Shown: positions 1-64,000 of the stretch, in pieces
Numbering within the stretch: position 1 is the stretch's first letter
Layout of the letters: every line of letters starts with the position of its first letter
Assembly: GCA_017616895.1 (NCBI GenBank)
Contig: JAFZXE010000020.1
Location: 1 to 64,000, forward strand
DNA length: 64,000 nt
Direction: 5' to 3'
Source of the DNA: Bacteroidales bacterium
Lineage (GTDB): Bacteria; Bacteroidota; Bacteroidia; Bacteroidales; P3
Translations under genes and position numbers: made by a program
Notes under the pieces: model-generated
The model's input: the letters and a program-made list of their open reading frames with translations, nothing else
What the model was told of the DNA's origin: nothing
The model's database searches: none

Positions 1-1957
1 CGTTGCCGCACTGTGCCACCATCGGGCGCATCACCTTGGCGATGAACTCGGGGTCGCCCTCGTGTTTCTCGACGGCGAAGTCGGTGCTGCAGGGCAGGTT
101 GGCCCACTCGGCGGGGATGTCAATCTTGGTGATCTCGCCACCGCGGTCAACGGCGGCGTAGTTCTTGTTCACCACGTCCTCACCCTTGCGGCCGTAGCTC
201 TTGACGATGAATTTCTTCATCTGCTCGACGGCGAGGTCGTAAGGAATAACCTCAGAGATCTTGAAGAAGGCGCTCTGGAGGATGGTGTTGGTGCGGTTGC
301 CGAGGCCGATTTCGCTGGCAATCTTGGTGGCGTCGATGATGTACATCGTGATGTGGTGCAGAGCCAGATACTTCTTCACGAAGTCGGGCAGCTGGGCCTT
401 GGTCTCTTCAACGCTCCAGGGGCTGTTGTAGAGGAATGTTCCGTTGTCCTTCAGGCCGCGCAGGCAGTCGTACTTGCGCAGGTAGCTGGGCACGTGGACG
501 GCCACGAAGTCGGGTGTGCCGACCAGGTAGGGTGCGGGCAGCGGGCTGTCGCCGAAGCGCAGGTGCGAGCAGGTGTAGCCGCCTGATTTCTTCGAGTCGT
601 AGTCGAAGTAGGCCTGGCTGTACTTGTTGGTGTTGTCGCCGATAATCTTGATGCTGTTCTTGTTGGCACCCACCGTACCGTCGGCGCCGAGGCCGTAGAA
701 GCGGGCCTCGAATGTGCCCTTGGGCAGGATGGAGATTTCGGGCAGGATGGGCAGCGAACGCTTGGTCACATCGTCGTTGATGCCGATGGTGAACTGGTTC
801 CTCTTCTCGCCTTCCATGTTGTTGAACACTGAGATAATCTGGGCGGGAGTGGTGTCCTTGCTCGAGAGACCGTAGCGGCCGCCGATGATATTGATGTTCT
901 GGCCTTTGAAAGCTTCAACTACATCGAGGTAGAGAGGATCGCCGTTGGCACCGGGCTCCTTGGTGCGGTCGAGCACGCAGAGAGTCTTCACGCTCTTAGG
1001 CATGACGGCCATGAGGTGTTTCACGCTGAAAGGACGATAGAGGTGGACGGTGATGCAACCAGTCTTCTTGCCCTGGGCGTTGAGGTAATCCACAACGGTC
1101 TTGATGGTCTCGGTCACCGAACCCATAGCCACGATAACATTGTCGGCATCCTTAGCGCCGTAGTAGGTGAACGGAGCGTAGTTGCGGCCGGTCAGCTTGC
1201 TGATTTCAGCCATATATTTTGCCACGATGTCGGGCAGGGCATCGTAGTACTTGTTCTGCAGCTCGCGTGTCTGGAAATAAACGTCGCTGTTCTGGGCGGT
1301 ACCGCGGGTCACGCTGTGCTCGGGGTTCAGGCAGTTGTCGCGGAAAGCCTTGAGTGCCTTCTGGTCCACCAGCGGACGCAGGTCTTCCATATCCCAAGCC
1401 TCGATTTTCTGGATTTCGTGGCTAGTACGGAATCCGTCGAAGAAGTTGAGGAAGGGCACGCGGCCGGAGAGGGCGCTGAGGTGAGCCACAGGGGCGAGGT
1501 CCATCACTTCCTGCACCGAGCTCTCGGCGAGGAGTGCGAAGCCGGTCTGGCGGGCACTCATCACGTCGGCGTGGTCGCCGAAGATCGAGAGGGCCTGTGC
1601 GGCCAATGCGCGGGCCGAGACGTGGAACACGCCGGGCAGCAGTTCGCCAGCGATTTTGTACATGTTGGGGATCATCAGCAGCAAGCCCTGCGAAGCGGTG
1701 TAGGTGGTGGTGAGAGCTCCAGCCTGCAACGAGCCGTGCACAGCTCCTGCAGCGCCAGCTTCGCTCTGCATCTCGACGACCTTCACGGTCTCGCCGAAGA
1801 GGTTCTTGCGTCCGGCAGCGGCCCATTCGTCGATGTATTCAGCCATCGGGCTCGAGGGGGTGATGGGGTAGATGGCGGCTACCTCGCTGAACATATAGGC
1901 CACATGGGCCGCAGCGCAGTTACCGTCGCATGTCATAAACTTTTTTTCTTTTGCCAT
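1..1957 (-). CDS. nifJ: pyruvate:ferredoxin (flavodoxin) oxidoreductase, N-terminal part
   Basis: Oxidative decarboxylation of pyruvate to acetyl-CoA with reduction of ferredoxin or flavodoxin; cytoplasmic and central to anaerobic energy metabolism. The first 652 codons are present; the 3' end lies beyond base 1. Full-length homodimeric enzymes are about 1180 residues, so roughly 55% is visible. The N-terminus reads MAKEKKFMTCDGNCAAAHVA, followed by the thiamine/pyrimidine-domain segment YPITPSSPMAEYIDEW and QSEAGAAGAVHGSLQAGA, which are typical of the family. The ATG at 1955-1957 begins 3 nt downstream (in the reading direction) of a perfect 14-bp palindrome. No promoter was recognised directly upstream; the 1958-2204 gap is repeat-rich, so transcription may start further up. 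Family assignment is firm. Confidence 0.96.
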   Translation of the reverse strand, partial: MAKEKKFMTCDGNCAAAHVAYMFSEVAAIYPITPSSPMAEYIDEWAAAGRKNLFGETVKVVEMQSEAGAAGAVHGSLQAGALTTTYTASQGLLLMIPNMYKIAGELLPGVFHVSARALAAQALSIFGDHADVMSARQTGFALLAESSVQEVMDLAPVAHLSALSGRVPFLNFFDGFRTSHEIQKIEAWDMEDLRPLVDQKALKAFRDNCLNPEHSVTRGTAQNSDVYFQTRELQNKYYDALPDIVAKYMAEISKLTGRNYAPFTYYGAKDADNVIVAMGSVTETIKTVVDYLNAQGKKTGCITVHLYRPFSVKHLMAVMPKSVKTLCVLDRTKEPGANGDPLYLDVVEAFKGQNINIIGGRYGLSSKDTTPAQIISVFNNMEGEKRNQFTIGINDDVTKRSLPILPEISILPKGTFEARFYGLGADGTVGANKNSIKIIGDNTNKYSQAYFDYDSKKSGGYTCSHLRFGDSPLPAPYLVGTPDFVAVHVPSYLRKYDCLRGLKDNGTFLYNSPWSVEETKAQLPDFVKKYLALHHITMYIIDATKIASEIGLGNRTNTILQSAFFKISEVIPYDLAVEQMKKFIVKSYGRKGEDVVNKNYAAVDRGGEITKIDIPAEWANLPCSTDFAVEKHEGDPEFIAKVMRPMVAQCGN

Positions 1958-1960
1958 AAG

Positions 1961-1986
1961 CTTAAACGTTTAAGGATTAATTATTG
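1961..1986. repeat. 26-bp direct repeat, copy 1, containing palindrome CTTAAACGTTTAAG
   Basis: The 26 bases here are identical to 3968-3993. The first 14 (1961-1974) are a perfect palindrome, CTTAAACGTTTAAG. This copy sits 3 nt upstream of the PFOR start codon; the other lies 5 nt upstream of the ATP-binding protein gene. The copy could be an operator, a small hairpin at the start codon, or the mark of a duplication that moved the leader. The sequence does not decide between these. Confidence 0.85.
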
Positions 1987-2204
1987 AATTGTAAATTATT
2001 ATGTTTTTTGTTTATGCCCTTTATTTGCCCTTTTAATTTGTTGTTATTGTGATTATTGTGTTTTTTAATCAATCATTATAAGTGTTTTATTCGCCCTTTT
2101 ATCTGCCCTTTGGTGTGCCCTTTTATAAAATTGTTTATTAGGCTTTTATGTTTAAATGGTCTTAATTACCGTACACTCTATTGGCCCTTTTATTTGTCCT
2201 TTGT
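1987..2204. repeat. AT-rich gap with seven AAAGGGC-like repeats
   Basis: Between the AlbA_2 gene stop and the PFOR leader lie seven copies of GCCCTTT or a one-mismatch variant (plus strand), starting near 2016, 2027, 2093, 2105, 2117, 2184 and 2196. Spacing within clusters is 11-12 bp. On the minus strand, the coding direction here, they read AAAGGGC. No open frame with family resemblance was seen. The repeats would be transcribed if PFOR is read from an upstream promoter. Confidence 0.7.
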
Positions 2205-3962
2205 TTATATCTCTCCTTTTTTCTTCAAAGCTTCCAGTCCAATATCAAGTGCTTTCCTCATTAGTTCGTTGTTTTCTTTGAAAGCATCACCTATCTGATA
2301 TATGCGATGTCCTCTTTCTCCTTCTGTTTTTAGCAGTCCTCCGCCAATCAATTGCTCTAAAAATCTACGTATTTGTTTGTCCGATAGATGATTTCCAATA
2401 ATGCTATTGATGTCTGACCGTTTGGCTCTGCCATATTTCTGGAGATATGGCAGCAGTACCGCCCAAACTTGATTTATATCCCAGTCAGTGGCCTTGGAGT
2501 ACGAAGCCATATCACCGGCTAACTCATAGTAGTTGCGAGATAGAATGTAATATGTTGCGTTGGTTTTACCTCGTTTCTCTATTATTCCATCTGCTTCAAG
2601 GCATTTCTCTTGCTGTCTGTCTTGTAGTCGTTTGTGACCATCACGAATGTAACCCAATGCCATTATGTCAAATACTGACAATTTATGTTCATCATCGCGT
2701 TCCTGTTGTATCTTCTGGATGAACATAGCAAAGGCCTTGTCCTTAACTACTGCTGAAAGTATTGCTGTAACAGAAAAACGGTCACTCTTGGTGTAGTCGG
2801 GTAACGGCTTGCCCTCTGAAAGAGTATACAGGAATATCTTATCGATGCCTTGCCCAGAACGTTCCACAATACCTGTTTTTGACAATACGTCGGCAAGCAA
2901 ACGGTTGCGAGGAGTGCTTGGTGTGGTTAACAGGTTATCCAAGGTTACTCCATTAGGGAAGCCGCCAGCATTTGTTACCGTTAGTGAGGCAGAGCTCTGT
3001 TTGATAACAATTTCGCTTGCCTTGCGGTAGTCTCTGTGGGCGAAAGCATTGTTGATTAACTCGCGGACAACATCCTTATTGAAGAAATGGATGTCGAATA
3101 TATAAGCACCTTCTCTTATAGGTATAGCTCCATTTCGTAGGTCAATAGTTTCCCATAATTTGTCAATCAGGATAAAGAATGGTTGACCAAACTGAACCCG
3201 ACTGTCAAAGTTTATCTGATTATCGTTATTGCGATACTCTAGCATCACCTTGGCTTGGGGAAAAAGCTTGTTGATTGAACTTTCATACCCCACAAGTAAT
3301 ACTGCAGCATTAGTTACTTTGCCATCTTTAACGAGATGCAAATCGGATAATGCTTGTGTATCGCTTATAGTAAGAAAAGAAGGATTATTTTGCTTCCTCG
3401 CATATTGTTCCTTCATTATTCGGATAGCCTCGGGATCAAGGTCATAGATAGTGGCCGATTCACAAATCTGCTCCGAGAAATCTGGCTCTTGCTCTTGTAT
3501 TATGGAGAGATATATGCTTTCGTCCATTGGTAGTAGGTCTTCACCCACACGTATCAGCGGAACATCTTCAAACTTGAATAACTGCCCGATTGGGCGGGGC
3601 GGAACTTCAATAACCAGCACACGACCTTTCTTTGATTCTTCGTCCTCATATAACTCATATACATCTGTTCTAATGCCGAGGTCTCTGTATATATTGCTCT
3701 CCAAAGTTCCTATAGCATTAATGTTTTGTTGAGTGCCAATGACCTTATGTGGATAAGTGTCGTGCATTCCTATCACCAAGCGCCCACCACCTTCGTTACA
3801 CAATGCCACAATATAGCCAAGAATACAGCGACGACGGTCTTTGGGCTTCTCCTTACCACTCCCATTGTAGGAGACATTGCCGCCCTCGCCTTTCTTGAAC
3901 TCAACGTGGTCTTCCGACTCACGCATCATTCTAAGTTGTGCTATGGTGTAACGACTTGCCAT
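2205..3962 (-). CDS. AlbA_2/GHKL-type ATP-binding putative transcriptional regulator
   Basis: 585 residues. The N-terminal half resembles the AlbA_2 (Schlafen-like, divergent AAA_4) domain: ESEDHVEFKKGEGG, then GYIVALCNEGGGRLVIGM at about residues 50-66. A GHKL-type ATPase follows, with an N-box-like NNAFAHRDY and a GIVERSGQGIDKI motif. The C-terminus has two stretches that look like winged-helix DNA-binding segments (about 430-480 and 505-565). Such proteins (COG2865) are usually annotated as transcriptional regulators, but most are uncharacterised and some occur in defence or mobile regions. The gene is visibly more AT-rich than PFOR or the operon at 6223-11613, and is preceded by the same 26-bp leader repeat as PFOR. 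Function is inferred only. Confidence 0.85.
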   Translation of the reverse strand: MASRYTIAQLRMMRESEDHVEFKKGEGGNVSYNGSGKEKPKDRRRCILGYIVALCNEGGGRLVIGMHDTYPHKVIGTQQNINAIGTLESNIYRDLGIRTDVYELYEDEESKKGRVLVIEVPPRPIGQLFKFEDVPLIRVGEDLLPMDESIYLSIIQEQEPDFSEQICESATIYDLDPEAIRIMKEQYARKQNNPSFLTISDTQALSDLHLVKDGKVTNAAVLLVGYESSINKLFPQAKVMLEYRNNDNQINFDSRVQFGQPFFILIDKLWETIDLRNGAIPIREGAYIFDIHFFNKDVVRELINNAFAHRDYRKASEIVIKQSSASLTVTNAGGFPNGVTLDNLLTTPSTPRNRLLADVLSKTGIVERSGQGIDKIFLYTLSEGKPLPDYTKSDRFSVTAILSAVVKDKAFAMFIQKIQQERDDEHKLSVFDIMALGYIRDGHKRLQDRQQEKCLEADGIIEKRGKTNATYYILSRNYYELAGDMASYSKATDWDINQVWAVLLPYLQKYGRAKRSDINSIIGNHLSDKQIRRFLEQLIGGGLLKTEGERGHRIYQIGDAFKENNELMRKALDIGLEALKKKGEI

Positions 3963-3967
3963 AATTA

Positions 3968-3993
3968 CTTAAACGTTTAAGGATTAATTATTG
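3968..3993. repeat. 26-bp direct repeat, copy 2, containing palindrome CTTAAACGTTTAAG
   Basis: Identical to 1961-1986. The palindrome occupies 3968-3981, 5 nt upstream of the AlbA_2 gene start. Similarity continues weakly beyond the repeat (both copies are followed by AT-rich sequence containing AATTATT), consistent with duplication of a leader. Confidence 0.85.
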
Positions 3994-4015
3994 TTGTTAA
4001 TTATTGTGCTTGATT

Positions 4016-4762
4016 CTATAAGTTTCCATGTTGTATTTCATCAATTGGGTATGCTTCCACTTCGTCTCCCTTTATGCAAACCACATAACCGGTAATGGTA
4101 AAACCATCAATGCAAACATATTCTCCTGTATCAATCACCTCCACTATTTCACCTAAATGAAATCCCTTATATTCTTTGATGTTTTTATCAATGGAAGAAA
4201 TTTTTTCATTCTTCATTGCAAGTTTCTGTTGGATTTGTAATAGCTTCTCTTCAGCCTCCCGCATTGCCTGTTCTTGTCTAAGCTTTTCTATCGCTATTTG
4301 TTTTGTCTCTTCGGCAATCATATCGTCCATGCTACTGCGAACGTGATTACACTCTCGCTCATACTCTTCTTGGGATAACAAACCATCCTCAAGATATACC
4401 TTCAACTCGTGTAATCTTTTGTACAGCATGAATCTATCTATTGATACTTCTACGGCGGTACCCTGTGCTGTAAGCATAAACATGGATTTCCCATTTGCGG
4501 ATATTTCATCGAAATCCATTTTGACACCAACTATTGCATTTGCACCTAGTTCTTTGGCCTTTGTTGATAGTGCAGATAATACATCGCTATATACAGTATC
4601 AAGTTTGCGTCGGAAAGTACCGGATGTACCTCCAATCACATCAGTAATAGATGCAATCCATTCACTAATGATATTAACACCAATCACCTGATTGGCATTG
4701 ACAAGACCTTTGTACTTGTCAATAGAATAACCCGGTATAAGATGAGTTGTTGTTAGTATCAT
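4016..4762 (-). CDS. YbjQ-like (UPF0145) domain protein with coiled-coil tail
   Basis: 248 residues. The first 105 or so resemble the YbjQ/UPF0145 family: an opening TTTHLIPGYSI, then GVNIISEWIASITDVIGG and LGANAIVGVKMDFDEI, which in this family forms a small ring-assembling beta domain of unknown role. Residues about 115-200 are rich in Glu, Lys, Gln and Leu (for example IAEETKQIAIEKLRQEQAMR) and look like a coiled coil. The last 40 residues form a separate beta-rich piece. No signal peptide. It lies 53 bp upstream of the AlbA_2 gene on the same strand and may be co-transcribed with it. Confidence 0.75.
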   Translation of the reverse strand: MILTTTHLIPGYSIDKYKGLVNANQVIGVNIISEWIASITDVIGGTSGTFRRKLDTVYSDVLSALSTKAKELGANAIVGVKMDFDEISANGKSMFMLTAQGTAVEVSIDRFMLYKRLHELKVYLEDGLLSQEEYERECNHVRSSMDDMIAEETKQIAIEKLRQEQAMREAEEKLLQIQQKLAMKNEKISSIDKNIKEYKGFHLGEIVEVIDTGEYVCIDGFTITGYVVCIKGDEVEAYPIDEIQHGNL

Positions 4763-4874
4763 AGATATGTCGTTTTTTTCAGCAGTTTCCTATTCTTTAC
4801 TTTGTTTATACCCTATCTTCTTCCTCTGTTTGGCGGGGTGCTCGCGCAGTTGGTCGAGGGCGTAATGGGCGCGG

Positions 4875-5459
4875 TTATTTCTTGTTGTCTTTCTTTACTC
4901 GTTTGACGGTATGTGTGATTTTACCAATGATAAAGTTTATCTCAAGCGACGATTCCGTCTCTGTGGTTTCAAGGTCGGGCATCACGATGTCGGTCAGCAC
5001 TTCGCCGAAGTGGTGCATCTTCTCGGCTTGAACGTCTTTGTCGGTCTCTTTGTGCAGTTCCACCAGTTCGCGCTTCAATCCCCGCACCTTGGCGAAGGTC
5101 TCGATGATGGCTATGGTGACTGCTGTAGCACGCGGACTTTTTAGTATCGTTGCCATCATATACAAGCCTTTTTCTGTGAAGGCTCGTGGCTCGACGGTCG
5201 AGGTTTTTAGGGGTTTGAGGCGGTCGAAATTTTCGACCAGATACTGTTTTTCAGTATTTTGTAGCGTAAAGGAATACCCTTGTGGGAATTTATCAGGATT
5301 GTTCCTAACCGCCTCATTCACTCTACGGGTTTCAACACCATACAACGCAGCAACATCGCGGTCAATAAGCACCTTCTGCCCACGCAATTCGATAAGCCGA
5401 GCTTCAATCTCATGCGTCTCAATCACCGATACCTCTCTTTGTTGTAATTCTTTGGCCAT
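4875..5459 (-). CDS. ORF6N domain-containing protein
   Basis: 194 residues. Residues about 15-105 match the ORF6N domain, named from phage proteins and related to KilA-N: IEARLIELRGQKVLIDRDVA, then LYGVETRRVNEAVRNNPDKF and RAFTEKGLYMMATILKSPRA. The family is common in Bacteroidota genomes and prophages and is presumed to bind DNA; a precise role is unknown. The remaining 85 residues look helical, with a Lys-rich end. A -7 element (5576-5583, minus strand) lies upstream. Together with the two genes downstream it forms an AT-richer, same-strand accessory group. Confidence 0.85.
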   Translation of the reverse strand: MAKELQQREVSVIETHEIEARLIELRGQKVLIDRDVAALYGVETRRVNEAVRNNPDKFPQGYSFTLQNTEKQYLVENFDRLKPLKTSTVEPRAFTEKGLYMMATILKSPRATAVTIAIIETFAKVRGLKRELVELHKETDKDVQAEKMHHFGEVLTDIVMPDLETTETESSLEINFIIGKITHTVKRVKKDNKK

Positions 5460-5575
5460 AGTCCCTTTTATTTTTTGCGGTCGGAATTTTATCTATACCC
5501 ATTCCCTATCGACGTTCTCTCTAATTAACTAATTACGACAACAATGCATCACGCATAATACTATACGTGATTTTA

Positions 5576-5583
5576 CAAAGATA
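5576..5583 (-). promoter_or_regulatory. -7 promoter element TATCTTTG for the ORF6N gene
   Basis: Read on the minus strand this is TATCTTTG, a perfect match to the Bacteroidota -7 consensus TAnnTTTG. A T-rich stretch lies upstream but there is no exact -33 TTTG. It is back-to-back with the Nudix gene promoter at 5633-5640. Confidence 0.65.
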
Positions 5584-5632
5584 CAAAAATAAAATGGAGT
5601 GTGGAAAATAATTTTGGAGACGAGAAATGTTG

Positions 5633-5640
5633 TATCTTTG
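5633..5640 (+). promoter_or_regulatory. -7 promoter element TATCTTTG for the Nudix gene
   Basis: Perfect TAnnTTTG match. A TTTG lies at 5613-5616, a 16-bp spacing that is shorter than usual. It lies within the longest open frame of the Nudix gene, so the translation start must be downstream; this supports the ATG at 5685. Confidence 0.7.
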
Positions 5641-5684
5641 CAGCGTATTTCACTGCCGTATTACAGCGGAACAGAGGGAAACAG

Positions 5685-6089
5685 ATGGAACAAGTTAAAC
5701 GAATTGAGGTTGTCGCTGCCATCATTCACGATGGCGACGGGCGCATTTTCGCCACACAGCGAGGATATGGCGACTGGAAAGGCTGGTGGGAGTTCCCTGG
5801 CGGCAAGATTGAACTTGGAGAGAGTCCCGAAGAGGCATTGCTGCGTGAAATCCGAGAGGAGTTGGAGGCATGCATCGTAATCGAGAGCTTGGTAACGACA
5901 GTGGAGTGGGATTATCCGAAGTTCCACCTCACAATGCACTGCTACTGGTGCCACGTGGAGAGCGGTACACTGACTCTGAAAGAGCATGATGCTGCCCGCT
6001 GGCTCGCCTCAAACGAGTTGGAGAGTGTAAAGTGGCTACCAGCCGACCTGCAGGTAAACGAAATCCTGCAACGATATTATTTTCATTGA
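5685..6089 (+). CDS. Nudix hydrolase, MutT-like (deoxy)nucleoside triphosphate pyrophosphohydrolase
   Basis: 134 residues. Expected to hydrolyse nucleoside diphosphate-linked substrates such as oxidised dNTPs to the monophosphate. The Nudix box is intact around residues 37-59: GGKIELGES, then REIREELEA (consensus G-x5-E-x7-R-E-U-x-E-E-x-G-U, with Ala in place of the last Gly). The N-terminal VVAAIIHDGDGRIFATQRG and the C-terminal WLASNELESVKWLPADL are typical of MutT/CTP-pyrophosphohydrolase relatives. The frame is open further upstream, but the promoter -7 box lies there, so the ATG at 5685 is chosen. Substrate cannot be told from sequence. Confidence 0.9.
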   Translation: MEQVKRIEVVAAIIHDGDGRIFATQRGYGDWKGWWEFPGGKIELGESPEEALLREIREELEACIVIESLVTTVEWDYPKFHLTMHCYWCHVESGTLTLKEHDAARWLASNELESVKWLPADLQVNEILQRYYFH

Positions 6090-6161
6090 AGTGGTCAAAT
6101 ATTGAACTTGACCGTAACGTCGTCGCAGTATGACTTGAGAGGTAATAAATGTGGAAAATAG

Positions 6162-6169
6162 TATCTTTG
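6162..6169 (+). promoter_or_regulatory. -7 promoter element TATCTTTG for the ABC/partner-switch operon
   Basis: Perfect match to TAnnTTTG, 53 bp before the first start codon of the six-gene operon. No further strong -7 match was seen between the genes of the operon, supporting a single transcript from here. Confidence 0.65.
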
Positions 6170-6222
6170 TATTTTGAATATTTTACAGCCGTAGGCCTTA
6201 TTTCATAGTAACACAGTTGTTT

Positions 6223-7167
6223 ATGAAGAAATATATCTTGTCTTTCCTGTTTGCCATTGCCGTTTTTCCCGCTGTGGGGCAGGAACGTTTTGTTTTTACG
6301 CCGCAATGGACTGCACAAGCGCAGTTTGCGGGCTACTATGTGGCGCAGGAGAAAGGATTCTACAAAGAAGCCGGCATAGACGTGGCGATAGTACACCCTT
6401 CCGTAACGCAGTCGGCCATGGCTCGAATACGCAAAGGTGAGAGCCATGCGACCACGCTCCAGCTCTGCCAGGCATTGGAGATTGTTGACGGTGGGATTCC
6501 TCTGGTTAACATACTGCAGACATCGATGAACAACGGAATGGTGATAGTGTCGCGATGGGGAAAGAACCCGCTGACGCAAAAAGGAGAACGAGTGGGAGTA
6601 TGGAGCGCTGGTTTCGGACAGTTGGCACGCTGTATGAGCCTAAAGGATAACCTGAACTACGAATGGATACCTTTCTCGACAAACGTTACTCTTTTTGTGA
6701 CTGGTGCCATTGATGCTACGCTGGGAATGAGCTACAACGAGTACTACCAGATAGTTCAGGCAGGCTTCCCGTTGACAGACAAGGAGGTTTATCGTTTCTG
6801 TGACCACGGATACAACGTCCAAGAGGACGGTGTCTATATGACGTGGGATTACTACAACAACCATAAAGAGCAGGCGAAGCGGTTTGCAGAAGCGAGCCGC
6901 AGAGGTTGGGAGTGGGCTGCAAAACACCGCGAGGAGACTCTCGAGATAGTGATGAAATACGTAAAGAAGGACCACATCGCCACCAATCGAGTGCTTCAGA
7001 AACTGATGTTGGAGGAAACCCTTCGCCTGCAAGTCGATCGCGAGAGCGGCAAACGCGAGTTCAGACTACGCCCCGACATGGTAAAAAAGGCCACAGACCT
7101 TATGGTGGAATATGGCATGATACGCGGTACTGTGCCCTATGAGAAATTGATAGACGCTGTGAAATAA
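6223..7167 (+). CDS. ABC transporter substrate-binding protein, NMT1/SsuA/THI5-like
   Basis: 314 residues. A signal peptide (MKKYILSFLFAIAVFPAVGQ) precedes a periplasmic binding protein of the NMT1/THI5 type: FTPQWTAQAQFAGYYVAQEK, then GFYKEAGIDVAIVHP and a repeated pattern of helix and strand to residue 314. There is no lipobox cysteine, so it is probably soluble in the periplasm. Family members bind thiamine precursors, sulfonates, nitrate or similar small ligands; the ligand here is unknown. It is the first gene of an operon that carries a sensor phosphatase between this gene and its permease. Usual partners of this family are SsuC-type permeases, whereas the permease here is HisM-like. 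An in-frame TTG lies at 6217, but the ATG at 6223 gives the signal peptide. Confidence 0.88.
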   Translation: MKKYILSFLFAIAVFPAVGQERFVFTPQWTAQAQFAGYYVAQEKGFYKEAGIDVAIVHPSVTQSAMARIRKGESHATTLQLCQALEIVDGGIPLVNILQTSMNNGMVIVSRWGKNPLTQKGERVGVWSAGFGQLARCMSLKDNLNYEWIPFSTNVTLFVTGAIDATLGMSYNEYYQIVQAGFPLTDKEVYRFCDHGYNVQEDGVYMTWDYYNNHKEQAKRFAEASRRGWEWAAKHREETLEIVMKYVKKDHIATNRVLQKLMLEETLRLQVDRESGKREFRLRPDMVKKATDLMVEYGMIRGTVPYEKLIDAVK

Positions 7168-7187
7168 ATTGAAATAGAATCAAAAAG

Positions 7188-9113
7188 ATGAAAAAACCAA
7201 TAAGCTATATACAGAGTTCCTTGTCCACCAGGCTTAGCCTACTGATAGTGATTTTCTCCGCAGCTATACTTGTGGCGTCGCTGGGCTTTATGTTCAATGT
7301 CTCAAGTCAAGCCATACGACAAGAGGCCATCAGCCGCGCCACACAGAGCCTTGAGAGCACAGCCCTCCGTGTGCAGGGCATCCTTGACCACGTGAAGGTG
7401 GCTACCGACAACACTGATTGGCTCATCACACGCCATCTGGATGGACCGGATTCAATGTTTGTATATTCAAGCCGCATCCTAGAGAACAACCCAGACCTCA
7501 ATGGATGTTCTATCGCTTTTGAACCCGACTTCTTCAAAGAAAAAGGCCGATGGTTCTCAGCCTACTCGCTCAACGACCACGGAACAATAAAGACAACGCA
7601 AGAAGGGAACCCGTACTACGAGTATTTCTACATGGACTGGTACCAGCTTTGCAAGCTGCTTGACCGACCAGTATGGACAGAGCCTTTCACAGACTACAAT
7701 CCAGAAGGTATCTATTCGCCGGAAATGATAACCTCATACTGCAAGCCTATCAAGGATCGCGATGGTAACTTCATCGGCACCATATCTGTCGATCTCTCGC
7801 TAAACTGGCTCTCGCAGACCATCTCCGCCGTAAAACCCTACCCCAACTCATACAGCATTATGATAGGTAGAGGCGGCACCTACTTTGTACATCCCGACAC
7901 CAATAAATTGTTCTACCAAACCATCTTCACAGAAACACTCGAGCATGAAGACACGGCACTGGTGTCACTGGGTCACGCAATGCAGAACGGCGAAGAGGGC
8001 ATGAAACAGTTGAAAATCGACGGCGAGAAGTGCTATGTGTTCTACAAGCCACTTGGAGAGACAGGATGGAGCACCGCTATCGTCTGCCCAGAGAGCGACA
8101 TCTTCGGAAGCTTTAACCGGATGAAGATATCCATTATGCTGGCTGTGGGAGCCGGGCTGCTTCTGTTGCTGCTTGCAAGTATTCGCATAATAACCCGCGA
8201 ACTGAAACCGTTGAAATTGTTGGCCAGCCAAGCTGAGACCATCGCGAGCGGAAACTTCGAAAAAGCGTTGCCCGATAGCAACCGCTCTGACGAAATAGGC
8301 CAGTTGAGCCACTCGTTCAAAGATATGCAACATTCGCTCATCACCTATATTGACGAGCTCAAGATGACCACTGCGCAGAAAGCCTCGATTGAGAACGAAC
8401 TCAAGGTGGCGAGCGACATACAGATGAGCATGTTGCCACGAATCTTCCCCGCATTTCCTAACCGCAAGGACATAGACCTCTATGCCTGCATGACCCCTGC
8501 TAAGGAGGTGGGTGGCGACCTATACGACTTCTTTGTACAGGACGAACGGCTCTACTTCTGCATCGGCGACGTCAGCGGCAAGGGAATACCTGCAAGCTTG
8601 TTCATGGCAGTGACACGCAACCTATTCCGCATCGTGGCCCAACAAGGACACTCACCTGCCGAGATTGCCCAGCAGATAAACACCATACTCTCACATGAAA
8701 ACGATCAGAACATGTTTGTCACTATGTTCATCGGCTGCGCTGACCTGAGGACAGGACACCTAGACTACTGCAACTGTGGACATAACGCACCGCTGCTCGA
8801 CAACTTGTTTATGGATGTCAAGAACACTAACTTCCCACTCGGAGTATTGGAGGGAGCCTCGTTTGTCGGTGAAAGCATCGATGACATACGCGACCGCCAG
8901 CTGCTGCTATACACCGATGGCCTCAACGAGGCCGAGAATCCGCAGAAGAAGTTATTTGGCGAAAAGCGGGTCATCGATACCTTGAATGGCGCGCAGAATA
9001 TGGACTCCAAGGCCATTATCCTTATGTTACAAGATGCTGTCGAGCGACACCGCGACGGCGCAGTTCCCAACGACGACTTGACTCTGCTTTGTTTGAAGGT
9101 CAATAAAGTCTAA
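7188..9113 (+). CDS. membrane sensor phosphatase: Cache-like, HAMP and SpoIIE/PP2C domains
   Basis: 641 residues. A transmembrane helix (about 17-37) is followed by a periplasmic region of about 270 residues with a Cache-like pattern (YYEYFYMDWYQLCKL, then VWTEPFTDYNPEGIYSPEM and GTISVDLSLNWLS). A second membrane helix (about 313-335), a HAMP segment (ITRELKPLKLLASQAETIAS) and a SpoIIE/RsbU-type PP2C phosphatase follow: EVGGDLYDFF, IGDVSGKGIPASLFMA, CGHNAPLL, LYTDGLNEAEN and NDDLTLLCL carry the metal-binding aspartates. Such proteins dephosphorylate a STAS-domain antagonist when they sense a signal; that partner is encoded at 11311-11613. Position between binding protein and permease suggests it reads the same ligand or the binding protein itself (inference). 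Confidence 0.93.
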   Translation: MKKPISYIQSSLSTRLSLLIVIFSAAILVASLGFMFNVSSQAIRQEAISRATQSLESTALRVQGILDHVKVATDNTDWLITRHLDGPDSMFVYSSRILENNPDLNGCSIAFEPDFFKEKGRWFSAYSLNDHGTIKTTQEGNPYYEYFYMDWYQLCKLLDRPVWTEPFTDYNPEGIYSPEMITSYCKPIKDRDGNFIGTISVDLSLNWLSQTISAVKPYPNSYSIMIGRGGTYFVHPDTNKLFYQTIFTETLEHEDTALVSLGHAMQNGEEGMKQLKIDGEKCYVFYKPLGETGWSTAIVCPESDIFGSFNRMKISIMLAVGAGLLLLLLASIRIITRELKPLKLLASQAETIASGNFEKALPDSNRSDEIGQLSHSFKDMQHSLITYIDELKMTTAQKASIENELKVASDIQMSMLPRIFPAFPNRKDIDLYACMTPAKEVGGDLYDFFVQDERLYFCIGDVSGKGIPASLFMAVTRNLFRIVAQQGHSPAEIAQQINTILSHENDQNMFVTMFIGCADLRTGHLDYCNCGHNAPLLDNLFMDVKNTNFPLGVLEGASFVGESIDDIRDRQLLLYTDGLNEAENPQKKLFGEKRVIDTLNGAQNMDSKAIILMLQDAVERHRDGAVPNDDLTLLCLKVNKV

Positions 9114-9128
9114 TAGCTCGAAGGCACT

Positions 9129-9785
9129 ATGTTTAAGCAATCGTTATACACCATTTTTATAGAAGACAACCGCTGGTTGCTTCTGCTGCAGGGCCTTTGG
9201 GCCACTGTGGTGATTACGTTGCTATCCCTTGCCTTCGGCACATTGCTTGGAGGTTGCGTTTATTTTGCCACCCGTAACCGACGCCATTGGCTGCGTAACG
9301 TTGCAAAGTGGTACCGCGTCATAGTACGTGGAACCCCTCTCATGGTGCTCCTGCTGTTGTTCTATTACGTAGTGCTGCGAGGGTCTGGAGGAATTTGGGC
9401 GGCAATAATCGCCTTTTCTCTCAACTTCTCCAACTTTGCCTGCAGTATCATACAGTCGTCCATCGACTCCGTTGGACGAGGTCAGATTGAAGCCGGTCGC
9501 GCCCTTGGATTGAACCGCATACAGATACTGCGGTATATTATTGCGCCACAAGCACTACGCAATGCCTTGCCTGCATATAAATTCCAAGCAGTGTCATTGG
9601 TGAAAGGCACCTCGGTTGTAGGATATGTCGCCATTGTGGACCTTGCCCAAGCCACCGAAGCAATACGCACAGGCACTGGTATGTCACTGCTACCCCTTGT
9701 TGTCGTCACAGCCATATACTTCATGCTGGCTTGGATGCTGAACAAATTGTTGGACACCTTAGTAAAATCCGCCAGCCAGATATGA
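9129..9785 (+). CDS. amino-acid-type ABC transporter permease (HisM family)
   Basis: 218 residues, inner-membrane permease. Several hydrophobic helices are visible (about 20-45, 60-85, 90-112, 150-170, 188-212). The EAA loop that contacts the ATPase is clear: IEAGRALGLNRIQILRYIIA. This motif and the GTPLMVLLLLFYY segment are typical of the HisM/GlnP polar amino-acid uptake family. Only one permease gene is present, so a homodimer is likely. The stop codon overlaps the start of the ATPase gene (ATGA), indicating coupled translation. Confidence 0.92.
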   Translation: MFKQSLYTIFIEDNRWLLLLQGLWATVVITLLSLAFGTLLGGCVYFATRNRRHWLRNVAKWYRVIVRGTPLMVLLLLFYYVVLRGSGGIWAAIIAFSLNFSNFACSIIQSSIDSVGRGQIEAGRALGLNRIQILRYIIAPQALRNALPAYKFQAVSLVKGTSVVGYVAIVDLAQATEAIRTGTGMSLLPLVVVTAIYFMLAWMLNKLLDTLVKSASQI

Positions 9786-10867
9786 TTACCGCCAGCCATA
9801 TCAGCAAGACCATCACGCTGCCCAACGGACGGCGGATCAATATCCTCAACGACGTGAATTTCCATATTGAGCGTGGCGAGGTGGTAAGCATCATCGGTCC
9901 CTCGGGTTCCGGCAAAAGCACACTGCTCCGCTCACTCAACCTCTTAGACCCGCCCACTTCGGGTAGCATCAGTGTTGAGGGTGAGGATATATTGGCTTCG
10001 GGCTATCCCCGCCAACGGCTGCACCAGCGCATGGGTATGGTATTCCAACAATTTAACCTTTTCCCACATCTCACTGTGTTGGAGAATGTGATGTTGGCTC
10101 CCATGAAGGTTCTGAACATACCTCGCGAAGAAGCCGAAAACCTTGCCATCGAGATGCTACGCAAGGTAAGCTTGTCGGAACGAGCAACGCAGATGCCGAA
10201 CACACTCTCAGGTGGGCAGCAGCAGCGTACCGCTATTGCGCGGTGTTTGGCCATGCAGCCTGACATCATACTCTTCGACGAGCCCACTTCGGCACTCGAT
10301 CCCACAATGGTTGGCGAGGTACAAGGAGTCGTAAGGCTATTGGCACAGGAGAAGATGACGATGCTTATCGTGACGCACAACATGCGATTTGCTCACGACA
10401 TTGCCTCACGAACATTCTATATGCACGAAGGAACCATCCTTGAAGACGACACCCCTGGCAAGATATTCAACCAACCGCAGCATGCGGAGACCAAAGCCTT
10501 CGTACAGCGTATTCACAAGCTGGTGTTCGATGTTGAAAACCAGAATTTCGACTTCTACGACATGATGTCGCAGATACGTCAATACTGCATCCGTTTTGCC
10601 ATCCCTGAGCAGATGAACACGATTACGCACATAGTAGAGGAGATGATTCTGCTGCTGTCTGCATACGACAACCCGTTCCATATTGAGGTGAACCACGGCG
10701 AAATCTCAGGACAGACATCTGTCGTTATCCTTCACCGTGGCGAGACAATCTCGCCTCTTGACAAATCCGATGTTGACGAGTTGGCGGTAATGATTATCCG
10801 CGGCATGAGCAAAGAGATTACCACCGAACAGACCCCTGATGGAATACAATTGACATTCACGATATAA
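9782..10867 (+). CDS. ABC transporter ATPase (GlnQ-like) with an additional C-terminal domain
   Basis: 361 residues, about 115-120 longer than GlnQ/HisP proteins. Walker A is GPSGSGKST (39-47), the signature is LSGGQQQRTAIARCLA, and Walker B with D-loop is IILFDEPTSALDP; all look active. From about residue 240 an extra domain follows (LVFDVENQNFDFYDMMSQIR, then MNTITHIVEEMILLLSA and VVILHRGETISPL). Its alpha/beta pattern faintly recalls the GHKL fold of the RsbW-like protein encoded next, but the ATP-binding N and G boxes are not evident; this is a guess. The ATG at 9782 overlaps the permease stop; an upstream in-frame ATG exists but would overlap the permease deeply. Confidence 0.9.
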   Translation: MITASHISKTITLPNGRRINILNDVNFHIERGEVVSIIGPSGSGKSTLLRSLNLLDPPTSGSISVEGEDILASGYPRQRLHQRMGMVFQQFNLFPHLTVLENVMLAPMKVLNIPREEAENLAIEMLRKVSLSERATQMPNTLSGGQQQRTAIARCLAMQPDIILFDEPTSALDPTMVGEVQGVVRLLAQEKMTMLIVTHNMRFAHDIASRTFYMHEGTILEDDTPGKIFNQPQHAETKAFVQRIHKLVFDVENQNFDFYDMMSQIRQYCIRFAIPEQMNTITHIVEEMILLLSAYDNPFHIEVNHGEISGQTSVVILHRGETISPLDKSDVDELAVMIIRGMSKEITTEQTPDGIQLTFTI

Positions 10868-10883
10868 CTATCTATATATCACA

Positions 10884-11306
10884 ATGAATACTTTAGATGA
10901 ACATAGCCTCACGCTGCCAAATAATGTGGAATTTATCCCACAATTGGCCGCTTTTATCGAGGAGGTGACGGAGAGCCACGGTATAGCCCCCTCCGTAACG
11001 ATGAGCATCAACCTCGCCCTTGAGGAGGCGGTAGTCAATGTAATGAACTACGCCTATCCAGAAGGCTCTTTCGGCGAAATCGACATCTCGGTTTCATTCA
11101 GCGACGGCTCCATCACTTTTACCATCAAAGACTCGGGGAAACCCTTCGACCCGACTAAGGTTTCCGTCCCCGACACCTCGCTTTCCGCAGAGGAGCGTCC
11201 CATCGGAGGACTTGGGATATACTTGGTGCGCGAACTGATGGACGAGGTCTCCTATTGCTACGAAAACAACCACAATATTCTCACATTAAAAAAGAAAATA
11301 CAATAA
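10884..11306 (+). CDS. RsbW/SpoIIAB-like anti-sigma-type serine kinase
   Basis: 140 residues, a single GHKL (HATPase_c_2) domain. The N-box is NLALEEAVVNVMNYAYP (43-59), the G1 box IKDSGKPFDP, and the G2 region GGLGIYLVREL; all ATP-binding motifs are present. By family, it should phosphorylate the STAS protein encoded 4 bp downstream and bind a target that is released when the STAS protein is dephosphorylated. In Bacillus the target is a sigma factor; no sigma factor gene lies in this window, so the target here is unknown. Confidence 0.92.
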   Translation: MNTLDEHSLTLPNNVEFIPQLAAFIEEVTESHGIAPSVTMSINLALEEAVVNVMNYAYPEGSFGEIDISVSFSDGSITFTIKDSGKPFDPTKVSVPDTSLSAEERPIGGLGIYLVRELMDEVSYCYENNHNILTLKKKIQ

Positions 11307-11310
11307 CGAT

Positions 11311-11613
11311 ATGAATACAACCATTAAAGAAGTGAACGGCGAACTCTATGCCGTACTTGACGGTCGTCTTGACACCGCCGCAGCAGCCCAAACGGAAAAA
11401 GAGATTCAACCTTTGTTCAACAGCGAAGGGAAGAATGTGGTGCTAGACTGCAACGCACTGCAGTATATATCGTCCAGTGGCTTGCGCCTCTTCCTCGGCG
11501 TACTCAAATCAGTCAAGGCCAAAGGGGCTCATGTGTATATTACCGGCATGAGCGACGACATCCGGAATGTGTTCGCCATGACGGGATTCACTAATCTTTT
11601 TGAGTTCAGATAG
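11311..11613 (+). CDS. STAS-domain anti-anti-sigma-type antagonist (RsbV/SpoIIAA-like)
   Basis: 100 residues. A single STAS domain with the core VLDCNALQYISSSGLRLFLG at residues 44-63; Ser55 aligns with the serine phosphorylated in SpoIIAA (SSGL motif). It should cycle between a phosphorylated form made by the RsbW-like kinase and a free form made by the SpoIIE-type phosphatase of the same operon. It is the last gene of the operon; an inverted repeat covers its stop codon (11605-11628). Confidence 0.93.
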   Translation: MNTTIKEVNGELYAVLDGRLDTAAAAQTEKEIQPLFNSEGKNVVLDCNALQYISSSGLRLFLGVLKSVKAKGAHVYITGMSDDIRNVFAMTGFTNLFEFR

Positions 11614-11628
11614 TCTCGACTATCTGAA
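11605..11628. terminator. inverted repeat over the STAS gene stop codon
   Basis: TTCAGATAG (11605-11613) and CTATCTGAA (11620-11628) form a 9-bp stem with a 6-nt loop. It lies between convergent genes but has no T-tract on either side, so termination is only a possible role. Confidence 0.45.
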
Positions 11629-11663
11629 TATTCAGAGGACACAGACAAAAACGACATCGACCA

Positions 11664-12149
11664 CTATACGATAAGGTCGGCGAGTGTGCCTTTGGCGGCA
11701 CGCAATAAATCTTGCGGTGCAATGTGGAACTGCAGACCTCGCTGGCCGGCACTACAATAGATTGTGTCGTAGTCGATTAGCGTCAGGTGAAACCATGTGG
11801 GCAACGGTTTCTTCATGCCGATAGGCGAGCAACCGCCACGGATGTAACCCGTCAATGGCAGCAGTTCCTTGACGTGAATCATCTCCACCTTCTTGTTGCC
11901 TGTCACCTTGGCAGCTTTCTTGAGATCTACCTCCTCGGCTCCTGGGACGACGCAGACGAACAAACCAGACTTGTCGCCCCGCAGCACCAATGTCTTGAAA
12001 AGCCGCTCAATAGGTTGTCCCAACTGCTCAGCAATATGAGCAGCACCGAGGTCGTTCTCATCCACCTCGTATGGGATAAGCTCATAGGCTATCTTCAGCT
12101 GATCAAGCAGCCGAGCCGCATTTGTCTTTTTGGCACCCTTATCTGCCAT
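11664..12149 (-). CDS. ybaK: Cys-tRNA(Pro)/Cys-tRNA(Cys) deacylase, YbaK/EbsC family
   Basis: 161 residues, a single YbaK/aminoacyl-tRNA-editing domain of normal length. It hydrolyses mischarged tRNA, mainly Cys-tRNA(Pro), in trans. Family features are KTNAARLLDQLKIAYELIPY at the N-terminus, LVLRGDKSGLFVCVVPGAEEV in the middle and the GGCSPIGMKKPLP loop, which in YbaK carries the substrate-binding Gly-x-x-Ser-Pro. It is transcribed towards the end of the partner-switch operon. A minus-strand TATTTTTG (12206-12213) is a plausible -7 element. Confidence 0.93.
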   Translation of the reverse strand: MADKGAKKTNAARLLDQLKIAYELIPYEVDENDLGAAHIAEQLGQPIERLFKTLVLRGDKSGLFVCVVPGAEEVDLKKAAKVTGNKKVEMIHVKELLPLTGYIRGGCSPIGMKKPLPTWFHLTLIDYDTIYCSAGQRGLQFHIAPQDLLRAAKGTLADLIV

Positions 12150-12205
12150 AACATACTATTATATAATGAGTAAGATTGTATTTCATCATGTCCAGTGTAC
12201 GCTTA

Positions 12206-12213
12206 CAAAAATA
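12206..12213 (-). promoter_or_regulatory. possible -7 element TATTTTTG for ybaK
   Basis: On the minus strand this matches TAnnTTTG, 57 bp upstream of the ybaK start. No clear -33 TTTG at the right spacing. Confidence 0.5.
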
Positions 12214-12542
12214 CGAAACTTTGGAGAATTGAATAATTTTGCATATAAATTACCATACGAGATTGAAACACCATTACAACTTTCTAAAACCACAACGTTA
12301 TTTTTGAAAAAACAGAACCGACAAACGGAAATATGTTGCAACGAAAAAAGATTGGAAAAGACTCCAAGACAGACGAAACACCCCAAAAGTTATATATTTT
12401 CACCTCCTCATTTGTGGGATAAAATAAAAACGTATTTGTTTTTCATCCCTAAATAGTGATTTTAACATCAAATTTGGCATATTTTATCACAAATCACCTG
12501 TTTTTTCATCACTTTTTCATGGTACGAAGCATTTTGAGGGTG

Positions 12543-12550
12543 TACTTTTG
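12543..12550 (+). promoter_or_regulatory. -7 element TACTTTTG, likely promoter of the acyl-CoA ligase
   Basis: Perfect TAnnTTTG match, about 370 bp upstream of the ligase start. No better match was seen nearer the gene. If used, the 62-bp repeats below are part of the untranslated leader. The rest of 12214-12600 is AT-rich with no recognisable gene. Confidence 0.5.
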
Positions 12551-12582
12551 CAAAAATTTTTAAAGACAGTCGCCGTGATTGG

Positions 12583-12880
12583 AGAGATGGATATTGAGTT
12601 ATGTGAGGTAGTGGGGAGGTTGGCATTGAGGTCGGGGCGATGGATATTGAGTTACGTGGGGCGATGTTGAGATTTGCGAGGTTGGCATTGAGGTCGGGGC
12701 GATGGATATTGAGTTACGAGGGGCGATGTTGAGATTTGCGAGGTTGGCATTGAGGTCGGGGAGGTAATTATTGAGTTGCGAGAGATGGTGGTGAGGTCGA
12801 GGAAATTGGCATTAAGGCTGGGGAGGTCGCTTGAGGTTTGAGAGGTTGGCTTTGAGGTTTGAGAGTTAAAAAAGTTGATA
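12583..12880. repeat. C-poor, G/T-rich tandem repeat with a 62-bp period
   Basis: The block starting GAGGTTGGCATTGAGGTCGG occurs at 12616, 12678 and 12740, a constant 62-bp spacing; the first two intervals are almost identical over the whole unit. Degenerate short versions (GAGGTTGGC, GAGGTTTGAGAG) continue to about 12880. The plus strand is very poor in C. No plausible gene overlaps it. Confidence 0.85.
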
Positions 12881-12921
12881 ATAATAATTAATAGGAACAT
12901 AAATTAAAAATACATACGATA

Positions 12922-14583
12922 ATGTACACAGAATTTGACCATTATTTTGTAAGACTACAAAACTCTATTGACAAAAACTGGGATAGCGAAGCGCTGTGCG
13001 ACTACCGAGGCAAGTCGATGACTTTCGGACAGATGGCCACCAGCATCGCCCAGATACACACCTTTTTTGAGACGGCAGGCATAAAGAAAGACGACCACAT
13101 CGCGCTGTGCGCGAAGAACTGTGCCAGCTGGGCTCTGTCGTTCATCTCGGTAGCGAGCTACGAGACAGTGGTCGTACCGATTCTTGTCGATTTCAAACCC
13201 GACAGCGTACAAAAGCTGGTGACCCACTCGGACTCGATACTGCTCATGACCGACAAGGACACCTGGAAGAAGCTGGACATCAACGAGATGCCGGCTTTGA
13301 GAGCTGTAATTAACATTGAAAACACGGAACTGCTTTACTGCAACGACGAAACGATAAAAGCTGCTCACGAAAACCTTGTAGAGAACTTCAAGAAGAAATA
13401 TCCCAACGGGTTTGAAAAGAAAGACGTGAAGGCGATACTTCCGACCGACAACATGGACAACCTGTCGGTGATCAACTACACCTCCGGCTCGACCGGCGAC
13501 CCGAAGGGAGTGATGCTGACACACCGCTCGCTGAGCGCAGGCATCGACTACGGCCACAGACACATACCCGTGCTGCCCGGCGACCACATGGTGAGCATGC
13601 TGCCTATGGCTCATATCTACGGATTGGCGTTCGAATTCCTCTATCCCCTATCGGGCGGAGCCACAATACATTACCTTGGCAAGAGTCCCTCTCCCACCCT
13701 GCTGTTGCAGGCGATGAAGGACGTGCGCCCGTACCTTATCTGCACGGTGCCGCTGGTGATGGAGAAGATATACAAAGCATCGCTGAAGCCAGCTCTGAGC
13801 AAACCCATCATGAAGGTCCTGACGAAGATACCGGGGCTCAACACAGTGATATACAACAAGGTGAGAGAGAAACTGGACGGTGCCTTCGGCGGCAGAGTGC
13901 GCATGTACATCATGGGCGGAGCTCCGCTGAATCCCGAAGTGGAAGACTGCTTCAGAAAGATAAAACTGCACTACACAGTAGGTTACGGCATGACCGAGGC
14001 GTCGCCGCTTCTGGCATACGAAGATTGGCGCTACTACGCAAAACATTCGTGCGGAAAATCGGTTGACTGCGGTATGGCCCGTATCGACTCGGCCGACCCG
14101 ACCAAGATCGTTGGAGAAATTCAAGCCAAGGGTTCCAACATCTGCAAAGGATACTACAAGAATGAGAAGGCCACGAAGGAACTGTTTACCGAAGACGGCT
14201 ATATGCACACCGGCGACCTCGGCTTGATTGACAAAAACGGCAACATCTTCATCAAAGGACGCAGCAAGAACATGATACTGTCGGCCAACGGTCAGAACAT
14301 CTACCCCGAAGAGGTGGAGGCTGTGGTGAACAACCAGGAGTACGTAGCCGAGTCGGTGCTGGTCGATCGTGAAGGCAAGCTGGTGGCGTTGGTGTATCTG
14401 AATGCCGATTCGATGAAGAGAGACGGCATCGGATATGAACAGATAGAAACCGTGAGGACAAACATCCTCGAGGGAGCCAACGAGTCGCTGCCGGCATATA
14501 GCAAGATAGCCAAGGTTGAGCTGAGAGACGAGCCGTTTGAGAAGACTCCTAAGATGAGCATCAAACGCTTCCTGTACAATTAA
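12922..14583 (+). CDS. AMP-forming acyl-CoA synthetase (long-chain fatty acid--CoA ligase type)
   Basis: 553 residues. Activates a carboxylic acid, probably a fatty acid, to its CoA thioester through an acyl-adenylate. The AMP-binding P-loop is INYTSGSTGDPKGVMLTHRS, followed by YGMTEASPLL (A5 motif), GYMHTGDLGLIDKNGNIFIK (A7) and KTPKMSIKRFLYN, whose Lys near the C-terminus is the usual catalytic one. Length is within the family's range. Single gene followed by a good terminator; its leader contains the 62-bp repeats. Chain-length preference is not deducible. Confidence 0.92.
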   Translation: MYTEFDHYFVRLQNSIDKNWDSEALCDYRGKSMTFGQMATSIAQIHTFFETAGIKKDDHIALCAKNCASWALSFISVASYETVVVPILVDFKPDSVQKLVTHSDSILLMTDKDTWKKLDINEMPALRAVINIENTELLYCNDETIKAAHENLVENFKKKYPNGFEKKDVKAILPTDNMDNLSVINYTSGSTGDPKGVMLTHRSLSAGIDYGHRHIPVLPGDHMVSMLPMAHIYGLAFEFLYPLSGGATIHYLGKSPSPTLLLQAMKDVRPYLICTVPLVMEKIYKASLKPALSKPIMKVLTKIPGLNTVIYNKVREKLDGAFGGRVRMYIMGGAPLNPEVEDCFRKIKLHYTVGYGMTEASPLLAYEDWRYYAKHSCGKSVDCGMARIDSADPTKIVGEIQAKGSNICKGYYKNEKATKELFTEDGYMHTGDLGLIDKNGNIFIKGRSKNMILSANGQNIYPEEVEAVVNNQEYVAESVLVDREGKLVALVYLNADSMKRDGIGYEQIETVRTNILEGANESLPAYSKIAKVELRDEPFEKTPKMSIKRFLYN

Positions 14584-14628
14584 TCAAGATCAATAGTCCC
14601 TATTGATAAACGCGTGTGTTTCAAGGAG

Positions 14629-14656
14629 CCCGCACTTCGAAAGGAGTGCGGGTTTT
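14629..14656 (+). terminator. rho-independent terminator after the acyl-CoA ligase
   Basis: CCCGCACT and AGTGCGGG form an 8-bp GC-rich stem with an 8-nt loop, followed by TTTT. Confidence 0.8.
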
Positions 14657-14689
14657 CTGGTTGTATTTGACGTAGTCAACGAAAATAAC

Positions 14690-14697
14690 TACCTTTG
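14690..14697 (+). promoter_or_regulatory. -7 element TACCTTTG for the biotin ligase gene
   Basis: Matches TAnnTTTG; a TTTG at 14665-14668 lies 21 bp upstream, the usual Bacteroidota -33 spacing. Confidence 0.75.
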
Positions 14698-14760
14698 TAA
14701 GTCCCAAACGAAAGATACGGCTGGAGGAAAAACGATTATTATCAATATCATAGCTGAAGT

Positions 14761-15513
14761 ATGAAGCTGATGGAATTTGCGGAGTTGGAGTCAACCAACG
14801 GATACTGCGAGGGGTTGAATCTGCGGAGCGTGGAGGAGTTTACTACCGTGTGGGCGCACAGACAGACGGCTGGTCGCGGACAGCGTGGGAACCGATGGGA
14901 GAGCGAAGGAGAGAAGAACCTGACGTTCAGCGTGGTGCTACACCCCACATTCCTGCCGGCAGCGCGGCAATACGAGCTTACGAAGGCACTGTCGCTGGGG
15001 GTGAGTGACTGGGTGGCGGAAGAGCTTGGCGGAGGAGAATGCAGAGTTCAGATAAAGTGGCCGAACGATATCTACGTGGATGGAAAGAAGATATGCGGGA
15101 TGCTGATAGAGAACAAGATTGGGGAGCGGTACGAGACGGCGGTGTGTGGAATCGGTGTAAACGTGAACCAGACGGAATTCGGCGAGGGTGCACCCAACGC
15201 CACATCACTGAAGTTGCTGACGGACAAGGAATACGAGCTGAGAGGAATGCTGGAGAGACTGCTGGAGAGATTGAGGCAGCGGTATGAGGAGTTAGCGGAC
15301 AGCAGGCATCAGGCAGCAGACAACATTGAGAGGGAATATCTGGGACGGCTGATGAATTTGGGGAAGGAATGCGGATATATCTACAAAGGGAAGCGGATTC
15401 GGGCGACCATCACGGGGGTGTCGCGTTGGGGTCACCTACAACTCACAACAAGCGAAGGAGAGAAGATTGAGTGCGGGATGAAGGAGATTGAGTTGGAGGT
15501 TAAAAAGGTTTGA
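14761..15513 (+). CDS. birA: biotin--[acetyl-CoA carboxylase] ligase
   Basis: 250 residues. Transfers biotin via biotinyl-AMP to the carrier lysine of biotin-dependent carboxylases. The biotin/AMP-binding loop appears as HRQTAGRGQRGNRWESEGEK (residues about 37-56), followed by KWPNDIYVDGKKICGMLIE and the small C-terminal SH3-like domain. There is no N-terminal helix-turn-helix, so this is a group I ligase without repressor function. It stands alone between a terminator and a convergent gene. Confidence 0.95.
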   Translation: MKLMEFAELESTNGYCEGLNLRSVEEFTTVWAHRQTAGRGQRGNRWESEGEKNLTFSVVLHPTFLPAARQYELTKALSLGVSDWVAEELGGGECRVQIKWPNDIYVDGKKICGMLIENKIGERYETAVCGIGVNVNQTEFGEGAPNATSLKLLTDKEYELRGMLERLLERLRQRYEELADSRHQAADNIEREYLGRLMNLGKECGYIYKGKRIRATITGVSRWGHLQLTTSEGEKIECGMKEIELEVKKV

Positions 15514-15539
15514 AAGGTTTAAAAGGTTTAATGTTTGCC

Positions 15540-16640
15540 TTAGTTTTCATTTGGGGGGTTGAAGTTGCGGGCTTCGGACATTAGGTCTAGGGGGATGTGG
15601 CAGTAGCCGTCGGGATGCTTTTGGAGGTAGTCCTGATGGTATTCTTCGGCGAGATAGAAGGCGGTGAGGGGTATAACTTCGACGACCAGCGGGTCGGAGT
15701 AGTTATTGGCGAGTTTCTTTAACGAATGGCGTATGACGGGGAGGTCGTCGGGGTCGGTGAAGTAGATGCCCGTGCGGTAGCGGGTGCCGATGTCGTGAGC
15801 CTGACGGTTGAGCGATGTGGGGTCGATGGTCTTAAAAAACATTTCGAGCAGTCGCGACAGCGATATTTGAGAGGCGTCGTAGCGGACGTGGACGGTTTCG
15901 GCGAAACCTGTGGTGTCGGTATATACCTGCTCGTAGGTGGGGTTGGGGATGTTGCCGTTGGCGTAGCCGGCTTCTGCGTGTAGTACGCCGCGGAGGAGGG
16001 AGAGATAATGCTGGGTGCCCCAGAAGCAACCGCCGGCGAGATAGATGTCGCGGATGGGGGAAGAGAGCGAGGCGTGGGCGTCGGAAAGGATTGTAGCGAG
16101 CTGTTCGAGGTAGAGGCGGTCGGTGTCGTCGAAGGTGCTGAGGTGCTCGCTGTCGATGTCGAGGACGGCCCAGAGGGATTGCGTTATTGCGTTATTGTGG
16201 GATTGCGTTAGTGCTTGAGGGATTGCGTTATCGTGTAATTGCGTTATTGCGCTAGTACTTGATTGTGTTAGTGCGTTAGTGTTAGAGAAGATGGGGACGA
16301 CTATTTCGCTGCGGGATTGGGAGCTGCAGGCGATATGGCCGGGAAACTGCTCGACGTCGGGGACGACGATGGTGCGACGTTCCTTCCAGGCGGCGCCGCA
16401 GACGCCTTTGCCGTAGGGGATGTTGGTGCAGGCGACGGGACCTTGGAAGGCGGAGAGGACGAGCTCGTCGCCGGCAACGCGGTAGAAGCCCGTCCACCAG
16501 AAGCCGAAAGAGTGGTGAAGGAGAGCGGCGGTGTTGGCGAGGAGGGAGACGAGATCGACAGGTTGAGCGGCGAACTGACGGACCTGCTGGAGAAGAAGCT
16601 GGTATTGTTGAGATTTCGCGGAGGCGGTGGTTGTATCCAT
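15540..16640 (-). CDS. msrA: fusion of free methionine-(R)-sulfoxide reductase and MsrA
   Basis: 366 residues, two repair enzymes in one chain. Residues 1-190 form a GAF-type free-Met-R-sulfoxide reductase; the three family cysteines are at 71, 81 and 105 (CTNIPYGKGVCGAAW, then GHIACSSQSRSEIVVPI). Residues 197-355 are peptide Met-S-sulfoxide reductase A with the catalytic Cys205 in GGCFWG and the AGYANG and TYEQV segments. Thus one protein should reduce both stereoisomers, one in free methionine and the other mainly in proteins. Residues about 119-156 of the GAF part are a low-complexity insert (repeated AITQ and ALTQS) encoded by short repeats. A -7 element lies just upstream. Confidence 0.9.
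   Translation of the reverse strand: MDTTTASAKSQQYQLLLQQVRQFAAQPVDLVSLLANTAALLHHSFGFWWTGFYRVAGDELVLSAFQGPVACTNIPYGKGVCGAAWKERRTIVVPDVEQFPGHIACSSQSRSEIVVPIFSNTNALTQSSTSAITQLHDNAIPQALTQSHNNAITQSLWAVLDIDSEHLSTFDDTDRLYLEQLATILSDAHASLSSPIRDIYLAGGCFWGTQHYLSLLRGVLHAEAGYANGNIPNPTYEQVYTDTTGFAETVHVRYDASQISLSRLLEMFFKTIDPTSLNRQAHDIGTRYRTGIYFTDPDDLPVIRHSLKKLANNYSDPLVVEVIPLTAFYLAEEYHQDYLQKHPDGYCHIPLDLMSEARNFNPPNEN
16173..16286. repeat. in-frame ACGCAATAACGCAATC-like repeat inside the Msr fusion gene
   Basis: About 110 bp of irregular repeats of GATTGCGTTATTGCG (plus strand). It adds about 38 residues to the GAF domain without breaking the frame. Related sequence occurs in the ABC-F gene (30097-30138) and in the RF1 leader (42577-42609). 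Confidence 0.8.
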
Positions 16641-16666
16641 AGTTTTTTTGATGAAAATTTATGGGT

Positions 16667-16674
16667 GCAAAGGT
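16667..16674 (-). promoter_or_regulatory. -7 element TACCTTTG for the Msr fusion gene
   Basis: Minus-strand match to TAnnTTTG, 27 bp upstream of the ATG. The AT-rich stretch above it is shared with a plus-strand TATATTTG at 16699-16706, so this is a divergent promoter region. Confidence 0.65.
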
Positions 16675-16698
16675 ACATTTTATTTTGCAAAATATTTA

Positions 16699-16706
16699 TA
16701 TATTTG
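16699..16706 (+). promoter_or_regulatory. possible -7 element TATATTTG facing right
   Basis: Matches TAnnTTTG and lies 20 bp before a 34-codon open frame (16726-16830). No exact -33 element. Confidence 0.45.
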
Positions 16707-16725
16707 TAGAACCAAACTGAATAAT

Positions 16726-16830
16726 ATGGCATCTTACAATGAGATACATTTCAGCGATTTAGACTGTATCGGCAAGATACAGCATTTATGCGAGGCCCAA
16801 TTTCGAGACTCGCAAACGCTTGTAGCATAG
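16726..16830 (+). CDS. small open reading frame, 34 residues, function unknown
   Basis: Begins MASYNEIHFSDLDC and ends in SQTLVA. It lies directly behind a -7-like element, but the peptide matches no family I recognise. It could be a short peptide, the start of a gene truncated by the repeat array that follows (16850-16948), or chance. Low confidence. Confidence 0.25.
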   Translation: MASYNEIHFSDLDCIGKIQHLCEAQFRDSQTLVA

Positions 16831-16849
16831 CGATAAACAACATTCCCCT

Positions 16850-16948
16850 CCGTATCAACGCCGTATCACCTACGTATCAACGCCGTATCAAGTACGTATC
16901 ACCTTTAGGATTCATTCAGGATTCATTCAGGATCCATTCAGGATTCAT
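16850..16948. repeat. nine-unit array with 11-bp period (element type 1)
   Basis: Nine consecutive 11-mers: five carrying CGTATCA (for example CCGTATCAACG, CCGTATCACCT, ACGTATCAACG), then four carrying AGGATTCAT or a variant. An inverted element with the same order of unit types and the same number of units is at 46731-46829. Intergenic; no coding function seen. Confidence 0.9.
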
Positions 16949-16988
16949 TCGGGGCAACTCCTAGGTATGTCCTATGTAAGTCTATGTT

Positions 16989-17020
16989 GGGGAGTATGGG
17001 GCAGGGGGTTGGGAGAAGGG
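16989..17020 (+). other. potential G-quadruplex tract
   Basis: G-runs of 4, 4, 5, 3 and 3 separated by 2-5 bases, matching the usual G4 rule of four runs of three or more with loops of 1-7. It lies about 95 bp upstream of the T9SS cargo gene start. The rest of 16949-17115 has no recognised feature. Confidence 0.5.
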
Positions 17021-17115
17021 AGGAAAACGAGTGTTTTGGTGGTAACAAAAACTGGTGTTTTTACGTTTAATATGGGATGACTGAATGTAATCATATCACA
17101 CCCAAATTGAACGAG

Positions 17116-17967
17116 ATGCAAAGGATAGGACTGATGGCTTTGTGTTTGGTTTTCCTGGCAAGCACTAGTATAGTGCGGGCGCAGGACCCGGAGACGGGGC
17201 TTTACCGGTCGTTTTTCGGGGAGGACACTACGGTGTGGAACTATTGTGAATGGGAAGGTGATTGTGGATACATTCATAATATGATATATACTTTTGTCAA
17301 TGACACTGTTATAAACGACACAACGTATAAAAAAGTTTTCATCCAAAATGGTGATTACCCACCAACCCCACGCATCCCGTATGGGTATGCGAAGGAAGAC
17401 CGTCGTTTCGGATCGCTATGGCTCCGAGACACAGTTGGAATTATGAGAAAAATAGTAGATTTGTCCCTAGACACAGTCGAAAATAACGATTTGGAAATAA
17501 GGTATGATTCCCTGGGTAGAAAAATAATTCAATTTAATCACAAACCTTACATTTATTACGAAGAAATAGGTATAATTGGAAATGATTTCAGACTCCCAGG
17601 AAGATGGACTGACTCTCAAGTTATTTGTGTATGGCATGACAATAATCACCTGTATAAAAAGGAGGATACCTGGTGGGGATTTTCTACAGATTGCCGTTGG
17701 TTTACAACACATGGCGGTTCAATTCACACCACAACAGAATTTCATCCACGCATATACCCGAATCCGTGTGAGGATTGGATAAATGTCGGTTGCGATGGTG
17801 GGTGTGATGTGTCTATAGCGGATTTGCAAGGGCGGACGGTTATGGCTTCTGTGCCGACTGACGGACGTGTGAGTACGGCAGGGCTCAAGCGTGGGTGCTA
17901 TATGTTGCGGGTGAGAAAACAGGGGCAAACTTTTGTGAAGAAAATTGTAGTTTTGAACAGTAATTGA
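17116..17967 (+). CDS. secreted protein with type IX secretion C-terminal sorting domain
   Basis: 283 residues. A signal peptide (MQRIGLMALCLVFLASTS, cleavage near VRAQ) is followed by about 190 residues without a family I recognise, then a C-terminal Por/T9SS type A sorting domain from about 215: YPNPCEDWINVGC, then VSIADLQGRTVM and GCYMLRVRKQGQTFVKKIVV. The protein should be exported by Sec, then moved across the outer membrane by T9SS with removal of the domain. The middle part is more AT-rich than its flanks. The ATG at 17116 is preferred over an earlier in-frame ATG at 17077 because it starts the signal peptide. It is 7 bp from the efflux adaptor gene, perhaps by chance. Confidence 0.8.
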   Translation: MQRIGLMALCLVFLASTSIVRAQDPETGLYRSFFGEDTTVWNYCEWEGDCGYIHNMIYTFVNDTVINDTTYKKVFIQNGDYPPTPRIPYGYAKEDRRFGSLWLRDTVGIMRKIVDLSLDTVENNDLEIRYDSLGRKIIQFNHKPYIYYEEIGIIGNDFRLPGRWTDSQVICVWHDNNHLYKKEDTWWGFSTDCRWFTTHGGSIHTTTEFHPRIYPNPCEDWINVGCDGGCDVSIADLQGRTVMASVPTDGRVSTAGLKRGCYMLRVRKQGQTFVKKIVVLNSN

Positions 17968-17974
17968 GTGAACG

Positions 17975-19030
17975 ATGAAACAATACTTTGGATTATTCTT
18001 ATTGGTGGTGCTGGCGGCGGGGTGCGGACGGCTGAAGACGGCGGAGGCGCCGACGGAGAGTGTGGTGAACGTGGGGGTGGTAAGGATTGGCGACGCGCAC
18101 GCTAGCGGAGCGATGGCGGAGTATGTGGGCAATGTGGAAGGAATGGCGACGGTAGATGTGAGCTTCGGGACGGTGGGTCGCGTGGCGACGCTGCGAGTAA
18201 AGGAGGGCGACAAGGTGACGAAGGGGCAGCTGCTGGCCACGATGGAGAACACGACGGCGGCGAGCTCGTATGAGGCGGCGAAGGCGACGCTGGCGAGGGC
18301 CGAGGACGGATACAGGAGGGCGAAGATGGTGTATGACAAGGGGAGCCTGCCGGAGGTGAAGTGGATAGAGGTGCAGACGCAGCTGAACCAGGCGCGGTCG
18401 CTGTACGAGGTGGCGCAGAAGAACCTTACGGATTGCAGCTTGAGGGCGCCGATGAGTGCGACGGTGGGCAAGAGATATGTGGAAGTGGGAGCGACGGTGT
18501 CGCCGATGCAGCCGGTGGTGCGGCTGATAGACATGACGCAGCTGTGCGTGAGGATGAGTGTACCCGAAGCGGACATAACGAACATAGGTAAAGGCGACAC
18601 GGTGGATGTGACGGTGAACGCGGCAGACAGCTTGCGGCTGAAGGGGGTTGTGGATGAGAAGGATATATCGGCGGACGCGGTGAGCCATTCGTATCTGGTG
18701 AGGGTGCGGCTGGTGGCGTCGAAGGAAGAGATGAAACGGGTGCTGCCAGGCATGGTGTGCAGGGTGAGGATGAGCGGCTCGGCGAGCCACCAAGAGCAGG
18801 CGACGGGCGGCACGAGGCTTATGGTGCCGAACCGCGCGGTGCAGATAGGAAACGACGGGCAACGGTATGTGTGGAAGGTGGGCGACAGCAACCGAGTGGA
18901 GCGGTGCGCGGTGACGATAGGCGACCTGACGGCGAACGGGGTGCTGGTGACGGAGGGGCTCGAGAAGGGCGACATAGTGGTGACGGACGGGACGCAGAAG
19001 ATTGCGTCGGGAAGCGTGGTGAGTTTTTGA
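17975..19030 (+). CDS. RND efflux periplasmic adaptor (membrane fusion) lipoprotein
   Basis: 351 residues. The lipobox LAAGC puts the modified cysteine at residue 17. The order is typical of HlyD/AcrA-type adaptors: a beta-barrel/lipoyl segment (VGRVATLRVKEGDKVTKGQL), a helical hairpin (about 85-145), the second lipoyl half (LRAPMSATVGKRYVEVGATV) and a beta-barrel with a C-terminal membrane-proximal domain. It bridges the inner-membrane pump encoded next and the TolC-type channel. First gene of the efflux operon. Confidence 0.93.
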   Translation: MKQYFGLFLLVVLAAGCGRLKTAEAPTESVVNVGVVRIGDAHASGAMAEYVGNVEGMATVDVSFGTVGRVATLRVKEGDKVTKGQLLATMENTTAASSYEAAKATLARAEDGYRRAKMVYDKGSLPEVKWIEVQTQLNQARSLYEVAQKNLTDCSLRAPMSATVGKRYVEVGATVSPMQPVVRLIDMTQLCVRMSVPEADITNIGKGDTVDVTVNAADSLRLKGVVDEKDISADAVSHSYLVRVRLVASKEEMKRVLPGMVCRVRMSGSASHQEQATGGTRLMVPNRAVQIGNDGQRYVWKVGDSNRVERCAVTIGDLTANGVLVTEGLEKGDIVVTDGTQKIASGSVVSF

Positions 19031-19098
19031 GTTGTAAGTTTTAAGTTTTAAGCTGTAAGTATTTTGAGTTGTAAGTTTTAAGTTTTAAGCTGTAAGTA
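19025..19098. repeat. 37-bp tandem duplication between adaptor and pump genes
   Basis: Two copies, 19025-19061 and 19062-19098, of a T/A/G-rich unit beginning TTTTGAGTTGTAAGTTTTAA. The first copy starts inside the adaptor's last codons and stop. A related TTTTGAATTTAGAATTTTGA stretch follows up to the pump start codon. Confidence 0.85.
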
Positions 19099-19124
19099 TT
19101 AAGTTTTGAATTTAGAATTTTGAA

Positions 19125-22100
19125 GTGAAACGGCGTAGCGGATTTCTGGAGCTTGTAGTTGACAATCCCAAGATTGTCCTGCTGATTGTGGCCATACTGG
19201 TGACCTTCGGCATATATGGGCTTGACCGTATGAACAAGCAGGAGTTTCCAGAGTTCACGATAAGGCAGGGATTGGTGGCGGCGGTGTATCCAGGCGCGTC
19301 GTCGGAGGAGGTGGAGGAACAGCTTACGATACCGCTGGAGGAGTACCTCTACACCTTTGTGGAGGTGGATAAGGAGAAAACGTACAGCTACTCGAAAGAG
19401 GGCGTGGTGTATGTGTATGTGGAGCTGGACAACAGTGTGAAGAACCAGACGGAGGTGTGGAGCAAGATAAGGCACGGGTTGAAGGACTTCAAGGCGCAGC
19501 TGCCCGCAGGAGTGCTGGCGCTGGTGGTGGTGGATGACTTCGGGAACACATCGTCGCTGCTGGTGACGATGGATTCGAAGGAGAAGACCTACCGCGAGAT
19601 GGAGGGCTACATGAACCTGCTGAAGCAACGGCTGCGGAGTGTGGAGGCGGTGGGCAACCTGAAGTCGCTGGGAGGGCAGAAAGAGGAGATATCGGTGTAT
19701 GTGGATAAGGACAAGCTGGCATCGTACGGCATCAGCCACCAGATGCTGACGGCGGTGCTCTTTACGCAGGGCTTGCAGTCGATAGGCGGTACGATTTCGA
19801 ACGACGACGGGTATCTGCCGATACATGTGGTGAGCCCGTACAAGTCGGAATACGAACTGGGCGAGCAGGTGATATACACGGCGCCGTCGGGACAAACGAT
19901 AAGGCTGAAAGACATAGCGCGGATAGAACGGTGCTACCCCGAGCCGACGAGCTATGTGACGAAAGACGGCAACAGAGCGCTGGTGCTGTCGATAGAGATG
20001 CGGCCGGGGAACAACATAGTGAAGTTCGGCGAAGAGGTTGATAAGATATTGAAAGACTTCCAGCGGACGCTGCCCGACGGAGTTTCGCTGTATCGCATCA
20101 CCGACCTGCCGCAGGTGGTAGATAACTCGATATGGTCGTTTTTCAAAGACCTGCTGACAGCGATGCTTGTGGTGATAGCGGTGATGCTGCTGCTCTTCCC
20201 GCTGCAGTCGGCGTTGATACCGGCGATAGAGATACCGCTTACGACGGCGGTAACTTTCTCGGTGATGTACATCATAGGGTTCGAGATGAACATAGTGACG
20301 CTGGCGTCGCTGATAGTGACGCTTGGCATGATGGTGGATGACTCGATAGTGATGGTGGATGGCTATATGGACAACATACGGCGCAAGCAGAGACCAAGGG
20401 AAGCGGCGATAAACAGCGCCAAGACGTTCTTCCCGTCGCTGGTGGTGGCCACGCTGTCGATATGCGCGATATTCTTCCCATATCTGTTCACTATGCATGG
20501 GCCGCTGGGCGACTTTGTGAAGTTTTTCCCGACGACGATAACCATCTCGTTGACCATCTCGCTGGCGCTAGCGATGCTGCTGACGCCGTGGCTTGAGACG
20601 AAGATGCTGAAGGTGGATCCCACGACACATACGGTGCGTCAGCGGCAATGGATATTCTCCAGGTGGCAAAGACGATTCTTCACCATGTTGCAGAACGGCT
20701 ACGAGCGGATGCTGAACTGGTGTTTTGCACATCCGAGGACAACGATACTGGCCGGGGTGCTGAATGTAGCCATAGCTGTGGTGGTGTTTTTGAACATGCC
20801 GCTACAGCTGATGCCCAAGGCGGAGAGGGACAGTTTTGCGGTGGAGATATACCTGCCCGACGGAAGCACGCTGGAGCAGACGGCGGCGGTGGCCGAGCAC
20901 TTCGAGGAGGTGCTGCACAACGACAGCGACATAGAGACGGTGTCAACGTTTGTGGGCACCTCGTCGCCACGCTTCATGGCGGCCTACACACCGCAGATGC
21001 CGGCCAAGAACTATGCGCAGATGATAGTAAAGACCAAGGGCAACGAGGTGACCGAGCGGGTGGTGAAACGCTACAAGGACAGTTTTATCGACTCTCTGCC
21101 CAAGGCGTCGATACGAGTGAAGCAACTTGACTACCAGGCAGTCAGCAACCCCATAGAGATAAGGCTGAAGAGTGAGGACAAGGCAGCCCTGATGCGCTAT
21201 GCAGACACGCTGAAACGGCATCTGGAACAGCATAGCGACGACCTGGTGTGGGTACACAGCGACTTTGGCGACTACTCGCCCACGGTGAGGATAGACCTGA
21301 AGCCCGACGAGGCCTCGCGGTTGGGAGTGACCAAGTCGGTGCTGTCGGCCAACCTGGCGACGCTGTACGGCGGATTGCCGATGACTACGGTGTGGGAAGG
21401 CGATTACGGAGTGGCGGTGAAGCTCTACTCGTCGGAGCAAGGGAGCGCGCCCGACATCACGTCAGCGCTGGTGCCGACGTCGGTGCCGGGAGTGTGGGTG
21501 CCGCTGAGGCAAGTGGCCACGGTGACGCCCGACTGGCAGCCCTCGCAGATACCGCACCGAAACGGGGTGCCGTGTGTGACGGTGGGAGCCGACCTGCGGT
21601 TCGGGAAGAGCCAGCCGAAGACCATGGACAAGTTGAAACCCTGGCTGGAAAACGACTTCAAGAAGATGCTGCCCGACGACGTGGAGATGATTTACGGCGG
21701 GCTCGATTCGGTGAACACGGGCACGATGGGCGACATCATAGTGGGATTGATAGCGTCGGTGATGATAGTGTTCTTCTTCCTGCTGTTCAACTTCAAGAAG
21801 ATACGTCTCACGCTGCTGTCGCTTTGCGGCACACTTTTCTGCCTGCTGGGAGCGTTTGTGGGGTTGGCGATATTCCACTGCGACATAAGCCTGACCGCCA
21901 TAATCGGCATAGTGAGCCTGATAGGCATCAACGTGCGCAACAACATAGTGATGTTCGACTATGCCGAAGAGCTGAGAAGTTCGGGAGTGGATGTTCGCCA
22001 GGCAGCCTTCGACGCCGGCTGCAGGAGGATGCGCCCCATATTCCTCACAAGTGCGACGACGGCGGTGGGCGTCATCCCGATGATAATACACCGTAGCGCC

Positions 22101-22256
22101 CTGTGGATGCCGATGGGCATTGTGATATGCTTCGGTATAATGTTCGCCATAATCTTCATCGTGGCGGTGATGCCCGTGGCCTATTGGAAACTCTTCGACT
22201 TCAAGAAACCCCAGAATGTAACTTTACATTACCGAAAGAGAAATGTGCAGGGTTAG
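19125..22256 (+). CDS. RND efflux transporter permease (AcrB/HAE1-like)
   Basis: 1043 residues, proton-driven inner-membrane exporter of twelve helices. The first helix begins near residue 17 (IVLLIVAILVTFGIYGLDRM). The paired aspartates of the proton relay are in GMMVDDSIVMVDG (TM4). The corresponding TM10 segment is GINVRNNIVMFDYAEE, where Arg stands at the position of Lys940 in AcrB by my alignment. Two large periplasmic porter regions are present. The start is a GTG at 19125, directly after repeat-rich sequence. Overlaps the TolC gene by 14 bp. Substrate unknown. Confidence 0.93.
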   Translation: MKRRSGFLELVVDNPKIVLLIVAILVTFGIYGLDRMNKQEFPEFTIRQGLVAAVYPGASSEEVEEQLTIPLEEYLYTFVEVDKEKTYSYSKEGVVYVYVELDNSVKNQTEVWSKIRHGLKDFKAQLPAGVLALVVVDDFGNTSSLLVTMDSKEKTYREMEGYMNLLKQRLRSVEAVGNLKSLGGQKEEISVYVDKDKLASYGISHQMLTAVLFTQGLQSIGGTISNDDGYLPIHVVSPYKSEYELGEQVIYTAPSGQTIRLKDIARIERCYPEPTSYVTKDGNRALVLSIEMRPGNNIVKFGEEVDKILKDFQRTLPDGVSLYRITDLPQVVDNSIWSFFKDLLTAMLVVIAVMLLLFPLQSALIPAIEIPLTTAVTFSVMYIIGFEMNIVTLASLIVTLGMMVDDSIVMVDGYMDNIRRKQRPREAAINSAKTFFPSLVVATLSICAIFFPYLFTMHGPLGDFVKFFPTTITISLTISLALAMLLTPWLETKMLKVDPTTHTVRQRQWIFSRWQRRFFTMLQNGYERMLNWCFAHPRTTILAGVLNVAIAVVVFLNMPLQLMPKAERDSFAVEIYLPDGSTLEQTAAVAEHFEEVLHNDSDIETVSTFVGTSSPRFMAAYTPQMPAKNYAQMIVKTKGNEVTERVVKRYKDSFIDSLPKASIRVKQLDYQAVSNPIEIRLKSEDKAALMRYADTLKRHLEQHSDDLVWVHSDFGDYSPTVRIDLKPDEASRLGVTKSVLSANLATLYGGLPMTTVWEGDYGVAVKLYSSEQGSAPDITSALVPTSVPGVWVPLRQVATVTPDWQPSQIPHRNGVPCVTVGADLRFGKSQPKTMDKLKPWLENDFKKMLPDDVEMIYGGLDSVNTGTMGDIIVGLIASVMIVFFFLLFNFKKIRLTLLSLCGTLFCLLGAFVGLAIFHCDISLTAIIGIVSLIGINVRNNIVMFDYAEELRSSGVDVRQAAFDAGCRRMRPIFLTSATTAVGVIPMIIHRSALWMPMGIVICFGIMFAIIFIVAVMPVAYWKLFDFKKPQNVTLHYRKRNVQG

Positions 22257-23679
22257 TACATATAGTTTGTTTTTGGCGGTGGTGCTTGCCGCGTTGCTGT
22301 TGCCGATGCACCTCGGGGCACAGGTGCTGACGCTCGACAGCTGTCGCGCGATGGCGCTACGCAACAATGCCACGCTCGAAAACGCACGGCTGGAGATAGA
22401 GTCAGCCAAACAGACGAAGCTGGCGGCGCTGACCAAGTACTTCCCCACGCTGAGCCTCGCCGCCGGCTATTTCAGGTCGCAGAACTACCTGATAGACGTC
22501 TCGTCGGAGGGAAGCGGAGCGCAGATAGACGTGACCGCACGCTTTGACGGCGAAACCATGGAGGACCGCATCGCCAACCTGCAGGCCACTCTCGACAGAT
22601 ACAATGTAGATGTCAACCTGCAGTCGGAGATAGACAACTTCGTAGATAGGTTCTCGTACGACATCACGCTAAAGATGATAGACCGCGGACTTTTCGCCAA
22701 CGCGGTGCTGACGCAACCGCTCTTTGCCGGCGGACGCATAGTGAACGGCAACCGCCTGGCTAAGGTGGGCGTGGATGTGGCGGAGCTGAAACTGATGATG
22801 TCCGAGCGCGAAGTACTGCTCAACGTGGAGCAATACTACTGGCAGGTGGTGCTGTTGCACGGCAAGCTGCAGCCCGTTGAACAGGCCCTGGTGCTGCTCG
22901 ACACCTTGCGCCGCGATGCCGAAGCCGCACAGCAGGCAGGGCTGATAGGACGCTCGGAGGTGTTGAAAGTGCGCCTCAAACAGGCCGAGATGCAGTCAAC
23001 ACGCACACAGATAGCCAACGGCATCGAACTCGCCACGATGGCGCTGTGCCAATACATAGGGCAGCCCTATTCCGAGACGCTGCAGGTGGAAATACCGCAG
23101 CAGGAGGAGATGGACAACCCGGCCGCGCTACGCCTGGAAGCAGACAGCAGCGTAGCACGCCGGCCAGAATACACCCTGTTGGAAAAGTCAGTCGAAGCCG
23201 AGCGGCTACGCCGCAAGATGATAGCGGGCGAGGCGCTGCCACAGATTGCCGTCGGCTCCACCTACGGTCTTACCGACATCACCGGCGCCTACCGAGCCAA
23301 CGGGATACTCTTCGCCACCGTAAGCATACCCCTCACCGCATGGTGGGAGACGGCGCACAACCTGAAGAAACAGCAGTTGGCCGTGCGCATGGCCGAGAAC
23401 AGCCAGCGCAACAACACCGAACTCATGTCGCTACAGCAGCACCAAGCCTACAACAGCCTGCGAGAGGCTTACAGCCAGATAGCCATCAAGCGGCAGGCAG
23501 CTGCCGACGCCGCAGAGAACCTGGAGGAGGTGAAGATATACTACGAGGCCGGGCTGACCTCGGTATCCGACTACCTAGAGGCGCAGACCCTCTTCTACCA
23601 AGCCCACGACCAGCTGACCGACCAGCTGATTGACTACAAGATAAAGGAGCTGCGCTACAGGCAAATCAGCGGACAGTAA
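22243..23679 (+). CDS. TolC-family outer-membrane efflux protein
   Basis: 478 residues. Signal peptide MCRVSTYSLFLAVVLAALLL with cleavage near LGAQ. The mature part has the two-fold repeated helical hairpin pattern of outer-membrane factors (SCRAMALRNNATLENARLEI near the N-terminus and LREAYSQIAIKRQAAADAAE with YYEAGLTSVSDYLEAQTLFY near the C-terminus). It forms the exit duct for the pump encoded upstream, with which it overlaps by 14 bp, so translation is probably coupled. Confidence 0.93.
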   Translation: MCRVSTYSLFLAVVLAALLLPMHLGAQVLTLDSCRAMALRNNATLENARLEIESAKQTKLAALTKYFPTLSLAAGYFRSQNYLIDVSSEGSGAQIDVTARFDGETMEDRIANLQATLDRYNVDVNLQSEIDNFVDRFSYDITLKMIDRGLFANAVLTQPLFAGGRIVNGNRLAKVGVDVAELKLMMSEREVLLNVEQYYWQVVLLHGKLQPVEQALVLLDTLRRDAEAAQQAGLIGRSEVLKVRLKQAEMQSTRTQIANGIELATMALCQYIGQPYSETLQVEIPQQEEMDNPAALRLEADSSVARRPEYTLLEKSVEAERLRRKMIAGEALPQIAVGSTYGLTDITGAYRANGILFATVSIPLTAWWETAHNLKKQQLAVRMAENSQRNNTELMSLQQHQAYNSLREAYSQIAIKRQAAADAAENLEEVKIYYEAGLTSVSDYLEAQTLFYQAHDQLTDQLIDYKIKELRYRQISGQ

Positions 23680-23704
23680 TCCGTCGCCCGACGTAAAAAC
23701 ACTC

Positions 23705-23758
23705 AGCGACTTTGCAGCGACTTTGCAGTGACTTTGCAGCGGCTTTGCAGTGGCTTTG
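23705..23758. repeat. five-unit array with 11-bp period, CAAAG(T/C)C core on the minus strand (element type 2)
   Basis: Units AGCGACTTTGC (twice), AGTGACTTTGC, AGCGGCTTTGC and AGTGGCTTTG. The reverse complement has core CAAAGTC or CAAAGCC plus a 4-bp spacer, the same design as 35958-36012. It starts 25 bp after the TolC gene stop. Confidence 0.88.
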
Positions 23759-23825
23759 ATATAGCTTAGCCCCCTTTCCACGACACACCATCGGCATACA
23801 CAGCCACAAATTTTTACGCAATAAT

Positions 23826-23856
23826 TTTGGAGGTTTCAAAAAAATGTGTAAATTTG
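23826..23856 (+). promoter_or_regulatory. promoter of the secreted thioredoxin-like gene
   Basis: TTTG (23826-23829), 19 bp, then TAAATTTG (23849-23856): a full match to the Bacteroidota promoter pattern. The leader to the ATG at 23968 is about 105 nt. Confidence 0.8.
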
Positions 23857-23967
23857 CACTGATTATTTGCATAGAAATCTCAAAAAAACCTACAAGACAA
23901 TATCGTTGTAATTTATTAATTTATCAAAGCCGAAGGGCCTGATGGCATATAACAGGGCGAAATCTAT

Positions 23968-25602
23968 ATGAAGAAAGTTTTATTATTTGCTGCGACGCTC
24001 CTTCTGTCAGCAACAATGTTTGCACAGGAGCCGATGAAAGGTGAGATTCGCTGCGCTGACTTTAATGAAAACTCGATGAAAGGCGGCGACAAAGGCGCTT
24101 CTGACTGGGGTACATTCGATAACTTCACAGCAACTGACATGAATGGCGTCTCGCACGACATTCAGGCCTATCTTGACGCTGGCAAGTATGTGGTAATCGA
24201 TTTCTTCTGCGCATGGTGCGGACCTTGCTACTCTTTCCACCAAACAGGTACTTTGGAAAACCTTTACAATACATACGGACAAGGTGGAACCAACGAATTC
24301 GTAGTGCTGTATGTTGAGGGCGAAACCACCAATACCGCAGCCCAGATTTCAGGAACCACCACCGCTCAGACATACGCGGGTTATTCAGCAGGTGATTTCA
24401 CAAACGGCGGCACCAACCCCATTCCTATTATCGACGCAACTGAGGACCTCGTCTGGAATGTTTCAACATACGATGGCTATGTGCCGAGAGTGTATCTGTT
24501 CTGCCCCTCTGGTTTTGTATATCAGATGTACGGCGTAGTCAACAGCTCAGCCGAGGATTATTACACTTTCGCCACAACAAACTGCCCGTCAGCTTCCACT
24601 CGTCCTATAGTTGATATCATTGCCCCCTCTGCAACCCTTGGTCAGCCTGCTACAATTAGCGCCGATGTGGTAAGTGTTGGTGATGTTACTTACGCTTGGA
24701 CCTTCGAAGGTGGTTCTCCCGCTACCGCTACAACCCAGAGTGCAACCGTAACTTGGAACACCCTCGGAATGCACAATGTTTCAGTCGTTGTCACCAATGC
24801 AGCTGGCAGCACCACTGCAACCGCCACTGTCAACGTTATTGACTGCAGCACAGGAATCTCCGTCCCCTACGAAGAGAGCTTTGAGGGTGGACTCGGATGC
24901 TGGACCGCTATATCTAACAATACCGAGAACGACGACAGCCAGGATAACGGTTTCGGCGTGCGTGCAGCCGGAGACGACATTCAGACAACGATAGGTGAAG
25001 CCCATAGCGGCAACAACGTATTCCTGTTCTCAAGCTATAACCAAACTAGCGACTACACTCAGTATCTCATTTCCCCGCAACTCCATCTTAGCAGCGATGC
25101 TCAACTGAGTTTCTATCTCTATGCCCAGTCAACCCGCTATGGCAATGAGTCGTGCAGAGTAATGGTTTCAACAACCAACAACAGCCCCTCAAGCTTCACT
25201 AATCTTGGCGACGAAATTTCAATGGGAGAAGCTCAGACCTGGACTGAATTCACCAGAACACTTCCTGCCAACACAAAATATGTTGCATTCAAATACACTG
25301 TAACAAGCGACACTTGGTTCCTTGGCATTGATGACATTTCCTTCACCTCTGCTGGCGGCGGCACCCAGGGCATCAACGACGTGACCACCTCGAACGTGAA
25401 GCTCTACCCGAACCCGACCACTGGCAACCTCTACATCGACGCAGAGGGTCTGCAGAAGGTTGAGGTTATCGACGCTGCCGGACGCATCGTCATGACCGAG
25501 ACCACCAGCCAGGTCAACATGAGCCACCTCGCCAACGGCGTCTATACCGTGCGTGTGATGGCCAACGGCAACAGCACCATCCAGAAAGTTGTGAAGAAAT
25601 AA
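23968..25602 (+). CDS. secreted thioredoxin-like protein with PKD domain and T9SS sorting domain
   Basis: 544 residues. Signal peptide MKKVLLFAATLLLSATMFAQ. A TlpA/thioredoxin-like fold has the redox motif WCGPC at residues 83-87 (VIDFFCAWCGPCYSFH) and, about 90 residues on, a cis-Pro-like YVPRVYLF. A PKD-type beta domain follows (about 215-290, VTYAWTFEGGSPATATT), then a jelly-roll region of the choice-of-anchor/MAM kind (EESFEGGLGCW up to GIDDISF), and the sorting domain (VKLYPNPTTGNLYIDAEG to the C-terminal VQ/VVKK end). It should act outside the cell as a disulfide oxidoreductase or be surface-anchored; substrate unknown. Own promoter and terminator. Confidence 0.9.
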   Translation: MKKVLLFAATLLLSATMFAQEPMKGEIRCADFNENSMKGGDKGASDWGTFDNFTATDMNGVSHDIQAYLDAGKYVVIDFFCAWCGPCYSFHQTGTLENLYNTYGQGGTNEFVVLYVEGETTNTAAQISGTTTAQTYAGYSAGDFTNGGTNPIPIIDATEDLVWNVSTYDGYVPRVYLFCPSGFVYQMYGVVNSSAEDYYTFATTNCPSASTRPIVDIIAPSATLGQPATISADVVSVGDVTYAWTFEGGSPATATTQSATVTWNTLGMHNVSVVVTNAAGSTTATATVNVIDCSTGISVPYEESFEGGLGCWTAISNNTENDDSQDNGFGVRAAGDDIQTTIGEAHSGNNVFLFSSYNQTSDYTQYLISPQLHLSSDAQLSFYLYAQSTRYGNESCRVMVSTTNNSPSSFTNLGDEISMGEAQTWTEFTRTLPANTKYVAFKYTVTSDTWFLGIDDISFTSAGGGTQGINDVTTSNVKLYPNPTTGNLYIDAEGLQKVEVIDAAGRIVMTETTSQVNMSHLANGVYTVRVMANGNSTIQKVVKK

Positions 25603-25618
25603 AACAACTTCATAATAG

Positions 25619-25653
25619 AAAAAAAGCCGCGGCGTTCAGCTGCGGCTTTTTTT
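25619..25653 (+). terminator. rho-independent terminator after the thioredoxin-like gene
   Basis: AAAAAGCCGC(GGC) pairs with GC(T)GCGGCTTTTT around a short loop, with A- and T-tracts on the two sides, so it may work in both directions. Confidence 0.85.
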
Positions 25654-25712
25654 GTTGCATTGTTACGAAGCTATTTCTTCAATCAAATAAAACAGCTTCC
25701 CAGTAGTATATT

Positions 25713-26264
25713 TTACTTCAAACCTTTCAGTGCTGCCTGTAGCGACTTGGTAACACCGTTCGAGGTGTAGGTGGCGCCAGCCACTGCATCGACTTTCTTC
25801 TTGCATGCAGCCTTGGGCGAAAGACCATTCCACGACTTGAAGAATCCAGCCGCTTTCACGCGCTGCACATACTGCGGAGTCTCGCTGTTAGCCAGCAGCT
25901 CCACCGAGAGAACCTTCTTGTTCTTGTCGAGGGCGATCATGAGCGGAGTCTCGCCGTTGTAGCCCTTGATGCCGTCGCTGGCAGGCTTGGAATAGACCAC
26001 ATAGCCGAGGAGTTTCTTCGAGGCATCATACACCGAAGTCCACTTGGCTTCTTTCTTGACGCTCTTCACCGTGGGGAAAGCGCGCACAATCTCCATAGCA
26101 ATACCGTCGGCGTTGACGGCTGGCTGCGCGGCTTTGGCCTGCTGATGGTGCGGGCAGTTGCCGCAGTGGTGCGCACACTGATGATTATTGCCGGCAGGCT
26201 GCTGAGCGGCAAGCGAGCCGATGGCAAAAAGTGCTATCACACTTAACGAAAGTAACTTTTTCAT
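25713..26264 (-). CDS. exported FMN-binding domain protein with His/Cys-rich N-terminus
   Basis: 183 residues. Signal peptide MKKLLSLSVIALFAIGSLAA. Directly after it is a metal-site-like stretch HQCAHHCGNCPHH (residues about 29-41). The C-terminal part resembles the FMN-binding domain of RnfG/NqrC/NosR proteins: a DGIKGYNGETPLMIALDK strand pattern and the AGATYTSNGV motif whose Thr is the usual covalent FMN site. A periplasmic electron-transfer or flavin-carrier role is likely but not proven. The ATG at 26264 is chosen; a TTG nine bases upstream is less likely. Confidence 0.75.
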   Translation of the reverse strand: MKKLLSLSVIALFAIGSLAAQQPAGNNHQCAHHCGNCPHHQQAKAAQPAVNADGIAMEIVRAFPTVKSVKKEAKWTSVYDASKKLLGYVVYSKPASDGIKGYNGETPLMIALDKNKKVLSVELLANSETPQYVQRVKAAGFFKSWNGLSPKAACKKKVDAVAGATYTSNGVTKSLQAALKGLK

Positions 26265-26288
26265 AAGTATCAATTTTTATGTTAATCA

Positions 26289-27053
26289 TTAAAGAATCCA
26301 ATGCGAAAGGAGAATGGAGGTGGCGACGGCAGCGTTGAGCGACTCGCAGGTGTCGCCGATGTTGGGGATGGTAACGCGATGAGTCAGGAAGGGCTGCAAC
26401 GACGACGATATGCCGCGCGACTCGTTGCCTACAAGTATCACGGCAGGAGTAGCGGTAACGACGCTGCGAAGGTCGTCGCCGTCCAGCACCGCCCCATAGA
26501 CAGGCATCCCGCAAGAAGGGAGCCATTCGGCAAGGTCACGACATTCGACAGAGACGCGGAAAAGGCTGCCCATGGTGGATTGCACCACCTTGGGGTTAAA
26601 GCGGCTGACCGTGTCGGGACTGCACACGATATGCCTCACGCCGAACCAGTCGGCAGTGCGAATGATGGTGCCCAGGTTGCCAGGGTCTTGCAGACGGTCG
26701 AGAGCGAGGGTTATTTTCGAATTTTGAATTTTGAATTGTGAATTGTGAATTTCGCACACCTGCCGTTCCAACAGCATCCATACCTCATTGGGCTGACGGA
26801 GGGATGAGAGGCGTTGCAACTGTTCGTCGGTAACGAGATACATGGATGAACATAGCCCCTTGTCAAGCCACATGGCGCTATGAGCCTCAAGCCAAACCCT
26901 TGTGGCGCAGAGAGTCTGGACATGTATTCCCATTGCCATAATTTCCGACGCCAACTTCTCACCTTCGGCCACGAAAAGGTTGTGAAGGTCACAGAATTTT
27001 TGTTGCCGAAAAGTGGCGAGTTCCTTGAGTTTGGATTTGGATATAGGTTCCAT
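26289..27053 (-). CDS. SpoU/TrmH-family RNA 2'-O-methyltransferase
   Basis: 254 residues. The N-terminal 95 or so form the L30e-like RNA-binding domain (NLFVAEGEKLASEI). The SPOUT catalytic domain starts at LALDRLQDPGNLGTIIRTAD and ends with the motifs AVILVGNESRGISS and VTIPNIGDTCESLNAAVA, which make the SAM-binding knot. Residues about 102-113 (HNSQFKIQNSK) are an in-frame low-complexity insert between the two domains, encoded by GAATTTTGAA-type repeats. Target nucleotide (rRNA or tRNA) is unknown. Start at 27053; a TTG at 27065 is possible. Confidence 0.92.
   Translation of the reverse strand: MEPISKSKLKELATFRQQKFCDLHNLFVAEGEKLASEIMAMGIHVQTLCATRVWLEAHSAMWLDKGLCSSMYLVTDEQLQRLSSLRQPNEVWMLLERQVCEIHNSQFKIQNSKITLALDRLQDPGNLGTIIRTADWFGVRHIVCSPDTVSRFNPKVVQSTMGSLFRVSVECRDLAEWLPSCGMPVYGAVLDGDDLRSVVTATPAVILVGNESRGISSSLQPFLTHRVTIPNIGDTCESLNAAVATSILLSHWIL
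26715..26753. repeat. in-frame GAATTTTGAATTGTGAATT repeat inside the SpoU methyltransferase gene
   Basis: About 39 bp of 9-10-bp units GAATTTT and GAATTGT. It encodes the linker HNSQFKIQNSK. Related sequence lies inside mtnA (27574-27608) and upstream of the RND pump (about 19100-19124). Confidence 0.75.
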
Positions 27054-27098
27054 CGAGAGTTGCAATATGTTGATAAAACGGAGATTTAGAAAAAAAAT

Positions 27099-27129
27099 TT
27101 TGTCAGTTTGCGGAAAAGTAGTACTTTTG
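27099..27129 (+). promoter_or_regulatory. promoter of tRNA-His
   Basis: TTTG (27099-27102), 19 bp, then TACTTTTG (27122-27129); the tRNA begins about 21 bp further on. Confidence 0.75.
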
Positions 27130-27150
27130 CAACCGCTTTAAGCGACAGAT

Positions 27151-27225
27151 GGTGGGCGTAGCTCAGCTGGTTAGAGTGCCGGATTGTGGTTCCGAAGGTC
27201 GTGGGTTCGAATCCCACCTCCCACC
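27151..27225 (+). tRNA. tRNA-His (anticodon GTG)
   Basis: Cloverleaf by eye: the acceptor stem includes the extra 5' G of tRNA-His pairing with C73, the D-arm is GCTCAGCTGGTTAGAGT, the anticodon loop TTGTGGT carries GTG, and the T-arm is GTGGGTTCGAATCCCAC. There are apparent mismatches at acceptor pair 6-67 (C/T) and anticodon-stem pair 27-43 (C/A). CCA is not encoded. A hairpin follows at 27232-27261. Confidence 0.9.
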
Positions 27226-27231
27226 CCTGAA

Positions 27232-27261
27232 GAAGCCCGCGACAACGATGTTGCGGGCTTC
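27232..27261 (+). terminator. hairpin after tRNA-His
   Basis: GAAGCCCGC (27232-27240) pairs perfectly with GCGGGCTTC (27253-27261). The T-tract is weak. It may end the tRNA transcript or only attenuate it, since mtnA starts 14 bp later with no promoter of its own seen. Confidence 0.65.
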
Positions 27262-27274
27262 TTGTATAAAAAAG

Positions 27275-28270
27275 ATGACGAACGATTGGGATATATGCTA
27301 TTTCAGCGACGGCGGGCACTCGCTCACGGTGCTCGACCAAACACTGCTGCCCACCGAGGAGCGGTACGTTGAGCTGCGCAGCGCGGCAGAGGTGGCAGAC
27401 GCGATAGCACGGCTGGTGGTGCGCGGAGCGCCTCTTATAGGCATCGCCGCCGCGATGGGACTCTGTGTGGCGGTTGCAAACGGCGAGGACTTTGAGGAGG
27501 CACGGCGCACGATAGGTGCGGCGAGACCGACGGCGGTTAACCTGTCGTGGGCGTTGGAGAGGATGGCTAGAGCCAATTCTGAATTTCGAAATTTGAATTT
27601 TGAATTGAGGGTGGAACAGTTGCGCGAAGAGGCGCTGAAGATAAAGGATGAAGACGCGGAGACCTGCCACAAGATAGGGCAGTTTGGCCGTGGACTTATA
27701 AATGACGGCATGGGAGTACTGACCCACTGCAACGCAGGACATCTAGCCACAGGACACTATGGCACAGCGCTGGCGCCTATATATGCCGCTGCAGAGGAGG
27801 GCAAACAGTTCAGGGTCTATGCCGACGAGACGAGACCCTTGCTGCAGGGAGCCAGACTTACAGCCTACGAGCTGGTGAAGAACGGCATAGACACAACGTT
27901 GATATGCGACAACATGGCAGCCTCGCTGATGGCCGCCGGCAAGATAGACATAGTGTTTGTGGGCTGCGACCGAGTAGCCGCCAACGGCGACACCGCCAAC
28001 AAGATAGGAACGCTAGGGGTGGCGGTGCTGGCTAAGCACTTCGGGGTTCCGTTCTATGTGTGCGGCCCGCAGTCAACTTTCGACAGCCGCTGTGCCACGG
28101 GCGCGGACATCGTGATTGAGCAGCGCCGCAGCGAAGAGATAACCACCATGCACTACGCAAAGCCTATGGCGCCAACGGGAGTAAATACCTACAACCCCTC
28201 GTTCGACGTCACACCACATGAACTGATAACAGGATATATAACCGAAAATGGAATCGACACGACAAAATAA
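27275..28270 (+). CDS. mtnA: S-methyl-5-thioribose-1-phosphate isomerase
   Basis: 331 residues. Converts methylthioribose-1-phosphate to methylthioribulose-1-phosphate in methionine salvage. Family motifs are VVRGAPLIGIAAAMGL, LTHCNAGHLATGHYGTAL (catalytic Cys), LICDNMAASLM (catalytic Asp) and VGCDRVAANGDTANKIGT. Residues about 101-112 (NSEFRNLNFELR) are a low-complexity in-frame insert, coded by GAATTT repeats, in the N-terminal helical region. The frame is open back through the tRNA; the ATG at 27275 is the first sensible start. No other mtn gene is in the window. Overlaps rbfA by 23 bp. Confidence 0.93.
   Translation: MTNDWDICYFSDGGHSLTVLDQTLLPTEERYVELRSAAEVADAIARLVVRGAPLIGIAAAMGLCVAVANGEDFEEARRTIGAARPTAVNLSWALERMARANSEFRNLNFELRVEQLREEALKIKDEDAETCHKIGQFGRGLINDGMGVLTHCNAGHLATGHYGTALAPIYAAAEEGKQFRVYADETRPLLQGARLTAYELVKNGIDTTLICDNMAASLMAAGKIDIVFVGCDRVAANGDTANKIGTLGVAVLAKHFGVPFYVCGPQSTFDSRCATGADIVIEQRRSEEITTMHYAKPMAPTGVNTYNPSFDVTPHELITGYITENGIDTTK
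27574..27608. repeat. in-frame GAATTTNGAA repeat inside mtnA
   Basis: About 35 bp built from GAATTTCGAAATTTGAATTT-like units, adding about 12 residues. Same repeat type as 26715-26753. Confidence 0.7.
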
Positions 28271-28619
28271 GATTGCACGGCTCATACAGCAAGACATGGG
28301 CAGCATATTTCTGAAAGAGATGAAGCCGAAACTGGGCAACTCGCTGATAACGGTAACCGAGGTTCGCATCACGCCCGACCTTTCGATAGCCCGTGTGTAT
28401 GTCAGCATACTGCCTATCGGGACGATGCCCGAAACCGAACCCGCGGTGACTGCAACCAAAGAGACTGTGATGGCCGCGATAAACGCCAACAACGCCGACC
28501 TACGCAGAAGACTCGGCATGCTGGAAGGCAAGCAGCTGAGGATTATACCCGAACTGGAATTCCATCTCGACAACACTTTGGACAGAATGGAGAACATAGA
28601 AAAACTGCTCAAACAGTGA
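28248..28619 (+). CDS. rbfA: ribosome-binding factor A
   Basis: 123 residues, a KH-like domain protein needed for maturation of the 30S subunit and 16S rRNA 5' end. Family features are RQNKIARLIQQDMGSIFL at the N-terminus, VTVTEVRITPDLSIARVYVS-like central strands and PELEFHLDNTLDRMENIEKL near the end. It overlaps mtnA upstream and the permease downstream (GTGA), so it belongs to a tightly packed unit. Confidence 0.93.
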   Translation: MESTRQNKIARLIQQDMGSIFLKEMKPKLGNSLITVTEVRITPDLSIARVYVSILPIGTMPETEPAVTATKETVMAAINANNADLRRRLGMLEGKQLRIIPELEFHLDNTLDRMENIEKLLKQ

Positions 28620-29833
28620 ACCTGCCGCACTTCATAGCCAGACGATACCTTTTCGCACGCAAGCGCAAGAGCGTGATAAACGTTATTTCGTGGATTTCGC
28701 TTGTGGGGCTGAGCGTTGCGTCGATGGCACTGATAGTGGTGCTTTCGGTATATAACGGCATAGGCGGACTGACACAGAAGCTATTCAACGTGTTCGACCC
28801 ACAGCTGATGGTGGAGAAATACGAAGGCAAGAGCTTCGAAGCCGACCGTGCGCTGATGGACAAGGTCGAATCAGTTAAGGGAGTGCGCACAGTGAGCAAA
28901 ATCGTGGAGGAGAACGCCTGGGTGACCTACCATCAGAACCAAGCCATAGTGCAGCTGAGAGGCGTTGACGACAACTACCCCGCAATAACGGGTATAGACA
29001 CAATGATATTCGACGGCGACTATGTGTTCCAACGATATGTCAACGGCCAGATAATAAGCTACGGAGTGCTCGGCGCGTTGATATACGACCAACTGGGGAT
29101 GCGGGGACTCGCCAACGAGCCTATGGCGGTGCACATACCCAAACGCGGCAAAGGCATAGGACTATCGATTGACGACGCTTTCAACACGGGGTACCTCTAC
29201 CTAGGCGGCACTTTCTACATACAGCAGGATATTGACAGCAAGTATGTGCTGGCCGATATAGGCTTTGTGAGAGACCTGCTGGACTATGGCGCCGACGAGT
29301 GCACCTCGCTGGCAATCGCACTTGACGAGAAAGCCGACGTGAAGCGGGTGAAGAAAGAGATGAAGGAACTGCTTGGCAAAGAATACCTGATAAAAGACCG
29401 CTACGACCAGCAACCGCTCTATTTCAAGATTTACCGTTCGGAGCGGCTGGGAATAATACTTATACTTTCGCTTATAGTGCTTATCTCGACGCTGAACCTG
29501 ATTGCGTCGCTGTCGCTGCTCATCATCGACAAGCGTCGCGACACCGCCACCATGCGCAGTATGGGCATGGAGCGGCGCACTGTGAGGCAGGTCTTTTTCA
29601 GAGAAGGCATGCTGATAAGCGCCGTAGGCGTGGTTGCAGGGCTGATTCTAGGCTTTGTCGTATGCTTCCTGCAACAGACGTTCGGCATAATAAAGATGGG
29701 CAACAACTTTGTGGTGAGCGCATTCCCTGTGGAGATGCACTTCACCGACTTCGTGCTGACATTCGTATTGGTGATGCTGTTGAGCACCATGGCCGTGTGG
29801 TTCACCACCCGACGGGCAAAGATTCCTAACTAG
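28616..29833 (+). CDS. FtsX/LolC-LolE-type ABC transporter permease
   Basis: 405 residues. Four helices in the MacB/FtsX arrangement: one at about 22-45, then a large periplasmic domain (about 50-270), then three near the C-terminus (ILILSLIVLISTLNLIASLS, VVAGLILGFVVCFL, VLTFVLVMLLSTMAVWF). The N-terminal FIARRYLFARKRKSVINVIS is typical of lipoprotein-releasing permeases, which extract outer-membrane lipoproteins for LolA. No ATPase gene (lolD) is adjacent. Start is GTG at 28616, overlapping the rbfA stop. Confidence 0.9.
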   Translation: MNLPHFIARRYLFARKRKSVINVISWISLVGLSVASMALIVVLSVYNGIGGLTQKLFNVFDPQLMVEKYEGKSFEADRALMDKVESVKGVRTVSKIVEENAWVTYHQNQAIVQLRGVDDNYPAITGIDTMIFDGDYVFQRYVNGQIISYGVLGALIYDQLGMRGLANEPMAVHIPKRGKGIGLSIDDAFNTGYLYLGGTFYIQQDIDSKYVLADIGFVRDLLDYGADECTSLAIALDEKADVKRVKKEMKELLGKEYLIKDRYDQQPLYFKIYRSERLGIILILSLIVLISTLNLIASLSLLIIDKRRDTATMRSMGMERRTVRQVFFREGMLISAVGVVAGLILGFVVCFLQQTFGIIKMGNNFVVSAFPVEMHFTDFVLTFVLVMLLSTMAVWFTTRRAKIPN

Positions 29834-29837
29834 ACGG

Positions 29838-31787
29838 TTACCGCTGTTCGGCGGTTTCAAGGGCTATTACCGCTTCCTCCCACTCGTTGACCTTGGCTTC
29901 GAGCGAGGTTTTCAGTGTTTGATAGTCGTCGAATATTGCGGGGTCGCTAGTGCCTGATGCTAGTTTCGCCTCGATGTCGGAGACCTTCTGCTCGAGGTTT
30001 GATATTTCCTCTTCGAGTTTTGAGACTTCGTTGCGGAGTTTTCTTAACTCCCGCTCACGCTCCTTCGACTGCTGATAGTCGAGTTTGGATTGCTTGACTG
30101 GTTGATTGTTTGATTGCGTTACTGCGTTATTGCGTGAGTTTTTGTGAGCTTGGGTATTGTCGAGTTGCTTCAAGTCTTCGAGTTTGCGCCATTCGAGGAA
30201 CTCGAAGATATCGCCTTTGAACTCGTGCACCTCGCCGCCGCGGAACTCGTAGAGAGAGTCAGTGAGACCTTGCAGGAAGTCGCGGTCGTGCGAGACAAGA
30301 ATAAGTGTGCCCGTATATTGCAGCAGTGCGTTTTTGAGCACGTCCTTTGAGTCCATGTCGAGGTGGTTGGTGGGCTCGTCGAGGATAAGCAGGTTGGAGG
30401 GGGTGAGCAGCAATTTGGCGAGCGCCAGACGAGCTTTCTCGCCGCCGGACAGCACCTTGACTTTCTTGTCGATGTCGTCCTCGTCGAAGAGGAAACTGCC
30501 GAGAATGTTGCGAATCTTGGGACGAATGTCGCCAATGGCGATATCGTCGATGGTTTGGAATACGGTCTTCTCGCCGTCGAGCATGGCGGCCTGGTTCTGC
30601 GCATAGTAGCCTATGACCACCTGCTGACCCACCTTGCAAAGCCCGCCGTAGTCGGTCAGGTCGCCTACGATGATTTTGGCGAGAGTCGATTTGCCCTCGC
30701 CATTCTTGCCCACAAAAGCCACCTTGGAGCCAGAGGTGATAAGAAAATCGACATTGTCGAACACCCTGTGGTCGCCGTAGTATTTTGCCAGCGAAGCGGC
30801 TTCGACCACGATCTTGCCGCTGTGAGGCGCCGGCGGGAAACGGAAATGGATGCTCTCGGTGCTGACTTCATCAATCTGCACAGTGTCCATTTTCTCGAGC
30901 ATCTTGATGCGCGACTGCACCTGCTTGGATTTGGTGGCTTTGTATCGGAACCTCTCGATGAATGCCTCAATCTGAGCTATCTGACGCTGCTGGTTGGTGA
31001 GTGACGCCATCTGAGAGGCACGCCGCTCCTGCATAAGCAGCACATAGTCGGAATAGGAAACCTTATAGTCATAGATGCGTCCTGCGGTGATTTCGACCGT
31101 GCGCGTAGTGATATGGTCAAGGAACGTGCGGTCGTGAGACACAAGCACCACAGCTCCCGCATAGGAGGCGAGGAACGATTCGAGCCACTGTATGGATACG
31201 ATGTCGAGGTGGTTGGTGGGCTCGTCGAGTAGCAAAAAGTCAGGATGCTGAAGCAGCAGTTTGGCGAGCTGCACACGCATCTGCCAACCACCCGAAAACT
31301 CGGCGATAGGACGCTGGAAGTCGCTATGGCTGAAGCCCAAACCAAGGAGAATTTTTTCAGCCATCTCGCCACGGTTGTTGCCTCCGAGGATGGAGATATG
31401 CTCCGAGAGGTCGTTGTGGCGCTGCAGCAAGCGCATGTAGGCATCGCTTTCGTAGTCGGTTCGGCTGGCTATCTCATCGGTCATATCCTGCAGCTGAGCT
31501 TCAAGTCGGTCGATATGTTCAAAAGCCTTAAGCGCACCTTCAAGCACAGTGCCTTCGCGGTCGGGCACCATTTCCTGAGGCAGGTAGCCGACGGTCTGCC
31601 CCGAAGCCACGACGATTGTGCCACTCTCGGGTTCCTGCTGCCCGCAGAGAATCTTGAGCAGGGTTGATTTGCCAGCCCCGTTCTTGCCGACAAGGCCGAT
31701 GCGGTCGTTGTCGGCGATGTTGAAGGTTACGCCCGAGAAGAGGTTCTGTCCGGTGAATTGGACGGATAGGTTATTGACGGAAATCAT
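29838..31787 (-). CDS. ABC-F family ATPase (Uup/YheS/YdiF type)
   Basis: 649 residues, two ABC domains in one chain and no membrane segment. First Walker A GLVGKNGAGKSTLLKIL, signature FSGGWQMRVQLAKLL, Walker B LLLDEPTNHLD; second Walker A FVGKNGEGKSTLAKI, signature LSGGEKARLALAKLL, Walker B LILDEPTNHLD. ABC-F proteins act on ribosomes as translation factors or in antibiotic protection. After the second domain a low-complexity stretch (NSRNNAVTQSNNQPVKQSK, near residue 555) leads into a C-terminal coiled coil of about 75 residues. That stretch is coded by the same repeat type found in the Msr fusion. Starts just after the TonB terminator. Confidence 0.93.
   Translation of the reverse strand: MISVNNLSVQFTGQNLFSGVTFNIADNDRIGLVGKNGAGKSTLLKILCGQQEPESGTIVVASGQTVGYLPQEMVPDREGTVLEGALKAFEHIDRLEAQLQDMTDEIASRTDYESDAYMRLLQRHNDLSEHISILGGNNRGEMAEKILLGLGFSHSDFQRPIAEFSGGWQMRVQLAKLLLQHPDFLLLDEPTNHLDIVSIQWLESFLASYAGAVVLVSHDRTFLDHITTRTVEITAGRIYDYKVSYSDYVLLMQERRASQMASLTNQQRQIAQIEAFIERFRYKATKSKQVQSRIKMLEKMDTVQIDEVSTESIHFRFPPAPHSGKIVVEAASLAKYYGDHRVFDNVDFLITSGSKVAFVGKNGEGKSTLAKIIVGDLTDYGGLCKVGQQVVIGYYAQNQAAMLDGEKTVFQTIDDIAIGDIRPKIRNILGSFLFDEDDIDKKVKVLSGGEKARLALAKLLLTPSNLLILDEPTNHLDMDSKDVLKNALLQYTGTLILVSHDRDFLQGLTDSLYEFRGGEVHEFKGDIFEFLEWRKLEDLKQLDNTQAHKNSRNNAVTQSNNQPVKQSKLDYQQSKERERELRKLRNEVSKLEEEISNLEQKVSDIEAKLASGTSDPAIFDDYQTLKTSLEAKVNEWEEAVIALETAEQR
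30097..30138. repeat. in-frame GATTGCGTTATTGCG-like repeat inside the ABC-F gene
   Basis: Plus-strand TTGATTGTTTGATTGCGTTA followed by CTGCGTTATTGCGTGAG. Encodes a linker between the second ABC domain and the coiled coil. Confidence 0.75.
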
Positions 31788-31792
31788 CTTAC

Positions 31793-31825
31793 AAAAAAAG
31801 GCTGCCCAAACGTGTCGGGCAGCCC
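31793..31825 (-). terminator. rho-independent terminator after tonB
   Basis: GGCTGCCC (31800-31807) pairs with GGGCAGCC (31817-31824); on the minus strand the stem is followed by seven T. It separates tonB from the ABC-F gene, whose start codon is only about 6 bp past the T-tract. Confidence 0.85.
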
Positions 31826-31848
31826 GTTACCAAATTCTCCAACAATGA

Positions 31849-32532
31849 TTATTTCAATGTAAAGTTGATGGGCAGGATGAACTGCGAACGGACGGTACGG
31901 CCACCCACCTTGCCGGGTTTCCATTTAGGCATGCCGCGAACAACGCGTTTTGCCTCGTCGCCGCAACCACCGCCGATATCACGTTTCACCTGCACGTTGG
32001 TGATGGAACCGTCTTTCTCAACAACGAACTGGACGAACACTTTGCCAGTGATGCCACCGTCGCGAGCGAGGTCGGGATACTTGATGTTCTCGGAGAGGTA
32101 CTCGTACAGCTTAGCCTCGCCGCCTGCAAATTCGGGGTTGACGTCGGGGATGATGACGACTTCCTCTTCGACCTCTTCCTCTTTTTCTTCAACGATAGGA
32201 GCGACAGCCTCGGTGTTCAGAACTTCCTTGCTGAAGTCTTCCATCTTCACCTCGTTTTCAATCTCGGCGTCGTTTTCAACGATTTCGAGTTCAGTGAGGA
32301 CTTGCTCCTGCGGAGGTTCTGGCTCAGGCGGTTTCTCCTGCTCCTCAGTCTGGATGATGGTCTCCTCCACCTCGTCGAGGACGGTGCGCTCTATTGCCTC
32401 AACCTGCTCACGGTCGTAAGACTTGATGTTGAAAGCAAGGAGAGCGACAGCAAGAATCACCACCAATCCGATTTCCAAAAAGAGACCTTTACGATTTTCA
32501 AGGTCAGCCTTGGGTGATTTTTTTGCTTCCAT
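31849..32532 (-). CDS. tonB: TonB-family energy transducer
   Basis: 227 residues. Short cytoplasmic start, one membrane helix (about 17-35, GLFLEIGLVVILAVALLAFN), an acidic and proline-containing spacer (EEQEKPPEPEPPQEQ, then EEKEEEVEEEVVIIPDVNPE), and a C-terminal TonB domain (about 140-227) with YLSENIKYPDLARDGGITG, VFVQFVVEKDGSITNVQVKR and the final RSQFILPINFTLK. It couples the proton gradient via ExbB/ExbD to outer-membrane receptors; those genes are not here. Acidic spacer in place of the Lys-Pro run of enterobacterial TonB is usual in Bacteroidota. Confidence 0.93.
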   Translation of the reverse strand: MEAKKSPKADLENRKGLFLEIGLVVILAVALLAFNIKSYDREQVEAIERTVLDEVEETIIQTEEQEKPPEPEPPQEQVLTELEIVENDAEIENEVKMEDFSKEVLNTEAVAPIVEEKEEEVEEEVVIIPDVNPEFAGGEAKLYEYLSENIKYPDLARDGGITGKVFVQFVVEKDGSITNVQVKRDIGGGCGDEAKRVVRGMPKWKPGKVGGRTVRSQFILPINFTLK

Positions 32533-32690
32533 AATATTGAATTTTAGATTATTTTCAAATTGAAATGCAGCGAAAGCCGCTACTTTTTCCGAGGCTAAAA
32601 TAATACTTTTTTTTGAATTATCAACAAAAGGGTGTAAAAAAGTTGCATAACAAGACCCTATCTATATATGTGACATCCGTAAACAATTAG

Positions 32691-32698
32691 TAATTTTG
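32691..32698 (+). promoter_or_regulatory. -7 element TAATTTTG for the helicase/nuclease gene
   Basis: Matches TAnnTTTG, 25 bp before the ATG. The -33 region is not clear. The 32533-32690 stretch otherwise holds only AT-rich sequence, including the tonB upstream region, where I found no good -7 match. Confidence 0.6.
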
Positions 32699-32723
32699 CA
32701 CCGTCAAATAAATATTTCCGCAG

Positions 32724-35700
32724 ATGCAGACCCCGAATATAATGAAAGATGGAGACCGTATGCCCGAGCGGTCACGGTTTATAGTATGCAAGGCGTCGGC
32801 AGGGTCGGGGAAGACCTACCAGCTGGCACTTACCTATCTGACACTGGCGTTTGACGCAGGCAGCGACGAAGGACTCCAGGACCGTTTCAAACGGATTCTG
32901 GCCATAACCTTCACAAACGCAGCCGTGAACGAAATGAAGGAGCGCATCGTGAATGAGCTGGACAACCTGTGCAACGACGAACTGGAAGAACGTCCGGCAA
33001 TCGAGGAGAGCCTGATGAAGACGACGGGTCTGACGGCGGAAGAGGTACGGCGAAGAGCGAAAGTGGTTTACAAGGCGGTGCTGCACAACTACAGCGACCT
33101 GTCGGTTTGTACGATAGACAGCTTCGCCCACAGGATAGTAAAGACTTTCGCCCACGACCTGAACCTACCAGAGAACTTCGACGTGACACTTGACAAAACC
33201 GAGCTGCAGGAACGAGTATCGGACAACATGATGGCGCTGATAGGCACAGAAGGCGAAGAGGAACTGACGAGGCTGATGGAGACTTACAGCGAGGAAATAA
33301 TGAAAGACGGGCAGAAATACAACATCGAGAATGGGCTTAAAGAGATGGTCAACTTGGTGCTGCAGGAAGATACGCCGAATTATATAAAAGAGCTAGACGA
33401 GTGGAACCTGGAGGAATATCTGAGGTTGAAACGGAAATACCGCGAAGAGAACGCAAAGTACGACGAGGAGATGGTAGCATGGGGGAAGGAAGGGTTGGCG
33501 CTGATAAAAGAAAAAGGTATAGACTGGAGTATGTTCTATCAGGGTTCCAGGTCGATGCCCGGCTATTTCAAAAACGTTTCAAACAAAAAATACGTGGCGC
33601 CAAACAGCTATGTACTCGCATTCCTGGATGACGAGAATGAAAAGCTTACATCGTCAAAATGCGATGAGGCGACGAGGGAGGCAATCAAGGCGATAAAGCC
33701 ACAACTCAAGGAACTGTTTGATAAAATAGAGAAGAAAAAGGAGAGCCTGCCACTCTACAACAGCAGAAAGAAGTTGATGGCCAGACTGTACGAGATAGGG
33801 CTGCTGAAACGGCTGAGCGAACTGGTGGAGGACTACTACAGAGAGAACGACCTGCTGCACCTCTCGGAGATAACGAAACGGATTGCGGAAGTGGTGGAAC
33901 TTGACGATGCCCCATTCATATACGAGAGGATAGGCAACCGATACAAGAACATACTGATAGACGAGTTTCAGGACACCTCGAGACAGCAGTGGCGCAACCT
34001 TGTGCCGCTGGTAGAGAACTCGGTGGGGACAGGCCACACATCGCTTGTGGTGGGAGACGCCAAACAGGCGATATACCGTTTCAGAGGCGGCGACGTGAGA
34101 CAGTTTATCGAGCTGCCGAAGGTGAAGGGCTACGGGTATCTGAACTTGTCGAGCGAAGGCATATACACACCCTTCCCTAAAAAGAGGAACTGGCGGTCGA
34201 AGAAAGTTGTGGTGGAGTTCAACAACAAATATTTCAGCGAAGCGATAAGAACGGGGTTCGGCGACAACGAGTACCTGACGGAGATGTATATAGGTCAGCG
34301 GATAGACGGCGAGGACGACCTGAGACAGGACTGGAAGGAGAAAGAGGGCGCGCCGACGGGGTTTGTGAAACTGGATTTCAGGGAGAGCGACGACGGGCTG
34401 TGGGATGCGATAGGCGACGAGGTCGAGGCACAACACGGGAAGGGATTTGAGTATGGCGAGATATGCGTGATGGCGGCGAAGAACGACCATCTGACGAAGG
34501 TAGCCGAGGTGCTGACGGGGAGAGGCATAAAGATAGAGTCGAACGAGTCGCAGAAACTAGAGAAGAGCCATCTGGTGAGGATGGCACTTGCGACGATGCG
34601 GTGCATAGCAAACCCGGAGAACGAGAAGGCGGCATTGACGGCACTGATGGAACTGGAATACATGGGCAAGATGGGCAAAGGATATGTGGCTGAGGTGGTT
34701 AAAAACAAGAGCTGGAAAAGGCTGGACGAGCTGGCAACGGCGGCAGGGATAGGACTAGACTTCACGGCAATGAGACAGATGTCGCTCTATGACTGCTGCG
34801 AAGAGATTGTGCGCAAATGCAATCCCGACGGCATGGAGAACGCCTACGCGGCTAAACTGCTGAACGTGACAGCCGAGTATGCGCAGACGCACCGTCAAGA
34901 CCTGCGGGAGTTTCTGGAGTGGATGGACAACCACCTGGGAGACATGAGACTGGCATGCACTGGCGGAAGCGAGGCGGTGCCGCTGAGGACGATACACACA
35001 GCCAAAGGACTGCAGTGGAAGGTTGCGATAGTGGCTATGCCCACTACGGGAAACCGCATCAATCCTATTTGGGTGAAGGTGGAGGAGCCGGAACTGGAGC
35101 TGAAAGTGGGGCTTGTGACATCATCGAAGAACGAACAGACGGTGTTTGACAAACAATTCGACGAGGAGCGTAAACTGAAAGAGATGGACGACACCAACAA
35201 GGTGTATGTGGCGCTGACACGGCCCGAAGAGAAACTGATAGTGTATGCCAGCTGCAAGAAAAGCGACGGAGAAACGAAAAGCCACCAACAGCTGCTGTGG
35301 AACATAGCAAAGACGATGGAAATAAAGGACGTCACAAAAACGCAGCGGACGACGGACTGCGGCGAACAATTCTGCTTTGGCGAAGACCATGAATGCACGG
35401 GCACGGACGAAAAAGAAGAAAAACGAGAGCTGGTGACGATAGAAGAGATAAGCTTCCCGAGTTATGCCAACCGCATAAGATACGCACAACACGCAAACGA
35501 AGAGGCCTCGACAAGCAAGGAACAGGAATTCGGGACGCTGGTACACGAAACGCTGGCTATGACAAACCATGCGGGAGATGTGGATAGGGCGGTGAGGAGG
35601 CAGGCCAAACGGCTGAAACTGGACGAAGAGACGACAGAACGGGTGAGACGTATGGCCGAACAGGCGGTAAATGGCGAAGCGAGCCGCAGATTTTTCGAGA

Positions 35701-35945
35701 AAGGACTGAGAGTCAGACGGGAACAGACAATGATGTTCAACGGTAAAGAACTGCGTCCCGACAGGATTGTATTTGCCAACGGCGAGACGTGGGTGGTCGA
35801 TTTCAAGACTGGCTCAGAGCACGACAAATACAAAAAGCAGGTGAAGGAATACTGCGAAGCCATGGAGGCGATGGGATGCCAATCGGTTAAGGGGTATCTG
35901 CTGTTTTTGAGAGAGGATGGCTGCGAGGTGGAAGAAGTTGCCTAA
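32724..35945 (+). CDS. UvrD/AddA-like helicase-nuclease
   Basis: 1073 residues. Superfamily I helicase with Walker A ASAGSGKT (24-31), motif II DEFQDTSRQQW (near 413), motif III-like LVVGDAKQAIYRFRGGD, later TIHTAKGLQW and KVYVALTRPEEKLIVY (motifs V and VI). The C-terminal 150 residues resemble a PD-(D/E)XK nuclease: FGTLVHETLAM, then RPDRIVFANGETWVVDFKTG. This is the layout of AddA, which processes double-strand breaks with AddB; an addB-like gene is not adjacent. Two later in-frame ATGs (32742, 32760) are also possible starts. The coding strand is strongly purine-rich. Confidence 0.9.
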   Translation: MQTPNIMKDGDRMPERSRFIVCKASAGSGKTYQLALTYLTLAFDAGSDEGLQDRFKRILAITFTNAAVNEMKERIVNELDNLCNDELEERPAIEESLMKTTGLTAEEVRRRAKVVYKAVLHNYSDLSVCTIDSFAHRIVKTFAHDLNLPENFDVTLDKTELQERVSDNMMALIGTEGEEELTRLMETYSEEIMKDGQKYNIENGLKEMVNLVLQEDTPNYIKELDEWNLEEYLRLKRKYREENAKYDEEMVAWGKEGLALIKEKGIDWSMFYQGSRSMPGYFKNVSNKKYVAPNSYVLAFLDDENEKLTSSKCDEATREAIKAIKPQLKELFDKIEKKKESLPLYNSRKKLMARLYEIGLLKRLSELVEDYYRENDLLHLSEITKRIAEVVELDDAPFIYERIGNRYKNILIDEFQDTSRQQWRNLVPLVENSVGTGHTSLVVGDAKQAIYRFRGGDVRQFIELPKVKGYGYLNLSSEGIYTPFPKKRNWRSKKVVVEFNNKYFSEAIRTGFGDNEYLTEMYIGQRIDGEDDLRQDWKEKEGAPTGFVKLDFRESDDGLWDAIGDEVEAQHGKGFEYGEICVMAAKNDHLTKVAEVLTGRGIKIESNESQKLEKSHLVRMALATMRCIANPENEKAALTALMELEYMGKMGKGYVAEVVKNKSWKRLDELATAAGIGLDFTAMRQMSLYDCCEEIVRKCNPDGMENAYAAKLLNVTAEYAQTHRQDLREFLEWMDNHLGDMRLACTGGSEAVPLRTIHTAKGLQWKVAIVAMPTTGNRINPIWVKVEEPELELKVGLVTSSKNEQTVFDKQFDEERKLKEMDDTNKVYVALTRPEEKLIVYASCKKSDGETKSHQQLLWNIAKTMEIKDVTKTQRTTDCGEQFCFGEDHECTGTDEKEEKRELVTIEEISFPSYANRIRYAQHANEEASTSKEQEFGTLVHETLAMTNHAGDVDRAVRRQAKRLKLDEETTERVRRMAEQAVNGEASRRFFEKGLRVRREQTMMFNGKELRPDRIVFANGETWVVDFKTGSEHDKYKKQVKEYCEAMEAMGCQSVKGYLLFLREDGCEVEEVA

Positions 35946-35957
35946 GTAGGAGTTGAG

Positions 35958-36012
35958 CAAAGTCATATCAAAGCCATATCAAAGTCATATCAAAGTCATG
36001 TGAAAGTCATGT
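35958..36012. repeat. five-unit array with 11-bp period, CAAAG(T/C)C core (element type 2)
   Basis: CAAAGTCATAT, CAAAGCCATAT, CAAAGTCATAT, CAAAGTCATGT and GAAAGTCATGT in direct succession. It starts 13 bp after the helicase stop. The core matches the minus strand of 23705-23758. Confidence 0.9.
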
Positions 36013-36047
36013 AGAGATATGACTTAAAAAAGTGTTTTTGCAGAGCA

Positions 36048-36078
36048 ATTGAATATTAATAAATATTTATTATCTTTG
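36048..36078 (+). promoter_or_regulatory. promoter of the methylmalonyl-CoA mutase gene
   Basis: ATTG (36048-36051), 19 bp, then TATCTTTG (36071-36078), a perfect -7 box with one mismatch in the -33 box. Confidence 0.7.
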
Positions 36079-36116
36079 CGGTTTACACACACCACGTAAC
36101 ATAAACACTCAACTTA

Positions 36117-37982
36117 ATGGAAGACAATAAATTGTTCAGCGAATTCCCGCCTGTTTCGACGGAAAAATGGGAAGAAGTCATCAACAAAGACCTGAAAGGT
36201 GCTGACTATGAAAAGAAACTCGTATGGAAAACCATCGAGGGATTCAAGGTAAAACCTTACTACAGAGCCGAAGACCTGCAGAACCTTGAATATCTGGACT
36301 CGAACCCCGGACAAAAGCCCTACACGCGCGGCAAACATGCTGACAACAATGTGTGGGATATTCGTCAGGACATCACGGAGAAAGACCCGGCGAAGGCTAA
36401 CGCCATAGCTCTGGACGCGCTGAAGAGGGGTGCCACATCGCTGGCATTCTGCACCAAGGGCATCGCGTCGGAGAAAGACATGGAGACGCTGCTGAAGGGA
36501 ATATATGTGGATGCGATAAAGGTGAACTTCACCTGCGCAGAGGACTATCTGGCAGTGCTGAAGATGTATGTAGCCGTTGCGAAGAAGAACGGTTTCGACA
36601 CCAAGAAACTGGAGGGAAGCTGCAATTTCGACATGTACCGCTATGCTCTTACGCACGGTGACTTCCACCGCGGCGAAGAGGGAGACTACAAGGCCGCAGC
36701 CGAACTGCTGGCATACGCCAAGGAGGAACTGCCGCTGTTCAAGGTGTTCACCGTCAACGGCAACCTGATTCACAACGCTGGCAGCAACATAGTACAGGAG
36801 CTGGGATTCACGCTCTCGGCCGCCAACGACCTTATGGCACACCTGACGGACATGGGCTGCAAGGTGGAGGATGTGGCGAAACGCATGGTCTTCTCGTTTG
36901 CAACGGGCAGCACCTACTTTATGGAGATTGCAAAAATCAGAGCGGCACGCCTGCTTTGGAGCAAGATTGCAGAGCAATACAAACCTGAGTGCGACTGCGC
37001 ATACAAGGTGTTCATCCACACCACGTCGAGCCGTTGGAACAAGTCGATATACGACCCATACGTGAACATGCTGAGGACGACCACGGAGACGATGTCGGCC
37101 GCCATAGCTGGCGCTGACTCGATAAGCGTGGCACCGTTTGACACGGCATACAAGGATGCCGACGAATTCGGCTACCGCATTGCCCGTAACCAGCAGATAC
37201 TGCTGAAAGAGGAGTCATACCTGGACAAGATTGTCGATCCCGCCGCAGGCAGTTACTACATCGAGAACCTGACAAACTCGATTGCACAATACGCTTGGGA
37301 GCTGTTTGTGACAGTCGAGGGTAAAGGCGGATTTGCACAGGCTATAAAAGAGGGCTTTGTACAGGCCGAGGTGGAACGCATCGCCGCCCAGCGCGACATG
37401 GACATCGCCACTCGCAAAACCACCATTCTGGGCACCAACCAATACCCCAACCTGCTGGAGAGCATGGGTGAGAAGATTGTGAAGAAAGAGTGCGGATGCT
37501 GCTGCCACAAAGCGGAGGGTCCGATAAAGACACTGCGTCTGTATCGCGGTGCCGAGGCTTTCGAACATCTGAGGCTCGCCACTGAGCAATCGGGCAAGAA
37601 ACCGAAAGTGTTCCTGCTGACCTACGGAAATCTGGCAATGCGCAAAGCTCGTTCGGGCTTCGCCACCAACTTCTTCGGTGTGGCTGGCTACCAGATTATA
37701 GACAACCCCGGATTCAAGAGCGCCGAAGATGGCGTGAAAGCCGCACTGGAGGCAAAGGCCGACATAGTGGTCATGTGCTCGAGCGACGACGAATATCCCG
37801 AAATCGCCGAGGCAGTCTGCAACGGACTTAAGGGCAAGGTGAAGAGCATCGTGCTGGCTGGCTACCCGAAAGAGCAGATTGAGATGTACAAGGGCTTGGG
37901 AGTCGATGAGTTCATACATGTGAAGACCAATGTGCTGGAGTCGCTCACGGCATTCCAGAAGCTGATGGGAATTAATTTATAA
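36117..37982 (+). CDS. mutA: methylmalonyl-CoA mutase, small (beta) subunit
   Basis: 621 residues, as usual for the small subunit of the heterodimeric enzyme that interconverts succinyl-CoA and methylmalonyl-CoA, the route to propionate in many Bacteroidales. Family features are FSEFPPVSTEKWEEVINKDL at the N-terminus, SFATGSTYFMEIAKIRAARL and VDPAAGSYYIENLTNSIA in the barrel. The C-terminal B12-like domain lacks the DxHxxG cobalamin motif (it reads YGNLAMRKARSGFATNFF at that site), as expected for the non-catalytic subunit. A Cys-rich CGCCCHK lies between the domains. The catalytic subunit gene mutB is not downstream: a terminator and an unrelated gene follow. Confidence 0.93.
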   Translation: MEDNKLFSEFPPVSTEKWEEVINKDLKGADYEKKLVWKTIEGFKVKPYYRAEDLQNLEYLDSNPGQKPYTRGKHADNNVWDIRQDITEKDPAKANAIALDALKRGATSLAFCTKGIASEKDMETLLKGIYVDAIKVNFTCAEDYLAVLKMYVAVAKKNGFDTKKLEGSCNFDMYRYALTHGDFHRGEEGDYKAAAELLAYAKEELPLFKVFTVNGNLIHNAGSNIVQELGFTLSAANDLMAHLTDMGCKVEDVAKRMVFSFATGSTYFMEIAKIRAARLLWSKIAEQYKPECDCAYKVFIHTTSSRWNKSIYDPYVNMLRTTTETMSAAIAGADSISVAPFDTAYKDADEFGYRIARNQQILLKEESYLDKIVDPAAGSYYIENLTNSIAQYAWELFVTVEGKGGFAQAIKEGFVQAEVERIAAQRDMDIATRKTTILGTNQYPNLLESMGEKIVKKECGCCCHKAEGPIKTLRLYRGAEAFEHLRLATEQSGKKPKVFLLTYGNLAMRKARSGFATNFFGVAGYQIIDNPGFKSAEDGVKAALEAKADIVVMCSSDDEYPEIAEAVCNGLKGKVKSIVLAGYPKEQIEMYKGLGVDEFIHVKTNVLESLTAFQKLMGINL

Positions 37983-38013
37983 GTCAGAGGTCGATTAAAT
38001 CACAATAATGAAG

Positions 38014-38055
38014 ACAGGGGCTCTCTGACGGATGTGCGGGAGTCCCTGTTTTTTG
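38014..38055 (+). terminator. rho-independent terminator after mutA
   Basis: ACAGGGGCTC pairs with GAGTCCCTGT (one G-T pair) around a 16-nt loop, followed by six T. Confidence 0.85.
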
Positions 38056-38061
38056 TAACAA

Positions 38062-39171
38062 ATGGGCGTCAGGGCAAAATATTTGGAACGATACAAGCTG
38101 ATTGACGGATATATCTTGAAGAAATATCTGAAGACGTTCTTGTTGGCTATGGCGCTGATAATAGTCATAGTTATCACCTTCGACATCTCGGAGAAACTGG
38201 ACGATTTCCTGCGCAACCACGCCCCGTTTAGCAAGATTGTTTTCCAGTACTACCTGAACTTTATTCCTGGTTTCATCAACCTCTACAGCCCGCTGTTCAT
38301 CTTTATCTCGGTGATATTCTTCACGTCGAAGATGGCGGGCAACACGGAGATAATCGCCATTTTGGGCAGCGGGTTAAGTTACAGACGGTTGCTACAACCA
38401 TATCTGCACGGGTCTATAATCGTGGCACTGCTGGTGATAGTCATGAGCAACTTCGTGATACCGTGGAGCAACCAATACCTGATGGAGTTTGAAAACAACT
38501 ACTTCAGGACCATGAAGCGGAGCTACTTCAGCAGCGTACACTTCAAAAGCGATGAGAAAACGCTAGTATATTCCGATTCGTACAACGCTGAAAGCATGAC
38601 GGCGTTCAACCTTTGCATTGACAAAATGGACAGCAACAATGCGCTATGCCAACGGATAACAGCTGAACGAATGACATTCGACACCACCGAAAACGTGTGG
38701 CATTGCATTAATTATTTTGTGCGCAACATCAACGACGGCAAAGAAACGCTGACCCACCAACCCAGTTGCCTACAGAAGATGGCGCTGACGCCAGAGGACT
38801 TCAAACTGTCATCGCAACAGATACAAGTGATGAACACACCTCAGCTGTACCGATATATCCAACGTGAGCGGCTGCGCGGCTCATCCACCGTGGTAACCTC
38901 GTCGATAGAGCTGTGGCAGCGCATACTGAATCCCCTGGCGGTAATAGTGATGACCTTTATCGGGGTTGCTGTGTCATCGCGCAAGACACGCGGAGGCATA
39001 GGGTTGCACCTCGCCATAGGCATAAGCATAGCTTTCGCCTTCATTGTTTTCATGAAAATAACCACCGTATTCGCCATAAACGGCAACCTGCCGCCTTTCT
39101 GGGCAGTGCTCCTGCCGCAACTGGTATTCGGCATAGCCGCCGCGTACCTTGTGAAAAAAGCGCCGAAATAG
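38062..39171 (+). CDS. LptF/LptG-family permease
   Basis: 369 residues. Three N-terminal helices (about 30-48, 68-92, 115-135), a periplasmic beta-jellyroll-like part and three C-terminal helices (about 290-365), the YjgP/YjgQ arrangement. The opening ERYKLIDGYILKKYLKTFLL fits the family. With LptB and LptC these permeases extract lipopolysaccharide from the inner membrane. Only one lptF/G gene is present here. The start codon lies 7 bp after the T-tract of the mutA terminator, with no promoter seen. Confidence 0.9.
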   Translation: MGVRAKYLERYKLIDGYILKKYLKTFLLAMALIIVIVITFDISEKLDDFLRNHAPFSKIVFQYYLNFIPGFINLYSPLFIFISVIFFTSKMAGNTEIIAILGSGLSYRRLLQPYLHGSIIVALLVIVMSNFVIPWSNQYLMEFENNYFRTMKRSYFSSVHFKSDEKTLVYSDSYNAESMTAFNLCIDKMDSNNALCQRITAERMTFDTTENVWHCINYFVRNINDGKETLTHQPSCLQKMALTPEDFKLSSQQIQVMNTPQLYRYIQRERLRGSSTVVTSSIELWQRILNPLAVIVMTFIGVAVSSRKTRGGIGLHLAIGISIAFAFIVFMKITTVFAINGNLPPFWAVLLPQLVFGIAAAYLVKKAPK

Positions 39172-39216
39172 CACACAACTGATAATATCAACTCTAAATT
39201 TATAGTTTAGGTAATA

Positions 39217-39639
39217 ATGACCATACAAGAAATTGAACAACAGATAATAGACGAATTCGCCAATTTTGACGAATGGATAGACAAATACGCCTACATAATA
39301 GACCTGGGCAAGGAATGTCCTGTCATCGATGAGAAAGACAAGACCGAGGCCAACCTAATAAAAGGGTGCCAGTCGCGAGTGTGGGTCAGTTGCGAGTACC
39401 GTGAAGGCAAAGTGTTTTTCAAAGCCGACAGCGACGCCGTTATCACAAAAGGCATCATATCGCTGCTCATCCGTGTCTATAGCGGTCAGACCCCGCAGGA
39501 CATACTGGGCAACGAGCCTGTATTTATCGACCAGATTGGTCTGAAAGAACACCTTTCACCAACTCGGTCGAACGGTCTCACATCGATGCTCAAACAGATA
39601 AAGATGTATGCACTTGCCTTCTCTTTGAAAAAAAACTGA
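39217..39639 (+). CDS. sufE: SufE-family sulfur acceptor
   Basis: 140 residues. Accepts persulfide sulfur from the cysteine desulfurase SufS and passes it to the SufBCD scaffold for Fe-S cluster assembly. The acceptor cysteine is in the conserved KGCQSRVWVSCE (near residue 50). Other family marks are EFANFDEWIDKYAYIIDLGK at the start and RSNGLTSMLKQIKMYAL at the end. It is followed at 3 bp by a DUF59 protein, also linked to Fe-S assembly; sufBCDS are not in this window. Confidence 0.93.
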   Translation: MTIQEIEQQIIDEFANFDEWIDKYAYIIDLGKECPVIDEKDKTEANLIKGCQSRVWVSCEYREGKVFFKADSDAVITKGIISLLIRVYSGQTPQDILGNEPVFIDQIGLKEHLSPTRSNGLTSMLKQIKMYALAFSLKKN

Positions 39640-39642
39640 ACT

Positions 39643-39969
39643 ATGGAAGAGATAAAACCCACCAAAGAAACCCTGCACAGCGCCGTTGTCAACGCGCTGA
39701 AGAACATATATGACCCCGAAATACCCGTCAATATCTACGATCTTGGGCTGATTTATAAGATTGACATTGACGACGACTTCAACCTTAAGATACTTATGAC
39801 CATGACGGCCCCCGACTGCCCAGAGGCTGAATATATGTTCCTCGAGGTGCGCCAGATGACCGAGTGCATCAGCGGCATAAAATCGGTCAACGTCGAACTC
39901 ACTTTCGACCCGCCGTGGGATTTTAACAACCTCTCCGACGAAGTGAAACTGGAATTAGGATTGATGTAA
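39643..39969 (+). CDS. DUF59/MIP18-family Fe-S assembly protein
   Basis: 108 residues, a single DUF59 (MIP18, SufT-like) domain: ALKNIYDPEIPVNIYDLGLI, KILMTMTAPDCPEAEYMFLE and VNVELTFDPPWDFNNLSDEV. The conserved Cys sits in TAPDCPEA. Proteins of this family help mature Fe-S proteins. Stop is 1 bp from the next gene start, so it is in the same operon as sufE and the permease. Confidence 0.93.
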   Translation: MEEIKPTKETLHSAVVNALKNIYDPEIPVNIYDLGLIYKIDIDDDFNLKILMTMTAPDCPEAEYMFLEVRQMTECISGIKSVNVELTFDPPWDFNNLSDEVKLELGLM

Positions 39970-39970
39970 G

Positions 39971-41113
39971 ATGCTGCTGCGCGACATATTCAGCCGAAAA
40001 AACAAAACCTTTCTGAAGCGGCAAGCCGAAGGTGCACCTCTGTCTCCTTCACGCTTGGCGTGGCAGCGGTTCCGCCGCAACCACCTGGCTGTGGCAAGCC
40101 TTGTGGTTATTGCCCTTTTTGCGTTGGTTGCCATACTCGGATACCTCATCACACCCGACCATACACCCGACTGCAACCAGCAGTATCTCGAACTCGCCAC
40201 CATGAAGCCTTTCTCCAAGGCCACATTCATCTGCCTGCGCAACGACGAAACATCTGCCAAGCATCCTAATCTATTCAAACGCATGGTCAAAGGCGAGCCT
40301 CTACCCTACTCCGCCATACCTATTTACAGCCACGAAACCGTGGGCGACGGCGTACGCTACGAAGCATTCACCGGCTCAACTCCAAACGACGGCGAGGTAA
40401 AAACTTGTCACAAGGACGAAGTGGTAAAGATAAAAACTCGCACATTCGTCCTCGGCACCGATGCTTACGGACGCGACCTGCTGAGCCAGATAATGATAGG
40501 CTCTCGCGTGAGCCTTTCCGTCGGGTTTATTGCCATAGTCATCGCGCTACTTATCGGCATCACACTCGGTGCCGTCGCCGCCTACTACGGACGCTGGGTT
40601 GACAACTTAATTATGTGGCTCATCAACGTCGTGTGGTCAATCCCCACGGTGTTGCTTGTCATCGCCATAACTTTTGCCCTCGGCAAAGGCTTCTGGCAGG
40701 TGTTCGTAGCTGTCGGCCTCACCATGTGGGTTGACATCGCACGTGTGGTGCGAGGACAGGTGTTTTCGATAAAAGAAAAGGAATATGTCGAAGCCACACG
40801 TGCCCTCGGCTTCTCCACCTTCCGCACCATCTTCCACCACATACTGCCCAACATCGTGGGAAGCGTGATAGTAATCGCCGCTTCCAACTTTGCCTCCGCC
40901 ATACTGCTCGAAGCGGGTCTTTCATTCCTTGGCATAGGAGTGCAGCCCCCTACTCCTTCGTGGGGAGCCATGGTGAAAGAAAACTACGGCTACATCCTGC
41001 TCGACAACGCCTACCTCGCACTCTTGCCAGGCCTCGCAATAATGATAATAGTTCTCGCCTTCATGCTCCTCGGCAACGGAATTCGCGACGCGTTGGACAT
41101 CAAGGGCAAATGA
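39971..41113 (+). CDS. DppC/OppC-type ABC transporter permease
   Basis: 380 residues. N-terminal RLAWQRFRRNHLAVASLVVI with the first helix, then a periplasmic segment of about 110 residues that is longer than in most DppC proteins, then VLGTDAYGRDLLSQIMIGSR and the core permease with EAA loop EATRALGFSTFRTIFHHILP. Helices at about 180-205, 215-240, 300-320 and 345-370. The family imports oligopeptides or nickel. No DppB, ATPase or binding protein gene is nearby, so the partners must be elsewhere. Placed after the Fe-S genes without a gap. Confidence 0.9.
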   Translation: MLLRDIFSRKNKTFLKRQAEGAPLSPSRLAWQRFRRNHLAVASLVVIALFALVAILGYLITPDHTPDCNQQYLELATMKPFSKATFICLRNDETSAKHPNLFKRMVKGEPLPYSAIPIYSHETVGDGVRYEAFTGSTPNDGEVKTCHKDEVVKIKTRTFVLGTDAYGRDLLSQIMIGSRVSLSVGFIAIVIALLIGITLGAVAAYYGRWVDNLIMWLINVVWSIPTVLLVIAITFALGKGFWQVFVAVGLTMWVDIARVVRGQVFSIKEKEYVEATRALGFSTFRTIFHHILPNIVGSVIVIAASNFASAILLEAGLSFLGIGVQPPTPSWGAMVKENYGYILLDNAYLALLPGLAIMIIVLAFMLLGNGIRDALDIKGK

Positions 41114-41189
41114 CGTATATAGAACATCCAATGCAAGCGTTATAATCAAATTGATATGTTAAATTTGTGAACTGTTGGACAAAATTAAG

Positions 41190-41197
41190 TAATTTTG
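41190..41197 (+). promoter_or_regulatory. -7 element TAATTTTG for kbl
   Basis: Matches TAnnTTTG; TTTG at 41164-41167 is 22 bp upstream. Leader about 80 nt. Confidence 0.65.
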
Positions 41198-41283
41198 CAA
41201 CCTTGTTAGGCAATTATTGCATAAGCAACCTTTTCTTACTTTCATATTCACGATAATTACTAAAACATTCAAAATATTCTGTT

Positions 41284-42465
41284 ATGTACGACAAATTTCA
41301 AAAACATCTGCAGAAAGAGCTGGCCGACATCGAGGCCGCCGGTCTTTACAAAAACGAACGTATCATAGAGAGCCCCCAGGGCGCTGAAATCATGGTGAAA
41401 GGCAAGAAGTGCCTCAACTTCTGCGCCAACAACTACCTCGGCCTCGCCGACAACCCCGAACTCATTGCCGCCGCCAAGAAAGGCATGGACGCTCGCGGCT
41501 TCGGTATGGCCTCCGTCCGCTTCATCTGCGGCTGCCAGGACCTCCACAAACAGCTTGAAAAGAAGATTGCCGAATTCTTCGGCACAGAGGACACCATCCT
41601 CTATGCTGCCTGCTTCGACGCCAACGGCGGTGTGTTTGAACCGCTTCTCACCGAAGAGGACGCCATCATCAGCGACGCTCTCAACCACGCTTCCATCATC
41701 GACGGTGTACGCCTCTGCAAGGCTCAGCGCTACCGTTACGCCAACGCCGATATGGCCGACCTCGAAGAACAGCTCAAGGCCGCTCAGAAGAACCGTTTCC
41801 GCGTCATCGTGACCGACGGCGTCTTCTCGATGGACGGCAACGTCTGCCCGCTCGACAAAATCTACGAACTCGCACAGAAATACGACGCAATGGTGATGGT
41901 TGACGAAAGCCACTCGGCCGGCGTGGTCGGAAAGACTGGTCGCGGTGTCACCGAGCGCTATAACCTGCGCGGCAAAATCGAAATCCTCACCGGCACCCTC
42001 GGAAAAGCCTTCGGCGGCGCCATGGGCGGCTTCACCACTGGCCGCAAGGAGATTATCGACATGCTGCGTCAGCGCAGCCGTCCGTATCTCTTCTCCAACT
42101 CGATGGCTCCAGGCCTCGTAGCCGCTGGCATCCGCATGTTCGAGATGATGAGCGAGACCAACGCCCTGCAGGACAAACTGCACGAGAACACCGACTACTT
42201 CCTCCGCCGCATGAAGGAAGAAGGCTTCGACTGCAAACCGTCGGAGAGCGCCATCTGCGCCGTTATGATTTACGACGCTGCCAAGAGCCAGAAATACGCT
42301 GCCAAGATGCAGGAAGAGGGCATCTTCGTCACAGGTTTCTACTATCCCGTCGTTCCGAAAGGACAGGCTCGTATCCGTGTGCAAATCAGCGCCGCCCACG
42401 AGCACGAACACCTCGACAAATGCATCGAGGCCTTCAAGAAAGTCCGCAAGGAAATCGAAGGCTAG
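41284..42465 (+). CDS. kbl: glycine C-acetyltransferase (2-amino-3-ketobutyrate CoA ligase)
   Basis: 393 residues, PLP-dependent alpha-oxoamine synthase family. Cleaves 2-amino-3-ketobutyrate with CoA to glycine and acetyl-CoA, in threonine breakdown. Motifs: NFCANNYLGLADNPELIAAA, MVDESHSAGVVGKTGRGV and the PLP lysine in LTGTLGKAFGGAMGGFTTG. The N-terminus (MYDKFQKHLQKELADIEAAG) matches Kbl more than KAS/BioF or serine palmitoyltransferase, though the latter cannot be fully excluded. No threonine dehydrogenase gene is beside it. Strong codon bias towards C-ending codons suggests high expression. Confidence 0.88.
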   Translation: MYDKFQKHLQKELADIEAAGLYKNERIIESPQGAEIMVKGKKCLNFCANNYLGLADNPELIAAAKKGMDARGFGMASVRFICGCQDLHKQLEKKIAEFFGTEDTILYAACFDANGGVFEPLLTEEDAIISDALNHASIIDGVRLCKAQRYRYANADMADLEEQLKAAQKNRFRVIVTDGVFSMDGNVCPLDKIYELAQKYDAMVMVDESHSAGVVGKTGRGVTERYNLRGKIEILTGTLGKAFGGAMGGFTTGRKEIIDMLRQRSRPYLFSNSMAPGLVAAGIRMFEMMSETNALQDKLHENTDYFLRRMKEEGFDCKPSESAICAVMIYDAAKSQKYAAKMQEEGIFVTGFYYPVVPKGQARIRVQISAAHEHEHLDKCIEAFKKVRKEIEG

Positions 42466-42548
42466 CTTCGAACATAATTTTGCAAAAGGGAGTCCCGCCA
42501 CACAACGGGATTCCCTTTCGCTTTCTCCGTCAATCGGCAAAAAATGTG

Positions 42549-42556
42549 TACTTTTG
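42549..42556 (+). promoter_or_regulatory. -7 element TACTTTTG for prfA
   Basis: Matches TAnnTTTG, 55 bp before the RF1 start. The leader contains the ACGCAATA repeat (42577-42609). Confidence 0.65.
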
Positions 42557-42576
42557 CAACCTCATTCAGACACCTA

Positions 42577-42609
42577 CGCAATAAAGCAATCAAACAATAA
42601 CGCAATAAC
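42577..42609. repeat. CGCAATAA/CAATCAAACAATAACGC repeat in the RF1 leader
   Basis: Same repeat type as in the Msr fusion and ABC-F genes, here between promoter and start codon, ending 2 bp before the ATG and so covering the ribosome-binding position. Confidence 0.7.
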
Positions 42610-42611
42610 TT

Positions 42612-43682
42612 ATGTTAGACAAACTCGAAGCCATAAACGCGCGTTACCTCGAAATAGAACAGCAGATGAACGATCCCGACATCACGTCGGACATGAAACG
42701 ATACGTCAAACTTAGCAAGGACTACAAAGACCTGCAGCCCGTAGTCAAGGCCTATCATGACTATAAGGCTCTGATCGACACCATCGCCGAATGTAAGGAG
42801 TTACTGTCTTCCGAGAAAGACGAAGAACTGCGTGAGATGGCCAAGGAGGAACTCACCGCCTCAACCGAACGTAAAGAGAAGATGGAGGAAGAAATCCGCA
42901 TCATGCTCATTCCTGCCGACCCGCAGGATTCCAAAAACGCCGTGTTTGAGATTCGCGGCGGCACTGGCGGCGACGAGGCTTGCCTATTTGCCGGCGACCT
43001 GTTCCGCATGTACACCCGCTATTGTGAGAAACGTCATTGGAAAATAGAGATTGTCGATTTCAACGAAGGCACCGCTGGCGGCTATAAGGACATTACCTTC
43101 AACGTTACAGGCGAGAAAGTCTATGGCACATTGAAATACGAGAGCGGCGTGCATCGCGTTCAGCGTGTACCCGCCACCGAGACACAAGGCCGTGTCCACA
43201 CTTCTGCTGCCGCCGTAGTGGTCCTGCCCGAAGCCGAGGAGTTCGATGTTGACCTCAATATGTCCGATGTGCGCATCGACACCTTCTGCGCCTCAGGGCC
43301 CGGCGGCCAGTGCGTGAACACCACCTACTCCGCTGTCCGGTTGACACATATTCCGACGGGCATCGTGGTGAGCTGCCAAGACCAGAAGTCGCAGATAAAG
43401 AACAAGGAGAAAGCCATAATGGTGCTGCGCACTCGCCTCTACGAGCGTGAGTACAATAAATATATGGAGGAGATGTCGTCCAAGCGCAAAACCCTCGTAG
43501 CCACAGGCGACCGCAGCGAGAAGGTGCGCACCTACAACTACCCTCAGTCGCGTGTCACCGACCACCGCATCGGTTACACCATGTACAACCTGCCAGCTTT
43601 CATGGACGGCGACATACAGGACTTGCTTGACGCCATCCAACTCGCCGAAAACGCCGAGAAACTGAAAGAGGCGGTCGGTTGA
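42612..43682 (+). CDS. prfA: peptide chain release factor 1
   Basis: 356 residues. Recognises UAA and UAG stop codons and triggers peptide release. The catalytic GGQ is at residues 231-233 (SGPGGQCVNTT). The codon-recognition tripeptide is PAT at 187-189 (VQRVPATETQGRVHTS), which marks RF1 rather than RF2 (SPF). Length and the N-terminal helical domain are normal. The gene stands alone between its own promoter and a bidirectional terminator. Confidence 0.97.
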   Translation: MLDKLEAINARYLEIEQQMNDPDITSDMKRYVKLSKDYKDLQPVVKAYHDYKALIDTIAECKELLSSEKDEELREMAKEELTASTERKEKMEEEIRIMLIPADPQDSKNAVFEIRGGTGGDEACLFAGDLFRMYTRYCEKRHWKIEIVDFNEGTAGGYKDITFNVTGEKVYGTLKYESGVHRVQRVPATETQGRVHTSAAAVVVLPEAEEFDVDLNMSDVRIDTFCASGPGGQCVNTTYSAVRLTHIPTGIVVSCQDQKSQIKNKEKAIMVLRTRLYEREYNKYMEEMSSKRKTLVATGDRSEKVRTYNYPQSRVTDHRIGYTMYNLPAFMDGDIQDLLDAIQLAENAEKLKEAVG

Positions 43683-43710
43683 TCTTCTGCGGCTGAACGG
43701 ACAAACACAA

Positions 43711-43743
43711 AAAAGACCTCGCATAACGCAGAGGTCTTTTTTT
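43711..43743. terminator. bidirectional terminator between prfA and pnp
   Basis: AAAAGACCTC (43711-43720) pairs with GAGGTCTTTT (43731-43740) around a 10-nt loop, with A-tract and T-tract on either side. Serves both convergent genes. Confidence 0.9.
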
Positions 43744-43765
43744 GTTCAATTATCTAGTCGCGATA

Positions 43766-46006
43766 CTAGTGCCTGCGGCCGTTGCCACCCTGACGGCGGT
43801 CGTCACCGTGACCTTCGCGGCGCGGAGGACGGTTGTGGTTGTCACCACGCGGACCTTCACGGCGTGCGGGTTTCTCTTCAACGTAGCCTTCGGGTTTGGG
43901 AAGGAGAGCTTTGTGGCTGAGTTTAAGTTTGCCGCTCTTCTCGTCGATAGCGATAATCTTGACTTCCAGCTGGTCGCCGATGTTCAAGATACCTTCGAGA
44001 GTCTCGGTGCGACCCCACTGGTACTCGCTGATGTGCATCAAGCCCTCTTTGCCGGGAAGGAACTCGAGGAAAGCGCCGAATTCGACGATACCCGTGACGG
44101 TGGCGTTATAGACCTGTCCAACCTCGGGAACGGTGCAGATGTCCTTAATCCACTTGATTGCGGCTGCGATGTCGTCCTTGTTCTGCGAAGCGACATCGAC
44201 GATGCCCATTTCACCAACCTCTTCGATATTGATGATGGTGTTGGTCTCAGCCTGAATCTTCTGTATAACCTCACCACCCTTGCCGATGACGGCACCGATG
44301 AAGTCCTTCGGAATCTGTATCTGCTCGATGCGCGGCACGAAGTCTTTATAGTCGGCGCGAGGTGCGGGTATGGTCTCGCAAATCTTGTCGAGGATGTAGA
44401 GACGACCCTGACGAGCCTGCTCGAGCGCTTTGGCGAGCACGTCGTAGCTCAATCCGTCAACCTTGATGTCCATCTGGCATGCGGTGATACCGTCGCGTGT
44501 GCCACATACCTTGAAGTCCATATCGCCGAGGTGGTCTTCGTCGCCGAGAATATCGGAGAGGACGGCCCACTTGTCGCCTTTGGAGATAAGACCCATAGCG
44601 ATACCAGCGACCGGCTTGCGGATTTTCACGCCAGCGTCCATGAGGGACATGCAGCCGGCGCACACGGTGGCCATCGACGAAGAACCGTTCGACTCGAGGA
44701 TGTCGGAAACCACGCGGATGGTGTAGGGGCACTCTGTCTCGCTGGGAAGCACCTCTTTGAGGGCGCGCCAAGCGAGATGGCCGTGACCGACCTCGCGACG
44801 GCTGGTGCTGCCACTACGTTTCACCTCGCCCGTTGCGAAGCCAGGGAAGTTGTAGTGAAGCAGGAAACGGCGTGTGCCTTCAATCACGGCGCCGTCGATT
44901 TTCTGCTCGTCGAGCTTGGTGCCGAGGGTGCAGGTCGAGAGCGACTGCGTCTCGCCGCGTGTGAAGATGGCGCTACCGTGAGCCGAAGGCAGGTAGTCGG
45001 TCTCGCACCAGATAGGACGTATCTCGTCGAGCTGACGGCCGTCGAGACGAGTGCGCTCGTTGAGCACCATATCTCTCATAGCTTCGCGCTCCACATCGTG
45101 GTAGTAGCGGTCAATCATAAACTGAATCTCGTCGGTGAGAGTCTCTTCGGTATAGTTGGCGTCGATGAACTCCTGCTTGATGGCGGCGAAACCGTCCTCG
45201 CGCTGGTGCTTGTTGGCGATGCCCTGCTTCGAGAAGTCGTAGCACTTCTGATAGACGGCGTCGCGCACCCTCTGACGGAGTTCCTCGTCGTTGACTTCGT
45301 GGCAGTATTCGCGTTTCTCGGTCTTGCCTGCAGCGATGGTCAGTTCGGCGATAGCGCGGCACTGTATCTTGATAGCCTCGTGAGCGGCCTTCAAGGCGCC
45401 AAGCATGATGTCTTCGCTGACTTCCTTCATCTCGCCTTCAACCATCATGATGTTCTCCTCGGTGGCTGCGACGATAAGGTCGAGTTCAGCGCGCTCGATG
45501 TCCTGCATCGGAGTGTTGATGACATACTTCCCGTCAAGATAGGAGACTCGCACTTCCGAGACGGGGCCGTTAAACGGAATGTCGCTCACGGCGAGAGCCG
45601 AAGCTGCGGCGAGAGCGGCGAGCTGGTCGGGCATAGTGTCCTTGTCGCCCGAGATGAGGGTGATGAGCACCTGCACCTCAGCGTGGAAGTTGTCGGGGAA
45701 AAGCGGACGCAGAGCGCGGTCAACCAAGCGAGCGATGAGAATCTCATGCTCCGAAGGGCGCGCCTCGCGTTTGAAGAAACCGCCCGGGAAGCGTCCCATG
45801 GCAGCGTATTTTTCCTGATAGTCAACGGTGAGAGGCATGAAATCCACGTTCTCACCCACCTCTTTCTTCGCGCACACGGTGGCGAGAAGCATGGTGTCGT
45901 TCATACGTACAACAGCGGCGCCGTCGGCCTGCTTGGCCAGTTTGCCGCTTTCAATTTCGATCATGCGGCCGTCGCCGAGGTCGAATTTCTTGTTAATAAT
46001 GTTCAT
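43766..46006 (-). CDS. pnp: polyribonucleotide nucleotidyltransferase
   Basis: 746 residues. Phosphorolytic 3'-5' exoribonuclease of mRNA turnover. Two RNase PH domains (about 5-230 and 320-540; [20 protein letters not shown] and [17 protein letters not shown] are landmarks), a KH domain (about 555-615, [19 protein letters not shown]), an S1 domain (about 625-695, [19 protein letters not shown]) and a basic Arg/Gly/His-rich tail ([20 protein letters not shown]). Downstream of rpsO on the same strand, the common bacterial order, but a terminator-like hairpin lies between the two. A 763-codon open frame on the opposite strand is a codon-bias shadow. Confidence 0.96.
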
Positions 46007-46087
46007 TTTCGTGTATCCTTATTTATTTACTGACTGCGGTCGTCGGCACCGTTGCCGAAGACGCCTTGAATTGTCGTGTAAAAAAGA

Positions 46088-46115
46088 AGCCCCCGAGCGG
46101 AGTTGCCCGAGGGCT
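46088..46115 (-). terminator. terminator-like hairpin between rpsO and pnp
   Basis: On the minus strand AGCCCTCGGGC pairs with GCTCGGGGGCT (two G-T pairs), followed by T-rich sequence. Partial read-through to pnp is likely, as no clear pnp promoter was seen. Confidence 0.75.
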
Positions 46116-46127
46116 GCAAAATAGTGT

Positions 46128-46397
46128 TTATTTACGGAGGTTGAGCTCCTTGATGATAGCACGGTAACGCTCGATGTCCTTTTCCTTCAAATAGTCGAGC
46201 ATGCGGCGACGCTTACCGACGAGGCGGACAAGAGCGCGCTCGGACACCTGGTCCTTGCGGTTTTTCTTCATCAGCTCGGTGAGGTGCTGGATGCGATAGG
46301 TGAAAAGGGCTATCTGAGACTCGGCCGAACCTGAGTTGGTTGCACTTTTACCATACTTGGTGTAGATTTCCTGTTTTTTCTCTTTTGTAAGATACAT
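46128..46397 (-). CDS. rpsO: 30S ribosomal protein S15
   Basis: 89 residues, the normal length. Binds 16S rRNA early in small-subunit assembly. The sequence has the family landmarks TGSAESQIALFTYRI-like region (read here as TNSGSAESQIALFTYRIQHL), LVGKRRRMLDYLKEKDIERY and a basic C-terminus. A minus-strand -7 box (46445-46452) precedes it. Confidence 0.97.
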   Translation of the reverse strand: MYLTKEKKQEIYTKYGKSATNSGSAESQIALFTYRIQHLTELMKKNRKDQVSERALVRLVGKRRRMLDYLKEKDIERYRAIIKELNLRK

Positions 46398-46444
46398 AGT
46401 TGTAAATTATTTAGTTATGATTATTTTTGAATTACTAACGGATT

Positions 46445-46452
46445 GCAAAGTT
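46445..46452 (-). promoter_or_regulatory. -7 element TAACTTTG for rpsO
   Basis: Minus-strand match to TAnnTTTG, 48 bp upstream of the start codon. No exact -33 box. Confidence 0.6.
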
Positions 46453-46504
46453 ACACTTTTATCCTGGTTTTTGTGTTAAAACACGTCGAAAAGATGCATT
46501 TTAA

Positions 46505-46730
46505 GACTTTTTAACACTACAAAACGAAAGCAACCCCACCACACACACACCCTAGAAGCACAACCTCACCGCCCCATAACAACCTAAATACCAATCAAAA
46601 CACACCCCAACTCCAATCAAAAACCCACTCAACACCGACTGCTCACGAATCCCGCAACAATGCAACCCAAAGCACCACCCCCATCAATCACCACAGCAAC
46701 CCCAAGCCAACCAAACCCAAACACGAAGAA
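46505..46730. other. C/A-rich, nearly G-free tract
   Basis: About 225 bp between rpsO and the polysaccharide locus in which the plus strand is almost only C and A with some T; G is rare. It includes a short (CA) run near 46537. It borders the 11-bp array that follows. No gene recognised here. Confidence 0.7.
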
Positions 46731-46829
46731 ATACTGAAGGGGTACTGAAGGAGTACCGAATGTATCCTGAAGGTGATACGGCTTTAATACGGAGGTGATA
46801 CGGAGTTAATACGGCGTTGATACGGAGAT
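46731..46829. repeat. nine-unit array with 11-bp period (element type 1, inverted copy)
   Basis: Nine 11-mers; on the minus strand five units carry CCGTAT(C/T), then four carry TTCAGGAT, TTCGGTAC, TTCAGTAC and TTCAGTAT. Order and number match 16850-16948. An open frame on the minus strand through it (46684-46920) is produced by the repeat and is not taken as a gene. From 46830 to 47049 nothing else was recognised. Confidence 0.9.
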
Positions 46830-47049
46830 GAACAGCATTCAAGACTGCTTGCCAGCAGGTTGCAGCGGCCAAAATTCCACCGTGCAAGTTGGCAGTATTG
46901 ACAAAACACTGGTCAAACAATTAATATACAATCCATTGTATAACATCTTAAACATTGTTTCGACACCACAAAGATAGCAAAACTATTTCATAAATATCCG
47001 CATTCTGAAAAAGAATTTGAAATTAGAACATATTTTTAATAAAATTTAG

Positions 47050-47057
47050 TATCTTTG
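47050..47057 (+). promoter_or_regulatory. -7 element TATCTTTG for the polysaccharide export operon
   Basis: Perfect TAnnTTTG match, 28 bp before the first start codon. No exact -33 element at the usual spacing. Confidence 0.7.
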
Positions 47058-47085
47058 CACTCTCATTGTAGAATTAACAACACCC

Positions 47086-47934
47086 ATGGGTAATACCAAT
47101 CTTTTGAAACACAGCCTATCCAAGGCCTCTATGCTGGTTGCAGCGGCATTATTGATGACTCTCACCGCATGCCACAGCGAAAAGAAAATCGTCTATTTCC
47201 AGGACTCCAAAGATTCCGAGACAATACAGATGCAAACGCTCAAAGTGGTGCGTGTGCGTCCAGCCGACAAGATTGCCATCATCGTGAAATGCGAAGATAT
47301 GGAAGCCAGCTCGCTGTTCAACCAGTTCACCGTGAACCAGATTATGGGGAGCACCCAGCGAGTCAGCGTCACGGGAAGCAACGGAATCGTCGGCTATACC
47401 GTTGACGAAGAAGGCAACATCGACTTCCCCGTGCTGGGCAAGCTCCACGTTGCAGGCTTGACCCGTCAGGAGATTTCAAACATGGTGAAAGAAGAGTTGG
47501 AGAAGCAAGGACAGGCGCGAGGCGCAAACGTCTCGGTCGAGTTCGTTGACCTCGGCGTCACCGTCCTGGGCGAGGTGAAAGCCCCCGGACGCGTCAACAT
47601 AAACCGTGACAGCTACACCCTCCTCGACGCCATAGCCGCAGCAGGCGACCTGACCATCGACGCTCAGCGAGACGTTACTATCACTCGCATAGTTGGCGAC
47701 ACAGTAAAAAACTACATGGTGGATTTGCGAAACCAGAAAGAAGTCTATTCGTCGCCGGCCTTCTACCTGAGCCAAAACGACGTAATATATGCAGCTCCAA
47801 CGGCTAAGAAAGCACGCACCTCGACCGTGAACGGAAATACCGTTTTGAGCGCCTCCTTCTGGGTGAGCATCGCATCGCTCATTGCATCTGTCTTGAGCAT
47901 AGCATTGCGCAACGTGGGCACAACTGCACACTAA
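47086..47934 (+). CDS. polysaccharide export outer-membrane lipoprotein (Wza/BexD type)
   Basis: 282 residues. Signal peptide with lipobox LTAC (modified Cys29). A Poly_export domain (VVRVRPADKIAIIVKCEDME) is followed by SLBB-type segments (VTVLGEVKAPGRVNINRDSY and TLLDAIAAAGDL). The C-terminus ends in a hydrophobic helix (about 258-275), as in Wza where it crosses the outer membrane. Works with the Wzc-like kinase encoded 46 bp downstream to export capsule or exopolysaccharide. Confidence 0.92.
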   Translation: MGNTNLLKHSLSKASMLVAAALLMTLTACHSEKKIVYFQDSKDSETIQMQTLKVVRVRPADKIAIIVKCEDMEASSLFNQFTVNQIMGSTQRVSVTGSNGIVGYTVDEEGNIDFPVLGKLHVAGLTRQEISNMVKEELEKQGQARGANVSVEFVDLGVTVLGEVKAPGRVNINRDSYTLLDAIAAAGDLTIDAQRDVTITRIVGDTVKNYMVDLRNQKEVYSSPAFYLSQNDVIYAAPTAKKARTSTVNGNTVLSASFWVSIASLIASVLSIALRNVGTTAH

Positions 47935-47980
47935 ATGAATCACCATTCTGAAAAAACTATAACAACTAAAACAACCCGAA

Positions 47981-50455
47981 ATGGAAGAACAGATAAAGGA
48001 AACCCAAGACTCCAGCATAGATTTCAAATCGTTGATTTATATTTTCCTCAGCAAATGGTATTGGTTCGCGGCGTCGGTGTTTCTGGCTTTTGTGGTAGGT
48101 CTGTTTGTTTATCTCTCCACAACTCCGCAATATGAGCGCGGTATGCAGGTGCTCATCAAGTCCGACACTCAAGGCGCAGGCAGCGTCATGGGCAATATCA
48201 CCGAGTTCGGCACCTTCGGCAACTTCGGCGGAAATGTGACCACCGCCAACGAAATACAGGCCTTCATGTCCAACGACCTCATAGCCCAGGTCGTCAACCG
48301 CATGCATCTCGATGTGGAGTACGAAGAAAACGGACTCTTTCACGACAATGTGTTGTATGGTGAGAAACTGCCGATACACGTCCAGTTTATGGACCTAAAG
48401 ATGGACGACGTCGCCCACATGCACATCACAATCGACAACAACGGGACCTTCACCCTGAGCGACTTCGACCTGAACGACGAATCGCTGAAAGGCTCCCTAA
48501 AAGGCAATTTAACCGACACCGTGGTGGTGAAAACCCCTCTGGGTCGCATCAAGGTCTATCAAACAGCGCCTTACTACGAGTCCCAACTGTCAATCAACAT
48601 AACCAAATATCCCCTGCTCAAAGCAATCAAGAGCTACAAATCTAGGCTCACCGCCGCCAAGGTTGACAAACAGGCCGACGTCATCCGCCTTGCGGTGGTG
48701 GACAAGTCCAAGCAACGCGCAGACGACATCCTCGACTCGCTGATTTCCGTCTATAACGAGCAATGGGTAAAAGACAAGAACCAGATAGCGGTAAGCACCT
48801 CCGACTTCATCAACGAGAGGTTGAAAGTGATTGAAGAGGAACTGTCGGGAGTCGATGCCAACATCTCGAGCTACAAGAGCTCGAACATGGTACCCGACGT
48901 CAAAGCCGCAGCAAACCTCTATCTGAACGAGGGCAGCCAGCTGAACACACAGATAATGGACGTGAACAACCAGTTGTATATGGCTCAGTACATCCGCAAC
49001 TACCTCGTTGACAAATCCAACATCACAAGCCCCATACCGTCCATATCGGGCATCACGAACAGCTCGGTCGATCGTCAGATTACCGAATACAACGAGCAGA
49101 TACTGCGTAGGAACAACCTGGTGGCGCAGAGCAGCGAGCGGAACTCGCTCGTCGTAAGCGCCGACCGTGCCCTCGAAACCCTGCGCCAGTCGATAATATC
49201 GTCGATGGACAACAATATCCTCGCGTTGAAGTCGCAGTTGCAGAACCTGAAACAAAACGAGGCGAGAATCAACGCCAGGATATCGGCCAACCCCGCACAG
49301 GCAAAGAACCTGCTGTCGGTCGAGCGTCAGCAGTCGGTCAAAGAGGCTCTGTACCTCTACCTGCTGCAGAAACGTGAGGAGAACGAGCTGTCGCAGGCCT
49401 TCACCGCCTACAACACTCGCATCATCGAGAGCCCCACAGGTTCACAGTATCCCAAATCGCCGCGCAGAAACATGATACTCCTGGTGTCCATCGTCATAGG
49501 TTTAGCCATCCCCGCAGCAATCATATTCATCCAGGAGTCGATGAACACAAAAATACGAGGCCGAGACGACCTGAGCAGCTTGAATCTGCCGTTCATGGGC
49601 GAGATACCCGAGCGCCTGTCGCGCGAGGACAGAAAGTTTATCAACCGGCTCAAGAAACACCTGGAGTTCTTCAAGCAATTCCGCAAAAAGAAGGGCTCCA
49701 ACTCCAACCCGAGCACCTCGCCCGTGATTGTGAAAGAGGGCAAACGAGACGTGCTGAACGAGGCGTTCCGTGTGTTGCGCACCAACTTGGAGTACATGTC
49801 CAACAAAGGCGAGTGCACAGTCTTCCAGCAGACCTCCCTGAACGCAGGAAGCGGCAAGAGCTTCATCAGCCTCAACCTCGGCATCTGTATCGCCATCAAG
49901 AAAAAGAAAGTGCTGATGATTGACGGCGACCTGCGCCGCGGAACACTTTCGGTGTGCGTCAACAGCCCCAACCGCGGATTGAGCGAATACCTGAACGGCA
50001 ACGTCGAGCTGGAGAACATCCACGATGTGATATACAAATTCGAAGGATGCCAAACACTTGACGTGCTGCCAATAGGCAAGATGCCGCCCAACCCAACTGA
50101 GCTCGTGGGTAACGGTCGCCTCCCCGACCTGATAAAGCAACTGCGCAAAGAATACGAATACATATTCATCGACTGCCCGCCTGTGGAGATTGTGGCCGAC
50201 ACACAGATTTTCGCACAAGAGGTTGACCGCACGATATTCGTCATCCGTGCCGGACTTATGGAAAAGAGCGCCCTCCCCGTAGTGCAGAGATATGCCGAGT
50301 TCGACAAGCTGAAGAACACCGTCATAGTGCTTAACGGCACCAAGTATCAAGGCGGCAGCTACTACGGCGGACGCAAGGGCTACTATTACGGCAGCTACTA
50401 CCACAGCTATGGTTACGGCTACGGCTATGGCAACAGGTACTATAACGCAGAGTAA
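47981..50455 (+). CDS. polysaccharide co-polymerase with tyrosine autokinase domain (Wzc/BY-kinase)
   Basis: 824 residues. N-terminal Wzz domain with first helix at about 30-47 (WYWFAASVFLAFVVGLFVYL), a long periplasmic coiled-coil part, second helix near 500-520, and a cytoplasmic BY-kinase: Walker A SLNAGSGKSFISLNLG, Walker A' VLMIDGDLRRGTL and Walker B YIFIDCPPV. The C-terminus is a tyrosine cluster (YYGGRKGYYYGSYYHSYGYG and onward) that should be autophosphorylated. It controls export and chain length together with Wza and the PHP phosphatase next to it. Confidence 0.94.
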   Translation: MEEQIKETQDSSIDFKSLIYIFLSKWYWFAASVFLAFVVGLFVYLSTTPQYERGMQVLIKSDTQGAGSVMGNITEFGTFGNFGGNVTTANEIQAFMSNDLIAQVVNRMHLDVEYEENGLFHDNVLYGEKLPIHVQFMDLKMDDVAHMHITIDNNGTFTLSDFDLNDESLKGSLKGNLTDTVVVKTPLGRIKVYQTAPYYESQLSINITKYPLLKAIKSYKSRLTAAKVDKQADVIRLAVVDKSKQRADDILDSLISVYNEQWVKDKNQIAVSTSDFINERLKVIEEELSGVDANISSYKSSNMVPDVKAAANLYLNEGSQLNTQIMDVNNQLYMAQYIRNYLVDKSNITSPIPSISGITNSSVDRQITEYNEQILRRNNLVAQSSERNSLVVSADRALETLRQSIISSMDNNILALKSQLQNLKQNEARINARISANPAQAKNLLSVERQQSVKEALYLYLLQKREENELSQAFTAYNTRIIESPTGSQYPKSPRRNMILLVSIVIGLAIPAAIIFIQESMNTKIRGRDDLSSLNLPFMGEIPERLSREDRKFINRLKKHLEFFKQFRKKKGSNSNPSTSPVIVKEGKRDVLNEAFRVLRTNLEYMSNKGECTVFQQTSLNAGSGKSFISLNLGICIAIKKKKVLMIDGDLRRGTLSVCVNSPNRGLSEYLNGNVELENIHDVIYKFEGCQTLDVLPIGKMPPNPTELVGNGRLPDLIKQLRKEYEYIFIDCPPVEIVADTQIFAQEVDRTIFVIRAGLMEKSALPVVQRYAEFDKLKNTVIVLNGTKYQGGSYYGGRKGYYYGSYYHSYGYGYGYGNRYYNAE

Positions 50456-50460
50456 CAATT

Positions 50461-51189
50461 ATGTCACTTTTCAATCCACATAAAACGCTGAAAGAAGCCG
50501 GCTTCTTCGAAGGCCTGGTCGATTTCCACAGCCATATCCTCCCTGGTGTCGATGACGGCATAAAGGTCATCGAACACTCGCTACAGATACTCGACTACTA
50601 CGAGCGCCTTGGCGTGAACACCGTATGGTGCACCCCGCATGTTTATGAGGACTTGCCGAACAAGACGGACACCCTGAAAGAACGGTTCGAGCAGCTGAAA
50701 GCAGCCTACAAAGGGAAAGTGCGCCTGATGCTTGCGGCCGAGTATATGCTCGACCACGAGTTTGCATCGCGTCTTGATGCAGGCGACCTGCTACCCATCG
50801 GCGACGACCACGACCACCTGCTGGTGGAGACAAGTTTCTTCAACGGCCCCGAGAACCTTGAGAGCCTATTCGACCGCATACTCTCTAAAGGCTTCTATCC
50901 TGTACTCGCCCATCCCGAACGGTACATTTACATGGGCAAGAGCGACTACTGGAAGTGGAAAGAGAAAAAGGTGAAGTTCCAGCTGAACTACACCGCGCTA
51001 GCAGGGCTGTACGGCAAGGACACACTCAAGAAAGCCACCTGGCTGCTGAAAAACGGCCTATACGACGCCTGCGGGAGCGACCTCCACAACGTGCGTTTTG
51101 TGACCGAAGAAAAGAGCGAACTGGCAAAACTGAGCATCAAGTCAAAAGCAGCAGCCAACCTACTGAACCTCAAGCTCCCGAACTGCTAA
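50461..51189 (+). CDS. CpsB/YwqE-type PHP-domain tyrosine-protein phosphatase
   Basis: 242 residues. Metal-dependent PHP phosphatase expected to dephosphorylate the tyrosine tail of the Wzc-like kinase. Metal-binding landmarks are VDFHSHILPGVDDGIK near the N-terminus, NTVWCTPHVYED, VLAHPERYIYMG and the CGSDLHNV end motif. Starts 5 bp after the kinase stop, so the two are co-translated or at least co-transcribed. Confidence 0.92.
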   Translation: MSLFNPHKTLKEAGFFEGLVDFHSHILPGVDDGIKVIEHSLQILDYYERLGVNTVWCTPHVYEDLPNKTDTLKERFEQLKAAYKGKVRLMLAAEYMLDHEFASRLDAGDLLPIGDDHDHLLVETSFFNGPENLESLFDRILSKGFYPVLAHPERYIYMGKSDYWKWKEKKVKFQLNYTALAGLYGKDTLKKATWLLKNGLYDACGSDLHNVRFVTEEKSELAKLSIKSKAAANLLNLKLPNC

Positions 51190-51331
51190 AAACAGACTTA
51201 TCAACGGTTGTTGATTAAATCTTTTAATACCATGCTGAAAATGTGGTATTAAATTGGTATTTTTACACCCTGTAATTATTGGCACTCTAGATGCTAATTA
51301 TTTGATTCACGCATTCTTAATACGATTCGCT

Positions 51332-52231
51332 ATGGGATATAGGAATGAGCTTAAAAGCCAGTTGTCAGCCTTGGAGAAAATGATTGACGGCATGTCGATT
51401 GACGAAGCAGGGCTGCCACTAATAGAGAAAGACATTATTTTGGAGCGCCTACGGGGTATGTACTCCTACGTGAGCGCCTGCCCGACCAAAACGGCAGAGA
51501 CTAAAATCACTGCCCAGGAGCCCGCTGCCGAACCTCTGTTTGCGCCAGCCGAGAGAGCCGACGTGGTCGAAAGCGTTGCCCAGCCGATAATGGACGACGT
51601 GAAAGACGAGGGTTATGACGCACTTTTCTCCGAAGAGACAACTATGCCTGAGCCCGAACCTGCAGAGGAAATAGCGCCCGAGCCGACACCTGAACCAGAA
51701 CCAATACCCGAACCTGAGCCAGAACCCACACCTGAACCCGAGCCTATACCCGAACCCGAGCCAGAGCCCACTCCAGCTCCCGAGCCAGTTCCCGAAACAA
51801 AGCCCGAGCCAGAACCCATGCCAGAGCCTCCAGCAGCGCAGCAAAAAGAGACCGAAGAGAAAGCCCCCAACCAAGAGCTTTCGCTGTTCGAATACCTCTC
51901 GAAGAACACTGACGGGAAGCATCCTCAAACCATCGGCGACCGCTTTGAGCAGAACCATGTTGAGCTGGGCGACAAACTGTCACAGCAGGTGTCGGCGCAC
52001 AAAGTCACCGACTTGCGCACGGTCATCAACATCAACGACAAATTCAGCTTTGTCGGTGCCTTGTTCCACAACAATATGCGAGCCTATACCGACTTTATCC
52101 TTCGCCTCAACGCCATTGACAACCGCGACGAGGCAATCAACTACATAAGCGAGATAGCCCAGCAGTACAGCTGGAATATGGATTCGATAGAGGTGAAGAC
52201 ATTCAACAAGATACTCGACCGCAAATTCTGA
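51332..52231 (+). CDS. Pro-Glu repeat protein of unknown function
   Basis: 299 residues. Helical N-terminus (about 1-50), then an acidic linker from about 105 to 175 made of repeats of PEPEP(I/T)PE, and a conserved-looking C-terminal domain (about 185-299: [20 protein letters not shown], then [20 protein letters not shown]). No signal peptide or membrane helix, so it is probably cytoplasmic with a stiff spacer. No family recognised. Four bp upstream of gmk, in the same run as mreCD. The frame is open further upstream, but the ATG at 51332 gives a sensible start. Confidence 0.7.
51640..51830 (+). repeat. GAGCC(A/C)GA(A/G)CC-type codon repeat for the Pro-Glu linker
   Basis: Repeated Pro-Glu codons with a mix of synonymous codons; longer blocks of 24-36 bp recur ([16 protein letters not shown] occurs twice in a row), suggesting expansion by duplication. 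Confidence 0.75.
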
Positions 52232-52235
52232 CACC

Positions 52236-52805
52236 ATGGACAACCGCAAAGCCATTCTTTTCTCAGCCCCGTCGGGATCGGGCAAGACAACCATAATCAA
52301 GCATCTGAGCAAGCGCTACGACTGCTTCGAATTCTCGATATCCGCAACCTCGCGGAGTCCGCGCGAAGGCGAGAAGGACGGGGTGGATTACTATTACATC
52401 TCGTATGATGACTTCAAGGCGCGGGCTGCCAAAGGCGACTTCCTGGAATGGGAGGAGGTCTATCAGGGGCTTTGCTACGGCACGCTGAAGTCGGAAATCG
52501 ACCGCATCTGGGACAACGGTCACGTCATAGTATTCGATGTGGATGTGATGGGCGGACAGAACCTGAAACGCTATTTCGGCGATGCGGCACTGTCGATATT
52601 CGTAAAGCCACCAAGCATCGAGGTGTTGGAACAGCGCCTACGCAATCGCGGCACCGAGACGGAAGAAGCCATCAAGAAACGTCTTGGTCGTGCCGAACTC
52701 GAACTCCAAGAGGGCTCGTCATTCGACGTCACTATCGTGAACGACGACCTACAGACCGCAATCGACGAAACAGTCGTTGTTATTGACAAATTTTTGAGCC
52801 GTTAG
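52236..52805 (+). CDS. gmk: guanylate kinase
   Basis: 189 residues. Phosphorylates GMP to GDP with ATP. P-loop FSAPSGSGKTTIIKHL at residues 8-23, then the GMP-binding SATSRSPREGEKDGVDYYYI and the lid region. Length is normal. In a run with the Pro-Glu repeat gene and mreCD; spacing to mreC is 2 bp. Confidence 0.96.
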   Translation: MDNRKAILFSAPSGSGKTTIIKHLSKRYDCFEFSISATSRSPREGEKDGVDYYYISYDDFKARAAKGDFLEWEEVYQGLCYGTLKSEIDRIWDNGHVIVFDVDVMGGQNLKRYFGDAALSIFVKPPSIEVLEQRLRNRGTETEEAIKKRLGRAELELQEGSSFDVTIVNDDLQTAIDETVVVIDKFLSR

Positions 52806-52807
52806 CC

Positions 52808-53638
52808 ATGCGACACCTATTTGAGCTGCTGAAACGTTTTGACTATGTGGTAGTGTTCCTCGCACTCGTGGCAGCATCCATAGTGCTTATGGTTCAAAAC
52901 ACCAACTACCAGCGTTCGGTGGTGCTCGGATGGACAACCGCCTTCGTGGGGTCGTGGTCGTCACAGGTCTCATCGTTCAACGAGTATTTCAACCTGAAGG
53001 CCGAAAACGAAAAACTCGCCATCGAGAACGCACGCCTGCGAGCCCACATGGAAGAGTCCTACATCTCTTATAACGACTCCCTGTTCGTAATCGAAGACAC
53101 CGTTTACAAGCAGCGCTACTCCTACACCGAGGCCAAAGTGATAAAGAAATCCTGGACAAAGCACAACAACTACATCATGATAAACAAGGGCAGCCTGCAG
53201 GGAGTGCACCCCGACATGGCGGTCATCTCGCCACAAGGCGTAGTAGGAGTGGTGCTGAACTGTACGAAGAACTTTTCAACGGTAATGCCTGTGCTTCACT
53301 CGTCGAGCCAGCACAGCGTCTGTGTGCGGCGCACCAGAACAAACGGAACGCTGCTGTGGGACGGAAAAGACTACCGATATGCCACAGTCACGGACATCCC
53401 GACGACATACAAGCTGTACAAGAACGACACGATAGTGACCTCGGGCATGGCGAACGATTTCCCCGCGGGGATACCAGTGGGATATGTTGAGACATTCGAT
53501 TCGGAAAAGAACAACGGATTCTACGAGATAAAGATACGTCTTTCGACCGATTTCAACAAGCTCAGCCACGTGTATGTGGTCGAGAACCGTTTCAAAAAAG
53601 AACAGGACGCACTAATACGGGCACTGCCCGAAAATTGA
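52808..53638 (+). CDS. mreC: rod shape-determining protein MreC
   Basis: 276 residues. One membrane helix (about 14-31), a coiled-coil stretch (FNLKAENEKLAIENARLRAH, about 60-82) and the paired beta domains of MreC (YIMINKGSLQGVHPDMAVIS, VTSGMANDFPAGIPVGYV). Part of the elongation machinery that links MreB filaments to wall synthesis. Followed by mreD; mreB, the penicillin-binding protein and rodA are not in this segment. Confidence 0.93.
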   Translation: MRHLFELLKRFDYVVVFLALVAASIVLMVQNTNYQRSVVLGWTTAFVGSWSSQVSSFNEYFNLKAENEKLAIENARLRAHMEESYISYNDSLFVIEDTVYKQRYSYTEAKVIKKSWTKHNNYIMINKGSLQGVHPDMAVISPQGVVGVVLNCTKNFSTVMPVLHSSSQHSVCVRRTRTNGTLLWDGKDYRYATVTDIPTTYKLYKNDTIVTSGMANDFPAGIPVGYVETFDSEKNNGFYEIKIRLSTDFNKLSHVYVVENRFKKEQDALIRALPEN

Positions 53639-53645
53639 GAAGACA

Positions 53646-54164
53646 ATGCGAGGCCTCATCATAAGAAACATACTGCGCTTCATAGCGCTGATAGCCATTC
53701 AAATCTTTGTTTTGAACAACATATACCTAGGCGGCTATATCTGCCCGATGCTATATGCCATGTTCATCCTGATGCTGCCAAACCGCATCGGGCGCATTTA
53801 CACAATCCTGATAGGCTTCATTCTCGGTCTTAGCATCGACATCTGCTCCAACACGTTGGGGTTCCATGCGTGCGCCACCACGGTGATGGCATTCTGCCGC
53901 ACCACCTTCGCCGAAAAAATCATCACACGCGGCGAGGACATATCAATCAACACACCGAGCATCTACAGCGTCGCACCGCAATTTTTCATATACTATTCCT
54001 CTCTGCTGCTGCTCATCCACTCGCTGGTCTTCTTCGCCCTTGACTACTTCAACTTTACCGACATATTAAGAATTATCCTTTCTTCGGTGCTCACCACCGT
54101 GGCCACTCTAGTGCTGGTTATAGTTTGGCAGATGCTGTTCAACCACAAGAGACGGACAAGATGA
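53646..54164 (+). CDS. mreD: rod shape-determining protein MreD
   Basis: 172 residues, almost all membrane-embedded: helices at about 10-28, 33-50, 55-75, 115-135 and 145-165. The PNRIGRIYTILIGFILGLSI segment and the position after mreC support the call; MreD proteins are poorly conserved. Stop overlaps the next start (ATGA). Confidence 0.88.
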   Translation: MRGLIIRNILRFIALIAIQIFVLNNIYLGGYICPMLYAMFILMLPNRIGRIYTILIGFILGLSIDICSNTLGFHACATTVMAFCRTTFAEKIITRGEDISINTPSIYSVAPQFFIYYSSLLLLIHSLVFFALDYFNFTDILRIILSSVLTTVATLVLVIVWQMLFNHKRRTR

Positions 54165-56476
54165 GACACTACCGCGCAATAACGCCACTCATGCTGGCAG
54201 TGCTGCTCTTTACGGGAAGTACGGCATCGGCACAGCGTATAGGGCAGTGGACATCGTACCTCTCGTACAACAAGATAAAGCACGTCGTAGATGCGCAGAG
54301 CCGCATCTATGCCGCCAGCGACAAGGGAGTTTTCTACTACGACATCGACGACCTGACCGTCAACCCCATAGCCAAAGGGGACGGGCTCAGCGACGTAGGC
54401 ATTAGCACAATAGCCTACGACCGCCACACCCACTCGCTGTTCGTGGCATACAACAACGGAAACCTGGACATCCTGCAGAGAGACAACACATACAACATTT
54501 CGGGCATCAAGCAGTGGGTCTATTCGGGTGACAAAAGCATCAATTCAATCGCCTTCCACGGAAACAAGGCCTACCTCGCCTGCGGGTTCGGCATCGTCGT
54601 GATAAACACCTCCCGCAAAGAAATCGAAGACACCTATTATTTCTCTGACGACTACTCGGCAAACTGCGCGGTATATGACATAGCCTTCACCGACTCGCTC
54701 ATATACATAGCCACCTCCAAAGGACTCATGCACGCTCCGCTGCAGAGTTCCTACCTCAACATCGAAAGCACCTGGACAGCCGACAACTCGGCTCCTTGGG
54801 ACACAGCCAAGCCTCAGCAACTCGCCGCCATAGGCAACCGCCTGGCTGTGGCAGCCATCACCACCGACCCCTCTATGCTCTCGCTTTATATGCAGACATC
54901 CGAAGGGTTTGTCAGTGTAACCCGTGGGCAGATTTCATCCATGCAGGTGTGCGACACCATGCTGGTAGTCTCCATGTGGAACTCCGTGGCGGTTTACACA
55001 CCCCAGGGCAACCTCGTGAGGTCGGTCTCCTCCTTTATATATGGTGATATACTCGCCTACGATGCCACACAAACCTCCGACGGGCGGCTGTGGATAGGAC
55101 ACGACTGGGCAGGCATGATAGTAATCGATAAAGACGGCTCCATGTTCACCACCTCTCCCGACGGCCCCACATCCGACAATGTCTATCGCATACGTCCCGT
55201 CACAGGCGGTGTCGCGGTGTGCCCAGGCGGCAAGTCGGGCGTCAACGCCAGCCTCTACCTCGACGGCACACTCAACATATACAAGGACCATAAGTGGAAC
55301 ACTACCGACAAGTCCAACCTGCCCATCTGGGTTTACGACCTAGTCGATGTCGCCGAGAACCCCACAGACAACCATATCCTCTCGGCAGCCTCGTGGGGAT
55401 GCGGGGTCATGGAGCTGCGCGACAACGTGGCACAGGCGGTATATGACACCTCTAACAGCGACGGAACCCTCGATGCCTATGTCTCCGGCTCGTTCGCCAC
55501 GCTCCGCATCGGCTCGCTGGCCTACGACTTCGGTGGCAACCTCTGGATGCTCAACGTCATGTCCGACAACGGACTGGCGGTTCACTATGCCGACGGCTCC
55601 TGGCGCGCTTTCAACACCTCGGGCGTCGTAAATGGAGCAATAACCAACAACCTTATCTTCGACAGCGTGACGGGCTACCTCTGGTTCTCGGGGCGCAACA
55701 ACCGCATCTTCGTACATAACGGCGGCGACCTCGTCTCGTGGGTTGACCCGAACCAGGGGAGCAGGCTTGAGACCAACATGGTGAACTGCATGGTTCAAGA
55801 CCAGAACGGACACATCTGGATAGGTACCGACAAAGGCATCAAGGTCATCTATGACGGCTACAAAGCTTTCGACAACGGCGGCAACGGCGAGCTCTCGCCC
55901 GTGAGTTGCTCGAATATCCTTTTCTCCGAGGGCGAACTGGTCGAATATCTGCTCGCCTACGAGTCCATAACCTCCATCGCCGTTGACGGTGCCAACCGCA
56001 AATGGATAGGCACCGCTGCCGGCGGACTCTACCTGCTCTCCTCCAACGGCCTCGAGCAGATAGAAAACTTCACCACCATCAACAGTCCCCTCTTCTCCAA
56101 CAAGATTGTGTCGGTCGGCATACACCCCATCACCGGCGAGGTCTTCATCGGCACCGATATGGGATTGCAGTCCTACCGCTCAACCGCCACCTACGCCGAA
56201 GAGGAACCTGAAAAGAAGATTCACGTCTTCCCCAACCCCGTCAGACCCGAGTACGACGGCCCTGTGGCTATGCGCGGCTTTACCCGCAACGCTATCGTGC
56301 ACATCACCGACGAGTCGGGTCATGTGGTCTATTCCACCCGCGCCGACGGCGGTCAGGCTATCTGGTACATCCGCAGCAACTCGGGCGAGCGTGTGAGCAC
56401 TGGCGTCTATTTCGTCTTCGCCTCCGACGACGAGGGACACAACAAGTCGGTCGGGAAAATCCTTGTAATCAAATAG
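54161..56476 (+). CDS. porZ: T9SS-associated beta-propeller protein PorZ
   Basis: 771 residues. Signal peptide MRHYRAITPLMLAVLLFTGS with cleavage near ASAQ. The start of the mature protein, RIGQWTSYLSYNKIKHVVDA, is characteristic of PorZ, followed by two propeller-like regions of repeated W-I-G-T/A blades (for example GHIWIGTDKGIKVIYDG and NRKWIGTAAGGLYLLSSNG) and a C-terminal sorting-domain-like part (IHVFPNPVRPEYDGPVAMRG). In Porphyromonas, PorZ is a surface component of the T9SS attachment complex involved in delivery of anionic LPS. The ATG overlaps the mreD stop. Confidence 0.88.
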   Translation: MRHYRAITPLMLAVLLFTGSTASAQRIGQWTSYLSYNKIKHVVDAQSRIYAASDKGVFYYDIDDLTVNPIAKGDGLSDVGISTIAYDRHTHSLFVAYNNGNLDILQRDNTYNISGIKQWVYSGDKSINSIAFHGNKAYLACGFGIVVINTSRKEIEDTYYFSDDYSANCAVYDIAFTDSLIYIATSKGLMHAPLQSSYLNIESTWTADNSAPWDTAKPQQLAAIGNRLAVAAITTDPSMLSLYMQTSEGFVSVTRGQISSMQVCDTMLVVSMWNSVAVYTPQGNLVRSVSSFIYGDILAYDATQTSDGRLWIGHDWAGMIVIDKDGSMFTTSPDGPTSDNVYRIRPVTGGVAVCPGGKSGVNASLYLDGTLNIYKDHKWNTTDKSNLPIWVYDLVDVAENPTDNHILSAASWGCGVMELRDNVAQAVYDTSNSDGTLDAYVSGSFATLRIGSLAYDFGGNLWMLNVMSDNGLAVHYADGSWRAFNTSGVVNGAITNNLIFDSVTGYLWFSGRNNRIFVHNGGDLVSWVDPNQGSRLETNMVNCMVQDQNGHIWIGTDKGIKVIYDGYKAFDNGGNGELSPVSCSNILFSEGELVEYLLAYESITSIAVDGANRKWIGTAAGGLYLLSSNGLEQIENFTTINSPLFSNKIVSVGIHPITGEVFIGTDMGLQSYRSTATYAEEEPEKKIHVFPNPVRPEYDGPVAMRGFTRNAIVHITDESGHVVYSTRADGGQAIWYIRSNSGERVSTGVYFVFASDDEGHNKSVGKILVIK

Positions 56477-56478
56477 CG

Positions 56479-57204
56479 ATGTTAGTTCCCACACAAGGCC
56501 TCGTCCTACACACCACCGCGTATGCCGAGACGTCGCTCATAGCAAAGATCTTCACCCGCCAGCTCGGTGTCCGCTCCTATATAGTCAAAGGAGTCCGCAA
56601 GTCGGGCGGACGCACCAAGCAGAACCTCTTCCAGCCACTCTCCTGCCTCGACCTCGTTGTCTATGACACTCCCCACGCCGAAATCAACTATATCAAGGAC
56701 ATCGCGCCCGTACACACCCTGCCGCTCACCATAAACGAGTCGCACAGCTCCATCCTTTTCTTCCTAGACGAACTCCTCTACCGCACCTTGCGTGAGAACG
56801 AGCCCATGCCCGACCTCTACGACTATATCGTATCACTCATTGACTCCCTTCCCGACCACAGCCAACTCTCATCCCTGCCCATCGACGTACTCCTTTCGGT
56901 GGCGCGTCAGCTCGGCATCGCACCGCTCGACAACCACTCCCACCGCGAGCCGCTTTTCAACCTCTCCGAAGGACGGTTTGTCGCGCCCAACTCGCCCGCA
57001 TCGCCCGACGCACTCCTCACGCCCGACCTCAGCGTTGCCCTCCACAACTACATCCAAGCCGTCTATTCCTCCCAGCTGCTGCCACTCTATCCCCCAGCGG
57101 TCAGGCGCAACGTCATCAACGCTCTTATCGACTACTACAAGCACCACCTCAGCTATTTCGGTAACTTCAAGTCCCACGAGATACTCCACTCCGTCTTGGC
57201 GTGA
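56479..57204 (+). CDS. recO: DNA repair protein RecO
   Basis: 241 residues. Recombination mediator that helps load RecA on SSB-coated DNA. The N-terminal OB fold is evident (TQGLVLHTTAYAETSLIAKI, then GVRSYIVKGVRKSGGRTKQN), followed by the helical C-terminal domain. The zinc-finger cysteines found in some RecO proteins are not seen. Starts 2 bp after porZ, which is a frequent pairing in this phylum as far as I recall. Confidence 0.9.
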   Translation: MLVPTQGLVLHTTAYAETSLIAKIFTRQLGVRSYIVKGVRKSGGRTKQNLFQPLSCLDLVVYDTPHAEINYIKDIAPVHTLPLTINESHSSILFFLDELLYRTLRENEPMPDLYDYIVSLIDSLPDHSQLSSLPIDVLLSVARQLGIAPLDNHSHREPLFNLSEGRFVAPNSPASPDALLTPDLSVALHNYIQAVYSSQLLPLYPPAVRRNVINALIDYYKHHLSYFGNFKSHEILHSVLA

Positions 57205-57213
57205 GCGCATCGA

Positions 57214-57245
57214 TTTGGTAGTTGGCTGGAAGTTTCGTATCTTTG
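57214..57245 (+). promoter_or_regulatory. promoter of lectin-like paralogue 1
   Basis: TTTG (57214-57217), 20 bp, TATCTTTG (57238-57245). The leader from here to the ATG is nearly identical to that of paralogue 3. Confidence 0.8.
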
Positions 57246-57266
57246 CACGCTGAAATATACGGCAAT

Positions 57267-59564
57267 ATGAAACGCTTATTCCTACTCGCGACAGCCCTGC
57301 TGTTCTTTATACCCGCGATTATGGCGCAAGTGACGGACAGCTACCGTCCGGGCGGATTCGACTACAACGGGGCGTCGATAAAGACATTCTCAGTGTCAGA
57401 CCTCACCGCCGTACAGTTCTCGCGCGGCAATCTGCAGTACAATCCCACGCTCGACAAGTGGCGCTTCGCCCTGCGGCAGTATCAGTTCGCCTGCAACGAC
57501 AACGCCAACATAGCAGAAGGCTACGATGGATGGATTGACCATTTTGGATGGGGCACCAGCGGGTGGAACAGCGGAGCGAACGCCTACCAGCCCTGGTCAA
57601 CAAGCACAACAATCACTGACTACCAACCTGGCGGCAGCATTGACAACGACCTTGCGGGTGCCTACGCCAAAGCCGACTGGGGCATTTACAACAAGATTGA
57701 GAACGGTGGCAAATTCGCAGGCATGTGGCGCACGCTTACCAAGGACGAGTGGAGCTACCTTCTCGGCAACAATACCAAGCGCAGCGGCAAATGGGGCTTA
57801 GCCACAATCGCTGGCACCTTCTACGGTTTGATGATACTGCCCGACGAGTGGACTCTGCCAGCGGGATGCAGCTTCACTTCGGGTAATGCCAACGGATACA
57901 ACACCAACCGCTACTCCTACGCCGAATGGGAGAAGATGCAAGCCGCCGGCGCCGTCTATCTGCCAGCCTCGGGCAACCGCTACGGCACCGAGATTTGGGA
58001 CATAGACACTCAGGAGGGCGACTATTGGTCGAGCTCACACTGCGACGAACACGACGCATACAACATACGTTTCGGCAATGACTACGTCCGCGTGGCAAAC
58101 AACGAACGCGTCCACGGCCGCTCCGTTCGACTCGTCCGCCGAGTTCAGACACCGATGGTTAAACACGACTGGGTGGATCTGGGCTTGCCGAGCGGCACAC
58201 TATGGTACTCCTGCAATGTTGGAACATCGTCGCCGGAAGGCTACGGCAGGTACTTCGCCTGGGGCGAAACTCGTACGAAGGATGATTATAGCTGGGAAAA
58301 CTACGCATATGGAACAAGCAGTACAACACTAACAAAATATTGCGATAAAACAAACTATGGGCTTGACGGTTTCATGGATAATATAGCTGTCCTTGAGACT
58401 GCTGACGATGCAGCAAGGGCCGCACAGGGAAGCGCAGCACATACGCCAACTGAGGCTGAGTGGCAAGAACTGGCAAGCAACTGTATGGGCGAAGAAACAA
58501 CGTATAACGGCGTGAAAGGCTGGATGTTCACCAGCAAAACTAACGGTAATCGACTATTCCTGCCCGCTGGCGGACTCCGTGGCGACAGCCAATTCGAAAA
58601 TCACATTTATGGTTTTTACTGGTCTTCGTCGCTCTCAAAAACCATTCCATCTCGAGCAATTTGTTATACTTTCGGTGCAGAGGCGGATTTTGACAGCAAT
58701 TTGCGTAGGGATGGGCTGTCTATTCGTGCGGTAAAAAACGGCACTCCTGCTGCGTTTGACGCAAACGGCGCTTCAACAAAGACTTTTACTGTGGCAGAAG
58801 GGCGCACGGTACACTTCTCGAAGGGCAATCTGCAATACAATGCTGCGACAAATATCTGGCGCTTCGCTTTGAATCAGTATGATTATGTCGGCGATGTCAA
58901 CTCGAACATTTCGTCATCATACAACGGCTGGATAGACCTCTTCTGCTGGGGCACCAGCGGATGGAACAGCGGGGCAAGCGCCTATCAGCCTTGGTCAACG
59001 AGCACATCGAATGGCAGCTATTATGTCGGCGGTAGCTATACGAACAACCTGACGGGAGAATACGCCAACGCCGACTGGGGTGTGTATAACGCCATCCAGA
59101 ACGGCGGCAACCAGACAGGTATGTGGCGCACGTTGACCAGGAATGAATGGATTTATCTTTTGTTTACGAGAAGTGCCTCGACTGTTTGTGGAACCGAAAA
59201 TGCAAGATATGCAAAAGCGAAAATAGGCAATGTGGCAGGACTGATAGTCCTTCCCGACAACTTCACAATGCCTGCGGGAGTGAATGATTTGGTAAGCATA
59301 AACACGTCTGGTTCCGCTTATGCAAACAATGTATATACCACAGCTCAGTGGATGGTGTTGGAGAGAGCCGGAGCCATATTCCTGCCTGCTGCGGGCAGCC
59401 GCGAAGGGACGAGTGTGAGCAGTGCGGGTGAGAGCGGACTCTATTGCCCCAGTACCTATTACAGCTCAGGCGCAACACAGGGCATAGCCTTCACTGCTAA
59501 TTTAGTTGACTTCAGCATTCTATACCGCTACCTCGGCACATCGGTCCGTCTTGTGAGGGATTAG
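57267..59564 (+). CDS. secreted modular protein with C-type-lectin-like (FISUMP/DUF1566-type) domains, paralogue 1
   Basis: 765 residues. Signal peptide MKRLFLLATALLFFIPAIMA. Three modules: A (about 22-295, FSRGNLQYNPTLDKWRFAL, WGTSGWNSGANAYQPW, then YWSSSHCDEHDAYNIRFG and SVRLVRRV), B (about 296-490, WVDLGLPSGTLWYSCNVG, YFAWGET, ending LSIRAVKNG) and a second A (about 495-765, ending SVRLVRD). The YWSS...RLV endings resemble the formylglycine-generating/C-type lectin fold used in FISUMP domains and in diversified bacterial receptors. No T9SS sorting domain. Function unknown; surface binding or secretion is inferred. Two adjacent paralogues follow. Confidence 0.8.
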   Translation: MKRLFLLATALLFFIPAIMAQVTDSYRPGGFDYNGASIKTFSVSDLTAVQFSRGNLQYNPTLDKWRFALRQYQFACNDNANIAEGYDGWIDHFGWGTSGWNSGANAYQPWSTSTTITDYQPGGSIDNDLAGAYAKADWGIYNKIENGGKFAGMWRTLTKDEWSYLLGNNTKRSGKWGLATIAGTFYGLMILPDEWTLPAGCSFTSGNANGYNTNRYSYAEWEKMQAAGAVYLPASGNRYGTEIWDIDTQEGDYWSSSHCDEHDAYNIRFGNDYVRVANNERVHGRSVRLVRRVQTPMVKHDWVDLGLPSGTLWYSCNVGTSSPEGYGRYFAWGETRTKDDYSWENYAYGTSSTTLTKYCDKTNYGLDGFMDNIAVLETADDAARAAQGSAAHTPTEAEWQELASNCMGEETTYNGVKGWMFTSKTNGNRLFLPAGGLRGDSQFENHIYGFYWSSSLSKTIPSRAICYTFGAEADFDSNLRRDGLSIRAVKNGTPAAFDANGASTKTFTVAEGRTVHFSKGNLQYNAATNIWRFALNQYDYVGDVNSNISSSYNGWIDLFCWGTSGWNSGASAYQPWSTSTSNGSYYVGGSYTNNLTGEYANADWGVYNAIQNGGNQTGMWRTLTRNEWIYLLFTRSASTVCGTENARYAKAKIGNVAGLIVLPDNFTMPAGVNDLVSINTSGSAYANNVYTTAQWMVLERAGAIFLPAAGSREGTSVSSAGESGLYCPSTYYSSGATQGIAFTANLVDFSILYRYLGTSVRLVRD

Positions 59565-59582
59565 ACTCCGTAAGCGCAACGA

Positions 59583-59614
59583 CTTGGTAGTTGGTTGAAA
59601 GTTTCATATCTTTG
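59583..59614 (+). promoter_or_regulatory. promoter of lectin-like paralogue 2
   Basis: CTTG (59583-59586), 20 bp, TATCTTTG (59607-59614). The flanking leader is similar to, but less identical than, those of the other two copies. Confidence 0.75.
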
Positions 59615-59635
59615 CACTTTGATTTATACGACAAT

Positions 59636-61939
59636 ATGAAACGCTTTTTCTTACTCGCAACAGCCTTGATGTTTTTTATACCTGCAGTCACAGCGCAGGT
59701 GACGGACAACTACCGTCCGGCGGGATTCGACTACAACGGGGCGTCGATAAAGACCTTCTCGGTGTCGGACAACGAGGCGGTGCAGTTCTCGCGCGGCAAC
59801 CTGCAGTACAACGCTGCACAAAACAAATGGCGCTTTGCGTTGCGGCAGTATTACAGCGCTTGTAACGACAACAACAACATAGCTGAGGATTACGACGGGT
59901 GGATAGACTTGTTCGGATGGGGGACGAGTGGATGGAACAGCGGTGCGACGGCATATCAGCCCTGGTCGACAAGCACGACCAGTTTAGACTATCAGCCAGG
60001 CGGTAGTTATGAGAACAGTCTTACTGGCGCATACTCCAACGCCGATTGGGGCATATACAACAAGATTGAGAACGGTGGAAAATTCGCCGGTATGTGGCGG
60101 ACGCTGACCAAAGACGAGTGGGAGTATCTTGTAGGCAGCAACACTAAGCGCAACGGTAAGAACGGGTTAGCAACAATCGGCGGCATACACAAAGGATTAC
60201 TGTTGCTGCCCGACGAGTGGACGTTGCCGTCGGGATGCAGCTTTACGGCAGGATTCGCCAATGGCTACGCAACCAACCAATACACTTATGCCCAGTGGGA
60301 GAAGATGCAGTCGGCTGGTGCTGTATTCATGCAGGCTGCGGGCTACCGCTTCGATACGGAGGTGTACGAGGTAGGTGGGTACGGCGGCTATTGGTCGAGT
60401 ACTTGCGGCAGTGAGTCCGACGCGTGGGAGGCGTACTTCGGCGAGGGCGATCTCGGTGTAACCAACAACAGTCGCTACGACGGTCGTTCCGTCCGTCTCG
60501 TCCGCCGAGTGCAGACACCTTTGGTGAAGCATGGCTGGGTAGATATGGGCTTACCCAGCGGCACACTCTGGTACTCCTGCAACGTTGGAACCACGAAACC
60601 CCAAAGCTACGGAGCATACTTCGCCTGGGGCGAAACACGTCCGAAGGCAGTATACGGTTGGAGCAACTATGCCTATGGAACAAGCGAAAACACACTCACA
60701 AAATACTGCCAAATTGCGGACAACGGTCTCGATGGCTTCGAAGACACTCTGATTGTCCTCCAACTCGGCGACGACGCAGCCAGGATAGCCCACGGCGGCG
60801 ACGCTCGCACACCAACCCAATCAGAATTTCTGGAACTGATTGACAACTGCACAAGAGGATGGTCAAAGTATAACGGTGTAAACGGATATATGCTTACCAG
60901 CAATACCAACGGCAACCGCCTGTTCTTCCCCGCCGCTGGCAATCGCCTTGGTGCGGAATTGATAGAACCTGGAGAGGTTGGTTTCTACCGATGCTCGTCT
61001 CTAGATACAGAGCACCCATCATACGCGTGGATATTGTACTTCGGTTCGGATGAATACACCTTAAGCCGTGGTATGCGCGCCTTGGGGTACTCCGTCCGTG
61101 CGGTAAAAGGCGGCACACATACGAATGAGGCGTTTGATGAGAACGGCGCTTCCATCAAGACTTTCACGGTGGCGGAGGGACGTACGGTACACTTCTCGAA
61201 GGGCAACCTGTGGTATAACGCTTACGCGAACCTGTGGCGGTTTGCGCCGGAACAGTTTCAATATATCGGTGATGCGAACACTAATATTTCTGAAACATAC
61301 AGCGGTTATATAGACCTCTTTGGCTGGGGCACTAGCGGCTGGAACAGCGGTGCGAACGCCTACCATCCATGGGATACGAGTTCAACGAATAGTGATTATT
61401 ATCCTGGCGGCAGCTATACCAACAATCTGACGGGAGAGTATGCCGACGCCGACTGGGGAGTGCATAACCCCATTTCCAATGGAGGCAACCGGGTGGGTAT
61501 GTGGCGCACACTGACAAAGGATGAGTGGGATTATCTTTTGCAAACAAGAAATGCTTCCACTGTTGGTGGAAGGGCGAATGCGAGGTATGCGTTGGCGACG
61601 ATAAATGGTACGGCTGGGGTGATAATTCTTCCCGACAGCTTCACTATGCCTACGGGAGTAACAGAATTGGGTGATATTAACACAGAAAGATCTTATACAA
61701 CCAATGTATATACTACAGCTGATTGGACGAAGTTAGAGGCTGCTGGTGCTATATTCCTGCCTGCTGCTGGAATCCGCGACGGGGTGGGAATGCACTTAGC
61801 GGGTGCGTACGGCAAATATTGGTCGAGTACGCACGACGATGAGAACTACGCGTGGGGCATTAACTTCAACGTCGATGGCCTTGGCGTGGGCAACTACTAT
61901 CGCAGCTACGCTTTCGCCGTCCGTCTCGTCAAGGAATAA
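59636..61939 (+). CDS. secreted modular protein with C-type-lectin-like domains, paralogue 2
   Basis: 767 residues with the same A-B-A plan as paralogue 1. Signal peptide MKRFFLLATALMFFIPAVTA. Module A1 runs to SVRLVRRV (about 290), B from WVDMGLPSGTLWYSCNVG to SVRAVKGG (about 490), A2 from ASIKTFTVAEGRTVHFSKGN to the C-terminal AVRLVKE. The first 110 residues are almost identical to paralogue 3, while the segment before each RLV end differs strongly between copies (for example YWSSTCGSESDAWEAYFGEG here). Some conserved blocks are identical at the DNA level, pointing to recent duplication or gene conversion. Confidence 0.8.
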   Translation: MKRFFLLATALMFFIPAVTAQVTDNYRPAGFDYNGASIKTFSVSDNEAVQFSRGNLQYNAAQNKWRFALRQYYSACNDNNNIAEDYDGWIDLFGWGTSGWNSGATAYQPWSTSTTSLDYQPGGSYENSLTGAYSNADWGIYNKIENGGKFAGMWRTLTKDEWEYLVGSNTKRNGKNGLATIGGIHKGLLLLPDEWTLPSGCSFTAGFANGYATNQYTYAQWEKMQSAGAVFMQAAGYRFDTEVYEVGGYGGYWSSTCGSESDAWEAYFGEGDLGVTNNSRYDGRSVRLVRRVQTPLVKHGWVDMGLPSGTLWYSCNVGTTKPQSYGAYFAWGETRPKAVYGWSNYAYGTSENTLTKYCQIADNGLDGFEDTLIVLQLGDDAARIAHGGDARTPTQSEFLELIDNCTRGWSKYNGVNGYMLTSNTNGNRLFFPAAGNRLGAELIEPGEVGFYRCSSLDTEHPSYAWILYFGSDEYTLSRGMRALGYSVRAVKGGTHTNEAFDENGASIKTFTVAEGRTVHFSKGNLWYNAYANLWRFAPEQFQYIGDANTNISETYSGYIDLFGWGTSGWNSGANAYHPWDTSSTNSDYYPGGSYTNNLTGEYADADWGVHNPISNGGNRVGMWRTLTKDEWDYLLQTRNASTVGGRANARYALATINGTAGVIILPDSFTMPTGVTELGDINTERSYTTNVYTTADWTKLEAAGAIFLPAAGIRDGVGMHLAGAYGKYWSSTHDDENYAWGINFNVDGLGVGNYYRSYAFAVRLVKE

Positions 61940-61999
61940 CCTGTTGTGTAGGATTTGTAATTCGGCACATCCTTTCCCATATTGGTGTTAGCACAACGA

Positions 62000-62030
62000 T
62001 TTGGCAGTTGCTGGAAGTTTCGTATCTTTG
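62000..62030 (+). promoter_or_regulatory. promoter of lectin-like paralogue 3
   Basis: TTTG (62000-62003), 19 bp, TATCTTTG (62023-62030). The 21 nt from there to the ATG are the same as in paralogue 1. Confidence 0.8.
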
Positions 62031-62051
62031 CACGCTGAAATATACGGCAAT

Positions 62052-64000
62052 ATGAAACGCTTTTTCCTACTTGCGACAGCCTTGATGTTTTTTATACCTG
62101 CAGTCACAGCGCAGGTGACGGACAACTACCGTCCGGCGGGATTCGACTACAACGGGGCGTCGATAAAGACCTTCTCGGTGTCGGACACGAGTGCCGTGCA
62201 GTTCTCGCGCGGCAATCTGCAATACAACGCTGCACAAAACAAATGGCGCTTTGCGTTGCGGCAGTATTACAGCGCTTGTAACGACAACAACAACATAGCT
62301 GAGGATTACGACGGGTGGATAGACTTGTTCGGTTGGGGGACGAGTGGCTGGAACAGCGGTGCGACGGCCTATCAGCCGTGGGAGACAATAAACAGCTATA
62401 GCGCCTACGCGCCGGGCGGGGACACGGAAAACGACCTCACGGGGGCATACGCCAACGCCGACTGGGGCGTATATAACAAGATTGAGAACGGCGGGAAATG
62501 CAAAGGCATGTGGCGGACGCTGACCCTTGACGAGTGGGACTATCTGCTGGGTTACTCATCCGTGCGCAACAACAAGTGGGGGTTGGCAACAATAGGCGGC
62601 ACATTCACGGGGATGGTGGTGCTGCCCGACGATTGGACGCTGCCCGACGGTTTGACATTCAACAGCGGCAGGCCAAACGGTTTTGCGTCGAACCAATATT
62701 CGCTCAACGACTGGAACCGTATGGAGGCTGCAGGAGCTGTGTTCTTGCCAGCAGCAGGATGGCGGAGCCCGACCACTCTTCATGACGTCGGAGCAAACGG
62801 CAGCTACTGGGCATCGACCAAATACGACGCAGAATACGCCGAACGAGAAATATTCAAAGCAGACCTATCGCAGTCGGGCAACAACTATCGCTCATACGGT
62901 TTTTCCGTCCGCCTGGTGCGGAGGGTGCAGACGCCTTTGGAGGGCCGTGCTTGGGTGGATATGGGCTTGCCGAGTGGGACGCTGTGGTACTCATGCAACG
63001 TTGGTACCACGAAGCCGCAAGGCTACGGCGCATACTTCGCTTGGGGCGAGACGCGTCCGAAGGCGGAATATAGTTGGGACAACTATGCTTACGGAACAAG
63101 CGAAACTACGCTCACAAAATACTGCAACGATGCAAGCTATGGCCTCGACGGATTTACGGATGGCACAATGATACTTGAACAAAGTGACGATGCAGCCAGA
63201 GCCGTTCTGGGAGGTGACGCACGTATTCCATCACGGGAAGAGATGCAGGAACTGATAGACAACTGCATAGGCGAATGGACAAAATATAAAGGCGTTAGCG
63301 GATGTATGTTAACCAGCAAAGTTAATGGCCACCGGATTTTCCTGCCAGCTGCTGGCTATAGGAGTAGCAATGTAACCCAACTCCCTGGAGAAGATGGGCG
63401 CTACTGGTTTTCAGAGCTTTCTGATAGAACACCAGAAGATGCATGGAGTTTTGTTTTTTATGAGAATCCTTCTTCCAATCTGTTCACTCGCACAAAAGAA
63501 GAAATACGCTACGAGGGGTTACCCATCCGTGCGGTGAGAGGAGGAAATCCCGTGACGTCGAAAACATTTGATGGTTTTGGAGCATCCACCAAAACTTTCT
63601 CGGTGGCGGAAGGGCGGACGGTACATTTCTCGAAGGGGAATTTGCAGTACAATGCAGTGCAGGACACTTGGCGGTTTGCGGAGAATCAGTATGATTATGT
63701 CGGTGCGGACAACAGTAATATTTCGGAAACCTATGACGGTTGGATAGACCTGTTCGGCTGGGGGACGAGCGGCTGGCTCAGCGAGGCTTATGCATATTAT
63801 CCTTGGGCAACGAGTGAAACGGCAGGTGATTATTGGCCTGGCGGCAGCTATGAAAACAGCTTAACGGGAGTGTATGCCAACGCCGACTGGGGTGTGAATA
63901 ACGCCATTCAGAACGGCGGCAACGAAGCGGGAATGTGGCGCACGCTGACAAGTAGTGAGTGTGAGTATTTGTTGAGAACGAGAAGTGCCTCGACTGTTGG
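62052..64000 (+). CDS. secreted modular protein with C-type-lectin-like domains, paralogue 3, 3' end outside the window
   Basis: 649 codons present, open to the window edge. Same signal peptide as paralogue 2 and the same A-B-A plan; the second A module is cut near its middle. Module A1 diverges from paralogue 2 abruptly after ATAYQPW, where short loops differ (ETINSYSAYAPGGDTEN here). Module B ends with LPIRAVRGG, and A2 begins ASTKTFSVAEGRTVHFSKGN. Residues before the first RLVRRV read YWASTKYDAEYAEREIFKAD, again unlike the other copies. Confidence 0.8.
   Translation, partial: MKRFFLLATALMFFIPAVTAQVTDNYRPAGFDYNGASIKTFSVSDTSAVQFSRGNLQYNAAQNKWRFALRQYYSACNDNNNIAEDYDGWIDLFGWGTSGWNSGATAYQPWETINSYSAYAPGGDTENDLTGAYANADWGVYNKIENGGKCKGMWRTLTLDEWDYLLGYSSVRNNKWGLATIGGTFTGMVVLPDDWTLPDGLTFNSGRPNGFASNQYSLNDWNRMEAAGAVFLPAAGWRSPTTLHDVGANGSYWASTKYDAEYAEREIFKADLSQSGNNYRSYGFSVRLVRRVQTPLEGRAWVDMGLPSGTLWYSCNVGTTKPQGYGAYFAWGETRPKAEYSWDNYAYGTSETTLTKYCNDASYGLDGFTDGTMILEQSDDAARAVLGGDARIPSREEMQELIDNCIGEWTKYKGVSGCMLTSKVNGHRIFLPAAGYRSSNVTQLPGEDGRYWFSELSDRTPEDAWSFVFYENPSSNLFTRTKEEIRYEGLPIRAVRGGNPVTSKTFDGFGASTKTFSVAEGRTVHFSKGNLQYNAVQDTWRFAENQYDYVGADNSNISETYDGWIDLFGWGTSGWLSEAYAYYPWATSETAGDYWPGGSYENSLTGVYANADWGVNNAIQNGGNEAGMWRTLTSSECEYLLRTRSASTV

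Follow-up and report, generated by a model that had tools for sequence, protein, structure and literature searches.

A six-gene operon in the 64-kb stretch of Bacteroidales DNA analyzed here (the window) encodes the phosphatase, kinase, and STAS protein of a partner switch together with an ABC importer whose ATPase carries an additional C-terminal domain, predicted to adopt the fold of RsbW/SpoIIAB anti-sigma kinases. Judging from gene content and structure prediction, we propose at roughly even odds (probability about 0.5) that the STAS/RsbW switch acts on the importer through this domain (ATPC), and that a partner switch encoded with the importer would thus set its activity. Import itself, rather than gene expression, may be under the direct control of the switch. 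The proposal draws on the gene set, the predicted fold of ATPC, the loss of its catalytic residues, its repeated linkage to switch genes, and the co-inheritance of transporter and phosphatase, all of which were computed.

Gene content of the operon

As described in the first-pass annotation, six genes with short gaps or overlaps run in one direction; by ORF coordinates, all are intact and closely packed, with intergenic distances of 20, 15, -4, 16, and 4 bases in gene order (Table 1). The NMT1, SpoIIE, HAMP, Cache, permease, ABC, HATPase_c_2, and STAS domains all passed curated cut-offs. The TATCTTTG box upstream of the first gene matches the -7 consensus of Bacteroidota; TANNTTTG sites numbered 42 in the 64-kb window versus 26.8 expected. 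Elsewhere in the window, TATCTTTG boxes at 57238, 59607, and 62023 were found near the starts of tandem ORFs of ~780 residues (57222-59564, 59591-61939, and ~62023 onward), two of which were scanned with Pfam and gave one match (Lcl_C), and a type IX secretion protein PorZ is encoded at 54125-56476 (N-terminal propeller, 125 bits).

Table 1. Features of the operon and its flanks, in window coordinates
Feature	Position	Strand	Basis or remark
NUDIX gene, upstream	5601-6089		ends 133 bases before the operon
TATCTTTG box, promoter-like	6162-6169	+	consensus match only; 53 bases 5' of the first operon ATG
Operon, six genes	6223-11613	+	
Periplasmic binding protein, NMT1/THI5 type	6223-7167	+	PF09084
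Cache-HAMP-SpoIIE membrane phosphatase	7188-9113	+	Pfam: SpoIIE (PF07228) 150.7 bits (cut-off 25), HAMP 49 bits, dCache_1 57.8 bits
Phosphatase, periplasmic Cache domain	~7473-8081	+	
Phosphatase, HAMP domain	8190-8339	+	
Phosphatase, SpoIIE/PPM domain	8541-9101	+	
ABC permease, HisM/polar amino-acid type	9129-9785	+	TIGR01726 51 bits (cut-off 42.2), BPD_transp_1; no SBP_bac_3 domain in the permease itself
ABC ATPase, GlnQ/HisP type (residues 1-245), with C-terminal extension	9782-10867	+	PRK11264, PRK09493
ATPC, ATPase C-terminal domain, predicted RsbW/SpoIIAB fold, putative pseudokinase	10517-10864	+	without N-box Asn and G1 Asp
RsbW-like serine kinase (HATPase_c_2)	10884-11306	+	PF13581 98.8 bits (cut-off 27.4); catalytic residues kept
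STAS anti-sigma-antagonist-type protein	11311-11613	+	TIGR00377 71.7 bits (cut-off 53.45); Ser55 codon at 11473-11475
tRNA_edit-domain gene, downstream	11664-12149	-	opposite to the operon

A complete partner switch with intact motifs had been claimed for this operon, and both the domain scores and the motifs read by eye bear this out. The phosphatase has a PPM/SpoIIE domain, the kinase is of the RsbW type, and the last gene encodes a STAS antagonist (Table 1). Of the motifs expected in such proteins, the phosphatase has GGDLYD, GDVSGKG, TDG, and NDD, and the kinase has its N-box, G1, and G2 (Glu-Glu, Asn, Asp, and Gly-Gly-Leu-Gly). An ISSSG motif is present in the STAS protein, whose Ser55 occupies the aligned position of Ser56, the phosphorylated serine of RsbV, and the protein is a putative substrate for phosphorylation and dephosphorylation by the operon's kinase and phosphatase. 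The phosphatase is the sole PF07228 match in its genome (88% complete), and the operon's RsbW has the top score among the genome's four PF13581 matches, of which three exceed the cut-off. By eye, neither a STAS protein nor a phosphatase was recognized alongside the two further HATPase_c_2 genes over the cut-off (G000:C22:241967-242317, L192, and G000:C10:83779-84006, L193; 137 and 168 residues). The expectation that such hosts lack a SigB-type target held across the genus, as none of 120 genomes had a SigB/F/G-type sigma factor over the TIGR02980 (SigBFG) cut-off. The window's genome gave five matches to this model, the best at 101 bits versus a 234-bit cut-off (sigma-70 family genes are present); switches with non-sigma outputs do not need such a sigma factor.

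The motifs expected of the ATPase (Walker A and B, signature, and H-switch), again read by eye, are present in the protein, which scored 268.9 bits with PRK11264 and 268 bits with PRK09493, both below the equivalog cut-offs, the match stopping at residue 244. The permease is of the HEQRo type; in both relatives tested (L080 and L165), an SBP_bac_3 domain is fused to the permease. The binding protein scores well below the cut-off for SsuA of the sulfonate importers (NCBIfam SsuA, 29.2 bits versus 163.5), and its predicted fold is nearest to ThiY/thiamin-binding and THI5 proteins. The mixture noted earlier, in which the binding protein is of the NMT1 type and the permease of the HisM type, from usually separate ABC classes, looks like two joined modules.

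None of the other loci compared together with their flanking genes showed exactly this order of six genes, and the operon as a single conserved unit was set aside. Both halves recur. Permease, ATPase, RsbW, and STAS form a recurring core, the binding protein and phosphatase are a pair found mostly without such a permease, and the window operon looks like a join of these two modules. Eight distinct SpoIIE genes have an NMT1-type binding-protein gene within 300 bases, and six of the eight, including one (L052) whose contig ends 1.1 kb downstream, lack a transporter of the present kind in the surrounding 5 kb. The loci behind this count, as behind the RelA_SpoT count below, were retrieved via the SpoIIE or ATPase domain, and hence form a biased sample. 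Since the pair mostly occurs without this permease, the binding protein is more likely a co-receptor of the phosphatase, and the earlier suggestion that the phosphatase senses the imported ligand becomes the less likely of the two. For the same reason, the binding protein as the importer's own was set aside as less likely. Amino-acid sensing by the Cache domain was also set aside: by eye, the Arg of the dCache amino-acid motif is missing from the window's domain.

The C-terminal domain of the ATPase

Residues 246-361 of the ATPase form an extra domain of 116 residues that the first-pass annotation did not describe. Structure prediction assigned it with high confidence to the RsbW/SpoIIAB anti-sigma kinase fold, and the identity of the domain rests on this prediction together with intermediate sequences. 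The window ATPC had no Pfam match of its own, including none to PF13581, NCBIfam gave nothing usable, and a sequence-profile search of the PDB returned a chance match only. When PF13581 was applied to six distant ATPC relatives, one passed (30.2 bits), two came near (25.2 and 21.3 bits), one scored 12.2 bits, and two were unmatched; hhalign of ATPC against an RsbW profile gave a weak match (probability 18%, E 0.0014).

Conservation was read from a 51-row alignment made from 55 distinct C-termini, leaving out two truncated (L001 and L002) and two poor sequences (L097 and L136), with the window's own reference taking the place of L072. The catalytic N-box Asn and G1 Asp were each present in 0/51 sequences, although one row had an Asn, and four rows an Asp, one column off. 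The best conserved residues were Asp12 (51/51), Cys24 (50/51), Phe at position 23 (49/51; Tyr in the window), and Glu62 (48/51), and most of the best-conserved positions of ATPC and its lead-in fall in strand 1 and helix 1. Given the predicted RsbW/SpoIIAB fold and the lost catalytic Asn and Asp, ATPC is, on this structural model, a pseudokinase, so that the transporter bears an inactive counterpart of the kinase of the switch.

ABC ATPases work as dimers, and two ATPC domains could therefore pair as RsbW does and bind STAS as a dimer. In RsbW (PMC7340262), the dimer surface consists of the first helix and strand, and the STAS partner is bound by helices 1-3, so that the conserved strand 1 and helix 1 of ATPC fit pairing with RsbW as well as binding of STAS. 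Among the loci collected, the permease, ATPase, and RsbW-fold domain were also seen as parts of a single fusion protein, 910-931 residues long (L085:4769-7540, L182:821-3553, and L187:6535-9330), and SpoIIE-RsbW fusions were likewise frequent.

Linkage and co-inheritance across genomes

Of the 26 genomes of the genus with ATPC, 12 have it, by coordinate comparison, on the same strand as a strong SpoIIE gene (see below) and within 3 kb of it; one genome (G153) with SpoIIE ~3.4 kb off on the other strand was not counted. A peptide-pattern scan of one genome per species (84,980 species) returned 29 loci, mostly from Bacteroidales/Bacteroidetes and three from Clostridia; these derive from one pattern, and their number is therefore a lower bound. 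A same-strand SpoIIE gene follows ATPC in 17 of the 29 loci, within 400 bases in 16, and RsbW then STAS usually come next. No SpoIIE was found near ATPC in the remaining 12, two of which have less than 600 bases downstream. A tree was built from 55 SpoIIE domains, of which 19 are linked to ATPC, and it requires at least seven changes in the state of linkage; the trees are quick ones, and that of SpoIIE has many weak forks, with 13 of its 52 inner branches left open. Linked domains fall in the main type-B group, the window's group, L182, L181/L187, and L153 of another family, and phosphatases of several lineages seem to have arrived beside ATPC independently.

Such adjacency is rare in other families, where SpoIIE adjoins the ATPase only in L153 among 13 flanked loci (L149-L161). 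ATPC was found without recognized switch genes alongside in Bacteroidales loci L080-L085. The same ATPase C-terminal domain occurs in Clostridia (L186, L189, and L190; Lachnospiraceae, Clostridiales, and Oscillospiraceae), with no switch genes recognized nearby. In L153, a protein of 409 residues that Pfam did not match (L153:9484-10710) follows a SpoIIE-RsbW fusion at the place where STAS is expected. Other families also have a second, unrelated ABC importer with its own STAS-domain protein of 412-423 residues (L056:6798-14457, L047:2059-13208, and L159:11784-15810), assigned by Pfam in L056 (ABC_sub_bind, BPD_transp_2, and STAS) and L159 (STAS) and otherwise by likeness; in L056 and L047, this importer adjoins a set of binding-protein, Cache-SpoIIE, RsbW, and STAS genes.

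Across the genus, ATPC was present in 26 of 120 genomes and a PF07228 match in 93. Scores for PF07228 formed two classes, strong (~147-182 bits) and weak (up to ~65 bits, mostly a ~390-residue protein), and the thresholds for a strong SpoIIE (1e-30 for the genus and 1e-43 for the order) were picked after these classes were seen. A strong SpoIIE was found in all 26 ATPC genomes versus 61 of all 120 (P 8e-10). In the order, where ATPC was present in 23 of 393 genomes, the figures were 21/23 versus 96/393 (P 4e-12), the latter possibly an undercount, as ~8 candidates were scored in genomes with many; a threshold of 1e-30 gave 21/23 versus 210/393 (P 8e-5). These tests take genomes as independent, save one made within families, in which the 21 ATPC genomes coincided with strong-SpoIIE genomes (P 5e-6) among genomes listed with a SpoIIE match, 81 matchless genomes and family f93 being left out. 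The two exceptions in the order, G314 and G400, belong to f93 and have weak ATPC matches (25 bits), no permease match, and no strong SpoIIE.

Three genomes needed separate treatment. G035 was scored as without a strong SpoIIE, its gene being cut at a contig end; G099, with no ATPC match in the genus search and a weak one (17 bits) when searched alone, was left out of the count; and G151 has a permease and an ATPase cut off before ATPC, no SpoIIE match, and a spot that looks chimeric (L142, G151:C8, 7570-9918: a domain-less ATPase, then an inverted permease piece, either decay or an assembly chimera). The HisM-type permease was rare, occurring in 28 of 120 genus genomes and 21 of 393 order genomes. 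All 21 of the latter have ATPC; coupling is therefore not separable between domain and whole transporter, and the co-inheritance may belong to the transporter rather than to ATPC.

Gating of the importer, other candidate outputs, and known systems

The guess in the first-pass annotation that the transporter is the target of the switch gains support, because its ATPase has a predicted RsbW-fold domain and is co-inherited with the phosphatase; the binding itself is putative. In the proposed scheme, the Cache domain would bind a ligand, with the NMT1-type protein assisting it as co-receptor in the periplasm, and so set SpoIIE activity. The SpoIIE phosphatase and the RsbW kinase would fix the amount of unphosphorylated STAS, which, as the normal ligand of the RsbW dimer, would also bind ATPC. 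RsbW would compete for STAS and inactivate it by phosphorylation, and occupancy of ATPC would open or close the importer. Each binding step, the docking partner of ATPC, the ligands, and whether the effect is positive or negative are what we infer here. Against gating, ATPC is also found without adjacent switch genes, and a RelA/SpoT-domain gene offers a competing output.

The transporter could instead be an input, a possible if unfavored arrangement in which ATPC would pair with RsbW, or hold STAS, and transport would report nutrient flow to an output elsewhere. Bce and Pst are precedents for such transporter-coupled sensing, and the Cache phosphatase would supply one input to which the pump could add a second. 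The elements of the RsbW homodimer surface (strand 1 and helix 1; PMC7340262) also contain most of the best-conserved positions in ATPC and its lead-in. However, the window's operon holds no separate output gene, and its phosphatase and RsbW are, respectively, the only PF07228 match and the best PF13581 match of the genome. Control of a RelA_SpoT-domain, alarmone-synthetase-like enzyme of ~355 residues, with the importer as a co-regulated companion in amino-acid starvation control, is unlikely and yet a serious rival. Of 55 distinct SpoIIE genes, 27 have a RelA_SpoT gene on the same strand no more than 5 kb away, often directly after STAS, the six genes tested score 58.6-70.9 bits with Pfam RelA_SpoT, and in two genomes of another family (L150 and L151) the gene is directly 3' of the ATPC-bearing ATPase. 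In contrast, the 64-kb window contains no RelA_SpoT match, and the C-terminal part of the protein is unlike RsbW or ATPC (hhalign probability <1%), giving no support to an RsbW-fold part in it. Its N-terminal part is YjbM-like (e.g., L037:9846-10910, L150:6749-7828, and L187:12071-13150).

Partner switches classically end in sigma factors, and sigma-70 family genes are present in this genome (the five sub-cut-off SigBFG matches). A conventional switch, in which RsbW would sequester an unrecognized regulator from elsewhere in the genome, a sigma factor or another kind, and would share no more than its operon with the importer, is nevertheless improbable: the SigBFG cut-off was passed by 0/120 genomes, and such a switch leaves the RsbW fold and co-inheritance of ATPC unexplained. 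We give still less credence to ATPC as an old structural part of an importer subfamily, such as a dimer clamp, unrelated to the switch and linked and co-inherited through shared ecology. Many loci, Clostridia included, do have ATPC without neighboring switch genes, and ATPC is found in 21/21 order-level permease genomes, but repeated same-strand linkage with several phosphatase lineages and co-inheritance within families would then be unexpected.

Gating of the importer by the switch thus remains our preferred reading. More broadly, we consider it about an even bet that Bacteroidales, and possibly Clostridia, have a class of importer whose ATPase offers a docking site in the form of an inactive anti-sigma-kinase domain, where phospho-controlled STAS or RsbW would gate or read the pump, partner switching acting on transport rather than transcription, with exchangeable sensors and a frequent link to an alarmone-synthetase-like protein. 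Partner switches are known mainly for sigma control, and the genus has many without a SigB/F/G sigma factor over the cut-off; an RsbW-fold domain within an importer ATPase would name a concrete output for them. If true, a fast protein switch with exchangeable sensors would partly set nutrient uptake in such bacteria.

The operon resembles the Rsb and SpoIIA systems (RsbU-RsbV-RsbW and SpoIIE-SpoIIAA-SpoIIAB) in its phosphatase, kinase, and STAS antagonist with retained catalytic motifs. Unlike them, it occurs in a genus with no SigB/F/G sigma factor over the cut-off and includes an ABC importer with a predicted RsbW-fold ATPase domain. SiaABC-type switches act on a diguanylate cyclase; compared with such SiaA/SiaB/SiaC-type switches with non-sigma outputs, the linked candidate here is an ABC importer. 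The importer itself is akin to the PAAT importers GlnPQ and HisMP, its permease passing TIGR01726 and its ATPase lying nearest to TcyN/GlnQ, but the operon has no SBP_bac_3 domain, its binding protein belonging to PF09084. The importer ATPases MetN, ModC, and NrtC/CmpC likewise continue beyond the nucleotide-binding domain into a further, regulatory one. Those C-terminal domains, which bind PII or small molecules, differ in fold from ATPC, and no regulatory domain of this type is known to have an anti-sigma-kinase fold.

The switch is thus of the Rsb/SpoIIA kind without its sigma factor, and MlaFB is a precedent for STAS control of an ABC ATPase. By title and start of abstract, the open-licence papers listed gave no description of ATPC, of an importer-linked partner switch, or of an RsbW-fold ATPase domain together with an encoded kinase and phosphatase. 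In PMC7367683, the STAS protein MlaB is bound to the ABC ATPase MlaF, phosphorylation is proposed to block this binding, MlaF has a tail of ~25 residues, and the control of active MlaB is left open. The present operon bears on this phospho-control of STAS proteins that bind ABC ATPases. It would share with MlaFB a STAS protein regulating an ABC ATPase, by a binding that is putative here; in contrast to MlaF, which is without an RsbW-fold domain, its ATPase carries one by prediction, and the kinase and phosphatase are encoded alongside.
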